A DNA stretch of 45,563 bases, taken from contig JARLFZ010000020.1 in NCBI GenBank assembly GCA_031296305.1, positions 1 through 45,563 on the forward strand. Direction: 5' to 3'. Position 1 is the first letter of the stretch, and each line of letters starts with the position of its first letter. Below the pieces are notes generated by a model. The model was not told the DNA's origin and searched no databases. It was given only the letters and a program-made list of their open reading frames with translations. The stretch comes from Occallatibacter sp. (GTDB lineage Bacteria > Acidobacteriota > Terriglobia > Terriglobales > Acidobacteriaceae). Below are positions 1 to 45,563 of this stretch, piece by piece. The translations under genes and the position numbers were made by a program.

Positions 1-1515
1 CATCGGATAACGTTCGAGACCTTGCCTGTATGTCGCGAGCGCGAGGACCGACGCACCATTCAACTCCTGATTCCGCCCGAACTGCAGCCAGTCGTCCTCC
101 AACCGGTTTGCAGGCTCGGGAAAGTGGATTGGCGCCTGCGGGCCTGTCTGAATATCTTCGACGGGATCCCAATCGAAGACACCGTCGGTGTGCGTAAGCA
201 AGGTAAGCCCGGCCTTATCCTGCAACTCGAATGTGACCTTGGCCGCGCCGTCGTTGAGCGGGACAGAATGCGACCAGGTTTTTTCCGGCGCCAGATCGGC
301 GGTTTCGCTCCAGAGTACGGATTTGCCCTGCTTGATGGAGATATGAGCTCCCGGCAACGGCTCGTTCACGTTGAGGGCCACCGAGGCATTGCGGCCCTGG
401 ACATCCAATCGCACGACTCCGGCGCGATTGGCGCGGGTGATTCCACCGGTGCCGCGAACCGGCATCCAGTACTCCGTGAAGTGAATCGTCTGCCCGGGGT
501 CAAGAAATGCGTAGGTCTCCTGATTTCTGAACAGTCCTCCCTGCACCTCCGCATAGGCGCTTTCATTGTCAGAGAGCGACGTGCGCCATCCCAGCCCCGC
601 CGGATCGACTCCCCACGTCCAGATTTTCTTGCCCGGCAACTCGCTGAACTCGGCATAGTGAACCGTTCCGGTTTGCGTTTGGGGATTCCAAATCCCCATG
701 AAAGGCTCTCTGGATCCGTGGATAAAGTAGGAAACCGGGCCCGCAGTTTGATTCTTGATCACGCTCAGATCGCGGTCGCCCTCGGGACCCACCGGCCAGG
801 TATAGACGTCGGTGTAGCCGTGGGTGGCAACGAAGCGCATCGGGTACTCCACGTGGGAATCGTCCCAGATCTGCACGCCTGCGTTGCTCCACCAGTAGTA
901 GCGATGGCGCAGATCGCTGCGGTTATAGAGGGTCGTATGCAGCTCGAGGACTGTCGAACCAGGCCGCAAGACCAATTCCACCTGCCACTGCATTCCGTAG
1001 ACGCGATCAGTGTTTGCCACCCACACTGAGGCGCTTCCGTCCGCATGCGTGTCAAAAGCAAAATCGACTGGCGACATCGAGACCCAGTTGTGCGAGACGG
1101 GGAAGTTGAATTCCACGCCGAATGCAGCCCAGGCGCCGCGATAGCCAATCTGTGCCTTCTTGATGGACGGATTGGCATAGAACATGGGCTTCCCGCTGAT
1201 CTTGTCGACGCAGGTGTAAATATGGCCGCCGATGTCCGGCAGCACGGTGCACTTCAAGTACTCATTTTCGAGAAAAACGGCGCGCCAGTCGTGAGGCGCT
1301 TTCACGCCAGTCAGGTTTGTCCTCAGTGTGTACGGATAGTTGAAGCGTGAAGTCGCGTAGAGATCGAACGGCGGGTTCGAATCGGGCAAGCCCTCTTCAT
1401 AGGTGGGCAGTGTGAGCGCACCTTGCCAAACTTTCACCGGGACGATAACCGGTTGGCAAATGGCACTGAGCGTTGTTCCCGCCATCAAGACACCAATACA
1501 AAACCAATGCTTCAT
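1..1515 (-). CDS. DUF5107-domain secreted protein, partial (C-terminus beyond left edge)
   Basis: A 505-codon open frame runs from an ATG at 1515 to the left edge without a stop, so the gene is truncated by the window. The start MKHWFCIGVLMAG begins a hydrophobic stretch that looks like a Sec signal peptide ending near LSAICQ. The rest is rich in aromatic residues and contains the stretches LPDIGGHIYTCVDKISGK, FGVEFNFPVSHNW and RYYWWSNAGVQ. These resemble the DUF5107 fold, a galactose-mutarotase-like beta-sandwich often followed by TPR repeats; no TPR is visible before the edge. It diverges from the glycosidase-like gene at 1771, so the two probably share a promoter region and act on the same glycan. 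The family assignment is from recognition of the pattern; substrate unknown. Confidence 0.8.
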   Translation of the reverse strand, partial: MKHWFCIGVLMAGTTLSAICQPVIVPVKVWQGALTLPTYEEGLPDSNPPFDLYATSRFNYPYTLRTNLTGVKAPHDWRAVFLENEYLKCTVLPDIGGHIYTCVDKISGKPMFYANPSIKKAQIGYRGAWAAFGVEFNFPVSHNWVSMSPVDFAFDTHADGSASVWVANTDRVYGMQWQVELVLRPGSTVLELHTTLYNRSDLRHRYYWWSNAGVQIWDDSHVEYPMRFVATHGYTDVYTWPVGPEGDRDLSVIKNQTAGPVSYFIHGSREPFMGIWNPQTQTGTVHYAEFSELPGKKIWTWGVDPAGLGWRTSLSDNESAYAEVQGGLFRNQETYAFLDPGQTIHFTEYWMPVRGTGGITRANRAGVVRLDVQGRNASVALNVNEPLPGAHISIKQGKSVLWSETADLAPEKTWSHSVPLNDGAAKVTFELQDKAGLTLLTHTDGVFDWDPVEDIQTGPQAPIHFPEPANRLEDDWLQFGRNQELNGASVLALATYRQGLERYPM

Positions 1516-1625
1516 AAATCCCCATTTCGTTTCGTGGCGCTCCATCACAGCGCGGAGTGTGAAGTCGATCAGCTTTTGGTCGAAACGATTTCTTATTCCA
1601 CATATTGTACAAGGCATTTTGTTGT

Positions 1626-1665
1626 TTTTGGTGATTTTTTATGTCTTTTGATTTCGCTTTCTTAT
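1626..1665. promoter_or_regulatory. T-rich element in divergent promoter region (copy 1)
   Basis: This lies in the 255-bp gap between the divergent genes at 1515 and 1771. The sequence TTTTGGTGATTTTTTA (1626-1641) is matched at 15 of 16 positions by 6273-6288 in front of the TonB receptor gene. Downstream it has the spacing TTTTTT-N10-ATTTCG, also seen on the minus strand at 14036-14015. T-rich TTTC/TTTG-phased sites are typical of DeoR/AgaR-type sugar repressors. The operator role is an inference, and no regulator gene is in the window. No convincing -35/-10 pair was found. Confidence 0.35.
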
Positions 1666-1770
1666 ACAATTCTCCTCACACGCGGGCTAGGGCAGAATCC
1701 AGACCCACAGGGTCAGCGCTCGTGAAGCGGTGCCCCTCAGCGGCCCCGAGAGATCGGAAGCAGGTGCAGC

Positions 1771-3576
1771 ATGAAGCACGACCAGACGAAGGGAACGAAC
1801 CGCCGCATCTTCATCAAGCGGGCAGCGGGCACAATGTTGGCAGCGGGAATGAGCGCTCGTGCCTCGGCTCGCATGGGCCTCGCCGCAGGGAGCGCGAAGA
1901 AGATTTATCCCCAGCGATGGGTCTACGTCGGCCGCTCGTTCGATCGCGACCAGCACGTGGAGGAAGTGCGCGAAATTGCGCGCATCGCGTCGGAGCATGG
2001 CCTGACGGCCATCGTGCTGTCGGGGATGGACCGCATCAGCCTTGGCAACGCGGAGTATCTGGAGCGCTTGCGCAAGGTCAAAGCGATCGCCGATCAATAT
2101 CGCCTTGAGATCATTCCGGGCGGATTCAACACCGGTTACGGCGGAGCGATCCTCGATCACAATAAGAATCTTGCTGAAGGCATGTTGGTGAAGGATGCCT
2201 TATTCGTTGCGCGTAATGGCGAAGCCCGCTTCCAGGCGGATTCGCCCGCGAAGCTCGAAAACGGCAACTTCAACGAATTCCAGGGCGGCCGATTTGCCGG
2301 ATTCGACACGCAGGATGAGCCGGGACAAAAGACATTCGTCGATACTGCGATCTTTCACTCCGGGAGGGCTTCGCTGCGCATCGAGAACTTCGGCGCGGCG
2401 AAGGCAAACGCCGCGGAAAAGGCGCCAAAGGCTCCCTTGTCGCCCTACCTCGACCTGGCCAAGGAGTTTGCGCCGGGGACCCTGGCGCGAGTGGCGCAGG
2501 AGATTCGTGTGACGCCGTACCGGTGTTATCGCGTGAGCGCTTGGATAAAAACGGAAGACGCCAAGCCGGTTTCGCTGTTCAGCATCAAGGCGTTTACCCA
2601 GGACGGCCGCGATCTTTGTCCATTTGAGCCACCCGCTCCGGCCCCCACCTCCGACTGGAGACAGGTGACCACCGCGTTCAATAGTTGGTACGCCGATCGC
2701 ATCCAGTTGAACTTCGGCGTATTCGAAGGAGAACAGGGCAAAGTATGGGTAGACGACGTAGAGATTGAAGAGGTTGGCCTGATGAACGTGGTCCGGCGCA
2801 AGGGCGCGCCGCTCACCGTGCGCGACGAGACCACGGGAACCGTCTACGAGGAAGGCCGCGATTTTGCGCCCGTCATCGACCCGCATCTCGATTTCCTGTG
2901 GACCCACGACATTCCTTCGATTCGCCTGATCCCTGGAAGGCGGATTCAAGAGGGCGCGCGGTTGCGCGTGAGCTACTATCACGGGACCACCATCTACAAC
3001 GATCAAACCTCCGCCTGCCCCTCGGAACCAGAGACGTTGGAGATTTGGAAAGAGCAATTTCCATTGATAGAGAAAGTCTTTTCGCCAAAACGCTACTTCC
3101 TCAACGTCGATGAGGTGCGCGTGCTCAATCGCTGCGAAGCATGCCGGCAGCGAGGGCTGGCGGCGGCCGAGATTCTCGGCCAAATGACGCAGTGGCTCTA
3201 TAACCAGGTGCGCGCCGTTAACCCCAAAGCCGAAGTTGTGGTGTGGTCAGATATGTTCGACCCCAACCACAACTCGAAGCGGCAGTACTTCCTGGTGGAC
3301 GGGTCACTGGAGAACACCTGGCAATTTTTGCCCAAGGATATGGGAATCGTTCTCTGGTATTTTGAGCAGCGGCAGGCCAGCCTGGAATTCTTCTCATCGC
3401 GTGGCTTCCGGACGATCGCGGGGGCCTATTACGATGCCGACGACCTGAAAAATCCGGAAGGATGGCTGGAGGCCATGGACAATACGCCCAACGCCATCGG
3501 GATCATGTACACAACCTGGGGAAGCAAGTACAAACTTTTGGCGGAATTCGGGAATCTGGTTTCAAAACGTCCGTAA
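1771..3576 (+). CDS. Tat-exported TIM-barrel glycoside hydrolase-like protein with internal carbohydrate-binding-like domain
   Basis: This 601-residue protein has a twin-arginine signal (RRIFIK at residues 11-16, then an alanine/glycine-rich core), so it should be exported folded. Residues about 45-140 look like the first strands of a TIM barrel (WVYVGRSF, GLTAIVLSGMD, LEIIPGGFNTG). Residues about 165-340 look like an inserted jelly-roll CBM (LENGNFNEF, SGRASLRIENF, VWVDDVEIEEVG). The barrel then resumes with FLNVDEVRVLNRCEAC, VVVWSDMFDP and a late GIMYTTWG. The D-E pair of NVDEVR and the Trp-rich end resemble GH20-like hexosaminidases (clan GH-K), but I cannot place it in a numbered family. 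A GGAAG about 10 bases upstream supports the ATG. It is followed 70 bp later by the propeller gene on the same strand. Confidence 0.65.
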   Translation: MKHDQTKGTNRRIFIKRAAGTMLAAGMSARASARMGLAAGSAKKIYPQRWVYVGRSFDRDQHVEEVREIARIASEHGLTAIVLSGMDRISLGNAEYLERLRKVKAIADQYRLEIIPGGFNTGYGGAILDHNKNLAEGMLVKDALFVARNGEARFQADSPAKLENGNFNEFQGGRFAGFDTQDEPGQKTFVDTAIFHSGRASLRIENFGAAKANAAEKAPKAPLSPYLDLAKEFAPGTLARVAQEIRVTPYRCYRVSAWIKTEDAKPVSLFSIKAFTQDGRDLCPFEPPAPAPTSDWRQVTTAFNSWYADRIQLNFGVFEGEQGKVWVDDVEIEEVGLMNVVRRKGAPLTVRDETTGTVYEEGRDFAPVIDPHLDFLWTHDIPSIRLIPGRRIQEGARLRVSYYHGTTIYNDQTSACPSEPETLEIWKEQFPLIEKVFSPKRYFLNVDEVRVLNRCEACRQRGLAAAEILGQMTQWLYNQVRAVNPKAEVVVWSDMFDPNHNSKRQYFLVDGSLENTWQFLPKDMGIVLWYFEQRQASLEFFSSRGFRTIAGAYYDADDLKNPEGWLEAMDNTPNAIGIMYTTWGSKYKLLAEFGNLVSKRP

Positions 3577-3646
3577 ACCGGACTCGCAACTGTAGACGGC
3601 CTGAATTCATGAAAGTGAGAACGTGAGAGTGTTACCGAGGGACTTT

Positions 3647-5956
3647 ATGAGACGAATACTGGGTTTCGCAATTCTTTTCTCGTTGGTTACATTCGCGGGA
3701 TTCGCGCAAGCGCCGGCAGCAAGCACGTGGAAGATCATCGGTCCCGGCGGCGGTGGCACTACGATTGCTCCGGTCATCAGCCCTCACGATTCTCAACTCG
3801 TCGTCGAGCACTGTGACATGACGGGCGGTTACGTCACGCGCGACAGTGGTCAGTCGTGGCGGATGTTCAATCTTCGCGGCGGCATCGGCGTCTTTGCTTT
3901 CGACCCTGCTGATCCGCATGTGATTTACGCCGGGAACGCCGCGTTGTGGCGCAGTGACGACTCCGGCGCGAGTTGGAAGATGATCTTCCCCAGTCCAGCC
4001 CGCGGCACCGTCGAGCACCAGACCGGCGATCATTCCGACTACAGCCTGACCTCGAGCGATCCCGCGTACCCGGGGGGGTGGATCTCCGCAATAGCGATTG
4101 CAAACGGAGGTGCACGGCAAAAAGGCAACGCGAGCCCGGAGCGGCTTTATGTTGCTTTCGGGCAACGAGGCCAACCCGCGGTCATCATCGACTCTGTGGA
4201 CGGCGGTGTCACATGGAACCGCCTTGCGCAACTTCCCAAGCCGGTTCTGCTGCTCGCTGCGGAAGGATCCGAAGTGATCGCACTTTCCGGCGCCTCTGCC
4301 TATCGCATCGCCGCCGACGGAAGTGTCAAGGAACTTGCCAGCGTCGCCAGCGAATTCAAGGCTGCCAGCGCGGGCCGGTCCGGCGATTCGACCTGGATTT
4401 ACGCGACGGGCCAGAATGGTCTCGTCTATCTGACCAAAGATTCAGGGCTGCATTGGGGGCCGGTTACGCCGGTGTTGCAACAGACTTCGGGTAGCTTTGG
4501 CGCCATCGCCACCAGCACCGTGCATCCGGAAACTGCCTACGCCGGATTCCGCGGTCTTCGCTTGGGAGACGGCAACGAGAATCTGTTCAATGGTATTGCC
4601 AAGACTGAGGATGGCGGGCGCACGTGGAAGATCGTCTTCAAAGAATCAACGCATGGCGCGGACAATCTGAAGGGAACCTGGATCGAGCAGCGCGCCGCAC
4701 CTGCCAACCCGAATATCTGGTTCGACGCGCCATACAGTCTTGCCGTTGCGCCCGCGGATCCACGCATCGTGTATGTGACCGACCTGTTTCGTTCCTATCG
4801 CACCCTCGACGGCGGCGCGAGCTGGCTGGAGGTGAACTCGCGCCAATCGGGCGACGCTGACTGGACCTCGCGCGGGCTCGACGTCACGACCGACTATGGC
4901 GTTCAGTTCGACCCCTTCGACTCGAAGCACATATTCATCGACTACACCGACATCGGACTCTTTTCGAGCAACGACGGCGGCATAACGTGGCAAAGCAGTA
5001 CCGCGGGTATTCCGCCCCAATGGCGCAACACGACGTATTGGCTGGCCTTCGATCCTGCGCAACGCGGTCTGATGTGGGGAGCTTTCAGCGGTACGCACGA
5101 TTTGCCCCGGCCCAAGATGTGGCGCACGCGAAGTCCACTGACCTTCACGGGCGGCGTCGCAATCTCGACCGATGGCGGTCGTTCCTGGCAGCCCAGCAAC
5201 GCAGGCCTTCCCCAGGATTCCGTGACGCATATCCTTCTCGATCCTTCCAGTCCCGTGGGCAGCCGCACGCTTTATGCCTGTGCATTCGGCCGCGGCGTTT
5301 ACAAATCCGTGGACGGCGGAAAGACCTGGACGCAGAAGAACAACGGGATCGCCGGCGAAGAGCCCTTCGCCTGGCGCATCACTGCGAGTCAGGACGGATC
5401 GCTTTACGTGGTCGTGGCGCGGCGTAGCGAGGGCAAGGACTACTCCCCTGCCGGCAGTGGTGCGGTATATCGCTCAACAGATAACGCAGAGCACTGGCAA
5501 CCGATTGTGCTTCCCGCGGGCGTTACCGGCCCCACCGGCCTCGAGATCGATCCCAGAGACGCGCAGCGCCTCTACCTTACCGCCTGGGGCCAGGAGGCCG
5601 AATCGGCGGACCGAAATGGCGGCGTGTATGTTTCAAGCGATGGTGGAGCGACCTGGAAGACTCTCTTCACCGCGTCGCAGCACGTGTACGACCTGACCAT
5701 CGATCCGCACCATCCAGACACGCTTTACATTGCTGGATTCGACGCCGCTGCATACCGCTCCACCGACCGCGGCGCTCATTGGACGCGCATTCAGGGGTTC
5801 GACTTCAAATGGGGACATCGCGTGATTCTCGATCCCAACGATCCATCCCGGATCTACGTCACTACTTTCGGAGGATCCGTCTGGCACGGTCCCGCGGCCG
5901 GCGATCCTCGCGCCCACGAAACCATCCTGACGCCCGTTCCGGTCGCCCATGAGTGA
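3647..5956 (+). CDS. Secreted Asp-box (BNR) beta-propeller protein, sialidase/GH74-like
   Basis: The protein has 769 residues from the ATG at 3647, which is chosen over the in-frame start at 3623. The reasons are that GAGGGA (3637-3642) sits just before it and that the signal peptide MRRILGFAILFSLVTFAGFAQA begins there. About twelve Asp-box motifs of the form S-x-D-x-G-x-x-W occur (for example SSNDGGITW, ISTDGGRSW, SVDGGKTW, SSDGGATW). They mark the hairpins of one or two beta-propellers, as in sialidases and GH74 xyloglucanases. The length fits a two-propeller GH74-like protein. I could not identify the catalytic aspartates, so it may instead be a non-catalytic sortilin/VPS10-like propeller. 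Position and strand suggest co-expression with the upstream glycosidase-like gene. Confidence 0.75.
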   Translation: MRRILGFAILFSLVTFAGFAQAPAASTWKIIGPGGGGTTIAPVISPHDSQLVVEHCDMTGGYVTRDSGQSWRMFNLRGGIGVFAFDPADPHVIYAGNAALWRSDDSGASWKMIFPSPARGTVEHQTGDHSDYSLTSSDPAYPGGWISAIAIANGGARQKGNASPERLYVAFGQRGQPAVIIDSVDGGVTWNRLAQLPKPVLLLAAEGSEVIALSGASAYRIAADGSVKELASVASEFKAASAGRSGDSTWIYATGQNGLVYLTKDSGLHWGPVTPVLQQTSGSFGAIATSTVHPETAYAGFRGLRLGDGNENLFNGIAKTEDGGRTWKIVFKESTHGADNLKGTWIEQRAAPANPNIWFDAPYSLAVAPADPRIVYVTDLFRSYRTLDGGASWLEVNSRQSGDADWTSRGLDVTTDYGVQFDPFDSKHIFIDYTDIGLFSSNDGGITWQSSTAGIPPQWRNTTYWLAFDPAQRGLMWGAFSGTHDLPRPKMWRTRSPLTFTGGVAISTDGGRSWQPSNAGLPQDSVTHILLDPSSPVGSRTLYACAFGRGVYKSVDGGKTWTQKNNGIAGEEPFAWRITASQDGSLYVVVARRSEGKDYSPAGSGAVYRSTDNAEHWQPIVLPAGVTGPTGLEIDPRDAQRLYLTAWGQEAESADRNGGVYVSSDGGATWKTLFTASQHVYDLTIDPHHPDTLYIAGFDAAAYRSTDRGAHWTRIQGFDFKWGHRVILDPNDPSRIYVTTFGGSVWHGPAAGDPRAHETILTPVPVAHE

Positions 5957-6433
5957 ATGAGGGCAGAGTGAATGCTCCGCGCGAGCGGAACTGCCGGGAT
6001 CCAGATACCTTTCAGATGAGCGGCAACTCCGAATCGCGCAAATCTCTCGGTCGGAGTGGGGACTGGCTCGCAAGGCGGAATCTTAGATTGCGTTTTAGAT
6101 CGAAATCGATCCCCGCAAGACTGAATTTGGTGCGGTGAGCTCCAAAAAGGCACTGAATATCACCGCGAATCTCATCCAATTGCCAAGCTGACGATAGATC
6201 TGTGGATGAATTTGTGTTGATTCCATAGCCTTGTAACCGATTTAAGATCATTGCATTACGTTACACTCGGACTTTTGGTTATTTTTTAGATTTTTTTCTT
6301 TGCTTTTGAGGGTGTAATGTGCTATCTTCCTCGCTCATAAGATGTTCCCTCTTGCTCAATGATTCCAAAGTGAGCAGCACTGGTGTTCCGAGGCGAAAGA
6401 CGCGGCGAGAAACTGCGGAGGAGAGAAAAAGGA
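5957..6433 (+). other. Intergenic region in front of the TonB receptor
   Basis: This 477-bp stretch has no supported gene. It becomes AT-rich from about 6180 onwards and holds the T-rich element at 6273-6303. The in-frame GTG/ATG-like codons from 6383 belong to the leader and are not needed, because a strong ribosome binding site GGAGGAGA (6417-6424) lies 9 bases before the ATG at 6434. Confidence 0.6.
6273..6303 (+). promoter_or_regulatory. T-rich element upstream of TonB receptor (copy 2)
   Basis: TTTTGGTTATTTTTTA (6273-6288) differs at one of 16 positions from 1626-1641. It is followed, with the same 10-base spacing after TTTTTT, by CTTTGC. The surrounding GC-rich context makes a chance match less likely, although both are low-complexity T-runs. 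A role as operator shared by the glycan genes is inferred. Confidence 0.35.
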
Positions 6434-9400
6434 ATGAGAAACAATAGCACTTCACTGAGGCTTGCGAGTCGACGTTTACTTTGCGTTTTCCTAACTGTTG
6501 TGGGCTTTTGCTGGGTTCTGTTCGCGCGGCCGGCGTTGGCCCAAGTCGACCAGGGAACCATCACCGGTGTTGTGACGGACAGTTCGGGCAAGCTGGTTCC
6601 CGGCGCCAAGGTTACGCTCCACGATGTCGACACCGGACTGGACCTGACTCAAAAGACTAACGGGCAGGGAGCATACACCTTCTCTCCCGTGAAAATCGGC
6701 AACTATACAGTGACCGCGGAAGCTGCCGGGTTCGAGGTAACGACCCAGGAAAATTTGCATCTGGATATCCAGCAGCGCCTGTATGTTGCCATCGCGTTGA
6801 AAGTCGGCAAGGTATCGGAGTCCGTCGTCGTCACCGAAGCGCCTCCGGCGCTGCAGACCGACACTTCGTCTGTGGGGCAGGTGGTGGATACACAGAGCAT
6901 CAATGCCACTCCCCTCAACGGTCGCAACTGGGTCTACATAGCGCAGTTGACCGCGGGAGTGGATCCAGGCCTATCGGCTGGCGGCGCACGCGGCGGCGGC
7001 ACGGGTGACTTCTCGGCCAACGGCCAGCGCACCACGCAGAACAACTTCATCCTGGACGGCGTCGACAACAACGTAAACGTCGATGACTTTCAAAACGGCG
7101 CCAGCTACAACGTCAAGCCTCCCCCGGACGCGCTGGCGGAATTCAAGATCGATACCTCCGACTACAGCGCCGAGTTCGGCCACTCCGCTGGAGCCGTGCT
7201 GAACGCCAGCATTAAGGCCGGCACCAACAAAATCCACGGAGATGCGTGGGAATACCTGCGCAACACTCATCTCGATGCAGCAGACTGGGATTCAGCCGGC
7301 GGCGTTCCCGCCTACCATGAGAACCAGTTCGGCGCCACCCTCGGCGGGCCAATCTGGAAGAACAAGCTCTTCTACTTCGGTGATGCGGAAATGAATCGCA
7401 TCGCCTATGCCACACCACTGCTTTTGTCCGTACCCACGGCGAGCCAGCGCAAGGGGGACCTTTCTGAGTATTTTCTTACCGCCAAAACTGGCAAAAGCGC
7501 GCCCATTGGCGTCTTTGAACCGAATAGCGCCGGTCAGGTTGCCTTGACTGGAACCGCCGGCGTCGTTGCAAACCCGGATCCCACATGCGTTACCTATGCG
7601 ACGACCTGCGCCTGGGCGACCGCGACACCGGGCAGTGGCAATGGCCCAGGCACCACGAACAACTATGGTGGCACCGGCAATGCAGCCCTCAGCGGCAACT
7701 TCAACACCACCGGGATCCCCAGCCCGTTGGCAGATACCGTCGGGCAAGAAATCCTGCAAGATTACCCTTTGCCCAATACTGGTGGTTGGACAGGGAAATC
7801 CAGCGATGCTCCGGGTAGTGGGCTTTTGTACAACAACTACTCGTTGAATGATCCCATCCACGACAACACCTGGCAATGGGACCAGCGTGTGGACTGGGAC
7901 CTGAGCGCCAAGGATCAAGCCTACGCGCGCTACAGCTATACGCATGACCAAATCGCTGCGCAGCCTCCGCTCGGCCCGGTCCTCGATGGCGGCTATTATC
8001 TGCCTTCAAATGGCGTCTCCGCCGCACTCACTCTCAACTTGGCTGAGAACTTCATGATGAGCGAGACCCACATCTTCAATCCGAACCTGGTGAACGAGTT
8101 TCGCTTTGGATATAACTGGGGCCACTACGTGATCGGTCAGGAGAACGCCAACACGCCGGCCAGCACGCTTGTTCCCGGCTTGGGCGGCGTGCCCTTTACC
8201 GGCTATGCCGGTCCAAACGGCGGCACCCCGTTCATCCTGTTGGGGGGAGCGCGCAGGCTAAGTTACGGCGGTTCGCCCACCGACACTCCGTCGGTCGAAC
8301 GTCAAAACGTATACCAGATACTCGACAACGTGACCAAGATTCATGGCAGTCACTCGATCAAGTTCGGCATCGAGTTTCAGGCGATCCGCACCGCCTTCGC
8401 GCAGTCTCAATATCCACGCGGCAGATACAACTTCAACGGCCAATACACCGCAAAATTCAACGCTGTTGGAACTCAAACATCTCTGACCAATCTGGGTATT
8501 GCCGACCTGTTGACCGACAATATGGGCAATATCGGCCTCTCCCCGGGCTGGGATACCCAGTACTATCGCGACTATCGCGCCGCGTACTTCCAGGATGATT
8601 GGAAGATCAACTCCAAGCTCACCGCGAACCTGGGCGTAAGGTATGACTTTATTCAACCCGCCAGCAGCAAGGGGGGCAATTTGGCCAACCTTGTTATTAC
8701 ATCCGAAAACGAAACCGCATTGGGACTGGGAACATCTGGGACATCGGCTACCGGAGTTGCCCAGTGGGTCATGCCCGCCAATGTTGCCGCTTCCGCCCCC
8801 CTGTCGGCAAACTTCCAGAGTTTGCTGACCAACGACCACATTGCGCTCAACTACGTCACTGGCAACCAGCACTCCCTGGTGAGCGTTCAGCACTATAACT
8901 TTGCTCCGCGCATCGGGCTTGCCTACCAGTACGATCCCAAAACCGTAGTGCGCGCTGCCTACGGCCTGTTCTATGGAGCGATTGAAGCTCCTGGAGGCGC
9001 CGAGCTGGAGACGAACTATCCCTTCTCGTATCAAGTCGTCATGGATAACCAGTACAACGTGCAGTATGGCGGATGTTATCCATCCACTCAAACTGGCGCG
9101 TTCAACATCAACAGCCAATGCCCATCCAACGGCACCCCGGACTTTGATGTCACGAGCGGTTCGCCATCAATAGGCGGGACCCCTGGGCACAATCAGCCGG
9201 CTGGATTTAGCAATTTCCCATACCCAACCTCCCTCGAGGCGGGTGGGTCGCTCTACTTCGCCAATGGAGGCCTGGCCAATTTTGCCAGCGCCAGCGCTAT
9301 CGCCATGTCCCAAACCAACATCAAGACTCCCTATACGCAAAGCTTCAACTTGACGATTGAGCGCGAAATCATACCGAGCATGGTTGCAACCCTCGGCTAC

Positions 9401-10399
9401 GTGGGAAACAACTCCAAGCACACATTTGCGGGCACCCAACCTCTCGCCGCTCTGGCTATAAGCAGCAATAGCAATCCCAGCGGCAAACAAGGCTCCGTAG
9501 CGTTCCCCGGCATATCTACTGAGAACGCCATGGAGAGCTGGATCGGCTCAAGCATATATAACTCGCTGCAGGCAAAGGTCGAAAAGAAATATGTGGGCGG
9601 ATCGAGCTTCCTGGCGTCGTATACCTGGTCTCACGCCGAAGACAACGCTGAAAACCCTGGAATTGGAGGAGGACCCGGTTATCGCAACACGAACCTCATT
9701 CCACTCAGGGACGAGATGACAAACTCCAACTACGACGTCCGTCACCGGTTCACGTTGAACGGCCTTTACGATTTGCCGTTCGGCAAGGGACGTAAATATG
9801 TCAACTCCGGCGGCGTGCTCGATTATCTCGTAGGCGGTTGGTCAGCCAGCGCCACTTGGCAAGCGCAAACGGGCATTCCGTTCACGGTTGGTGTTGGCGG
9901 CAACGGATTCCAGCAGGCCAGCGGTCTTAGTCAGGTTAACGCAATCCGGATTAGCGATCCGTTCAAGGGCGGTGGGACTCCGGACTCAGCGAATCTTGAC
10001 ATGAAAGGCGTAACTTGCCCCGCCAAGGTCCATAACAGAAACAACTGGTATAACCCTTGCGCATTTGTGGATCCGAAGCCGGGAAGCAACATCGCTCCGG
10101 GAACGCTGCTCACCGACGAGGCCAGCGCCATTACTTATGGCGGCGGAAAGGCGAACCAGATTCATGGGCCGGGATTTGAACGTGTCAATATGTCTATGTT
10201 TAAGAACTTCCCAGTTTTCCGTGAGCAATACGTCCAGTTCCGCGCGGACGCCTTCAACCTGTTCAACACGCCCTCTTTGGGCCAGCCCGGCGACGAGAAT
10301 CTTGATTCGACCTCTGGACAGATTACGAATCCTCAGTCGTTCCAGAACTACACGCCGGATGCACGCTTCTTCCAAATTGCCGCCAAGTACGTTTTCTAA
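6434..10399 (+). CDS. TonB-dependent outer-membrane receptor, Oar-like, with N-terminal carboxypeptidase-regulatory domain
   Basis: The protein has 1321 residues from ATG 6434 (GGAGGAGA 9 bases upstream). A signal peptide ends near ARPALAQ. It is followed by a carboxypeptidase-regulatory/Ig-like domain (GTITGVVTDSSGKLVPGAKV, about residues 38-118) and a plug-like domain (about 125-270, with TPLNGRNWVYIAQLTAGV, a signature of these receptors). A long beta-barrel follows and ends in the aromatic residue of AAKYVF, the usual outer-membrane sorting end. This architecture is characteristic of acidobacterial receptors and of the Myxococcus Oar protein. It would import glycan or oligosaccharide released by the neighbouring exported enzymes, using TonB energy. 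No SusD-like lipoprotein accompanies it. A terminator lies 50 bases after the stop. Confidence 0.93.
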   Translation: MRNNSTSLRLASRRLLCVFLTVVGFCWVLFARPALAQVDQGTITGVVTDSSGKLVPGAKVTLHDVDTGLDLTQKTNGQGAYTFSPVKIGNYTVTAEAAGFEVTTQENLHLDIQQRLYVAIALKVGKVSESVVVTEAPPALQTDTSSVGQVVDTQSINATPLNGRNWVYIAQLTAGVDPGLSAGGARGGGTGDFSANGQRTTQNNFILDGVDNNVNVDDFQNGASYNVKPPPDALAEFKIDTSDYSAEFGHSAGAVLNASIKAGTNKIHGDAWEYLRNTHLDAADWDSAGGVPAYHENQFGATLGGPIWKNKLFYFGDAEMNRIAYATPLLLSVPTASQRKGDLSEYFLTAKTGKSAPIGVFEPNSAGQVALTGTAGVVANPDPTCVTYATTCAWATATPGSGNGPGTTNNYGGTGNAALSGNFNTTGIPSPLADTVGQEILQDYPLPNTGGWTGKSSDAPGSGLLYNNYSLNDPIHDNTWQWDQRVDWDLSAKDQAYARYSYTHDQIAAQPPLGPVLDGGYYLPSNGVSAALTLNLAENFMMSETHIFNPNLVNEFRFGYNWGHYVIGQENANTPASTLVPGLGGVPFTGYAGPNGGTPFILLGGARRLSYGGSPTDTPSVERQNVYQILDNVTKIHGSHSIKFGIEFQAIRTAFAQSQYPRGRYNFNGQYTAKFNAVGTQTSLTNLGIADLLTDNMGNIGLSPGWDTQYYRDYRAAYFQDDWKINSKLTANLGVRYDFIQPASSKGGNLANLVITSENETALGLGTSGTSATGVAQWVMPANVAASAPLSANFQSLLTNDHIALNYVTGNQHSLVSVQHYNFAPRIGLAYQYDPKTVVRAAYGLFYGAIEAPGGAELETNYPFSYQVVMDNQYNVQYGGCYPSTQTGAFNINSQCPSNGTPDFDVTSGSPSIGGTPGHNQPAGFSNFPYPTSLEAGGSLYFANGGLANFASASAIAMSQTNIKTPYTQSFNLTIEREIIPSMVATLGYVGNNSKHTFAGTQPLAALAISSNSNPSGKQGSVAFPGISTENAMESWIGSSIYNSLQAKVEKKYVGGSSFLASYTWSHAEDNAENPGIGGGPGYRNTNLIPLRDEMTNSNYDVRHRFTLNGLYDLPFGKGRKYVNSGGVLDYLVGGWSASATWQAQTGIPFTVGVGGNGFQQASGLSQVNAIRISDPFKGGGTPDSANLDMKGVTCPAKVHNRNNWYNPCAFVDPKPGSNIAPGTLLTDEASAITYGGGKANQIHGPGFERVNMSMFKNFPVFREQYVQFRADAFNLFNTPSLGQPGDENLDSTSGQITNPQSFQNYTPDARFFQIAAKYVF

Positions 10400-10448
10400 T
10401 GCGGCGAATCGACCACATGCCCGAAGTGGCATGCGCTTGCAACGACAC

Positions 10449-10486
10449 ATCTCCCGCGGGCGCGCAAGCGTCCACGGGAGATTTTA
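10449..10486 (+). terminator. Rho-independent terminator after TonB receptor
   Basis: An inverted repeat with 11-base arms (ATCTCCCGCGG at 10449-10459, CCACGGGAGAT at 10472-10482, one mismatch) encloses a 12-base loop. It runs into TTTTACTTT. It sits between the receptor stop and the amidohydrolase start, so the amidohydrolase probably has its own promoter or depends on read-through. Confidence 0.8.
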
Positions 10487-10527
10487 CTTTCCGGCGATGA
10501 ACGCGGGATCGCGAATCAGAGAGAGAA

Positions 10528-11751
10528 ATGAATCGTCGTCAAATGCTACGTAGAACGGGTGCTGGACTCATCGTCGGGACGATCGCGCCAGGCGCAACCG
10601 CCGCGCCGCCGCAGGGCGCAGAGCCGGACAAGCGGCCCAGCCTTGCTCTTTCAGATTACGAGCCCAAAAGCATGTTGCAGGTCCGGGAGACTCGAGTCGA
10701 GCGGTCACGGTACCCGGTCATTGATTTCCATACCCACATTACCGTTTCCGCCCGCGAGGTGAATGGCGTTGCTCTCGCGGCAGAGCGTAATTACCTGAGC
10801 GATCCGGGGGAATTGATCGCCGTAATGGACCGGAAGAACATCCGCACCATGGTGAACCTGACCGGCGGATTCGATGCCGGCCTCGTCGAAACCGTCCGTA
10901 GATACGACAAAGCCCATCCTGGCCGCTTCTACACCCTCACTGAGCCCTGCTACTCGCGCTTTCTCGAACCCGGCTATCCACAAATTCAGGCAGAAGCCAT
11001 CGAACAGGCTCATCGCGACGGAGCCCGCGGTTTGAAAATCCTCAAGACCCTCGGGCTCTATCTGCGGGACAACATCACCTCCGGAAAGCTCGTAAAGATC
11101 GACGATCCCCGTTTCGATCCCATGTGGGATATCTGCGGCCAATTGCAGATGCCCGTCGCAATCCATATCTCCGATCCGGTCGCCTTCTTCTTGCCCACAG
11201 ACCGGTTCAACGAGCGCTACGAAGAGCTCAGCAATCATCCCGACTGGTCGTTTCATGATCACGATTTTCCCTCGAATGCCGAATTAATCGAGGCCAGAAA
11301 CAGAGTCTTCGCGCGTCATCCCAAAACCCACTTCGTTGGGCTGCACGTCGGCAACTTTGCCGAGGACCTCGAGAATGTTTCGGAAAATCTGGACCGCTTT
11401 CCCAACCTGAGCGTCGACATCGCGGCGCGCGTCGGCGAGCTGGGCCGCCAACCCAGGACAGCCCGGGCGTTCTTTGAGAAGTATCAAGACCGCATTCTTT
11501 TCGGAACCGATGCCACGCCGCACGTCGATGACCTTCCGCAGCAGCTCTTCAACGACCAACTTTACGAGATTTACTTCCGGTTTCTCGAAACCAGCGATGA
11601 ATACTTTGACTACGCTCCCGCGAAGGTGCCTCCTCAAGGCCGCTGGCGGATTTACGGCATCGATCTTCCCGATCAGATTCTGCGCAAGGTTTACCAGGAA
11701 AATGCCGCGCGCGCGCTCAAGCTTTCGATCGCGCCTTCCACTCCGGTGTAG
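10528..11751 (+). CDS. Tat-exported amidohydrolase (amidohydrolase_2 / TIM-barrel metal-dependent hydrolase)
   Basis: This 407-residue protein has an N-terminal RRQMLRRTGAG twin-arginine-like signal and an AGAGAGAA ribosome binding site. The metal-site HxH is seen as VIDFHTH (His68, His70), a further histidine in MPVAIHISDPVAFF, HVGNFAEDLE near the middle, and the late aspartate in FGTDATPH (Asp328). This is the arrangement of amidohydrolase_2 enzymes such as lactonases and decarboxylases. An exported member beside glycan enzymes could open a lactone or process a sugar-acid derivative, but the substrate cannot be read from the sequence. It converges with the kinase gene, whose stop is 57 bases away. 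Confidence 0.85.
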   Translation: MNRRQMLRRTGAGLIVGTIAPGATAAPPQGAEPDKRPSLALSDYEPKSMLQVRETRVERSRYPVIDFHTHITVSAREVNGVALAAERNYLSDPGELIAVMDRKNIRTMVNLTGGFDAGLVETVRRYDKAHPGRFYTLTEPCYSRFLEPGYPQIQAEAIEQAHRDGARGLKILKTLGLYLRDNITSGKLVKIDDPRFDPMWDICGQLQMPVAIHISDPVAFFLPTDRFNERYEELSNHPDWSFHDHDFPSNAELIEARNRVFARHPKTHFVGLHVGNFAEDLENVSENLDRFPNLSVDIAARVGELGRQPRTARAFFEKYQDRILFGTDATPHVDDLPQQLFNDQLYEIYFRFLETSDEYFDYAPAKVPPQGRWRIYGIDLPDQILRKVYQENAARALKLSIAPSTPV

Positions 11752-11808
11752 CGTGCGCATCTGGTGAAGGCTGAGGTTTAGAGGGCGAGAGCACGCAGGC
11801 CGACCTGC

Positions 11809-12765
11809 CTATTCGGCGCTCGAAAGAAACTCGCGGAACAACTCGGGATCGCGGAAGGATTCCGTGCCTCCGGATCGCAAAGTAGATAGCGCCGCGGTCC
11901 GGTTTCCAAACGCCGCGCAATCGGCCGGTGGCTTTCCCTTCAGGTAGGCGCACAGGAAGCCTGCATTGAAGCTGTCTCCGGCGCCGATGGTGTCGACAGG
12001 CGCGACGGACTCTGCCGGCAAGCGCCACCTCTCCTGACCTGCCTGCACAAGAGACCCTTGCTTGCCGCACTTCACCGCAACAATCGGAATGCGCGCCGCA
12101 AGAACGCCGATCGCAGTTTCCGCGTCGGCCTTCCCCGTGATACGGCATGCCTCATCTTCGTTGGGCAGGAAAATGTCGACGAGCCCGAGCAACTCATCAA
12201 GGGCTCCGTCCCAACGATCGTCCGGGTCGTCATTGGTATCCAGCGAGAGGGTCAGCCCAGCCGCCTTCAACTTCCTGAAGATGCCGGGCAACGCTGGTTG
12301 CAGCGCCTTGTGGAGAAACAGAGAAGAGAGATGGAAATGCCTTCCCGACGCCAGATAATCCAGGTCGATATCATTTGCGTCCATCTCGAACATGGTTCCA
12401 GGATAAGTAAGAATATGACGCTTGCCACCATGGTGCAGCAAAATCGTGACGCCGGTTGAGGGCCCACCGTGCACGCGCTTGACTCGGGTCACGTCGACGC
12501 CGCGCTCCACGAGCCGCTCTAAGGCGATCTCTCCGAGTGGATCGTCGCCGAGGCGAGTAATGAAACCCACCCGCATGCCGAGCGCGGCAAGATTGTGCGC
12601 AAGAATTGCCGACGAACTGCCCAGGGTCATTCGGAACGCGCTGGCCAATAGCTCTCGTTCCAGCGGCATCGCTTCAGGAAGGCCATACAGGATCAGATCA
12701 AGGTTGATTTCGCCGGCGATCGTCACGTCGAAGGACTTGGTCACAGTGCTTTTTCCGGATCCCAT
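11809..12765 (-). CDS. PfkB-family carbohydrate kinase
   Basis: The ribokinase/PfkB fold is shown by an N-terminal substrate region FDVTIAGEINLDLILYG, the glycine-rich LGSSSAILAHNLAALG, and the C-terminal signature DTIGAGDSFNAGF containing the catalytic aspartate and anion hole. The ATG at 12765 places the start 11 residues before the first strand. A TTG at 12813 would add 16 residues and is the alternative. It phosphorylates a sugar or nucleoside in the cytoplasm; the exact sugar is not evident. It lies directly downstream of the SIS isomerase on the same strand, which suggests a kinase plus phosphosugar-isomerase pair feeding an imported amino sugar or ketose into central metabolism. Confidence 0.9.
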   Translation of the reverse strand: MGSGKSTVTKSFDVTIAGEINLDLILYGLPEAMPLERELLASAFRMTLGSSSAILAHNLAALGMRVGFITRLGDDPLGEIALERLVERGVDVTRVKRVHGGPSTGVTILLHHGGKRHILTYPGTMFEMDANDIDLDYLASGRHFHLSSLFLHKALQPALPGIFRKLKAAGLTLSLDTNDDPDDRWDGALDELLGLVDIFLPNEDEACRITGKADAETAIGVLAARIPIVAVKCGKQGSLVQAGQERWRLPAESVAPVDTIGAGDSFNAGFLCAYLKGKPPADCAAFGNRTAALSTLRSGGTESFRDPELFREFLSSAE

Positions 12766-12840
12766 CTTATCGCTCAGGGGTTTCGTTACGCAGGCGGTAT
12801 CGGGGCCGTCCAACCTACCTTCACAGGCCTGTGCCGCTCA

Positions 12841-13893
12841 TCATTCCGTGTTGAGAGTGACCACTCGGCTCAGATGGCGAGGAGAATCAGGATCGAGTCC
12901 TTTACGCAAGCCGAGATGAACGCCCAGCAGTTGTCCCCACACGAGATAAACGACTAACTGTGCCAGTTCGGGTACGGCAAGATCGAGTTCAATCGCTAGA
13001 TCCGATTCGCGCTGCACTTCAGGCGAGATTCTATTGCCGATTGCCAGTATGCGTCCACCCAGTTGTTTCATCTCCAGGAGAACCGAACTCTCCTCAGAGT
13101 AGCCCTTTTCAGAGAGCAAGGCTCCAACGAGCACATCCTCAGACACGATAGACATTGGTCCATGCCGGAATTCGAGCGTGTGAAAGAACTGCGCGTAAGT
13201 GGAAGAAGATTCCATAACCTTGAGCGCTGTTTCCCGCGCGATCGGATAGAGAGCGCCCTGGGCCAGAAAAGCAGCATCGGCAATGGTGGTCTGAGCAAAC
13301 TGTTCGATCCGTTCCCCATGTATGGGAAGCAACGCGCTCAGCGCCGACGGCAGCATATGAAGCGCTTCAACAAACGTTGCCTGGCCGGCGAACCGGGCTG
13401 CGACATACTGAAGCGCCAGCAGCATCGACGTAAACGACGACGTCATGACGATGCTTTTTTCGGTCACAGGAAGCTGCAGCGTTCTTGCAGAGAGTTTTCC
13501 CAGTTCGTTTGCATCGCATGTGACGGCAAGGAATTCGATGTTTCGTTGGCGAAGGAGTTCGGCAACCTGGAGGACTTCCGATGTACGCCCTGAGCGCGAG
13601 ATCAGAACCGGGAAAATAGCAGACCCTTCCGGCAATTCCAACTCGGGCGACAACAGCACCTCCGAGGCCGGTACTGCGTGCACAGGGAAATTCATCAGGG
13701 CTCTGAATGTATCCGCGGCGGCCTGTGCGAGGTGAAAGCTGGTTCCGCATCCGACGAAGATCCACTTATGATCCCTGGGGTGTTTGTCTCCAAGAAGCCG
13801 ATCGAAATCGGCGTTGTCCAACATATCCAGGCAATGACGCCAATCTTCGGGTTGACGGTAAATCTCATTTAATGTGTTGCTTGCCCGCCCCAT
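12841..13893 (-). CDS. SIS-domain sugar-phosphate isomerase/deaminase, AgaS-like
   Basis: This 350-residue protein has two SIS domains. The first has FVGCGTSFHLAQAAADTFRAL and LISRSGRTSEVLQVAELL. The second has ALKVMESSSTYAQFFHTLEFRHGPMS, the conserved glutamate-rich end of the GlmS/AgaS sugar isomerase group. There is no glutaminase domain, so it acts on a preformed phosphosugar (ketose-aldose isomerase or amino-sugar deaminase), not as glucosamine synthase. GGGG lies 6 bases before the ATG. It is first in a two-gene minus-strand unit with the PfkB kinase and diverges from the GH13 gene. AgaS-like function is an inference from length and motif pattern. Confidence 0.85.
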   Translation of the reverse strand: MGRASNTLNEIYRQPEDWRHCLDMLDNADFDRLLGDKHPRDHKWIFVGCGTSFHLAQAAADTFRALMNFPVHAVPASEVLLSPELELPEGSAIFPVLISRSGRTSEVLQVAELLRQRNIEFLAVTCDANELGKLSARTLQLPVTEKSIVMTSSFTSMLLALQYVAARFAGQATFVEALHMLPSALSALLPIHGERIEQFAQTTIADAAFLAQGALYPIARETALKVMESSSTYAQFFHTLEFRHGPMSIVSEDVLVGALLSEKGYSEESSVLLEMKQLGGRILAIGNRISPEVQRESDLAIELDLAVPELAQLVVYLVWGQLLGVHLGLRKGLDPDSPRHLSRVVTLNTE

Positions 13894-14010
13894 TTAAACC
13901 CCACTTACCTCGCTCAGACGCATGCAAACCGCTCGCGGTTCATCCTCTTCAATGTGAACTTGAAGGGACTCCGCGTGGCTTACCCGCTACAAAACGTAAT
14001 AATAGCACAT

Positions 14011-14036
14011 AAGTCGAAATAGACAACGAAAAAAAA
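14011..14036 (-). promoter_or_regulatory. T-rich element between isomerase and GH13 genes (copy 3)
   Basis: On the minus strand the order TTTTTT-N10-ATTTCG (14036 down to 14015) repeats the spacing and hexamers of the element at 1635-1656. It lies about 120 bases before the isomerase start and about 95 bases before the GH13 start on the other strand, inside an AT-rich island (13990-14050). Inferred shared operator; weaker than copies 1 and 2. Confidence 0.25.
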
Positions 14037-14129
14037 CGATGTTATTATGCGGAGTGATTTAGGGTATCGGCACTCTTGTGTGCCAGGTCTTTCGGCCACT
14101 CCTGGGCTTGGTCGGGAAGAGGGACAGCG

Positions 14130-15920
14130 ATGACCGCGAAAGACCCCATTTCGAAGAAAACCATAGCTTGCACGATGTTCTGCCTCATCGCAGCGATTGC
14201 CATAGTTGCTCACGGGCAAACGGCGGCCGGGACGAAGGGGCCAGGCGAGCACCAGTGGTGGAAAAATGCGGTCATCTATGAAATCTACCCGCGCAGCTTT
14301 GAGGACACGAACGGGGATGGCGTCGGCGACCTGAATGGGATCACGAAGCAGCTTGACTATCTGAAGGAGCTGGGCGTAGATGCAATCTGGTTGACCCCGT
14401 GCTATCCCTCGCCGCAGGTTGATTTCGGTTACGACATTTCGGATTACGAAAACATCGACCCACAGTATGGCACCATGGCGGACTTTGACCGTCTCGTAGC
14501 GGAGGCTGGTAAGCGCCACATCCGCGTCATCATGGATATGGTGATGAACCACACGTCGGATCAGCACGCTTGGTTCCTCCAGTCGCGTTCATCGCGCAGC
14601 AACCCTTATCGCGACTGGTACGTGTGGCACGACGGAAAAGGAGAAACGTCTACCGACAAAGGCGCCCCGCCCACCAATTGGCAGTCGGAGTTCGGCCACT
14701 CGTCCTGGCAGTGGGATGAGAAAACGCGTCAGTATTATTACCACAAGTTCTATATCCAGCAGCCGGACCTGAACTGGGATAATCCCGCAGTGCACCGGGC
14801 CTTCAAAGACATCATGGATTTCTGGCTGAAGCGGGGTGTGGCCGGCTTTCGCTTCGACGCGATTGGATCGCTCTTTGAAGATCCGGGCCTGGCCGACGAG
14901 GGTGTCGTGAAAGACAAGAACGGCAATCCCCTCATCGACGCCTATGGCGAACAGGTACTGGATGGATCGAAGACCTTTCTCGTGGCCAAAATGCATCCGG
15001 TGATACAGGAGATGCGCGCTGAGGCAGATACGTTCAACGCCAACGCATTCCCCGGCGAACGCGTGCTGATTGCCGAAATGTACTCGAGCAACATTGCCGA
15101 TTTGGCGAACACGTATGGGCCGCCCGGCAAGCCCGAATTTCAATTGCCGATGGATACACAGGTGGGATTCATCGACAAACTGGATGTCGCAGCGTTTCGC
15201 GCCAAGCTCACTGACGCAGAGACAGGGCTGGGCTCGCATGTCCCGCTGCTACTCTTCGACAATCACGACAATCCGCGGATCGATATGCGTTATGGCGACG
15301 GCGCGCATGACACAGATATTCAGCGCGTCGTCGCCACAGTTCTGTTCGCCAGCCGCGGTGCTGCGCTGTTCTATTACGGCGATGAGATTGGAATGAAGAC
15401 TACGCCGCCTGCACGCAAGGAAGACGTGAAAGATCCCATCGGAATCGCAGGCTGGCCCAAGGAGAAGGGCCGGGATGGCGAACGTACCCCAATGCAGTGG
15501 AGCGCGGCCGAGCATGCCGACTTTACCACCGGCGCACCGTGGCTGCCCGTGCCGTTAAGCGCGGCTTCGATCAATGTGAAGGCCGAAGAGGGCAATCCTG
15601 ATTCGCTGCTCACGTGGTACACGGCGCTGATTCGTCTCAAAAAGTCCAACCGGGCGCTCAAAGATGGCGCCGATATTATGCTCGACACCGAAAACACAAA
15701 AGTGCTTAGCTGGATGCGTCAGGCCGCTGGCGCGCCTGCGGTTGTCATCAGCGTGAATTTCACGGCCCAGCCGCAAACAGTGAACCTGGCGAATGATGCA
15801 CCAGGCGCCGGCACGCACAAACTGAAGACGCTGCTCAAGACTCCAGGCGCGGCCGATCCGTCATCGCTTGATCAGATTCAGTTGGGGCCGTTTGGTGTCT
15901 ACGTCGGTGAGGTTCAGTAG
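14130..15920 (+). CDS. Exported GH13 alpha-glucosidase (oligo-1,6-glucosidase type)
   Basis: The protein has 596 residues from ATG 14130, supported by GAGGGA 6 bases upstream; an in-frame earlier start at 14076 lacks this. A hydrophobic signal (IACTMFCLIAAIAIVAHGQ) indicates export. The GH13 conserved regions are present: VIMDMVMNHTS (region I), GFRFDAIG with nucleophile Asp243 (II), LIAEMY with acid/base Glu316 (III), LLFDNHD with Asp380 (IV). Region V is QPDLNW, the signature of the oligo-1,6-glucosidase subgroup. It cleaves alpha-glucosidic ends of oligosaccharides or glucosides in the periplasm. An all-beta domain C ends the protein. It sits upstream of the dehydrogenase trio on the same strand with a 38-bp gap. 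Confidence 0.93.
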   Translation: MTAKDPISKKTIACTMFCLIAAIAIVAHGQTAAGTKGPGEHQWWKNAVIYEIYPRSFEDTNGDGVGDLNGITKQLDYLKELGVDAIWLTPCYPSPQVDFGYDISDYENIDPQYGTMADFDRLVAEAGKRHIRVIMDMVMNHTSDQHAWFLQSRSSRSNPYRDWYVWHDGKGETSTDKGAPPTNWQSEFGHSSWQWDEKTRQYYYHKFYIQQPDLNWDNPAVHRAFKDIMDFWLKRGVAGFRFDAIGSLFEDPGLADEGVVKDKNGNPLIDAYGEQVLDGSKTFLVAKMHPVIQEMRAEADTFNANAFPGERVLIAEMYSSNIADLANTYGPPGKPEFQLPMDTQVGFIDKLDVAAFRAKLTDAETGLGSHVPLLLFDNHDNPRIDMRYGDGAHDTDIQRVVATVLFASRGAALFYYGDEIGMKTTPPARKEDVKDPIGIAGWPKEKGRDGERTPMQWSAAEHADFTTGAPWLPVPLSAASINVKAEEGNPDSLLTWYTALIRLKKSNRALKDGADIMLDTENTKVLSWMRQAAGAPAVVISVNFTAQPQTVNLANDAPGAGTHKLKTLLKTPGAADPSSLDQIQLGPFGVYVGEVQ

Positions 15921-15958
15921 TTTCATGCAGAAGTAAACGCTCAACCAGCGGGGTGCCG

Positions 15959-16510
15959 ATGAAAAGCGAATCCGACGAGCGGGCAGAACAACTGACGCGC
16001 CGGCAGTTCGTTGCCGCAAGTGCGCTTGGCGGTATGGCTGTTGCCGTCGGATGCAGAGCAGGCGCGCGAGGGAATTGGGAGTACCTGACCGATGGCCAGG
16101 CCGGAACGCTCGCGGCGATCTGCGATCAGATTGTTCCCGCCGATCAATTTCCCAGCGCCTCGCAAGCGGGCGTTCTCACCTTCATCGATCGCCAGCTTAT
16201 TCGTCACTTCCGCGGCCACCAGGATGCCTATAGGGACGGTCTGGAGCAGGCCAACGCCATGAGCCGCAATCGCTTTGGCCTGGATCTTGCCGATGCGTCC
16301 GAGGAGCAACAGCTTGAGTTAGTCAGCGCACTGGAGCACGAGTCCAACGCGTTCTTTGAGTTGGTGCGCACACACACGCTTGAGGGCTACTACGGCTCGC
16401 CACGTCACGGCGGCAATCGCGATGCCGTGAGCTGGCGCATGCTGGGTTTGGAAGAGCCGCCGTTGCTGGGCCGTGCCCAATACGACCTGAGAAAGGGCTC
16501 GCCTTCATGA
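15959..16510 (+). CDS. Gluconate 2-dehydrogenase subunit 3-like small subunit with Tat signal
   Basis: This 183-residue protein starts at the ATG two codons after a GTG at 15953. It has the twin-arginine motif TRRQFVAASALGG followed by AVAVGC, which could also serve as a lipobox. The body YLTDGQAGTLAAICDQIVPAD and the end GNRDAVSWRMLGLE fit the Gluconate_2-dh3 family. In known FAD-dependent gluconate, glucose and glucoside 3-dehydrogenases this subunit carries the catalytic flavoprotein through the Tat system (hitch-hiking), and the catalytic subunit here lacks its own signal. Its stop overlaps the next start by ATGA, so translation is probably coupled. Confidence 0.88.
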   Translation: MKSESDERAEQLTRRQFVAASALGGMAVAVGCRAGARGNWEYLTDGQAGTLAAICDQIVPADQFPSASQAGVLTFIDRQLIRHFRGHQDAYRDGLEQANAMSRNRFGLDLADASEEQQLELVSALEHESNAFFELVRTHTLEGYYGSPRHGGNRDAVSWRMLGLEEPPLLGRAQYDLRKGSPS

Positions 16511-18222
16511 AGCAGGTGAACGCAGTCATCATCGGAGCCGGGGCAGCGGGCGGCGTCGTGGCCAAGGAACTGGCCGTCGCCGGACTTAGCGTGGTCCTGT
16601 TGGAGCGCGGAAGTTGGTATACCGCCAACGACTGTCGCAAAGACGACTTGCGCAACCAGCGCACGACCGTCCTGGGCAACGCCTTCGGCCCCGATGACGA
16701 CAGAAATCCGCGCATCGTCGTCAACTCCAAAGGCGAGCTGCACACCTTCGTGCCCAGCGAAGGTCCCTACTCCAACAATGCCGCCTGCGTGGGCGGCGGA
16801 ACGCTCAGTTGGGGAGCCCAGGCTTGGCGGTACATGCCGCAGGACTTCAAGATGCGCTCGACCTACGGGGCGCCTCCAGGAAGTTCGCTTGAAGACTGGC
16901 CCATCTCCTACGACGACCTGGAGCCGTTCTACGAGAAAGCAGAATACGAGATTGGCGTTTCAGGAGACTATGCGGACGATCCATTTCACCCCCCACGTCG
17001 GCGCGGATTGCCCATGCCGCCTCTGCCTCCTGGCCGAGAATTTGAGATCCTTGGGCCGGCCGCAAAGCGCCTGGGTCTGCATCCCTTCCACATTCCCATG
17101 GCCCGCAACAGCGTGCCCTACAACGGCCGCGGCCCCTGTATGCGCTGCCGCTGGTGCTGTGGCTTTGCCTGCGAGGTGGACGCCAAAAACGGCTCGCAGA
17201 ACACCGTCATTCCCGTGGCGCTGAGCACAGGCAACTGCGAGTTGCGCACCGAGTGCATGGCGAAGGAGATTCTGAGCGACGATCGCGGCCGCGCCCGCGG
17301 CGTGGTGTACTTCGATGCCCACGGTCATCTGCAGGAGCAACTCGCGGACATCGTCATCGTCTCTTGCTGCGCCATCGAGTCGGCTCGCTTGCTGCTTAAC
17401 TCCAAGAGCCGCCTCTTTCCCAACGGCCTCGGTAACCGCTACGACATGGTCGGCCGCAATCTGCAGGGCCACCAGTACACCGGCGCCCTCGGCTACTTTG
17501 CCTACGACACCTACGACGACATCGGTCCGGGCGCTGACATCGCCGTCTGCGATTACAACCACGGCACGCCCGGCTTATGCGGCGGCGGCATGCTGGCCAA
17601 CGAGTTTGTCCGCTTGCCCATCCACACCATTGACCGCCTGCCCAGCGGTACCCCCGGCTGGGGCCTCGCGCATAAGAAGGCCATGCGCGACTGGCACCGC
17701 CGCACCATCGCTATCATCGGTCCCACTCAGCAAATCCCCACCGCCGAGGCCCGCGTCACCCTCGATCCGTCGGTCAAAGACAAGTGGGGTATACCCGTTG
17801 CCCGCATCCAGGGCAACTGCCACGAACATACTTACGAAATCGGCGACATACAGGCCGAACGCGCCCGCAAGTGGCTCCTCGAGGCCGGCGCCATCGACAC
17901 CCGCCTCCTCAATCAGGCCCAGAACGCCGAAAAGCTCACTCGCGGGCCTGACGCGAATAAGGCCCGATCTCTCTCCAACCATAGCGATGTTGTTCCCGCC
18001 GGCCAGCACCAGGCCGGCACCTGCCGCATGGGCAACGATCCGCAAGGTTCGGTTGTTAATCGCACCTGCCAGCTTCATGGTGTAGACAATGTTTTCGTCA
18101 TCGATTCCAGCGTGCATGTGACAAACGGAGGCTTCAATCCTGCGCTTACCATCATGGCCGTCGCCTACTATGCCTCCGCTTCGCTGGTCCGAAATTGGAA
18201 GGGAACGGGATTCAGATCATGA
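16507..18222 (+). CDS. GMC-family FAD-dependent sugar dehydrogenase, catalytic subunit
   Basis: This 571-residue protein starts with the FAD Rossmann motif VIIGAGAAGG (residues 7-16). It has no signal peptide and is presumably exported with the Tat subunit encoded just upstream. A cysteine cluster C-x2-C-x2-CC-x3-C begins at residue 211 and precedes EVDAKNGSQNT, the region that in related dehydrogenases carries a cysteine-bound Fe-S centre. The active-site end is seen in GQHQAGTCRMG and NGGFNPALTIMAV (catalytic His and Asn positions). It would oxidise a sugar, polyol or sugar acid in the periplasm and pass electrons to the cytochrome encoded next. Overlaps both neighbours by ATGA. Substrate undetermined; glucoside 3-dehydrogenase and gluconate dehydrogenase are both possible. 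Confidence 0.92.
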   Translation: MKQVNAVIIGAGAAGGVVAKELAVAGLSVVLLERGSWYTANDCRKDDLRNQRTTVLGNAFGPDDDRNPRIVVNSKGELHTFVPSEGPYSNNAACVGGGTLSWGAQAWRYMPQDFKMRSTYGAPPGSSLEDWPISYDDLEPFYEKAEYEIGVSGDYADDPFHPPRRRGLPMPPLPPGREFEILGPAAKRLGLHPFHIPMARNSVPYNGRGPCMRCRWCCGFACEVDAKNGSQNTVIPVALSTGNCELRTECMAKEILSDDRGRARGVVYFDAHGHLQEQLADIVIVSCCAIESARLLLNSKSRLFPNGLGNRYDMVGRNLQGHQYTGALGYFAYDTYDDIGPGADIAVCDYNHGTPGLCGGGMLANEFVRLPIHTIDRLPSGTPGWGLAHKKAMRDWHRRTIAIIGPTQQIPTAEARVTLDPSVKDKWGIPVARIQGNCHEHTYEIGDIQAERARKWLLEAGAIDTRLLNQAQNAEKLTRGPDANKARSLSNHSDVVPAGQHQAGTCRMGNDPQGSVVNRTCQLHGVDNVFVIDSSVHVTNGGFNPALTIMAVAYYASASLVRNWKGTGFRS

Positions 18223-19337
18223 ATCGCTACGTGAAGTTTGCGGCCATAGCGGTTGCGCTGGCCGTTGCACTGGCGGTTGGCGGCGTCTTCGGCGCGTCCT
18301 GGTACTACACATCGCAACATGGCCAGGGCTGCGCAAACTGCCACGAAATGGCGGACTACGTGGGAGCGGTGCACGCCTCGCCGCACCGGAATGTCGGTTG
18401 CATGGATTGCCATGAGGCAAGCCTATCGACAAAACTGCGCCACATCCGCGTGCATCTGATGGGCACCAAGCCTGAAGCCATCCGTCTGCGCGATGTAGAC
18501 GTGCTGGCGATGGTCCCGAACTGCCAGAAGTGCCACCAGAAGGACTACGCAGCCTGGTCTGCCGGCCCGCACAGCGCAACCTACAGTCAGATCTTTGCCG
18601 ACCCAGTGCATAACAGCAAACGTCGCCTGATGGATGACTGTCTGCGCTGCCACGGCATGCACTTCAGCGGTCCGGTGCGCGATCTGGTGCAGCCGCAAAA
18701 CGCGCAAGGCCCATGGCATATCATTCGTCTCGGCTTTGCCGATCAGCCTACGATGCCGTGCCAGGCCTGCCACCAGATGCATGAGAAAGATGAGCCGCAG
18801 ACCAAGCCGGCCAAACGCTTTTCGGTGGCAGGCCCGGCGGCCGACAGCTCATTGGCTTATTTTGATCGGCGAGAGGGAATGCATTTTGCCGCGGTGTCGT
18901 TGCCTATTCCGCAGTTGTACGAAGGTTCCCGGCCGGTGAAGATGAATCAGGACGCACGGCAGTCAATCTGTTACCAGTGCCATGCGCCGCGAACGCCTGA
19001 CACGGATACGCCGGCAGCCGAACATCATTGGGGACCGCAAGTGGCTTCCGGCGACGACCGCACGCCGATGGGCGTGCATGAGGGCTTGAGCTGCCTCTCC
19101 TGCCACATTGGCCATAGCCAGAACACCACTGCATCGTGCAAGACCTGTCATCCCGAGATGTCTCACTGCGGGATTGACGTAGAGAAAATGGACACCACCT
19201 ATGCCAATCCTCAAAGCAAGCACAATATTCACTGGGTCAAATGCACCGATTGTCATCAGCATGGAATACCGAAGATGAAGTCAGCGAGCATTGCCCAAGC
19301 CAACGCTCAACCTCTGGACTCCCCGACCAATAATTAA
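18219..19337 (+). CDS. Membrane-anchored nonaheme cytochrome c
   Basis: The protein has 372 residues from the ATG overlapping the previous stop. A single N-terminal hydrophobic helix (FAAIAVALAVALAVGGVFGA) is followed by nine CxxCH haem-binding motifs: CANCH, CMDCH, CQKCH, CLRCH, CQACH, CYQCH, CLSCH, CKTCH, CTDCH. The start, with one transmembrane helix and a haem motif close behind, resembles NapC/NirT-type quinol-linked cytochromes and NrfA/NrfH-related multihaem proteins. Its place as third gene of the dehydrogenase trio makes it the probable electron acceptor of the GMC enzyme. The usual partner of such enzymes is a mono- or triheme cytochrome, so nine haems is odd. The end is low-complexity and Ala/Asn-rich. 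Confidence 0.92.
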   Translation: MNRYVKFAAIAVALAVALAVGGVFGASWYYTSQHGQGCANCHEMADYVGAVHASPHRNVGCMDCHEASLSTKLRHIRVHLMGTKPEAIRLRDVDVLAMVPNCQKCHQKDYAAWSAGPHSATYSQIFADPVHNSKRRLMDDCLRCHGMHFSGPVRDLVQPQNAQGPWHIIRLGFADQPTMPCQACHQMHEKDEPQTKPAKRFSVAGPAADSSLAYFDRREGMHFAAVSLPIPQLYEGSRPVKMNQDARQSICYQCHAPRTPDTDTPAAEHHWGPQVASGDDRTPMGVHEGLSCLSCHIGHSQNTTASCKTCHPEMSHCGIDVEKMDTTYANPQSKHNIHWVKCTDCHQHGIPKMKSASIAQANAQPLDSPTNN

Positions 19338-19430
19338 AATCAACAACCTACGCCGGATTCGCTCCTGCACGAATTAGTGACTCCTGCTACCTTATACGTA
19401 GATTTCCTTAACTTATGAGGAGTGCGCACC

Positions 19431-20561
19431 ATGTCTATACAGGGCTCTACGTCGTCGTCCAAATCTTTGACTCAACCGATTCGTGTAGGCGTGGTAGGTC
19501 TTGGCCGCATGGGGATGATCCATGCATTGCATATTCACGAACTGGCGCAGGAGTCGGATCTGTGCCGCCTCACATGCGTTTCCACCACCGACCCGAAAGC
19601 CGCGAACACTTTTCTTTCGCTGACCGGCGGTTCGACGCCCGTGTTCGATGACATCGCAGGGCTGGCGAAATCGGGCCTGTGCGATGTCACGGTGATTGCT
19701 ACAAATACGCCGCTGCATCGAGAGCACTCGTTGATGATGATTCAGGCCGGACAGCGAGTGTTTCTCGAGAAGCCCCTTACCGGTACCTTGCAAGGCGATC
19801 GCGAATATGCGGAGCTTCTCGAGCGCGAGCATCCACAGGCACTAATGTTGGGATTCCAGCGGCGCTTCGACGCGCCCATCTGCTTTGCAAAGCAGCTTAT
19901 CGATCAAGGCGCGATAGGACGGATCTTCAAGATCTACTCATCGCTCGAGGATTCGGGCCCTGCGCCGGATGGATTTGCAAGCCCCGGCATTCTCCCCGAC
20001 ATGGCGGTCCATAATGTGGACGAGGTTGTCTGGTTCTCCGGTCGAAAGCCGAAGCTCGCCCTCGCGATCGGCTCGCGAATCTATAGCCACAAGCTGACGA
20101 CTTGTCAGGAAGATTTTGACGATGCCTTAATGATTCTCGATTTTGGCGATGAGCTTATCGCCCAAATCCAGGTTACACGCAATCACGTATCGGGTTATCG
20201 CGGCGAAACCGTGATTTATGGCGAGAAGGGTTTGATTCGTATTGGGTGCTTCAAGCAGAAGCTGCTTGAAGTGATGGTCGAGGCCTACGGAACCCGCGAA
20301 GCAAAAGAGCCGCTGGCATTCAGGAATTTTGAGATGCGGCGATACGAGCAGCCACTTCCGGAGTTTATCGATCGCTACGGCGCGGCCTATAAAGAAGAGC
20401 TCAGAACCTTCCTGGTCTGCTGCCGCGAAGGAAAGCCGTTTCCGATTACTCATCTCGACGGATTACGCGCGCAGGAAATTGTCGCGGGCGCTATGAGTGC
20501 ATCCATCCGCAAGGAAGACATGGCCAGGATTGACTATCTGGAAGTCTCCCGGAAGGCCTGA
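19431..20561 (+). CDS. Gfo/Idh/MocA-family NAD(P)-dependent oxidoreductase
   Basis: The protein has 376 residues from ATG 19431. GAGGAG (19417-19422) lies 8 bases upstream, which decides against the GTG at 19422. The N-terminal Rossmann fold shows VGVVGLGRMGMIHA, and the family hallmark EKPLTG occurs near residue 105. The C-terminal half has the substrate-domain strand pattern and ends VAGAMSASIRKED, as in inositol 2-dehydrogenase-like enzymes. It catalyses reversible oxidation of a sugar, inositol or 3-keto-glycoside in the cytoplasm. It follows the periplasmic dehydrogenase trio after 93 bp and could handle the keto-sugar formed there, but it has its own strong ribosome binding site and may be a separate unit. 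Confidence 0.9.
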   Translation: MSIQGSTSSSKSLTQPIRVGVVGLGRMGMIHALHIHELAQESDLCRLTCVSTTDPKAANTFLSLTGGSTPVFDDIAGLAKSGLCDVTVIATNTPLHREHSLMMIQAGQRVFLEKPLTGTLQGDREYAELLEREHPQALMLGFQRRFDAPICFAKQLIDQGAIGRIFKIYSSLEDSGPAPDGFASPGILPDMAVHNVDEVVWFSGRKPKLALAIGSRIYSHKLTTCQEDFDDALMILDFGDELIAQIQVTRNHVSGYRGETVIYGEKGLIRIGCFKQKLLEVMVEAYGTREAKEPLAFRNFEMRRYEQPLPEFIDRYGAAYKEELRTFLVCCREGKPFPITHLDGLRAQEIVAGAMSASIRKEDMARIDYLEVSRKA

Positions 20562-20658
20562 TTCTTTCTGCAATTCCGGGCGCCGAGTTAGAAGTGGAAC
20601 TCAGGATAACTCCCTACCAGGCGCGCCGTGTAATTCGAGTTCCGCGGGCGAGAATCCG

Positions 20659-22017
20659 TCAGTCGCAAACCAGCGCCGCATCAGCGAAAGCTCGTGCCGC
20701 GTCTTCGCTCTCGGCGTCGATCTCCGGTTCAGCGCTCTCGCCCGCTTCCATGCGCGCCACAAAGAACCGCTCCACCTCGCTCAGCACATCGGCGCCGTAG
20801 CGTGCATGGTAAATTGCCGAGCGCAGCTTCGCACCGCCCGGCACGCCGTGCGTGAACCACGTGGCGAACTGCTTCATCTTGCCCACCGGGTCGCCCATCC
20901 TCGCGTCGCGCGGCAAATCCTTCGTGGCCTCGGCCTCCGCCATCAGCATCTCGAAGTACGCGCGAATCATCTGGTAGCGATCCTCGGTGGTCGGCTTCTC
21001 ATAGCGGCCCGTCGCAGTATATTGCGCAATCTGCCGGAAGATCCACGGATTCGCCGGCGCCGCACGTCCGATCATTACCGCATCGCAGCCCGTCTCGGCC
21101 ACCATCGCCGCCGCGTCTTCAGGCGTGCGCACGTCGCCATTTCCGATCACCGGCAGCCGCACCGCTTCTTTGACCGCGGCAATCCAGTTCCACTGCGCCT
21201 GGCCGCTGTAACCCTGCTCGCGCGTGCGCGCATGCAGCGCCAGTCCGTTCAACCCTTCGGCTTCGGCCATCCGCGCGAGCTCCACGCACACAATCTGGCT
21301 CTCATTCCAGCCCATGCGGAACTTCACGGTAAAGGGAATCGTCACCGCCTTGCGGATGGCGTGAAAGATCTCGCCGATCCTCGGCAGATCGCGCAACAGG
21401 CCCGACCCTCCGTTCGACCCAACCACGCGCTTCGCCGGGCAGCCCAGGTTCAAGTCGACGGTGTCGAAGCCCGTCTCTTCCACAATCCGCGCCGCGTCAG
21501 CGAGAGTCTCAGGATTCGATCCGAACAACTGCGCTGCAATGGGATGCTCGTCTTCGTAAAACGTCAGGTAGCGCCGCCGCTTGGTCTCGCGCATCCGGCT
21601 CAGCCCATCCGCCGATGTGAACTCCGTCATGATCAGCCCGCAACCCGACTGCGCATTCGTAATCGATGCATCGATCTGCGTTTCACCCACAGAACTCTGC
21701 GAATCTCCCATAGAATCGGGCGCCCCACTTCTCGATTCTGAGATGTGAGAAGCTAGGTCGGCGTTTACTCCAAGTTCAGCGTGGGAAAACAAACTCGCGT
21801 GCCGAATGAACCGCCGGAACACCGTGTCGGTGACTCCGGCCATCGGCGCCAGCACCGTCGCTGGCCGCACCGCGACCGCGCCCAGCCGCACCTCCGCCGG
21901 TACCCGTGCCTCCGCAGGCATGGCATGTTCCACCGGATTGTCCCAGCGCTTCTTCACCGTGAATCCGCGTCCTGCCATAAATGCCTTTAAGCCTCTGGCT
22001 GCCAACTCTCTACCCAA
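20659..22017 (-). CDS. dusB: tRNA-dihydrouridine synthase with an unusual N-terminal-half insertion
   Basis: FMN-dependent Dus enzyme that reduces uridines in the tRNA D-loop. Seen are APMAGVTDTVFRRF (residues 57-70), MTEFTSADGL, PIAAQLFGSNP, the catalytic cysteine in DLNLGCPAKRV (Cys193), VKFRMGW, ALHARTREQGYSG and VIGNGDVRTPEDA. These match the DusB group. About 48 residues (76-124, polar, Ser/Asp/Glu-rich) are inserted where other Dus proteins go straight from the FRR helix to VTEM. The C-terminus has an acidic, Ala-rich tail. The true start could be the Met at residue 1, 14 or 33. It lies downstream of rpmE, separated by a terminator, and converges with the Gfo/Idh gene. Confidence 0.93.
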   Translation of the reverse strand: MGRELAARGLKAFMAGRGFTVKKRWDNPVEHAMPAEARVPAEVRLGAVAVRPATVLAPMAGVTDTVFRRFIRHASLFSHAELGVNADLASHISESRSGAPDSMGDSQSSVGETQIDASITNAQSGCGLIMTEFTSADGLSRMRETKRRRYLTFYEDEHPIAAQLFGSNPETLADAARIVEETGFDTVDLNLGCPAKRVVGSNGGSGLLRDLPRIGEIFHAIRKAVTIPFTVKFRMGWNESQIVCVELARMAEAEGLNGLALHARTREQGYSGQAQWNWIAAVKEAVRLPVIGNGDVRTPEDAAAMVAETGCDAVMIGRAAPANPWIFRQIAQYTATGRYEKPTTEDRYQMIRAYFEMLMAEAEATKDLPRDARMGDPVGKMKQFATWFTHGVPGGAKLRSAIYHARYGADVLSEVERFFVARMEAGESAEPEIDAESEDAARAFADAALVCD

Positions 22018-22121
22018 AGCCCGTTCGAGCCGGAACTGCGATCCGAGACAAGAGCACTCAGATCAATGCGCCGAGGAACGTCTGAAAGCTAATGGCTAAG
22101 AGCGAACAGCCGTCTTCCTCC

Positions 22122-22157
22122 AAACAAACGTGAGCCTCCGCCGCGGCAGAGGCTCAC
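22122..22157 (-). terminator. Rho-independent terminator after rpmE
   Basis: Perfect 9-base arms GTGAGCCTC (22157-22149 read on the minus strand) and GAGGCTCAC (22138-22130) enclose a GC-rich 10-base loop. The T-rich tract GTTTGTTT follows on the minus strand. It lies 20 bases after the rpmE stop. Confidence 0.8.
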
Positions 22158-22177
22158 TCGTCCAACTCGCGCCCCGG

Positions 22178-22408
22178 CTACTTGGCCGCCGCGATCGCCT
22201 TGTCGCTCTTCGCGTATTTCCGCCGGAACCGCTCCACGCGACCCGCCGTATCGACCAACCGCTGCTTGCCCGTGAAGAACGGATGGCAAGCCGAGCAAAT
22301 TTCCACGTGAATGTCGCCCTTGTGGGTCGACCGTGTCTCAAAATTGTTTCCGCAGGCGCACATCACGCGCACCGCGGCGTAATTGGGATGAATCTTTTCC
22401 TTGGGCAT
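22178..22408 (-). CDS. rpmE: 50S ribosomal protein L31, zinc-binding form
   Basis: This 76-residue protein has the L31 pattern [43 protein letters not shown] and VERFRRKYA. The cysteine pairs CAC and CSAC identify the zinc-binding (C+) form. It has an alanine/lysine tail. GAGGAAAGG lies about 12 bases upstream of the ATG. A promoter (22447-22475) and a terminator frame it as a single-gene unit. Confidence 0.97.
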
Positions 22409-22446
22409 CGACAGACAGACCTTTCCTCTAATTCTTCGCTATCAAT

Positions 22447-22475
22447 ATTGTAGGGGGATTCGCTCACTTGCGCAA
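22447..22475 (-). promoter_or_regulatory. Probable sigma-70-type promoter of rpmE
   Basis: Read on the minus strand, TTGCGC (22475-22470), a 17-base spacer and TACAAT (22452-22447) match the housekeeping promoter layout. The -10 is good and the -35 matches only in TTG. The distance to the rpmE start is 38 bases. Confidence 0.5.
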
Positions 22476-22611
22476 TCGCCGGGAAGGGAAGGCTCAAAAA
22501 GCAGCTTCCAGCCTCGAGCTACCAGCTCCGCGCCGTTCCTGCCGTGCGAACTGCTTGATATACAAGAAGATCCTCCCCGGAACCAACAAGCCAGCAGCAA
22601 CAAAATAGTCG

Positions 22612-24195
22612 CTAGAAGCCGCGTTTTTTCCCCGCCAACTCCGCCCGTGCCGCCAGCCCGATCGCCATGGCCATTACGCGGTCGTCGTGCGTCCCCGACT
22701 GTGCGCCTGAGCTCCCATTCGGCTGCCGTACAAAGCTCCGGCACTCGCCCAGCAGCCGCCGGCTCTGGAACTGCTCCGGCTCTTCCACCAGCGCCGCCTC
22801 CAGCCGCGCGATAGCTGCTGGTCGGCTCACGCTTGTTGTCAGCCAACCTGTTTGCCCGCCGTGCGAGTAGACGCGCTGATACTTGCATGCAGTCTCGACC
22901 AGTGCCAACACTCCGCTGCCGTGGTTGTTACGCTCCACCACCAGCCACGCTCCGTTGTACTCCGCGGCCAGCCCGGTCACAAACCGCGCCAGCTCCAGTC
23001 CGCCCACGTGGCCCGCAAACTCCGCACACTGCAAGCCCGTCTCCATCTCCAGCACCTGTGCAGCAGAGTAGTCGCCGTCGCTTCCGCCTCCAGCGGGATC
23101 CACCGACACAACGTATTCCTTGCCCTTCACCGGCGGCAGCCATATCTCCAGATCTCCGTTCTTCCGCCGCTCCACCGGCTCCGGAGCGGTCTTCAGCCGC
23201 GCTTCCACCGCCGCCAGCTCAAACACGCTTTCGCCGCTCGCCAAAAAGCAGCGCTCTTCGTTCTCGGCATATTCCTGCGCCGTCAGCCCGCGAAAATCCG
23301 CCCGGATCCGCCGCCGGTACGCGATCTGCGAAAGCTTCAATTCGTGCTGCTCCATAAGCTTGCGTTCTTCGTCCGTCAAGCTCGCCTTGTCCACCGCTTC
23401 CGAGTGGTAGCGCGCCTCCATCCACCACGGAAAAAAGTGCCGCACCGTTGCCGTCTCGCCGGCCTTGCGCCACTCCTCGTAAAAGCACCCGCCGACTCCC
23501 TGCGGCGTCGATTCCAGAATCAGCTCTCCACCCGGCGCCATCGCTGCGCGTAAGCCCGCCAGGATATCCGCCGCGTCGCCCGGCCACCGCGCCAGCTCGC
23601 TGCAGTGCAGGTTCTGCACCGTCAATCCCCGCCCCGCATTCCGGTCCGCCGCGCTCACCACGCGGTACTCCGCGTCCATCTCCGGAAACACAATCTGCCG
23701 CACGTTCGCCCGCCCCGTCTTCAGCGCACCCTCGCGCAAACCATCTGGCATCCAATCCAGAAACCGGTGCACGATGCGGAAGATCTCCTCCGCCGCCTCT
23801 TGGGTGTGCGCCACTTCCAGCGTCAGCGTCCCCGGCTGTGTAATCGTCTTCAGAAAGAACCGCGCCGCCACCCACGTCGTCAGCCCCATCTGCCGCGCCT
23901 TCAGCACAATATTTCGCTGTCCGCGTTTGTTCTCGAAGGCGCGCTGTACCTTATTCGCTTTTAGTTTTCCTGGCCGCCCCTCGCGCGTCCTCACCACCAG
24001 CAGTTTCTCTGCCAGCACCATGCCCACGGTGGGTCCGCTCAGGATTCTGGGATGGTGGTCCAGAGCCTTCCCCAGGCATTCCAGGTCGCTCCGTTCCATT
24101 TCGTCGACCCGCAGGTCCTCCAGGTGCGTTCCCCACGCCTCAACCTTCGGCCCGCAATCTCCCCTGGCTTCCACTAACCCCTCACTAACTCTCAA
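22612..24195 (-). CDS. Phage-type terminase large subunit (TerL), apparently intact
   Basis: Up to 527 residues. The ATPase half has IVLKARQMGLTTWVA (Walker A-like, residues 96-110), a Walker B-like LHCSE (196-200) and a coupling motif ILEST (226-230). The RNase-H-like nuclease half has VSVDPAGG (Asp366), VVERNNHG (Glu421) and THDDRVMAMAIGLA (Asp504/505). All acidic catalytic positions are present, so the enzyme looks functional. TerL packages phage DNA into capsids, but no small terminase, portal, protease or capsid gene is near. The start is unsettled: TTG 24195, GTG 24174 or ATG 24099; the first overlaps the intergenic CTAAC-type repeat, so a later start is likely. Two tail-fibre-like genes precede it on the same strand. 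Confidence 0.9.
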   Translation of the reverse strand: MRVSEGLVEARGDCGPKVEAWGTHLEDLRVDEMERSDLECLGKALDHHPRILSGPTVGMVLAEKLLVVRTREGRPGKLKANKVQRAFENKRGQRNIVLKARQMGLTTWVAARFFLKTITQPGTLTLEVAHTQEAAEEIFRIVHRFLDWMPDGLREGALKTGRANVRQIVFPEMDAEYRVVSAADRNAGRGLTVQNLHCSELARWPGDAADILAGLRAAMAPGGELILESTPQGVGGCFYEEWRKAGETATVRHFFPWWMEARYHSEAVDKASLTDEERKLMEQHELKLSQIAYRRRIRADFRGLTAQEYAENEERCFLASGESVFELAAVEARLKTAPEPVERRKNGDLEIWLPPVKGKEYVVSVDPAGGGSDGDYSAAQVLEMETGLQCAEFAGHVGGLELARFVTGLAAEYNGAWLVVERNNHGSGVLALVETACKYQRVYSHGGQTGWLTTSVSRPAAIARLEAALVEEPEQFQSRRLLGECRSFVRQPNGSSGAQSGTHDDRVMAMAIGLAARAELAGKKRGF

Positions 24196-24236
24196 ATTAA
24201 CTCCGCTAACCCAGCAATCTCCGCTAACTCAGCTAC
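24171..24236. repeat. Degenerate CTAAC-word low-complexity repeat
   Basis: Irregular copies of the words CCACTAAC, CTCCGCTAAC and CTCACTAAC fill the junction between the terminase and the tail-fibre-like gene. The same words recur at 31480-31590, 32118-32160 and 37611-37644. Confidence 0.6.
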
Positions 24237-24242
24237 CTTTCT

Positions 24243-25580
24243 TCAGTTCCCGCCGCACCAATACTTCACCGTGTACGCGGTCGAAGCCGTAAGCGCCGTA
24301 TTCGCTGTGATCGTGATCGCGGTCGTGCTCTCCGTCCATGTATTGGACGTGATCACCGCGCTCGCGCTCTCCATCATCACCATGCAGTTGGCGTAGTTGG
24401 TATGCGTGCTGGGGAACGAGATCGTTGCCAGCGTTCCTGTCGTCGGGCTCGTTCCTGTTGTCAGCGTCACCGTGCCGCTTACGCCATCGCATAAGTGGTT
24501 TGTCGCGCAGGCAATCGATGGACTCGATCCCGCAGCTGCACCTGTCGCGAGCGTCATCGTGCCGCTGCCAATAAAGAACTTGCCCGACACAAACCCCGTC
24601 GCTGTTGTGTTGCCGCTTCCCGTCACGGTCAGCACCGTCGCTGGGGACGACGCCCCATTTTGTACCACCAGTCCCGCCGTGCCGCTGTTCGCCGCGCAGT
24701 TCAGGCACACGTCGTAGGCGCCATTGCCGGCATTGATATTTGTATTGCCGCCGCCCTGGTAAATCGTAATGCGGTCGAGACTACTGTGAGCGGCGTCTTG
24801 AATGCGGTACGTGTAGCTCGTATCAACCGTGTTATCCCACTCCGCCGCTCCGCTGTAGTTTTGCCATTGCAGCTCTTCGGTCTGTGCCGCGCTGGTTCCC
24901 GCCTGGATCTCCACAACATTCGTCGACGCCGACGCGTTGTTGAAGAGGTTCGCGCTGCCTTTCAGAGTTGATGAAGCGGTGGTGGTTATGCTGGTCGCGC
25001 TGGCCACTCCCAGAGCCGGCGTCGTCAGTGTGGGACTGGTCGCCAGCACGACGCTGCCGCTGCCTGTCGTTGCGCACGCCACAATCTGGCTGCTCGAGTT
25101 CGTGCAGTTTGCCGAAGACGATGTTGGCACGCTGCCGCCGTTGATCTTGCCCACGGTCGTCGCGCTCTGCGTCCCAGTCACGTCTCCGCTCAAGCTGCCC
25201 GTGAAACTTGTCGCGTTCGCAACCGCCGTCGATCCGATCGCGCTCACAATCTGCGCCCCCGTCGCCGTAGTCGGCGCCGACCCCGTCGAAAAGTAGCCCA
25301 GACCCGTGAATGCCGCCGAGCAGCTCACCGCCGTCCCGCTTCCGGCGTAGTACGCCACCGCATAGGCTGAAGCGCAGTTGTTCACTGTGCCCGATCCGCT
25401 CGGCGTTTGAAACGCGAAACTGCTTGTGCTGCTGTTGTAGTAGAGGTAACCCGTGGCCAGTGTCGGAACCGGCACTCCGCCGATCCCGTTGGCGCTTGGC
25501 GCCGGCAAACCCGTCGACGCCTGGCCCCACGCGACTACTGGCGCTGCCGCTAAAATCCAAACCCGCATCCAACCCTTCAT
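24243..25580 (-). CDS. Secreted Ser/Thr/Gly-rich tail-fibre-like protein
   Basis: The protein has 445 residues, with GGAGGAG 8 bases before the ATG. A Sec signal (MKGWMRVWILAAAPVVAWGQA) starts it. The rest is Ser/Thr/Gly/Ala-rich with beta-strand-like periodicity. A segment around residues 255-330 (YRIQDAAHSSLDRITIY, DVCLNCAANSGTAGLVV, VLTVTGSGNTTATG) parallels one in the larger neighbour, showing a shared module. The end ASTAYTVKYWCGGN resembles the C-terminal domains of phage tail or structural proteins. A signal peptide is unexpected for a virion protein, so this may be a surface-exposed adhesin built from tail-fibre modules. No enzymatic motif is seen. Confidence 0.75.
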   Translation of the reverse strand: MKGWMRVWILAAAPVVAWGQASTGLPAPSANGIGGVPVPTLATGYLYYNSSTSSFAFQTPSGSGTVNNCASAYAVAYYAGSGTAVSCSAAFTGLGYFSTGSAPTTATGAQIVSAIGSTAVANATSFTGSLSGDVTGTQSATTVGKINGGSVPTSSSANCTNSSSQIVACATTGSGSVVLATSPTLTTPALGVASATSITTTASSTLKGSANLFNNASASTNVVEIQAGTSAAQTEELQWQNYSGAAEWDNTVDTSYTYRIQDAAHSSLDRITIYQGGGNTNINAGNGAYDVCLNCAANSGTAGLVVQNGASSPATVLTVTGSGNTTATGFVSGKFFIGSGTMTLATGAAAGSSPSIACATNHLCDGVSGTVTLTTGTSPTTGTLATISFPSTHTNYANCMVMMESASAVITSNTWTESTTAITITANTALTASTAYTVKYWCGGN

Positions 25581-25763
25581 CTTTCTTCTCCTCCACTTTC
25601 CTCTGCTCGCCCCTTGGTCCTTCGCCGTCTGCCCACACCGCTACGTCCGGCGGCGCAGCCGGCGCTATGCACGCCAGCTGCGTTCCCGCTCCTGCCTTCG
25701 CTCCGTTGTTTTCTGGATCCCTCGGTCCTCTTGTTTCTTAATCCGTAAATGTCTAAATGTATA

Positions 25764-25800
25764 AGTCCCTGGCCCCTACTCCCTCAGTCCCTTAGTCCCT
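25764..25800. repeat. Degenerate AGTCCCT-word low-complexity repeat
   Basis: The words AGTCCCT, TCAGTCCC and TTAGTCCCT are repeated next to the stop of the large tail-fibre-like gene. Nearly the same string, with the words in another order and again followed by a CTTTT stretch, is found at 34440-34501. Confidence 0.6.
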
Positions 25801-25807
25801 GCTTTTC

Positions 25808-28800
25808 TCATTTCGGCACGTTGGTCGAGCCGGCGTCTCCGTGCCAATCGCCTAGGCCGGAGATATACGTTCCCGTCTGCTCGGAACACGTGCTTGCAGT
25901 CGCACCTACGGTCACGCCGCCTTTCCAACTCGCGGGCCAAGTCCACGTGTACGGGCCCCCGCTCGCGGGCTGGCAAACAAAGATTGTCACTTTTCCGCCG
26001 CCTGTGCCTGCGCCGATCGACGCCGTCACGTTGCCACTCAACACATAAGTCGCCTCCGCGCGATCCGCTGAAGGAAGTGTGATCGATCCACTAGCAGACG
26101 CGTTGTAAGTCTCGCTGGGAGCATTCAGCGGCGTGCCATTCACTTTATAACCATTCGCCGACACGGTCTCTCCCGTTGCCGCCGTACCCGCGCTCATGCC
26201 GGGGGGCACAAAGCCGTGGTACTGATCCCGCCGCGCCAATTCGATTTGATCCGCACTCAGATCGCAGGTACCCGCAGCCGTGCAAGCAGGATTGTTAGGG
26301 CCAGGAATGAATGCCCAACCCGGCTCCGCAAGTTGGTTCCCCCACGTATATGAAGTAGCGCCATTCGATGCGATCAGATGGTAAGAAATGGTAGTTGGAT
26401 TTCCGCTGCTTCCTGATGTGAAAGTGCAGATTCCCACTTGTGGTGCCCATCCATTCTTGGCCAAACTTGAACCGAAGCCAGCCGGGGTGCAACTGTTAGG
26501 TGAATTGCCGGTCTGTGCTGTCGGAGCGAAAGCAGCTCCGCTGCTGATGTAGATCGGGCTATTAGCAATCTGGCCACCGACGATCCCTGCAAGATAATTT
26601 TGATTCGTTCCCGATCCCGGTCGTGCCCATGTCCAGATGATGTAATGGTCGCCTGGGTACACAGCACGAGTATCTGAACCAATGATAATATCCGCGCCCG
26701 TGCTGGCCGTATCTATCTCCGCAGAGACGGCCTGACCATTTGGCCCATCGGGACCGACAACCGCGTGTACGGTACAGTTTCCCGCGGTTGCACAAAGACT
26801 GCTCCACGAAGACACTGAGTAACTGGTCATAGGTAGGGAGCCGTAAGTAGCTATCTGCGGTCCGAAACTTGCGCCTTCATTCTCGATCTCACCTGCCAGC
26901 AGATTGCCCTCGTTGTAGACACCGCTTGCAGCCGTGTTATTTAGAGGTATGGCTCGAGTAGCACCATTGGCATCTTGCACTGGCAGCACTCCATTGAAAT
27001 ATTGGTTAACAAGACTTCCAGTATCAATAGGTTGGTTGTTATCTATTTGCACGCACCCGCTGGGTTGAATTCCTCCATCTGTGTAACCCACAAGATACTG
27101 AGCCAGTTGCGTAACATTATCTTGTAAATATTGGTCTTTAAGCGACAAGCAGGTCCCGGCTTGGATCGGCCACCTGTTATCGATAGTGATAGCGTTGCCC
27201 CACACCTCCTCGTACATGGTGCTTGTAAGCCGAGGCAAACCGGTCACGGCCTCGTACCCACTACCATCGAGCTTGATACCGCCGACAAACACACTACCTT
27301 GATCGATGTCAACCGACAAGCAGCCACTCACGGTAGCGGAATAATATAGACCCGACGCTCCAGCATCACAACGTAAGGCGTAAGGATAGCTTGGTTGCGA
27401 GCAGTTAGAATACACTCCGCCTCCACAACCTCCTTGCGGAAACGTCGAAATCTGACCAAACACATCATGAAGCTGTGAAAGATAGAGGCCGCTCAATTCA
27501 ATAGCGCCCGAAGTAATGACCCCAGCTGCACTAGCTCCGACGTGATTCATGACTAAGTTAGTCGAGCCATCAGCCCAGAAGCACATTCCGGAGCAGCTCT
27601 CAATGAAGATACTGTCCCACGTTTGCGGTCCGAACGTATTGAGCGCGGGGCCGACCGCCACTGCGCCAAACTGGTCGCTGGCACTGTGAGCGTGGCTCAC
27701 CGCAATGGTGATCTTATTCGACCCCACCGTATTTTCTGAAGGGCATGTGAATCCTGGGTAGGGCACGCCATTGGAGCAGAAAATGTGCGAGGACTCATAC
27801 GCATCTTCATTGAATCCTGTAACCGTACATCCTGTGGCCGTCGAAGACGTTGTACTGAGTTGGAAAAAGGTAAGTGTCTGTGCAGTGTAGTCCGATGCAT
27901 TTACCGCATTATTCGTCACATCGAACGATGCGTCTGAACATCCAGAGAGGGTAAAGAGTTCACCGGGCGGAATGCGAACCGGAGAAGCAAGCTGTACAGT
28001 AACTTCTGAGTATCCATAAACAGGACTTGGATAAACGCGAGTGGCTGTAGCCGCAGAAGTAGTTAAGCCCGCAATCGTAATTGCAGAGCCAGGAGGCAAA
28101 GTGGCGATAGTGCCCGAAGTGAATGTCGGCGTGACCGTAACTGCCGTGCCTGGGGCCGAGATGGCTGTGCCAAGCGTTCCCGTGACGTTCGGACCAAGAA
28201 ACGTACCCGGTGTGGACCCCGTTTGAAACTGACCATAATTTCCGCTTGTGTCACCAAACCAGTTCTGCCAACCATAGCCCACGAGACTAGAACCTAGTTG
28301 AATGCTGCCTTGCACGATGAACTTGACGTTTCCCGCGACTGGCCCGGTAAGTGCGGATGAATTTGCGAGGTAGCATCCCGGCCCTGTGTTGTTCTGCCGC
28401 ACGCAAGGAAGAAGCACGGTACCTGTGCCCCCGTAAACGGAATCCACGATGTTGATGCACGCCTGCACCGCGCTATCAATGGGCGTCACGCCGTCAATTA
28501 CGGCGCCCTGCGAGCGGATGTCGCACCATGGTGAGAGGGCTGGAATCGCCTTCGCCACTTTCAGGTTGCCCGTCAAGCTAATCCCGTTGCTCCCGTCCGA
28601 CGCCACTCCCGGCAACAGATTGGCAATGGCTCCGCTGGCGCTCGTCGCTCCGGTCCCACCCGACGTCAATGGAACTGCGTTCATGCCGCCGAGCGTCGTG
28701 CCGCCGGCTGTGTAATACGCAATCTGTCCCGAGTTTCCCGAGTTAATAGTGCCGCTCGTTCCTCCCGACCCTGATCCGGATCCGCACGCCGCACCCGTGT

Positions 28801-31234
28801 TGGTGAGATATCCAGATGAATCCACCTGTAGGCAGAAGTGCCCCGAGGATGCGGCCAATCCGGGAAACTTGATGCTGGTCGGGCCCAGAAACGCCGCGAC
28901 TAAGTTAGCGCTGGATCCCGAGTAGATATCCGTCTCCGCGCCCGATCCGCTTTCATAATTCAGCCGGATATGTCCCGCCGCGTTGCTGGCATCGATATAA
29001 GTGTCGCCGCTGTTTGTGCTTTGGTACGCCTTGAAGGTATCTAGTCCGCCTACCGCCGAGTTCAGCGCCCAGTTATTACTCGCGTCCTTCACCATGTACC
29101 ACTGGCTGTTACCGTTCCAGTCCTTATAAGTGTATGAACCCTTTTGGCTCGTCGTTAGTCCTGGCCACAGGTAGTAGTCCACTTCTGCGTCCGCGTTGTT
29201 GCGCACTGTCATAGTTCCCGTCGATTGCGACGTCCCGCCCACTTGCAAAGTTCCGTTGAACTGCGCGTCTCCGGCGTTGTCCACGGTCGCCTCCGTCGCA
29301 GGCGTCGCCCCGCCGCTGGAGAAACTCACGCCGCCAGTGCCCGCGTTGTTCGAGCAGTTGAAGCACACATTCCCCGTGCCCGCCGCATTCAACGCCGTCT
29401 GGTTGTTAGTGCTGCTCTGTCCGTGATTCCACTGCTGAATCTGCAACCTGTTCACGTTATTCAGCAAGTCCTGCACTTGGTAAACTTGCTGCCCACTCGT
29501 GCCGTCGCCGAAGCCGTAAAGCCACCGGTATCCGTAGTCCGTCTGAATCTCGTTCAGCAGTCCCCGCTCATTCCCCGTACCGATTCCCAGCCGGAAATGA
29601 TTGGTCGGTGTCGCGTCCTGTTGGCTTCCATACCAGTCACCATTCAATGCGTTGAAACTCCGGTGAAATGTATCGAGGAAGCTGTTGCGCGTGCCGTTGT
29701 CGGTTAGCTTTCCCGTGAACATCGTACCGCCGGTCATCCAGTTGTTATACTGGCTGCCCGCATCTGCCACGATTTGATTCGTCGAGTTTTCGTTGCGCAG
29801 TCCCACTATCGTGTTGTTCTGCGCATTCGCTCCCAAATGTAGTGCTGTCGCGCATCCCTCCACATCTCCGCCCGTAAATGTGTTGCCATCACCCTGCTGC
29901 AAATTGATTCCGTAGGTCCCGCTGATCGGATTTCCGCTCGCCGTCGGGCAATTGATATGCAGCCGCACAAAGGTACTTGCATTCAGCCAGTCCGTCGTCG
30001 CGGGATTCGTCACCTGGTGCCCAATCGCATTCACCGCGGTCCCGAACCCGCCAAGCTGAACGTCCAGGAAGGTGCCGCCCGTGTAATTCCCGGTTCCATC
30101 CAGCGTCGTGCCCGTTTGGTTTGCGTTGCCCAGAAAGTAAAGGCTCTCCAGATCCATCTCCTGCGTGCGGTAGGCCACCAGTCCCTGCGCGGTTGCGCTC
30201 GTCGCTGCGGTGGTGTTGATGGCAACGTTGTCCATGTGGAAGCCCGGCGTATCTACGGCATACGTCGGATCGCCCACCACCACCATCGCCCCATTGCCGG
30301 AGTAGGCAAACACCGTCCCGCCCTGGCTCCCGCTGGCAGCCGTTCCGCCGCGCAGCGCGCATCCCCGCAGCGAGACGTTGCGCGTCCCTGCCGTCACCAC
30401 AACCTGGTTCGCGGTTGCAATCGTTGCGCACGGAAGCAGCACCGCGGTGTTCGCCGTGGCAATCGTCAGGTTCGATGCCATCGACAAATTCCCCGTAAAA
30501 TTCCGCGCGTCGCACGTGCCGCCATAACTTGCATTCAATGCGTTCACGCACGCCTGGATCTTTGCCCCAATGTCCGCACCGGGAAACTGATCCGCCTGGT
30601 ACGCCGCACCGATCTCGAGGGCGCTAAACTTTCCGCTCAACGTCCCTCCGGTCAGGGGCAGCGCCGTCGCCACCTGTGTATCCACGTAGTGCTTGGTCGA
30701 CGCTTGCAGCGGTTGTGTCGGGTCGGAGCTCAGATAGAGCGGCCCGCTCAACGTTCCGCCCGACGCCGTCAGCAGGCTCTGCGATAACTCCGTGATCGCC
30801 TGGTCCACGTACGCCTTGCTCACCGTTTGCACTGCCTGCGCCGCCGGCATCACCTGCGCCCGCACCTGAGACAGCGTTGCATTTGCCGCCGCAGGAACCA
30901 CCCAGTACTGCGTGCTCACCGTGCCGTCACTCATGTAATAAACGGCGGTGTAGTACTCTCCCCCAGGCGTCGCGCCCAGGTTCGGCGCAAGGTGCACGCT
31001 CACAAAGCCGTCCGGCGGAATCGTCACCGTCATCGAGTCCGCGACCACAGCCTGGCCCGCCGCCGTCGTAAATCCCGGCCAGCTGATGATCAGTGTCCCC
31101 GCGCCCGGTTGCCCGTTCGCCAGATACACGGTCCCCTGCAGCGTTGTCGTCGCCACGCCCTGCGCCCACGCCATCGCCGCCAACCCCATGGCCAGCAAGC
31201 CCGCCGCTAACTGGGCGGCGAAACGCCGCCGCAT
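25808..31234 (-). CDS. Giant secreted modular beta-helix / tail-fibre-like protein
   Basis: About 1808 residues from the ATG at 31234, where the signal MRRRFAAQLAAGLLAMGLAAMAWAQ begins. GGAG lies very close upstream, so the ATG at 31255 is an alternative. Residues about 30-120 form an Ig-like domain (TLQGTVYLANGQPGAG). Next comes the phage tail-fibre motif GGTLSGPLYLSSDPTQPLQA-x2-KHYVD. Two pectate-lyase-like beta-helix segments follow; the first opens with FPGADIGAKIQACVNAL and GGTCDARNFTG, the second with CDIRSQGAVIDGV. One copy of the CFNC module shared with the next gene lies between them. The C-terminus (GLGDWHGDAGSTNVPK) is like other acidobacterial surface proteins. The part encoded by about 26.3-28.5 kb is visibly less GC-rich than the rest. 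Likely a surface adhesin or glycan-binding fibre; no catalytic residues recognised. Confidence 0.8.
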   Translation of the reverse strand: MRRRFAAQLAAGLLAMGLAAMAWAQGVATTTLQGTVYLANGQPGAGTLIISWPGFTTAAGQAVVADSMTVTIPPDGFVSVHLAPNLGATPGGEYYTAVYYMSDGTVSTQYWVVPAAANATLSQVRAQVMPAAQAVQTVSKAYVDQAITELSQSLLTASGGTLSGPLYLSSDPTQPLQASTKHYVDTQVATALPLTGGTLSGKFSALEIGAAYQADQFPGADIGAKIQACVNALNASYGGTCDARNFTGNLSMASNLTIATANTAVLLPCATIATANQVVVTAGTRNVSLRGCALRGGTAASGSQGGTVFAYSGNGAMVVVGDPTYAVDTPGFHMDNVAINTTAATSATAQGLVAYRTQEMDLESLYFLGNANQTGTTLDGTGNYTGGTFLDVQLGGFGTAVNAIGHQVTNPATTDWLNASTFVRLHINCPTASGNPISGTYGINLQQGDGNTFTGGDVEGCATALHLGANAQNNTIVGLRNENSTNQIVADAGSQYNNWMTGGTMFTGKLTDNGTRNSFLDTFHRSFNALNGDWYGSQQDATPTNHFRLGIGTGNERGLLNEIQTDYGYRWLYGFGDGTSGQQVYQVQDLLNNVNRLQIQQWNHGQSSTNNQTALNAAGTGNVCFNCSNNAGTGGVSFSSGGATPATEATVDNAGDAQFNGTLQVGGTSQSTGTMTVRNNADAEVDYYLWPGLTTSQKGSYTYKDWNGNSQWYMVKDASNNWALNSAVGGLDTFKAYQSTNSGDTYIDASNAAGHIRLNYESGSGAETDIYSGSSANLVAAFLGPTSIKFPGLAASSGHFCLQVDSSGYLTNTGAACGSGSGSGGTSGTINSGNSGQIAYYTAGGTTLGGMNAVPLTSGGTGATSASGAIANLLPGVASDGSNGISLTGNLKVAKAIPALSPWCDIRSQGAVIDGVTPIDSAVQACINIVDSVYGGTGTVLLPCVRQNNTGPGCYLANSSALTGPVAGNVKFIVQGSIQLGSSLVGYGWQNWFGDTSGNYGQFQTGSTPGTFLGPNVTGTLGTAISAPGTAVTVTPTFTSGTIATLPPGSAITIAGLTTSAATATRVYPSPVYGYSEVTVQLASPVRIPPGELFTLSGCSDASFDVTNNAVNASDYTAQTLTFFQLSTTSSTATGCTVTGFNEDAYESSHIFCSNGVPYPGFTCPSENTVGSNKITIAVSHAHSASDQFGAVAVGPALNTFGPQTWDSIFIESCSGMCFWADGSTNLVMNHVGASAAGVITSGAIELSGLYLSQLHDVFGQISTFPQGGCGGGVYSNCSQPSYPYALRCDAGASGLYYSATVSGCLSVDIDQGSVFVGGIKLDGSGYEAVTGLPRLTSTMYEEVWGNAITIDNRWPIQAGTCLSLKDQYLQDNVTQLAQYLVGYTDGGIQPSGCVQIDNNQPIDTGSLVNQYFNGVLPVQDANGATRAIPLNNTAASGVYNEGNLLAGEIENEGASFGPQIATYGSLPMTSYSVSSWSSLCATAGNCTVHAVVGPDGPNGQAVSAEIDTASTGADIIIGSDTRAVYPGDHYIIWTWARPGSGTNQNYLAGIVGGQIANSPIYISSGAAFAPTAQTGNSPNSCTPAGFGSSLAKNGWAPQVGICTFTSGSSGNPTTISYHLIASNGATSYTWGNQLAEPGWAFIPGPNNPACTAAGTCDLSADQIELARRDQYHGFVPPGMSAGTAATGETVSANGYKVNGTPLNAPSETYNASASGSITLPSADRAEATYVLSGNVTASIGAGTGGGKVTIFVCQPASGGPYTWTWPASWKGGVTVGATASTCSEQTGTYISGLGDWHGDAGSTNVPK

Positions 31235-31272
31235 AACTCCAAGTCCATGCCCCATCCACGCTAACGATTCGT

Positions 31273-31309
31273 GCCCCACTCTTTTCGCGCTTTTTGCGAA
31301 AAGGGGGGG
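31273..31309. repeat. Palindromic repeat family B, copy 1
   Basis: A perfect 8-base stem CTTTTCGC/GCGAAAAG is extended by an imperfect CCCCACT/GGGGGGG outer stem. The layout, with a GC-rich outer arm, a TTTTCGC/GCGAAAA inner arm and flanking GTG and ACG, matches 37541-37576. It lies just upstream of the giant fibre gene. Confidence 0.55.
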
Positions 31310-31702
31310 AACGTCGCGAACCTGCTGACTCGCTGGCTCGCTGACTCGCCGGCCCGGCGTCCGCAACCCTTCGTCCTTCATGAGCTTCACTCCCATCGTG
31401 TCCTTCTTCCTACCGCATCTTCGCGCACCGCGCGAGGCTTCCAACCCCAGGTCCTTCAGTCCCCCTAACAACATTCGTGGGTCTGCTAACTCGTCAGCTT
31501 GACTCACTCGCCAGCCAGATAACTCCGCAAACGTTACTAACTCGACTAACAAGCTAACCCGCTGACTCGCTCGTTAGTCCATCAGTTCCTGTCGTTCATC
31601 ACTACCAATTCACCTTGGCCAGCTTCTTCTCGCCGTCCTCCATGCTTTCATCCCACTTCGGCTCCCACTCCAGTTACCGATCCGACCTCTGCACTTTTTC
31701 CG

Positions 31703-31740
31703 CGGAAAAGAAAAAGGGCAACTCTCTCCAAGTTGCCCTT
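31703..31740 (-). terminator. Rho-independent terminator on the minus strand
   Basis: Perfect 10-base arms AAGGGCAACT/AGTTGCCCTT (31740-31731 and 31723-31714 on the minus strand) have a 7-base loop. The T-rich TTTTTCTTTT follows directly. No T tract follows on the plus strand. It must end a minus-strand transcript starting to its right, where no good protein gene exists. Confidence 0.8.
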
Positions 31741-32012
31741 GCGGTCTCTGCTTTCGCCCTTCCGCCTTTGCCCCATCTTGAACGCAGAATTGCGTTGAGT
31801 ACGAGTTCCATCCCGCGGCCGCGGACTCAGGGAGTCCCGGAAAGCTCCTGCCGCGTTCCCGCTCGTAAATTTGATTTCAGTACGAATGCCCTAAGCTTAC
31901 CCAATTTGGCAAGAATGATCTGCAAATGTTTTTTCCTTGCATCAGTATTTAGTTTCAGTAACTTGCGCCCCTTATCACCCTCGCCAACCTTTGACAAGCT
32001 CTTCGGGTGCAC
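31703..32012 (-). ncRNA. Candidate structured small RNA ending at the terminator
   Basis: Upstream of the minus-strand terminator are two more perfect hairpins: GGACTC-N3-GAGTCC (31823-31837) and AACGCA-N4-TGCGTT (31781-31796). Base composition falls towards 50% GC between 31860 and 31990. The only reading frame (31827-32012, GTG start, 61 codons) has no clear ribosome binding site and a composition I do not recognise. I looked for hallmarks of tmRNA, RNase P RNA, 6S and SRP RNA and saw none. The 5' end is a guess. Confidence 0.3.
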
Positions 32013-32117
32013 CCTTCGGTGAGCCGGTTTGAGTTTTGACAGTTCGCCATTTTGCTGGATTTACGTTGTCATTCGGGCCAAGGTGTTTCAGACCCAGCCT
32101 CAATCTTCGTAATCCCG

Positions 32118-32185
32118 CCAAGTCCACTAACTCCGCTAACGGCGCCAACTCTGCTGACTTGCTCTCTCGCTCCCTTAATCCCTGC
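32118..32185. repeat. Degenerate CTAAC / CCCTTAATCC-word repeat
   Basis: TCCACTAACTCCGCTAAC is followed by decayed CCAACTC, TGCTGAC, CTCTCTCG and CCCTTAATCCC words, directly before the peptidase start. The first words recur almost unchanged at 37611-37644 and 24171-24236. Confidence 0.6.
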
Positions 32186-32201
32186 TGTTAGCATTTTTCC
32201 T

Positions 32202-34409
32202 ATGCCACTTTCGCATCGCAGCCTCAGCTGCGCCGCCTTGGCGCTCGTCCTCTGCCCAACCTCCCTCCTGCCCGTTTGCGCCCAGACTTCCACACCGGCG
32301 CCCACCTCAGCCAGCCCCGGCCGAATGCCTTCCAGCCAGCGGCGCGCCATCACCCCCGGCCAGATCTCCGTTTCGCCCGACGGTAAGCGCCTCGCCTGGG
32401 TTGACAGGGGCGTCATTCTCTTCAGCTCCTTCGGCAACCTGGACCAGCCCCAGCGCATTTCCGCCGCCCCTTCGCCTGGCAACTCCTGCACTGAATCCGA
32501 GCCCACCTGGTCGCCCGACTCCGCCGCCCTCGCCTTTCTCTCCGATTGCGCCGATCTCGGCGGGCAATCCGACCTCTATCTCTCGCATCTCGACGGCAAC
32601 CCACCCCGGCGCCTCTCCGATCTCCACGGCTATGTAAACGCGCCTGCCTTCTCGCCCGACGGCAAGCGCATCGCCTTCCTCTATGTCGAAGGCGCCACCC
32701 GTCCTGCCGGGGCCCTCGCCGCCATGGATGCGCCCTCCGGCGTCATCGGTGAAGACGGCATCGAGGTCCAGCGCGTCGCCGCCGTTGCTGCCGCCGCGCC
32801 CCAGCCAGCCGCGCCTGTCTTCCTTACCCCCGCCAACCTTCACGTCTATGAATTCGACTGGTCTCCCGACTCCACGACCCTGGCCTACGTCGCTGCCGAT
32901 CCTCCCGGCGAAAACAACTGGTGGGTAGCGAAAATCTATACGCAAACAGCAGCATCGGATTCCAAACCCTCCGTAATCCTCGCTCCGTCCGATGTCTCTG
33001 GACCCCTCCACGGCCTGCAAGTCGCCCTTCCCCGCTGGTCGCCCGACGGCAAGGCCATTGCCTTCATCGGCGGCCTCATGAGCGATCAGGGCGTCACCGG
33101 CGGCGACGTCTGGGTCATTGACGCAAAGGGGGACGCAAAGGAGAACGCCACCGGCAGCCAACCTCGCAATCTCACCCCCAACCGCCCCGCCTCATCGCAG
33201 TGGATCGTCTGGGGCGATGACGAGCACTTCTTCACCTGCGAACTCGCAGACGGCGTCAACCGTCTCGTCCGTTTCCAACTGCAGGGCGACCGCACCAGCG
33301 CAAGCGTCACTACGAGCTTCGCCGCGCCAGTCTTCTCCTACCCTGGCACGGTCGGCGTCAGCATCTCCGATCACAGTCTCGCCGTCACTGCCGATCGCTC
33401 CCTCTTCGTCTTTCAGGCCAGCACCTTCAACCAGCCTCCGGAGATCTACGCCGCCGGCCCCGCCGCAGCCGCGCTTTCGACGCAAACTGTGGGTACCCCG
33501 CAAACTGTGGGTGCCCCCGGTCCCTCGCATTTGGGGACCGGGGATGCTCCGGACGCATCCCCCGACTCCTCCGGCCTCACCCAGCTTTCTCATCTCAATG
33601 ACGGCCTCAAGCCCACCTGGGGAGATTCCGTCTCGCTCACCTGGACCAACGACAATTTCCACATTCAGGGATGGCTCCTCCTCCCCGCGCACTACGATCC
33701 CAGCAAGAAATACCCGCTCATTGTCGAGGTCCATGGCGGTCCTGCCGCAGATGTCGCTGCCCGCTGGAATGGAGGTGGCGGCGGCTTCAGCGCCACCGGC
33801 TATTCCTCCCTCGGCTACTTCGTCCTCATGCCCAATCCGCGCGGCAGCTTCGGCCAAGGCGAGGCCTTCACCCTCGCCAATCGCAAGGATTTCGGCTACG
33901 GCGACCTCCGCGACATTCTGGCCGGGGTCGACACGGTTCTGGCCAAGTATCCCGTCGACCCCGAACGCGTGGGCATCACCGGCTGGAGCTACGGCGGTTT
34001 CATGACCATGTTCGCCGTCACCCAGACCCATCGCTTCCGGGCCGCGGTGGCCGGGGCCGGCATCTCCGACTGGCTCTCTTATTACGGCGAAAACTCCATC
34101 GACCAGTGGATGATTCCCTACTTCGGCGCCTCGGTATACGACGACCCGCGGGTCTACGCCAAAAGCTCTGCCATCTCCTACATAAAAAACGTCAGCACCC
34201 CCACACTCGCCGTCGTCGGCGACCGCGATGGCGAGTGTCCCGCGCCTCAATCCTTTGAATTCTGGCATGCTCTGCGCGACCTTCACGTCCCCGCGCAGTT
34301 GGTCGTTTACCCCAACGAAGGCCATGGTTTTTCCGACCCCGCCCACCGCCGCGATGTCCAGAAACGCGCAATCGAGTGGTTTGCGAAGTACATGCCCCCC
34401 ACCCCCTGA
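32202..34409 (+). CDS. Secreted S9-family prolyl oligopeptidase/dipeptidyl-peptidase-like serine peptidase
   Basis: The protein has 735 residues from ATG 32202, where the signal peptide (LSCAALALVLCPTSLLPVCAQ) begins; no Shine-Dalgarno sequence is visible. Residues about 45-400 are WD40-like (PD40) propeller repeats such as ISVSPDGKRLAW and PAFSPDGKRIAFL. The alpha/beta-hydrolase domain has nucleophile Ser596 in GWSYGGF, Asp676 in VVGDRDGECP and His708 in NEGHGF, the S9 triad order. It would trim peptides in the periplasm. At residues 431-449, in the linker between propeller and hydrolase, lies an in-frame palindromic element (family A) preceded by an 18-base tandem duplication. Upstream is low-complexity repeat sequence; downstream is the AGTCCCT-type repeat and a MITE-like unit. 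Confidence 0.93.
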   Translation: MPLSHRSLSCAALALVLCPTSLLPVCAQTSTPAPTSASPGRMPSSQRRAITPGQISVSPDGKRLAWVDRGVILFSSFGNLDQPQRISAAPSPGNSCTESEPTWSPDSAALAFLSDCADLGGQSDLYLSHLDGNPPRRLSDLHGYVNAPAFSPDGKRIAFLYVEGATRPAGALAAMDAPSGVIGEDGIEVQRVAAVAAAAPQPAAPVFLTPANLHVYEFDWSPDSTTLAYVAADPPGENNWWVAKIYTQTAASDSKPSVILAPSDVSGPLHGLQVALPRWSPDGKAIAFIGGLMSDQGVTGGDVWVIDAKGDAKENATGSQPRNLTPNRPASSQWIVWGDDEHFFTCELADGVNRLVRFQLQGDRTSASVTTSFAAPVFSYPGTVGVSISDHSLAVTADRSLFVFQASTFNQPPEIYAAGPAAAALSTQTVGTPQTVGAPGPSHLGTGDAPDASPDSSGLTQLSHLNDGLKPTWGDSVSLTWTNDNFHIQGWLLLPAHYDPSKKYPLIVEVHGGPAADVAARWNGGGGGFSATGYSSLGYFVLMPNPRGSFGQGEAFTLANRKDFGYGDLRDILAGVDTVLAKYPVDPERVGITGWSYGGFMTMFAVTQTHRFRAAVAGAGISDWLSYYGENSIDQWMIPYFGASVYDDPRVYAKSSAISYIKNVSTPTLAVVGDRDGECPAPQSFEFWHALRDLHVPAQLVVYPNEGHGFSDPAHRRDVQKRAIEWFAKYMPPTP
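33481..33516 (+). repeat. 18-base tandem duplication inside the S9 peptidase gene
   Basis: CGCAAACTGTGGGTACCC (33481-33498) is repeated as CGCAAACTGTGGGTGCCC (33499-33516) with one difference. It encodes the repeated QTVG motif. The second copy runs straight into the family A palindrome. Confidence 0.85.
33507..33547 (+). repeat. Family A palindromic element inside the S9 peptidase gene
   Basis: GTGGGTGCCCCCGGTCCC-TCGCATTT-GGGGACCGGGGATGC; the arms CCCCGGTCCC/GGGACCGGGG pair perfectly. It is read in frame as VGAPGPSHLGTGDA. Two further copies, in the same reading frame relative to the element, lie in the FAD/Fe-S gene. Confidence 0.85.
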
Positions 34410-34439
34410 CACGCAAATCTGTTGTTTCCGCGGTCCCGC

Positions 34440-34501
34440 AGTCTTGCAGCCTTGCAGTCCCATAGTCCCTTAGCCCCTTGTCCCTTAGTCCCTCAGTCCC
34501 T
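34440..34501. repeat. Degenerate AGTCCCT-word repeat
   Basis: Repeats of CAGTCCC, TAGTCCCT and TTAGCCCCTTG words match the block at 25764-25800. Confidence 0.6.
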
Positions 34502-34576
34502 ATCTTTTGCTCCCCATCCGGCCCCGCGCCAGTCTATTAGCCAGATGATCAGTGTGATCGGAACCGCAGGACATCC

Positions 34577-34738
34577 GGTAGTGGGGCAGTTTCAAAATGT
34601 CGTGAAGGGCACGTGTTCACTCGTGCCGCAAAGCCCCAAGACGTGAAAGGGCACGAGTTCACTCGTGCCGTAAAGGCCGTAAAACGAACGCGGGCTTCAG
34701 CCTCCGAGGGATGGTTTTCTTGAAATTGCCCCACTACC
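34577..34738. mobile_element. MITE-like unit with 19-base terminal inverted repeats
   Basis: GGTAGTGGGGCAGTTTCAA (34577-34595) and its near-perfect inverse (34720-34738, one mismatch) bound 162 bp with no coding capacity. Inside are two direct copies (34601-34633 and 34642-34675) of a 33-base unit. Each holds the hairpin GGCACG[A/T]G-TTCA-CTCGTGCC. No transposase and no clear target-site duplication are seen, so mobility is inferred from structure only. Confidence 0.55.
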
Positions 34739-34980
34739 TGACAATCCGGTTCAATGCCAGACGTAGGCCCACCCTGATACACTTTTTTCTTGGAGTATTC
34801 AGTGTGCGTCTCGCCTCTTCGGCCGCGTGCGGCAGTGTGCCGCCGGGGATCTCGAGCCTGGGTGCGATCCACCTGTTACGGGCCGACCCGGCGCTCGAAG
34901 TGGGAAGGCAATAACTCATTTTTCTTTACGTGTTCTTAGCGACCGTTCCGCGGTTCGACGGCGCGGAGCGGGGAGGATTC

Positions 34981-37506
34981 ATGCGGCGGTTCTTGACGCT
35001 TGTTTGTTTGCTTGGCCTGGCCCTTCCGGCTGGAATTTCCATCTCCGGTTGCGTGCGCAATCCGCAGGGAAACTACTGCAACGGCCTCGGCTACGGCCCG
35101 AAGGACACCGACGTCACTTCCATCATCCTGCAGCCGCAGGTCGCAGGCATCTCGCTGGCCTACGGGCAGACTACCCAGATACAGTCTCCCGCTGCCTTCA
35201 CCTGCAAGCAGAATTCGGCCTCGATTGGTGCCAACTCGGTTAGCTACGGCACCACCAATAATCAACTCGTCGACATCTCTCCCGGCGGCCAAATCTGCGC
35301 CGGCACTTGGAACCGCAACACCGGCGGCGGTATCGCCGACTACACCTACTGCTACTACCCCAATCCTTTGCCATCCACGGGCGGCTTACCTTACTCCGTT
35401 GCCTATATCACCGCCACTGCCTATTCCGTGACCTCGAATCCAGTCGCCGTATACATTCACGCGCCGGTCACCGCCATCAGTCTGGCTACCACGTCGCTTT
35501 CCAGCTCCTCGACGCAGCAATGCTTCTCGCAGAACCAGCAGGCGTCGCTTGACGCCCAGGCCTGCTACGTCAGCAACGGCAATCAGTACGAGTTTTGCGC
35601 TCCGCCTTCTGTATCCCCGGCAAATTATGCTTGCACAGCCGGTCTGGCCCCGGGCGTCACCTCGGTTCCCAATTGCAGTTCATCCATCGGCACGCTCAAT
35701 TTCTCGGTCTCGAACTCCAACGTCGCCAGCATCAGCCCAGGAACCCTCACCAATCCCCAGACCACCATTACCGCGCAGCAGCCCGGCACCACTTCTATCA
35801 CGGCAACCATCGCGCAATCGGCATCGTCGGCCGGCTACTTCTCCACCTGCCCGCCCAAGTCCATCAGCGTCACGTTAGCTGGCGGAGGCACCAAAGGCGT
35901 CGTCACCAGGGGCGGCGTCTCGCAAAACCTCACCGCCTCGGTCCTCGACACGCTTGGCAACCCCATCAATGGCTTGAACATCTCTTACGAATCCACCAAC
36001 CCCGTCGACATCACGGTAAGCAGCGGAGGCGCCATCACCGCCGCTTACCCCGGCGTCGCATCGATCTATGCGGTGTGCGAGCCATCTGCCTGCAATCCGG
36101 CCCCCATCAATGAATTCGGCCTCAATGGCAACGGACTGTCCCTCTCTTCCAATCCCGTTGGGATAACCGTCCCCGGCACGACCAGCGACTTCGTCTGGTT
36201 CGGGGCGCCCGGCCAGTCGCAGTACTTCGCTTCCATAGAACTGCTCACCGGCAATCCCGGCTCCACAGTGCGCCTGCCCTTCGTGCCCAACTCCATGATC
36301 ATGGACCAGAGCGGCAACAGCATCTACTTCGGTTCGCCCCGCGAGTTGATGATCTACTCCACCGCAGGCAACTCCCTCATCAAGCAGGACACCTCGGCAC
36401 CCGGCATCGTGCTCGCCGTCGCGCCCAACAACAATCAGTTGGTCATCAACGATCAGGTCCGCGGGCTGTTCTATCTTTACAACACCTCATCCGGCCCATC
36501 AGCTAGCTATGGCGGAATGGGAGTGGCTGCCGCCTGGACGCCCGATTCCGATACCCTTTACATCGTTGATAACGCCGCGGCCGGGGCCAATCACACCAAC
36601 AGGCTCTACGTCTACAACGTCAACACTGGCTGGAGCACCTACGATCTCACCGCCTCCGGTGGTGCCCAGAACGTGGCCGTTACGGTCCCCGGCATTGGCG
36701 CGTATCTGGCCGGCAATTCTACCGTCGCCCACACTTGGTGCCCCTCCGGCACGGTCGGCAACAATGCCAGCATTCAGTTCTATCCGCAAAGCGATTCCCT
36801 CAATCTGCCGACCAGCGTCTTGGGAGCAACCACCGACGGCGCCCACATGCTCGGCGCTTCGCTCAGCGGCAGCAGCATTACGCTTGGCGACATCGGAGTC
36901 GCCATTTCGGCCACGCCGCTCTGCCCTGAATCCACCACCGGCACGCCGCCCAATCAGGTGGAGACCATGAAGCCCCTCTCCACCAACCCCACGCTCAATG
37001 GCACAGTGAATCTGACCGGCGTCACCAATGCCACCGCCGTCAATCAGGTCGTCACCGGCGCGGCGCCCACCACGGCTTCCACCACCACGGCCGCGCCCAT
37101 CGCCTTCGTCACCTACACCACGCCCAGCACGTCCACCACGGCAGTGCAATTACCCTACTACCTGCCCCAGGCCAGCGGCATCGGCCCCGTGGGCTACGTC
37201 AAGTTTGCCGACGCTGCCTCGGCCACGCCACCTACCGCTCCACTCACCGGCACGTTTTCGCCCGACAACACTATCTTCTTCGTCTCCACCGCCGGCGACA
37301 ACGAAATCCACTTCATCAGCATTCCCACCAACGTCAGCACGTCCGCTCCGCCCACCGATTCGCAGCAGTACAGTCCGAACCTGCCGGCCTGCACGCCGCT
37401 CTCTGCCGGCGGCAACGACGCGGGATGCCTCTATCCCGTCGCCCCCGGAGCCAACACCGTAGTTCCCACAACCGTTATCGCCGTCAAGCCGCGCTCCGTC
37501 ACGTAG
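34981..37506 (+). CDS. Large surface lipoprotein with Ig-like (Big) and propeller-like domains
   Basis: The protein has 841 residues from ATG 34981 (GGGGAGG 5 bases upstream). The lipobox ISGC gives Cys24 as the lipidated residue. Residues about 50-400 are Ser/Thr-rich Ig-like modules of the BIG2 sort (SVSNSNVASISPGTLTNPQT, ISYESTNPVDITVSSGGAIT). Residues about 410-841 look like a propeller of the YVTN/NHL kind (SMIMDQSGNSIYFGS, AVAPNNNQLVINDQ, TFSPDNTIFFVSTAGDNEIH). This architecture is common among acidobacterial cell-surface proteins; a role in adhesion or polymer binding is a guess. A family B hairpin lies 35 bases after the stop and may act as a transcript end, though without a T tract. 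Confidence 0.8.
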   Translation: MRRFLTLVCLLGLALPAGISISGCVRNPQGNYCNGLGYGPKDTDVTSIILQPQVAGISLAYGQTTQIQSPAAFTCKQNSASIGANSVSYGTTNNQLVDISPGGQICAGTWNRNTGGGIADYTYCYYPNPLPSTGGLPYSVAYITATAYSVTSNPVAVYIHAPVTAISLATTSLSSSSTQQCFSQNQQASLDAQACYVSNGNQYEFCAPPSVSPANYACTAGLAPGVTSVPNCSSSIGTLNFSVSNSNVASISPGTLTNPQTTITAQQPGTTSITATIAQSASSAGYFSTCPPKSISVTLAGGGTKGVVTRGGVSQNLTASVLDTLGNPINGLNISYESTNPVDITVSSGGAITAAYPGVASIYAVCEPSACNPAPINEFGLNGNGLSLSSNPVGITVPGTTSDFVWFGAPGQSQYFASIELLTGNPGSTVRLPFVPNSMIMDQSGNSIYFGSPRELMIYSTAGNSLIKQDTSAPGIVLAVAPNNNQLVINDQVRGLFYLYNTSSGPSASYGGMGVAAAWTPDSDTLYIVDNAAAGANHTNRLYVYNVNTGWSTYDLTASGGAQNVAVTVPGIGAYLAGNSTVAHTWCPSGTVGNNASIQFYPQSDSLNLPTSVLGATTDGAHMLGASLSGSSITLGDIGVAISATPLCPESTTGTPPNQVETMKPLSTNPTLNGTVNLTGVTNATAVNQVVTGAAPTTASTTTAAPIAFVTYTTPSTSTTAVQLPYYLPQASGIGPVGYVKFADAASATPPTAPLTGTFSPDNTIFFVSTAGDNEIHFISIPTNVSTSAPPTDSQQYSPNLPACTPLSAGGNDAGCLYPVAPGANTVVPTTVIAVKPRSVT

Positions 37507-37540
37507 TCTCTTCTCGGGCCCCTGAATGCTGCCACCGTGT

Positions 37541-37576
37541 CCCATCCTTTTTCGCGTGTTTGCGGAAAAGGATGGG
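37541..37576. repeat. Palindromic repeat family B, copy 2
   Basis: CCCATCCTTTTTCGC (37541-37555) and GCGGAAAAGGATGGG (37562-37576) form a 15-base stem with one mismatch. It matches 31273-31309 in layout and inner arms. Confidence 0.6.
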
Positions 37577-37610
37577 ACGATGTGCCCCTGTCCAGCGCCG
37601 GAACAAAAAC

Positions 37611-37644
37611 TCCACTAGCCCCGCTAACCCGCTAGCTCCGCTAA
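37611..37644. repeat. Degenerate CTAAC-word repeat
   Basis: TCCACTAGCCCCGCTAAC, then CCGCTAGCTCCGCTAA, end 10 bases before the VOC-RibH start and take the place of a normal ribosome binding site. Confidence 0.6.
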
Positions 37645-37653
37645 AATCAACTC

Positions 37654-38538
37654 ATGATCAAGGGCATTTCGATTCTGCGTCCGGCCGGCAACGCGGCGGC
37701 CTACGAACGGCTGAGCGGCTTTTTCAGGGCTCTCGGCTTTGCCCCCGGCAAAGGATGGCAGGAAGAGAACTCGCGCGGCGCTTCGTTCATGGCCCCGCTC
37801 GGCAATCTCGAATTCGTAGATGGCCACTTTCCCTCCACAGCCGATCTCCTCATCGAAGTCACATCGCTGGACTCCATTCATCAGGTGGCCGAGGCGTGGC
37901 TGCGAGCCCATGCGGTTTCAGACAAGTCCGGCGACGCAGCGGTCAGCCGCCTCTCTCCCATCTCTGAAACTCACTGGAAATCGCGCATCTTCCATGTCGA
38001 GCCCGAACCCGGCTTCCGCTTCAGTTTCTGGGCGTGGTCCGACCCGGTGAAAGGCAAGCCCGTCGCGCTCGAAGGCGATCTCTCTGCCGCGGGAATGAAG
38101 TTCGCCATCATCGTCTCGCGCTGGAACGCCGTGGTCACCGATCGCTTGCTCGAGGGTGCGCTCGATGCGCTCCTGCGCAGCGGCGCTGACCGCAGCGATA
38201 TTCAGGTCATTCGCGTTCCCGGCGCGTGGGAAATTCCCGCCGCGGCGCGCGCCAGTGCCAACACCCGCCGCGTCGACGCCATCGTCACGCTGGGCTGCCT
38301 GTTGCGCGGCGAAACCGCCCACTACGAGGCCATCTATAACGAAGTGGCCCGCGGCATCGGCCAGTCGCAGCAGGAGACGGGCATTCCCCACAGCTTTGGC
38401 GTGCTCACCTGCGAAACTCTGGAGCAGGCACTGAACCGCGCCGGCATCAAGGCCGGCAACAAGGGCTTTGAGGCCGCTGCGGCCGCGATTGAAATGGTGA
38501 GTCTGCACCGCAAGGTGCAGCAAGGCGGTCCCGCTTGA
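37654..38538 (+). CDS. ribH: Fusion: VOC-like domain + 6,7-dimethyl-8-ribityllumazine synthase (RibH)
   Basis: This 294-residue protein is in two parts. Residues 1-130 (MIKGISILRPAGNAAAYERL, FVDGHFPSTADLLIEVTSLD, FRFSFWAWSDPVKGKP) look like a VOC/glyoxalase-fold domain without an obvious metal-ligand set. Residues about 147-290 are a full-length lumazine synthase: FAIIVSRWNAVVTDRLLEGA, VPGAWEIPAAA, TLGCLLRGETAHYE with the catalytic His, SFGVLTCETLEQAL and GNKGFEAAAAAIEM. RibH condenses 5-amino-6-ribitylaminouracil with dihydroxybutanone phosphate in riboflavin synthesis. Usual RibH is only about 155 residues. The one Met in the junction (GMKFAII) could give a separate RibH, but no good ribosome binding site precedes it. 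The stop overlaps the nusB start (TTGA); ribH-nusB is a common gene order. Confidence 0.9.
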   Translation: MIKGISILRPAGNAAAYERLSGFFRALGFAPGKGWQEENSRGASFMAPLGNLEFVDGHFPSTADLLIEVTSLDSIHQVAEAWLRAHAVSDKSGDAAVSRLSPISETHWKSRIFHVEPEPGFRFSFWAWSDPVKGKPVALEGDLSAAGMKFAIIVSRWNAVVTDRLLEGALDALLRSGADRSDIQVIRVPGAWEIPAAARASANTRRVDAIVTLGCLLRGETAHYEAIYNEVARGIGQSQQETGIPHSFGVLTCETLEQALNRAGIKAGNKGFEAAAAAIEMVSLHRKVQQGGPA

Positions 38539-38954
38539 CCAGCCGCCATCGCCGCAAGTCCCGCGAACTTGCCATGCAAATGCTATTCCAGGCTGACGTG
38601 GGTCACCAGACCGGCGACCAGGTGCGCGCCACGTTCTGGATGGCCGGCGATCCCGTCGAGCTCGAAGTCCGGGGATTCGCCGAGGACCTTTTCCGCGTTG
38701 CCCAGGAGCGCCAGGAGGAGATTGACGCGCTGATTGCGAGTCACTCCACGCACTGGCGTGTCGACCGCATGCCCGCCGTCGACCGCAATCTGCTCCGCAT
38801 GGCCGTCGCCGAACTGATCGGCTTCAAGTCCACGCCCTTTCCAGTGGTCATCAATGAGGCGCTCGAAATTGGTCGCCGCTACTGCGCGCCGGAGTCAAGC
38901 AACTTCCTCAACGGTGTGCTCGACTCGATCGCCCGCAGCCTGATCGGGAAGTAG
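38535..38954 (+). CDS. nusB: Transcription antitermination factor NusB
   Basis: This 139-residue protein has the NusB ends RHRRKSRELAMQMLFQAD (residues 4-21), VDRNLLRMAVAEL, PVVINEALEIGRRYCAPESS and FLNGVLDSIAR. NusB with NusE (S10) binds boxA RNA and lets RNA polymerase read through rRNA operons. The start is TTG inside the ribH stop (TTGA), implying translational coupling; AAGGCGG lies upstream. The family C hairpin repeat begins at its stop codon. Confidence 0.95.
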   Translation: MTSRHRRKSRELAMQMLFQADVGHQTGDQVRATFWMAGDPVELEVRGFAEDLFRVAQERQEEIDALIASHSTHWRVDRMPAVDRNLLRMAVAELIGFKSTPFPVVINEALEIGRRYCAPESSNFLNGVLDSIARSLIGK

Positions 38955-39000
38955 CGCCGGTCTCCAGACCGGCTGTCGTGCGGGCGTCCACGCCCGCACA
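38952..39000. repeat. Double-hairpin palindromic repeat family C, copy 1
   Basis: Hairpin 1 is GCCGGTCT-CC-AGACCGGC (38956-38973). Hairpin 2 is GTGCGGGCG-TCCA-CGCCCGCAC (38978-38999). It begins at the nusB stop. The same order recurs at 45049-45090. Confidence 0.8.
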
Positions 39001-39034
39001 GAATCGCTCATCGCTCCCTTGCTCCCTGTCTTCC

Positions 39035-39631
39035 CTACGCCAGCATCGCGCCCATGCGCCGCGCGCGCCGGAGCGTCCGTTCGCTCAATTTGCAATCCGG
39101 CTTTCCCGCCGTCAGCCCGATCCACAACTTGCCCACCGGTTTCGCGCCCAGCATCTCTGCCGCCAGCCGCAGCGCACGCGGCGCTCCCGTCGCCAGTGGA
39201 ATCAGAAATCCCGGCGCGGCCGACGAAGCCAACAGCACTGCCTTGCGCGGCTGCGCCTTGGTGCGCGGCGCAGGCCCATTCTGTCCCCAAGGCCAATAGA
39301 CAAATCCCAGCAGCCGTTCCAGAAACCTGCGGAAAATCGCCGTCACGTTGTAGTAATTCACGGGCGAGGCCAGCACCACCGCATCCGCCGCTTCAATCTC
39401 TCTCAGCATCGGCTCCAGATCGTCTTGCTGCCCGCACCGGACCCGCTCCGTGCCCGGCGTCTGCGTACACGCGCGACAGTTCTTGCAGAATTCAATTTGC
39501 TGCTCCCGCAGATGGAAGGTTCGTGTCTCGGCGCCCCTGGCCCGCGCGCCTTCCAGAACCGCTTCCACGGCGCTCTCCGTTGCTCCGCCCTTGCGGTAAC
39601 TGCCCACCACAGCCACAACGCGTTTACCCAT
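39035..39631 (-). CDS. NADPH-dependent FMN reductase / flavodoxin-fold oxidoreductase
   Basis: The protein has 198 residues from ATG 39631, preceded by GGAGGACGAA; the open frame extends further upstream but without support. The flavodoxin-like fold is seen in VVAVVGSYRKGGATESAVEAVL (FMN phosphate loop) and VVLASPVNYYNVTAIFRRFLER (flavin ring region). A cysteine set FCKNCRACTQTPGTERVRC could hold an Fe-S cluster or be redox-active, as in iron-sulfur flavoproteins. It reduces flavin or quinone-like substrates in the cytoplasm. It diverges from the small lipoprotein gene at 39765. Confidence 0.88.
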   Translation of the reverse strand: MGKRVVAVVGSYRKGGATESAVEAVLEGARARGAETRTFHLREQQIEFCKNCRACTQTPGTERVRCGQQDDLEPMLREIEAADAVVLASPVNYYNVTAIFRRFLERLLGFVYWPWGQNGPAPRTKAQPRKAVLLASSAAPGFLIPLATGAPRALRLAAEMLGAKPVGKLWIGLTAGKPDCKLSERTLRRARRMGAMLA

Positions 39632-39764
39632 TTCGTCCTCCGTCCCTGTTCGCCTGCAGACTAGTCTTTTCTCAATGACCCGCGCCGTGATGCCCCTCAC
39701 GCCGTCCCGCCCTGCAGACGCCCCGCCCCGCAACGCACGCGTCCACCCTGCTATCCTTGATCTT

Positions 39765-40325
39765 GTGATTCTTCGCCATTCCCTCAAGAAAATCTTCGTG
39801 ATGACCGCGCTGCTGGCCATTGTGCTGGCTGCCTGCCGCAAGGAAGAGCAGGAAGTCAAAAAAGTCGCCAAAAAAGCAGAATCGGTCGAGAAGAAGGTTC
39901 AGGCAAACGAAACCGAGCTCGAAAAGGAGCGCGCGGAACTGGAGCAGATTCCTCTGCCCACCAAAAGCCTTTATATCGATATTCACGACCCGGCCGCGTG
40001 GAACAATCCATTTCTTTCGGTCGGCCCCGACACTATCTCGCTCCGCATTCTGCTGCCCGACGCCAATCCCGCCCCGGCAGGGCAGGGAAATATGCTTCGC
40101 CCAGAGGCCGCCCGCCGCCAGCAACTCGAACTGCGGCCCTCCGATCTCGCTCAGGCGGTCGCTGCCATCCCGGCCGGCGCGTGGCCCTACGGCCGCGTGA
40201 TCGCGGTTGCAGAATCGCCTTCCGCCGCGCCCAAAGATCGTCCCAAGGTCCGCCGCAATGTTGAAGCCGCCATCCAGCAGCTCAACGATCTCGGCGTGGT
40301 TGTCGAAGAGTGGCCTTCGCGCTGA
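39765..40325 (+). CDS. Small lipoprotein with coiled coil, function unknown
   Basis: The protein has 186 residues from a GTG at 39765, chosen because it gives a normal lipoprotein signal (LRHSLKKIFVMTALLAIVLAAC, lipobox LAAC with Cys24). Longer in-frame starts from 39675 would bury the signal. Residues 26-60 are Lys/Glu-rich and predicted coiled coil (EVKKVAKKAESVEKKVQANE). The rest has no recognised domain. I do not recognise the family. It is followed after 39 bp by the FAD/Fe-S gene. Confidence 0.7.
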   Translation: MILRHSLKKIFVMTALLAIVLAACRKEEQEVKKVAKKAESVEKKVQANETELEKERAELEQIPLPTKSLYIDIHDPAAWNNPFLSVGPDTISLRILLPDANPAPAGQGNMLRPEAARRQQLELRPSDLAQAVAAIPAGAWPYGRVIAVAESPSAAPKDRPKVRRNVEAAIQQLNDLGVVVEEWPSR

Positions 40326-40364
40326 CGCGCAGCCCCGCGCTACCAAACGCGCTACCATTTCAGC

Positions 40365-43300
40365 GTGAGCAATTCTTCATTTTCCATCCTCTCCAATCCC
40401 GCTCCGCTCGACCATGAGCGTTTCTCGGCGCATCGCGAGCTGGAAAGCCTGCTGAAAAAATCCCTGCGCGGCCCAGATTCCTCCGCTCTCTTCCGCTTCG
40501 CTCTCGGCTCGCGCGCTCTCTACGCCGCCGATTCCTCGAATTATCGCCAGTTGCCCATCGGCGTAGTTTTCCCCCGCGATGCCGCCGATGTCGAGGCCGC
40601 GCTGGCAGCTTGCCGCGCCACGGGTGCTGCCGTTCTGCCCCGCGGCGCCGGCACCAGCCTCGCCGGCCAGTGCGTCAACGTGGCCGTAGTCTTTGACTAT
40701 TCGCGCTACATGAACGCGCTCACCGCCATCGATCCGCAGGCCAAGACAGCGCGCGTCCAACCCGGCATCGTGCTCGACCGCCTTCGCGACGCGGCTGAAC
40801 TCCATCACCTCACCTACGCGCCCGACCCCGCGACGCATTCGCGTTGCACTCTCGGCGGCATCATCGGCAACAACAGTTGCGGCGTCCACGGCCTGCTCGG
40901 CGGCAAAGCTGTCGACAACGTGCAATCGCTCGACATCGTTCTCTACGACGGCACCAGGATGACGGTGGGCGCCACGCCGCCTGCCGAGCTCGAAGCGCTC
41001 ATTCACGCCGGCGGCCGCGTGGGTCAAATCTACGCGGGCCTTGCGCAACTCCGTGACCGCTACGCTACCCTGGTGCGCGAAAAATTCCCCCGCATTCCCC
41101 GCCGCGTCTCCGGCTACAACCTCGACGAGTTGCTGCCCGAGAACAACTTCCACGTCGCCCGCGCGCTGGTGGGTTCCGAGGGCACCTGCGCCAACATCGT
41201 CTCCGCCACGCTGAACCTCACCGCCAGTCCGCCTTTCCGCGTGCTCACCGTGCTCGGTTTCAAAGATGCGTTTCTAGCAGCCGATGCCGTCCCGCTTGCC
41301 CTCGAACACAAGCCCATCGGCCTCGAGGGTTTCGACTTCATGCTCGTCGATTTCATGCGCCGCAAAGGCCTCGCTCTACGCGATCTCGACCGGTTGCCGG
41401 ACGGAGTTGGTTATCTGCTTGTCGAGATGGGCGCGTGGTCCGCGGAGGAAGCGCAGGCCAAGGCCGAATCCGTCGCCTGCGCCGCGCAATCCTGGCCCTC
41501 CCCGCCGGCGGCGCACATTTGCACGCCGGAAGAAGCCGCTTCTGTTTGGCGTGTGCGCGAGTCCGCGCTCGGCGCCATGGTTTTTGTGCCCGGCGAGCCC
41601 GATCGCTTCGAGGGCTGGGAAGACGCCGCAGTTCCGCCTGCGCAGCTCGGCAACTATTTGCGCGCCATCACCACGCTCATGGCCGAGTACGGCTTCCGCA
41701 GCCCGCTCTACGGCCATTACGGCCAGGGCTGCGTGCACACTCGCATCAATTTCGACTTCACTACTCCAAAGGGAATAGAAAAATTCCGCGAGTTCATCGA
41801 TCGCGCCGCAGATGTCGTGCTCTCTTTTGGTGGTTCGCTCTCCGGCGAGCATGGCGACGGCCAATCTCGCGCGGCGCTGCTGCCCAAGATGTTCGGTCCC
41901 GAGCTCATCGAAGCCTTCCGCGAGTTCAAGAGCCTCTGGGATCCCGACAACCGCATGAACCCTGGCAAGCTCTCTGACGCGGTCCGCGTCTACGATCCCA
42001 TCGAGAATCTCCGCCACTCGCCGTCGACCGGCGAAAATCCGGGTGCCCCCGGTCACTCGCACCTGGGGACCGGGGAAACCCACTTCGCCTTCGCAAAAGA
42101 CCAGGGCTCTCTCGCCCGCGCCACCGAACGCTGCGTCGGCGTCGGCTCCTGCCGCAACACCGTCGGCGGCGTCATGTGCCCCAGCTACCGCGCCACCGGC
42201 GAGGAGCAGCACTCCACCCGTGGCCGCGCGCACCTGCTCTGGGAAATGCTCTCCGGCGCACTGCGCGACGAAGGTTTCCAGAGCCATGCCGTTCACGAGG
42301 CCCTCGATCTCTGCCTCAGTTGCAAGGCCTGCAAATCCGAGTGTCCGGTACAAGTCGACATGGCCGCCTACAAGTCCGAGTTTCTCGCCCAGCGCTACAA
42401 AGGCCGCCTGCACCCGCTGCACCACTACATCTTTGGCTTCGCCGACCGCCTCGCCCGCTACGGCTCGCTCGCGCCGGCCCTCACCAACGCCATCCTCACC
42501 GGCCCTCTGAGCAGTCCGCTCATCAAGCGCATCGCCGGAGTCGCGCAAGAGCGGCAACTGCCGCGCCTCGCGCCGAAAACCTTCCAGCAATCGCGCCGTC
42601 CTTCCACAAACCTCGTCCAAAACTCCGTGGGTGCCCCCGGTTCCTCGCCTTTGGGGACCGGGGAAGCGATGACGGGCAGCCTACCGCAATCAGTCCTCTT
42701 ATGGCCCGACACCTGGAACAACTACTACCATCCGCAATCCCTTCAGGCCGCCGAAACCGTCCTCAATCTTGCCGGTTTCCACGTCGAAACCCCTCGCGGC
42801 CACATCTGTTGCGGCCGCCCGCTCTACGATTTCGGCCTGCTTTCCGCCGCCCGTTCCTATCTCGCGCAGGTTCTCCGGCGCATGACTCCGCAAATCGATG
42901 CCGGCCTTCCCTTCATTTTTCTCGAACCCAGTTGCGCCAGCGTCTTCAAGGACGAGCTCCTCGAACTTTTCCCCAGCGATCCCCGCGCCAAACGTCTGAG
43001 CGAACAGGTCTGGCTTCTTGCCGACTTTCTCGCCGCCCGCGCGCCCGAAAGCTTCGTCTCCGGCCGCTTCAAGAACGCACTCGGGGGCGCGCACATTCTT
43101 CTCCACGGCCACTGCCATCACAAGGCGGTCTTCGGCGGCCCGGGCAACGAGATCGCGCTTCTCCGCCAAGCCGGCGCCGCAGTCGAACTTATCCAGGCCG
43201 GTTGCTGCGGCATGGCCGGCCCCTTCGGTTTCGAAGCCGATAAGTTCGAGGTCTCGAAGGCTATCGCCAACCAGGACTTGCTCCCGGCTATTCAATCCGC

Positions 43301-43424
43301 GGGGCCAACCACGATTGTGGTTGCCGACGGCTTCAGTTGCCGCGAGCAGCTCGACCAACTAGCTCACGTCAAAGCGCTCCACTTTGCCGAGGTTCTGACG
43401 CACTCCTGCCGCTGCGGTGGGTGA
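40365..43424 (+). CDS. Fused FAD-binding / Fe-S / CCG-domain D-2-hydroxyacid dehydrogenase-like protein
   Basis: This 1019-residue protein starts at GTG. The FAD_binding_4 domain is seen in VLPRGAGTSLAGQCVN and LGGIIGNNSCGVHG, and FAD-oxidase C-terminal parts in RSPLYGHYGQGCVHTRINFD and SLSGEHGDGQSR. Next come ferredoxin-type cysteines (CVGVGSC-x8-CPSYRATG and CLSCKACKSECPVQVDM) and two CCG-type segments (GHICCGRPLYDFGLL, GHCHHKAVFGG, GCCGMAGPFGFE). The order equals GlcD plus GlcF in one chain, as in YdiJ-like D-2-hydroxyglutarate dehydrogenases and Dld-like lactate dehydrogenases. It oxidises a D-2-hydroxyacid and feeds the quinone or cytochrome pool. Two in-frame family A palindromic elements are inserted near residues 559-571 and 755-768, both in interdomain linkers. 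Confidence 0.93.
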   Translation: MSNSSFSILSNPAPLDHERFSAHRELESLLKKSLRGPDSSALFRFALGSRALYAADSSNYRQLPIGVVFPRDAADVEAALAACRATGAAVLPRGAGTSLAGQCVNVAVVFDYSRYMNALTAIDPQAKTARVQPGIVLDRLRDAAELHHLTYAPDPATHSRCTLGGIIGNNSCGVHGLLGGKAVDNVQSLDIVLYDGTRMTVGATPPAELEALIHAGGRVGQIYAGLAQLRDRYATLVREKFPRIPRRVSGYNLDELLPENNFHVARALVGSEGTCANIVSATLNLTASPPFRVLTVLGFKDAFLAADAVPLALEHKPIGLEGFDFMLVDFMRRKGLALRDLDRLPDGVGYLLVEMGAWSAEEAQAKAESVACAAQSWPSPPAAHICTPEEAASVWRVRESALGAMVFVPGEPDRFEGWEDAAVPPAQLGNYLRAITTLMAEYGFRSPLYGHYGQGCVHTRINFDFTTPKGIEKFREFIDRAADVVLSFGGSLSGEHGDGQSRAALLPKMFGPELIEAFREFKSLWDPDNRMNPGKLSDAVRVYDPIENLRHSPSTGENPGAPGHSHLGTGETHFAFAKDQGSLARATERCVGVGSCRNTVGGVMCPSYRATGEEQHSTRGRAHLLWEMLSGALRDEGFQSHAVHEALDLCLSCKACKSECPVQVDMAAYKSEFLAQRYKGRLHPLHHYIFGFADRLARYGSLAPALTNAILTGPLSSPLIKRIAGVAQERQLPRLAPKTFQQSRRPSTNLVQNSVGAPGSSPLGTGEAMTGSLPQSVLLWPDTWNNYYHPQSLQAAETVLNLAGFHVETPRGHICCGRPLYDFGLLSAARSYLAQVLRRMTPQIDAGLPFIFLEPSCASVFKDELLELFPSDPRAKRLSEQVWLLADFLAARAPESFVSGRFKNALGGAHILLHGHCHHKAVFGGPGNEIALLRQAGAAVELIQAGCCGMAGPFGFEADKFEVSKAIANQDLLPAIQSAGPTTIVVADGFSCREQLDQLAHVKALHFAEVLTHSCRCGG
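42041..42076 (+). repeat. Family A palindromic element in FAD/Fe-S gene, copy 1
   Basis: GGGTGCCCCCGGTCAC-TCGCACCT-GGGGACCGGGGA. Encodes GAPGHSHLGTGE in the linker between the FAD-oxidase and ferredoxin parts. Confidence 0.85.
42627..42667 (+). repeat. Family A palindromic element in FAD/Fe-S gene, copy 2
   Basis: GTGGGTGCCCCCGGTTCC-TCGCCTTT-GGGGACCGGGGAAGC. Encodes VGAPGSSPLGTGEA between the Fe-S helical part and the CCG segments. Confidence 0.85.
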
Positions 43425-43745
43425 TCGTGTTGCTCCGATCTTTGCTGGGAGTCTGTCTCGTCTCCCCAACCCCGTGCCCCTTTCTCGCATCCTATTTCAG
43501 GGAGCAGCACAGTGCGTTAGCGTTCTCCACAAGCCGGCATCTCGCCGGTGGCTTGCTGTAAACTTGGACTGTTTGGTACCCTCAGGCACCCTTTGTGCGG
43601 CGGTTCTCCAATTGCTGAGGAGTCGCCAACGGGCCTGCAAGTGACGTTTTCCTTTTTGTTGACGAAAACGACGCTCAGGGGGCAGCGGTTCTGCTCTGCA
43701 ATAATTGGAGAACGGCTTTAAAGCAGCGAAAGGAGAAATTTCGTC
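43425..43745 (+). other. Intergenic region before the YtxH gene
   Basis: No gene is supported in these 321 bases. CAAGCC-GGC/GCC-GGCTTG forms a bulged hairpin around 43531-43557 and could end the preceding transcript, although no T tract follows. A 7-base inverted repeat CGTTTTC (43645-43651)/GAAAACG (43664-43670) with a 12-base spacer lies about 75 bases before the YtxH start and may be an operator. AAGGAG precedes the ATG. Confidence 0.5.
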
Positions 43746-44177
43746 ATGTCAGAGGAAAACAAATCTTACGGATTAGCGTGGTTCCTGGCTGGATTGGGCG
43801 TTGGCGCTCTGGTGGGCATTCTTTACGCCCCCAAGAGTGGCCGTGAAACCCGCGAGGACATCGCGCAGGGCGCCCGTGAGGGCAAAGAGTATCTGCGCGC
43901 GCGCACGCGCGAGGCCGCGGAGAACGTCTCCGCATTGGTCGACAAGAGCAGGGAACATGTGAGCGCCTTTGTCGACAAAGGCAAGGAGCATGTGGGCGAA
44001 TACGTTGATCGCGGCCGTGACGCCATCGATCGCGGACGCGCCCAGTGGGAAGAGTTTGTGGAGCGGGGCAAAAACCTGGTCGCCGACCAGACCACGCGGG
44101 TAAGCGCCGCCGTTGATGCGGGCCGCCAGGCGTATCAGGAGGCATCCAGCACCGAGCCCGAGAGCCACGAGGTCTGA
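43746..44177 (+). CDS. YtxH-domain (general-stress-type) membrane protein
   Basis: This 143-residue protein has one N-terminal hydrophobic/glycine zipper helix WFLAGLGVGALVGILYAPKSG, the hallmark of the YtxH (PF12732) family including the APKSGRETR motif. A long charged amphipathic helical tail follows with repeated heptad-like units (VSALVDKSREHVSAFVDKGKEHV). It is a small inner-membrane or envelope protein associated with stress. AAGGAG lies 10 bases before the ATG. A second small membrane protein gene follows on the same strand, a pairing also seen in Bacillus (YtxH with a DUF948 protein). Confidence 0.88.
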   Translation: MSEENKSYGLAWFLAGLGVGALVGILYAPKSGRETREDIAQGAREGKEYLRARTREAAENVSALVDKSREHVSAFVDKGKEHVGEYVDRGRDAIDRGRAQWEEFVERGKNLVADQTTRVSAAVDAGRQAYQEASSTEPESHEV

Positions 44178-44512
44178 GACCAGGCGGTTCCGGGTCCAGG
44201 TCCATCGGGCCTCATACGGTTGCCCTCATGCGGTTGTATTGTCCCTTCCGGCCCCGCGCGCGCGAGCAGGTTTCACAAGCTCCCGTTTCGGCTCCGGGCA
44301 ATGCATTTCTCCTTCGGATCCGTGCCAAATTCGGATGTGTTCCAAAGCCCTGAGCTTCAAGTTGCGTCTTCCTCAAGAAAATCTTGAAGCTTGCGCGTCA
44401 TCCGGGAAGGCTATGATCGAAGGAGAAATGCCGTAACGCCGCTTCGCCCCCTGAAGCGTGCCCCACCGGTATTGACTTGAAGCCCGCAGAACCTCTGCGC
44501 GAGGGCAACACC
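44178..44512 (+). other. Intergenic region before the DUF948-like gene
   Basis: No gene is supported in these 335 bases. A perfect 9-base inverted repeat AGCTTCAAG (44353-44361)/CTTGAAGCT (44383-44391) is followed by TATGAT (44412-44417), which could be the -10 of a promoter for the next gene. Each arm is followed by a TTGCG sequence. Confidence 0.4.
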
Positions 44513-45040
44513 ATGCCAAATCTCGATAATCAGACCATTCAGCTCGCCCTGGTCGCCGCGGTGGCGCTGGCCATGTTGATTCAGGCCATCGTCCTTTTTG
44601 CCGCGCTCATCGCCCTGCGCAAGCTGGCCAAGTCCATCCGCCAGGAAGTAGAAGACCTGCGCTCCTCGGTCATGCCGCTCATCGAAAACACTCGCAACCT
44701 CCTCGCGCGCGTCGCGCCGAAGATTGAACAGACCGCCTCTGACCTCGCCTTGCTCACACGCGCCCTGCGCAATCAGACCGCCGACATACAAGCAGCGGCC
44801 GATGAAATCATTGAGCGCACGCAGCGTCAGGCACGCCGCGTCGACTCCATGCTGTCCAACGTGCTCGACGCCGTAGACCGCGCCGGCTCCTTTATGGCCG
44901 ACACCGTGGCCAAGCCCATGCGTCAGCTATCCGCGTTCCTCGCTTCCGCAAAAGCTGTCATCGAGTCCCTGCGCAGCACCCAAGGCGCGTCGCGCGCGGA
45001 AGCAAATCGTGCCTCCGGCGATAACGATCTGTTCGTCTAG
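44513..45040 (+). CDS. DUF948-like single-pass membrane protein
   Basis: The protein has 175 residues from ATG 44513 (GAGGG upstream); a TTG at 44477 would add 12 residues and is less likely. One transmembrane helix (LALVAAVALAMLIQAIVLFAALIAL) is followed by a long helical region with methyl-acceptor-like heptads (VEDLRSSVMPLIENTRNLLARVAPKIEQTASDL) and a polar tail. The layout is that of DUF948 proteins, which often accompany YtxH proteins as here. Precise function unknown. Confidence 0.75.
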   Translation: MPNLDNQTIQLALVAAVALAMLIQAIVLFAALIALRKLAKSIRQEVEDLRSSVMPLIENTRNLLARVAPKIEQTASDLALLTRALRNQTADIQAAADEIIERTQRQARRVDSMLSNVLDAVDRAGSFMADTVAKPMRQLSAFLASAKAVIESLRSTQGASRAEANRASGDNDLFV

Positions 45041-45048
45041 TTTCGAGT

Positions 45049-45090
45049 ACCGCCGGTCTCCTGACCGGCTGTAGTGCGGGCGTCCACGCC
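45049..45090. repeat. Double-hairpin palindromic repeat family C, copy 2
   Basis: Hairpin 1 is GCCGGTC-TCCT-GACCGGC (45052-45069). It is followed by GTGCGGGCG-TCCA-CGCCC, the same order and spacing as 38956-38995. Like copy 1 it lies directly after a plus-strand stop codon. Confidence 0.8.
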
Positions 45091-45111
45091 CTCTCAGCAG
45101 AGAAACTCAGC

Positions 45112-45563
45112 ATGCGCACCCTCGATCCCGCCCAAATCGCGCCCAACGACATCTATAAGCTCATGATCGGCATGATCGTGCCGCGTCCCATCGCCTTTGT
45201 CTCCAGCGTTGACTTGAGAGGCACCCGGAATCTCGCCCCCTTCAGCTACTTCACCGCGTGCAGCTCCAAACCCTCCGGTGGTCTGCTTCTGCACCGCCGT
45301 CCGCACCGGCCCGCGCCCTTACAAGGACACGTTGTTGAACGTCGAAGCCACCGGCGAGTTCGTCGTCAACATCGTTTCCGAGGAGTTTGCCGAGCAGATG
45401 AACCTGTGCTCTACCGACGTACCACCCGAAATCGATGAATTCGAGCTTTCGAGATTGACACCGATCGCGAGCGACCTGGTAAAGCCCCCGCGCGTGGCCG
45501 AAAGCAAAGTGCAAATGGAGTGCCGCCTGCATCAGATCATCCGCGTCAGCGACCAGCCCGGCG
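45112..45563 (+). pseudogene. Flavin-reductase-like (FMN-binding split-barrel) gene with a one-base frameshift, partial
   Basis: It starts MRTLDPAQIAPNDIYKLMIG and continues VPRPIAFVSSVDLRGTRNLAPFSYFTACSSKP, typical of the flavin reductase-like/split-barrel family. After the Pro at 45271-45273 the frame breaks. Leaving out the single T at 45274 restores PVVCFCTAVRTGPRPYKDT, EATGEFVVNIVSEEFAEQMN and VKPPRVAESKVQMECRLHQI to the right edge, all fitting the family. So either the gene is newly broken by one inserted base or this is a sequence error. The C-terminus lies outside the window. Normal function would be FMN binding and flavin reduction. The family C repeat lies between it and the DUF948-like gene. 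Confidence 0.8.

Follow-up and report, generated by a model that had tools for sequence, protein, structure and literature searches.

How has one palindromic DNA sequence come to lie, in a single reading frame, at three interdomain linkers of two unrelated proteins? The question is raised by a 45,563-nucleotide stretch of an Occallatibacter sp. genome (contig JARLFZ010000020.1), hereafter the window. REPs are usually described as extragenic. Nevertheless, based on the analyses presented here, we consider it highly probable that the palindromes in the window are copies of a genus-wide REP family linked to a RAYT-type transposase, likely spread in trans and probably kept because the peptide that they encode is tolerated in linkers.

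Palindrome copies in the window

The three copies share a block of 35 bases, GGGTGCCCCCGGT-N11-GGGGACCGGGG, which in each case lies inside the range given in the original prediction. Copy 1 (33509..33543, plus strand) is located in frame within the gene of a 785-aa S9-family peptidase (32052..34409, plus strand; Pfam/NCBIfam), where it encodes GAPGPSHLGTG at the propeller/hydrolase junction, with the PD40 propeller matches on one side and Peptidase_S9 (585-781; Pfam) on the other. Copies 2 and 3 are both in frame within the gene of a 1019-aa FAD-linked oxidase with 4Fe-4S and CCG domains (40365..43424, plus strand), referred to here as the FAD/Fe-S protein. Copy 2 (42041..42075, plus strand) encodes GAPGHSHLGTG at the FAD/ferredoxin junction, between FAD-oxidase_C, which ends at residue 536, and Fer4, which starts at residue 588 (Pfam). 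Copy 3 (42629..42663, plus strand) encodes GAPGSSPLGTG at the ferredoxin/CCG junction, between Fer4 and CCG (787-821; Pfam). All three copies thus translate to GAPGxSxLGTG[D/E], and the Pfam domain borders agree with an interdomain placement in every case, as had been proposed from the sequence. An AlphaFold model of the FAD/Fe-S protein (19 sequences) had a mean pLDDT of 50.7, too poor for placing the peptides. An 18-base tandem duplication (33481..33516, plus strand) overlaps the left edge of copy 1 and adds QTVGTP to the peptidase; in our alignment, it is absent from the orthologue of the sister genome G019.

The copies had also been predicted to fold into a hairpin, which holds for the repeat family and, taken copy by copy, for copy 1 but not for copies 2 and 3. 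Folded as single-stranded DNA, copy 1 reached a z-score of -3.96 and was matched by none of 200 shuffles; copies 2 and 3, each with one stem substitution, had z-scores of -0.91 and -0.65, with 35/200 and 51/200 shuffles as good, respectively. When stems were scored in a simple way, windows drawn at random from the respective gene equalled copies 1, 2 and 3 in 6/35, 1/35 and 8/32 draws. The hairpins in the window are single, not paired; inverted pairs occur around transposase genes in sister genomes. A known structured RNA was ruled out as the identity of the element, with no Rfam match in 33001-43001.

The window contains a second palindromic repeat, at 38950-39001 and 45046-45097, whose first copy reads AGTAGCGCCGGTCTCCAGACCGGCTGT.. 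and carries GTAG near its foot, suggesting a more canonical REP-like family. This second repeat also adjoins copies of the main repeat at four loci (L001, L003, L030 and L041).

The repeat family and an associated transposase

In the window's own genome (G000; 4.1 Mb in 171 contigs, 84% complete), exact-pattern searches returned 23-33 copies, and a consensus search allowing up to three mismatches returned 42; the corresponding controls (the reversed pattern, for the exact search) returned none. With up to four mismatches, 43 distinct copies were extracted, a minimum, as two more were met incidentally. The further copies that the original prediction had expected in the genome are there, at least 43 in all. 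The 5′ tetranucleotide GGTG is present in 43/43 copies and is followed by A in 39/43, and variation is found mostly at loop positions 20-23, a uniformity that was in part imposed by the search pattern. Some copies belong to a composite repeat, in which a tail of about 45 bases, with its end near TTTTGGAATCGCTC, lies at a fixed distance after the REP; this arrangement was seen in L005 (both copies), L012, L015, L017, L368 and L370. All six genome-wide matches to this tail (up to three mismatches) adjoin a REP, as does a seventh, weaker match.

Outside G000, the family is concentrated in the genus. At least one exact copy was present in 53 of 149 genomes, comprising 51 of 80 same-genus genomes (G000 included; 0-45 copies each) and 2 of 69 others. 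Among the matches listed in named genomes, the contigs bear acidobacterial titles, nearly all at family or phylum rank, and include Occallatibacter savannae AB23, in agreement with the acidobacterial host that had been suspected from the sequence. One contig carrying the repeat is filed as Geothrix sp. (L139), for which mis-binning or misnaming seems likely.

The original prediction had also proposed looking for a RAYT or other transposase. Since Y1_Tnp genes are present in 77 of 78 congeneric genomes, their presence alone is uninformative; most Y1_Tnp loci are unrelated to the main hairpin, which was found at none of the 31 loci examined first. In the sister genome G009, we identified a Y1_Tnp protein of 191 aa that contains the motifs HVH and YIHRNP and whose gene is flanked by inverted copies of the hairpin, the downstream REP copy forming the C-terminus of the protein. 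Used as a query, this transposase had matches in 53 of 79 genomes, from which 30 loci were returned. At 22 of these loci, the two ends carry inverted hairpins that match with a score of at least 22; the remaining eight scored 7-19 on a scale that carries no shuffled control. Seven of the 22 bracketed loci, in seven sister species, carry the hairpin of the window (type A); in one of the seven (G069), the transposase gene has an internal stop. The RAYT-type transposase thus exists, bracketed by the hairpin, in sister genomes.

The type of hairpin follows the phylogeny of the transposase. In a tree of the 20 loci whose hairpins could be typed as A, B or C (the ten loci lacking a typable hairpin were excluded), the seven type A transposases form one clade (clade A; support 100/100), and the type C transposases form another (98/99). 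The three hairpin types require two changes on this tree, which is the minimum, and none of 200 label shuffles gave a value as low. Types B and C are compensated relatives of type A, with stems such as CCCAGGTCTC/GAGACCTGGG and CCAGGTGCC/GGGCACCTGG, respectively, and the foot of type C is mostly GCTG. Among 14 hairpins hand-picked from the inverted-pair set, 105 of 105 stem cells pair, and nine are changed on both sides (shuffled mean 2.6; as high in 0/500). Six of the eight pairs are invariant, the compensated changes falling at the other two, and two of the five covariation measures were not above shuffles (351/500 and 359/500 as high). Based on the inverted pairs that bracket clade-A Y1 HUH genes and on the agreement between hairpin type and transposase clade, we assign the repeat to a RAYT-associated REP family.

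No clade-A transposase was found in G000 itself at E<=1e-20, in an assembly of the completeness given above. Its sole Y1_Tnp gene belongs to another, distant clade and lies at L044 (G000:C153:4600-7944) within an array of other hairpins, e.g., GGTAGCCCCAGTC..GACTGGGG and AGCCCGCTTTAGCGGGC; its distant clade and the different hairpins around it led us to reject this gene as the source of the repeat. The single-contig, 100% complete genome G055 likewise has no clade-A match (E<=1e-20) and holds 19 exact copies, so the number of copies does not depend on an enzyme now present; its contig (G055:C1) can be described as an orphan REP population. In a comparison of 79 genomes, which excludes G079 (39 copies; absent from the transposase search), those with a bracketed clade-A gene were richer in copies (median 5 vs 1, p 0.0014), an excess to which the copies bracketing that gene contribute. 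The repeats may persist after loss of their transposase, or may be served by a different RAYT.

Intragenic copies, reading frame and shared linkers

Eleven of the 43 copies in G000 are coding, ten of them recognised by codon usage on both flanks after the removal of two antisense shadows; the eleventh, in uracil-DNA glycosylase, was seen separately. Besides the two proteins of the window, the hosts are UvrA, MnmE, MnmG, RimM, SMC, Era, uracil-DNA glycosylase and a membrane protein. Pfam or NCBIfam models identify the host proteins of ten of the eleven copies; the membrane protein matched no model. MnmG (L019:2-1957) carries a second foreign-looking block in its C-terminal part, GHDFSRANQGPQFSGASAPEG, possibly from another repeat family.

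All nine plus-orientation coding copies are read in the GAPG.. frame, and both minus-orientation copies are read as SPVPK.EGP.AP. The consensus hairpin is stop-free in all six frames, so this bias is not forced by stops; with the first plus copy fixing the frame, the chance that the other eight would agree is (1/3)^8, or about 1.5e-4. A further set of 190 distinct copies, which includes the three of the window, had usable flanks in 162 cases, and 17 of these appeared to be coding. After removal of the window's three, the same frames were used by 11 of 12 plus and 2 of 2 minus copies in other genomes. Some of these sites are homologous: the copies of L121, L307 and L317 in an S9 loop are perhaps one insertion, and those of L081, L121 (second site) and L280 occupy sites that are also filled in G000. 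When homologous sites were merged or removed, seven of eight plus copies remained in the GAPG frame (binomial p 0.0026). The natural reading of this bias is that insertions occurred in all phases and that those read as a small flexible peptide survived, which would imply selection on the protein; insertion biased towards one codon phase could also produce it.

The original prediction held that orthologues lack the peptide, which proved nearly right. For each host, 30 loci were returned, own locus included, from 64 (FAD/Fe-S), 66 (S9) and 78 (UvrA) matched genomes. Only one of the 29 S9 orthologues, that of G019, has the insertion, with the identical peptide at the identical junction, and the other 28 are without it. 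In G019, G025 and G038, the S9 gene has copies in a different loop, within the propeller. Among the 29 FAD/Fe-S orthologues, site 1 contains a compensated variant of the hairpin in G013, an apparent split copy in G006 and a different, long palindrome in G019; site 2 contains a decayed copy in G025, a type-B-like hairpin in G028 and a third hairpin in G004 and G054.

The UvrA linker is the clearest case. It is 29 aa long in G000 vs 16-18 aa in the four shortest rows (L351, L355, L357 and L363), i.e., about 12 aa or 36 bases longer; the length pattern fitted 16 of 30 rows (14 gave none), and a separate alignment took in all 30. In this alignment, the main hairpin is present in G000 and G001 at differing offsets, a reversed type-B-like hairpin is present in L356, and a CCATCC..GGGTGG palindrome is clear in L338, L342 and L349 and decayed in others. 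This one linker therefore contains at least three hairpin types within a single genus. None of 33 windows drawn at random from the gene equalled the stem in the G000 linker. An exact empty site was not found among the aligned orthologues, in which the linkers are hypervariable.

Tentatively, these observations could be taken further: the UvrA, FAD/Fe-S and S9 linkers might be landing pads entered independently by different REP types across species, RAYT-driven hairpins might be a recurrent source of ready-made linkers, and selection at the protein level might fix the one flexible Gly-Pro-Ser frame. We regard this extension as possible, although rather less likely than not to be correct as a whole.

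Known systems and the origin of the copies

The published systems compared here are taken from excerpts of the papers cited. As in REP/RAYT systems (TnpA_REP, REPtrons), the repeat forms a short hairpin whose stem adjoins a conserved tetranucleotide, it exists in many dispersed copies, inverted copies surround a Y1 HUH transposase gene, and the hairpin type tracks the transposase clade. Inverted REPs flanking RAYT genes are described as the rule (PMC2817692). Unlike in those systems, the foot here is G[G/C]TG in place of GT[AG]G, the host belongs to the Acidobacteriaceae, and 11 of 43 copies are intragenic. The E. coli and Stenotrophomonas enzymes cleave single-stranded REPs in a GT[AG]G-dependent manner, and the Marinomonas enzyme tolerates changes (PMC8266576). 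Koribacter versatilis, an acidobacterium, has been reported to have tyrosine-transposase genes with terminal repeats (PMC3733652).

In-frame intragenic REPs have already been published: GTAG and CGTC REPs were described in housekeeping genes such as uvrA, with flexible linkers or loops proposed as tolerated sites, and recB of two Xanthomonas species was noted to hold different REPs at about one site (PMC3733652). The copies described here are likewise in frame in housekeeping genes and at linkers; they differ from that account in their tag and phylum, in the one dominant frame, and in a UvrA linker with at least three hairpin types across 30 congeneric rows. What is less expected here is the occupation of identical linkers by different hairpin types across species and the single frame of 9/9 plus coding copies. 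RAYT subclass 2.4 genes contain in-frame REPs within the transposase gene itself (PMC6006769); the REP at the end of the G009 transposase is comparable as a REP in a coding frame, whereas the other host genes here are unrelated ones. The likeness to Rickettsia palindromic elements that had been suggested stands as an analogy of outcome, since palindromes are found in frame in unrelated proteins in both cases, but not as one of kind. According to the excerpt, those elements carry a CGTC tag and are not associated with a transposase (PMC3733652), whereas here the foot is GGTG, the CGTC tag is missing and a RAYT is associated; a Rickettsia-type element was rejected on these grounds. The titles and abstract openings covered by the literature searches contained no account of the main hairpin or of intragenic REPs in Acidobacteriaceae.

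The original idea of a self-spreading repeat tolerated in proteins agrees with the dispersed palindromic family, the in-frame coding copies and the RAYT association in sister genomes. A Y1 HUH transposase of the RAYT type likely spread the hairpins in trans, acting on their single-stranded form, and an ancestral cognate transposase would once have been present in the lineage of G000. An insert of probably about 36 bases would keep the frame and be read as a small flexible Gly-Pro-Ser peptide; linkers would tolerate the added length, so that such copies probably persist, and selection would remove copies that are read in another frame or lie within a folded domain, giving the frame bias. The presence of 23-33 exact copies in G000 and of 19 in G055, both without a clade-A gene, and the occupation of identical linkers by several palindrome types would also fit a repeat that spreads by recombination or template switching between palindromes, with the transposase genes bracketed by accident. 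Inverted hairpins at both ends of 22 of 30 transposase loci and the agreement between hairpin type and transposase clade argue against this alternative, which we consider unlikely.

The remaining explanations concern why intragenic copies are kept. A role of the nucleic acid that goes beyond tolerance, as an mRNA hairpin slowing translation at domain borders or as a protein-binding DNA site, would be consistent with the interdomain insertions in both proteins of the window, and PMC3733652 and PMC6006769 consider roles of REPs at the DNA and RNA levels. This role appears very improbable to us: 28 of 30 S9 rows are without the repeat at the site, and the stem is weakened in two of the three copies of the window. 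Even less credible is an origin at the protein level, in which the peptide arose within the proteins as a functional linker motif and its common DNA reflects convergence or linker exchange. That all three copies of the window are at linkers and in a single frame would be expected of such a motif, but no coding frame was found for 32 of the 43 copies, conservation at the DNA level extends to both arms of the hairpin, opposite-orientation copies encode another peptide, and copies exist outside genes and around transposase genes. A convergent linker peptide was rejected, as identical DNA also occurs outside genes.

The preferred reading, that of RAYT-linked REP copies tolerated in linkers, gives a transposase-linked REP family that can be traced across some 80 genomes of the genus to in-frame positions in essential proteins, at linkers also used by other hairpins. 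Mobile DNA as a supplier of protein linkers thereby becomes a question open to alignment, proteomics and simple complementation.
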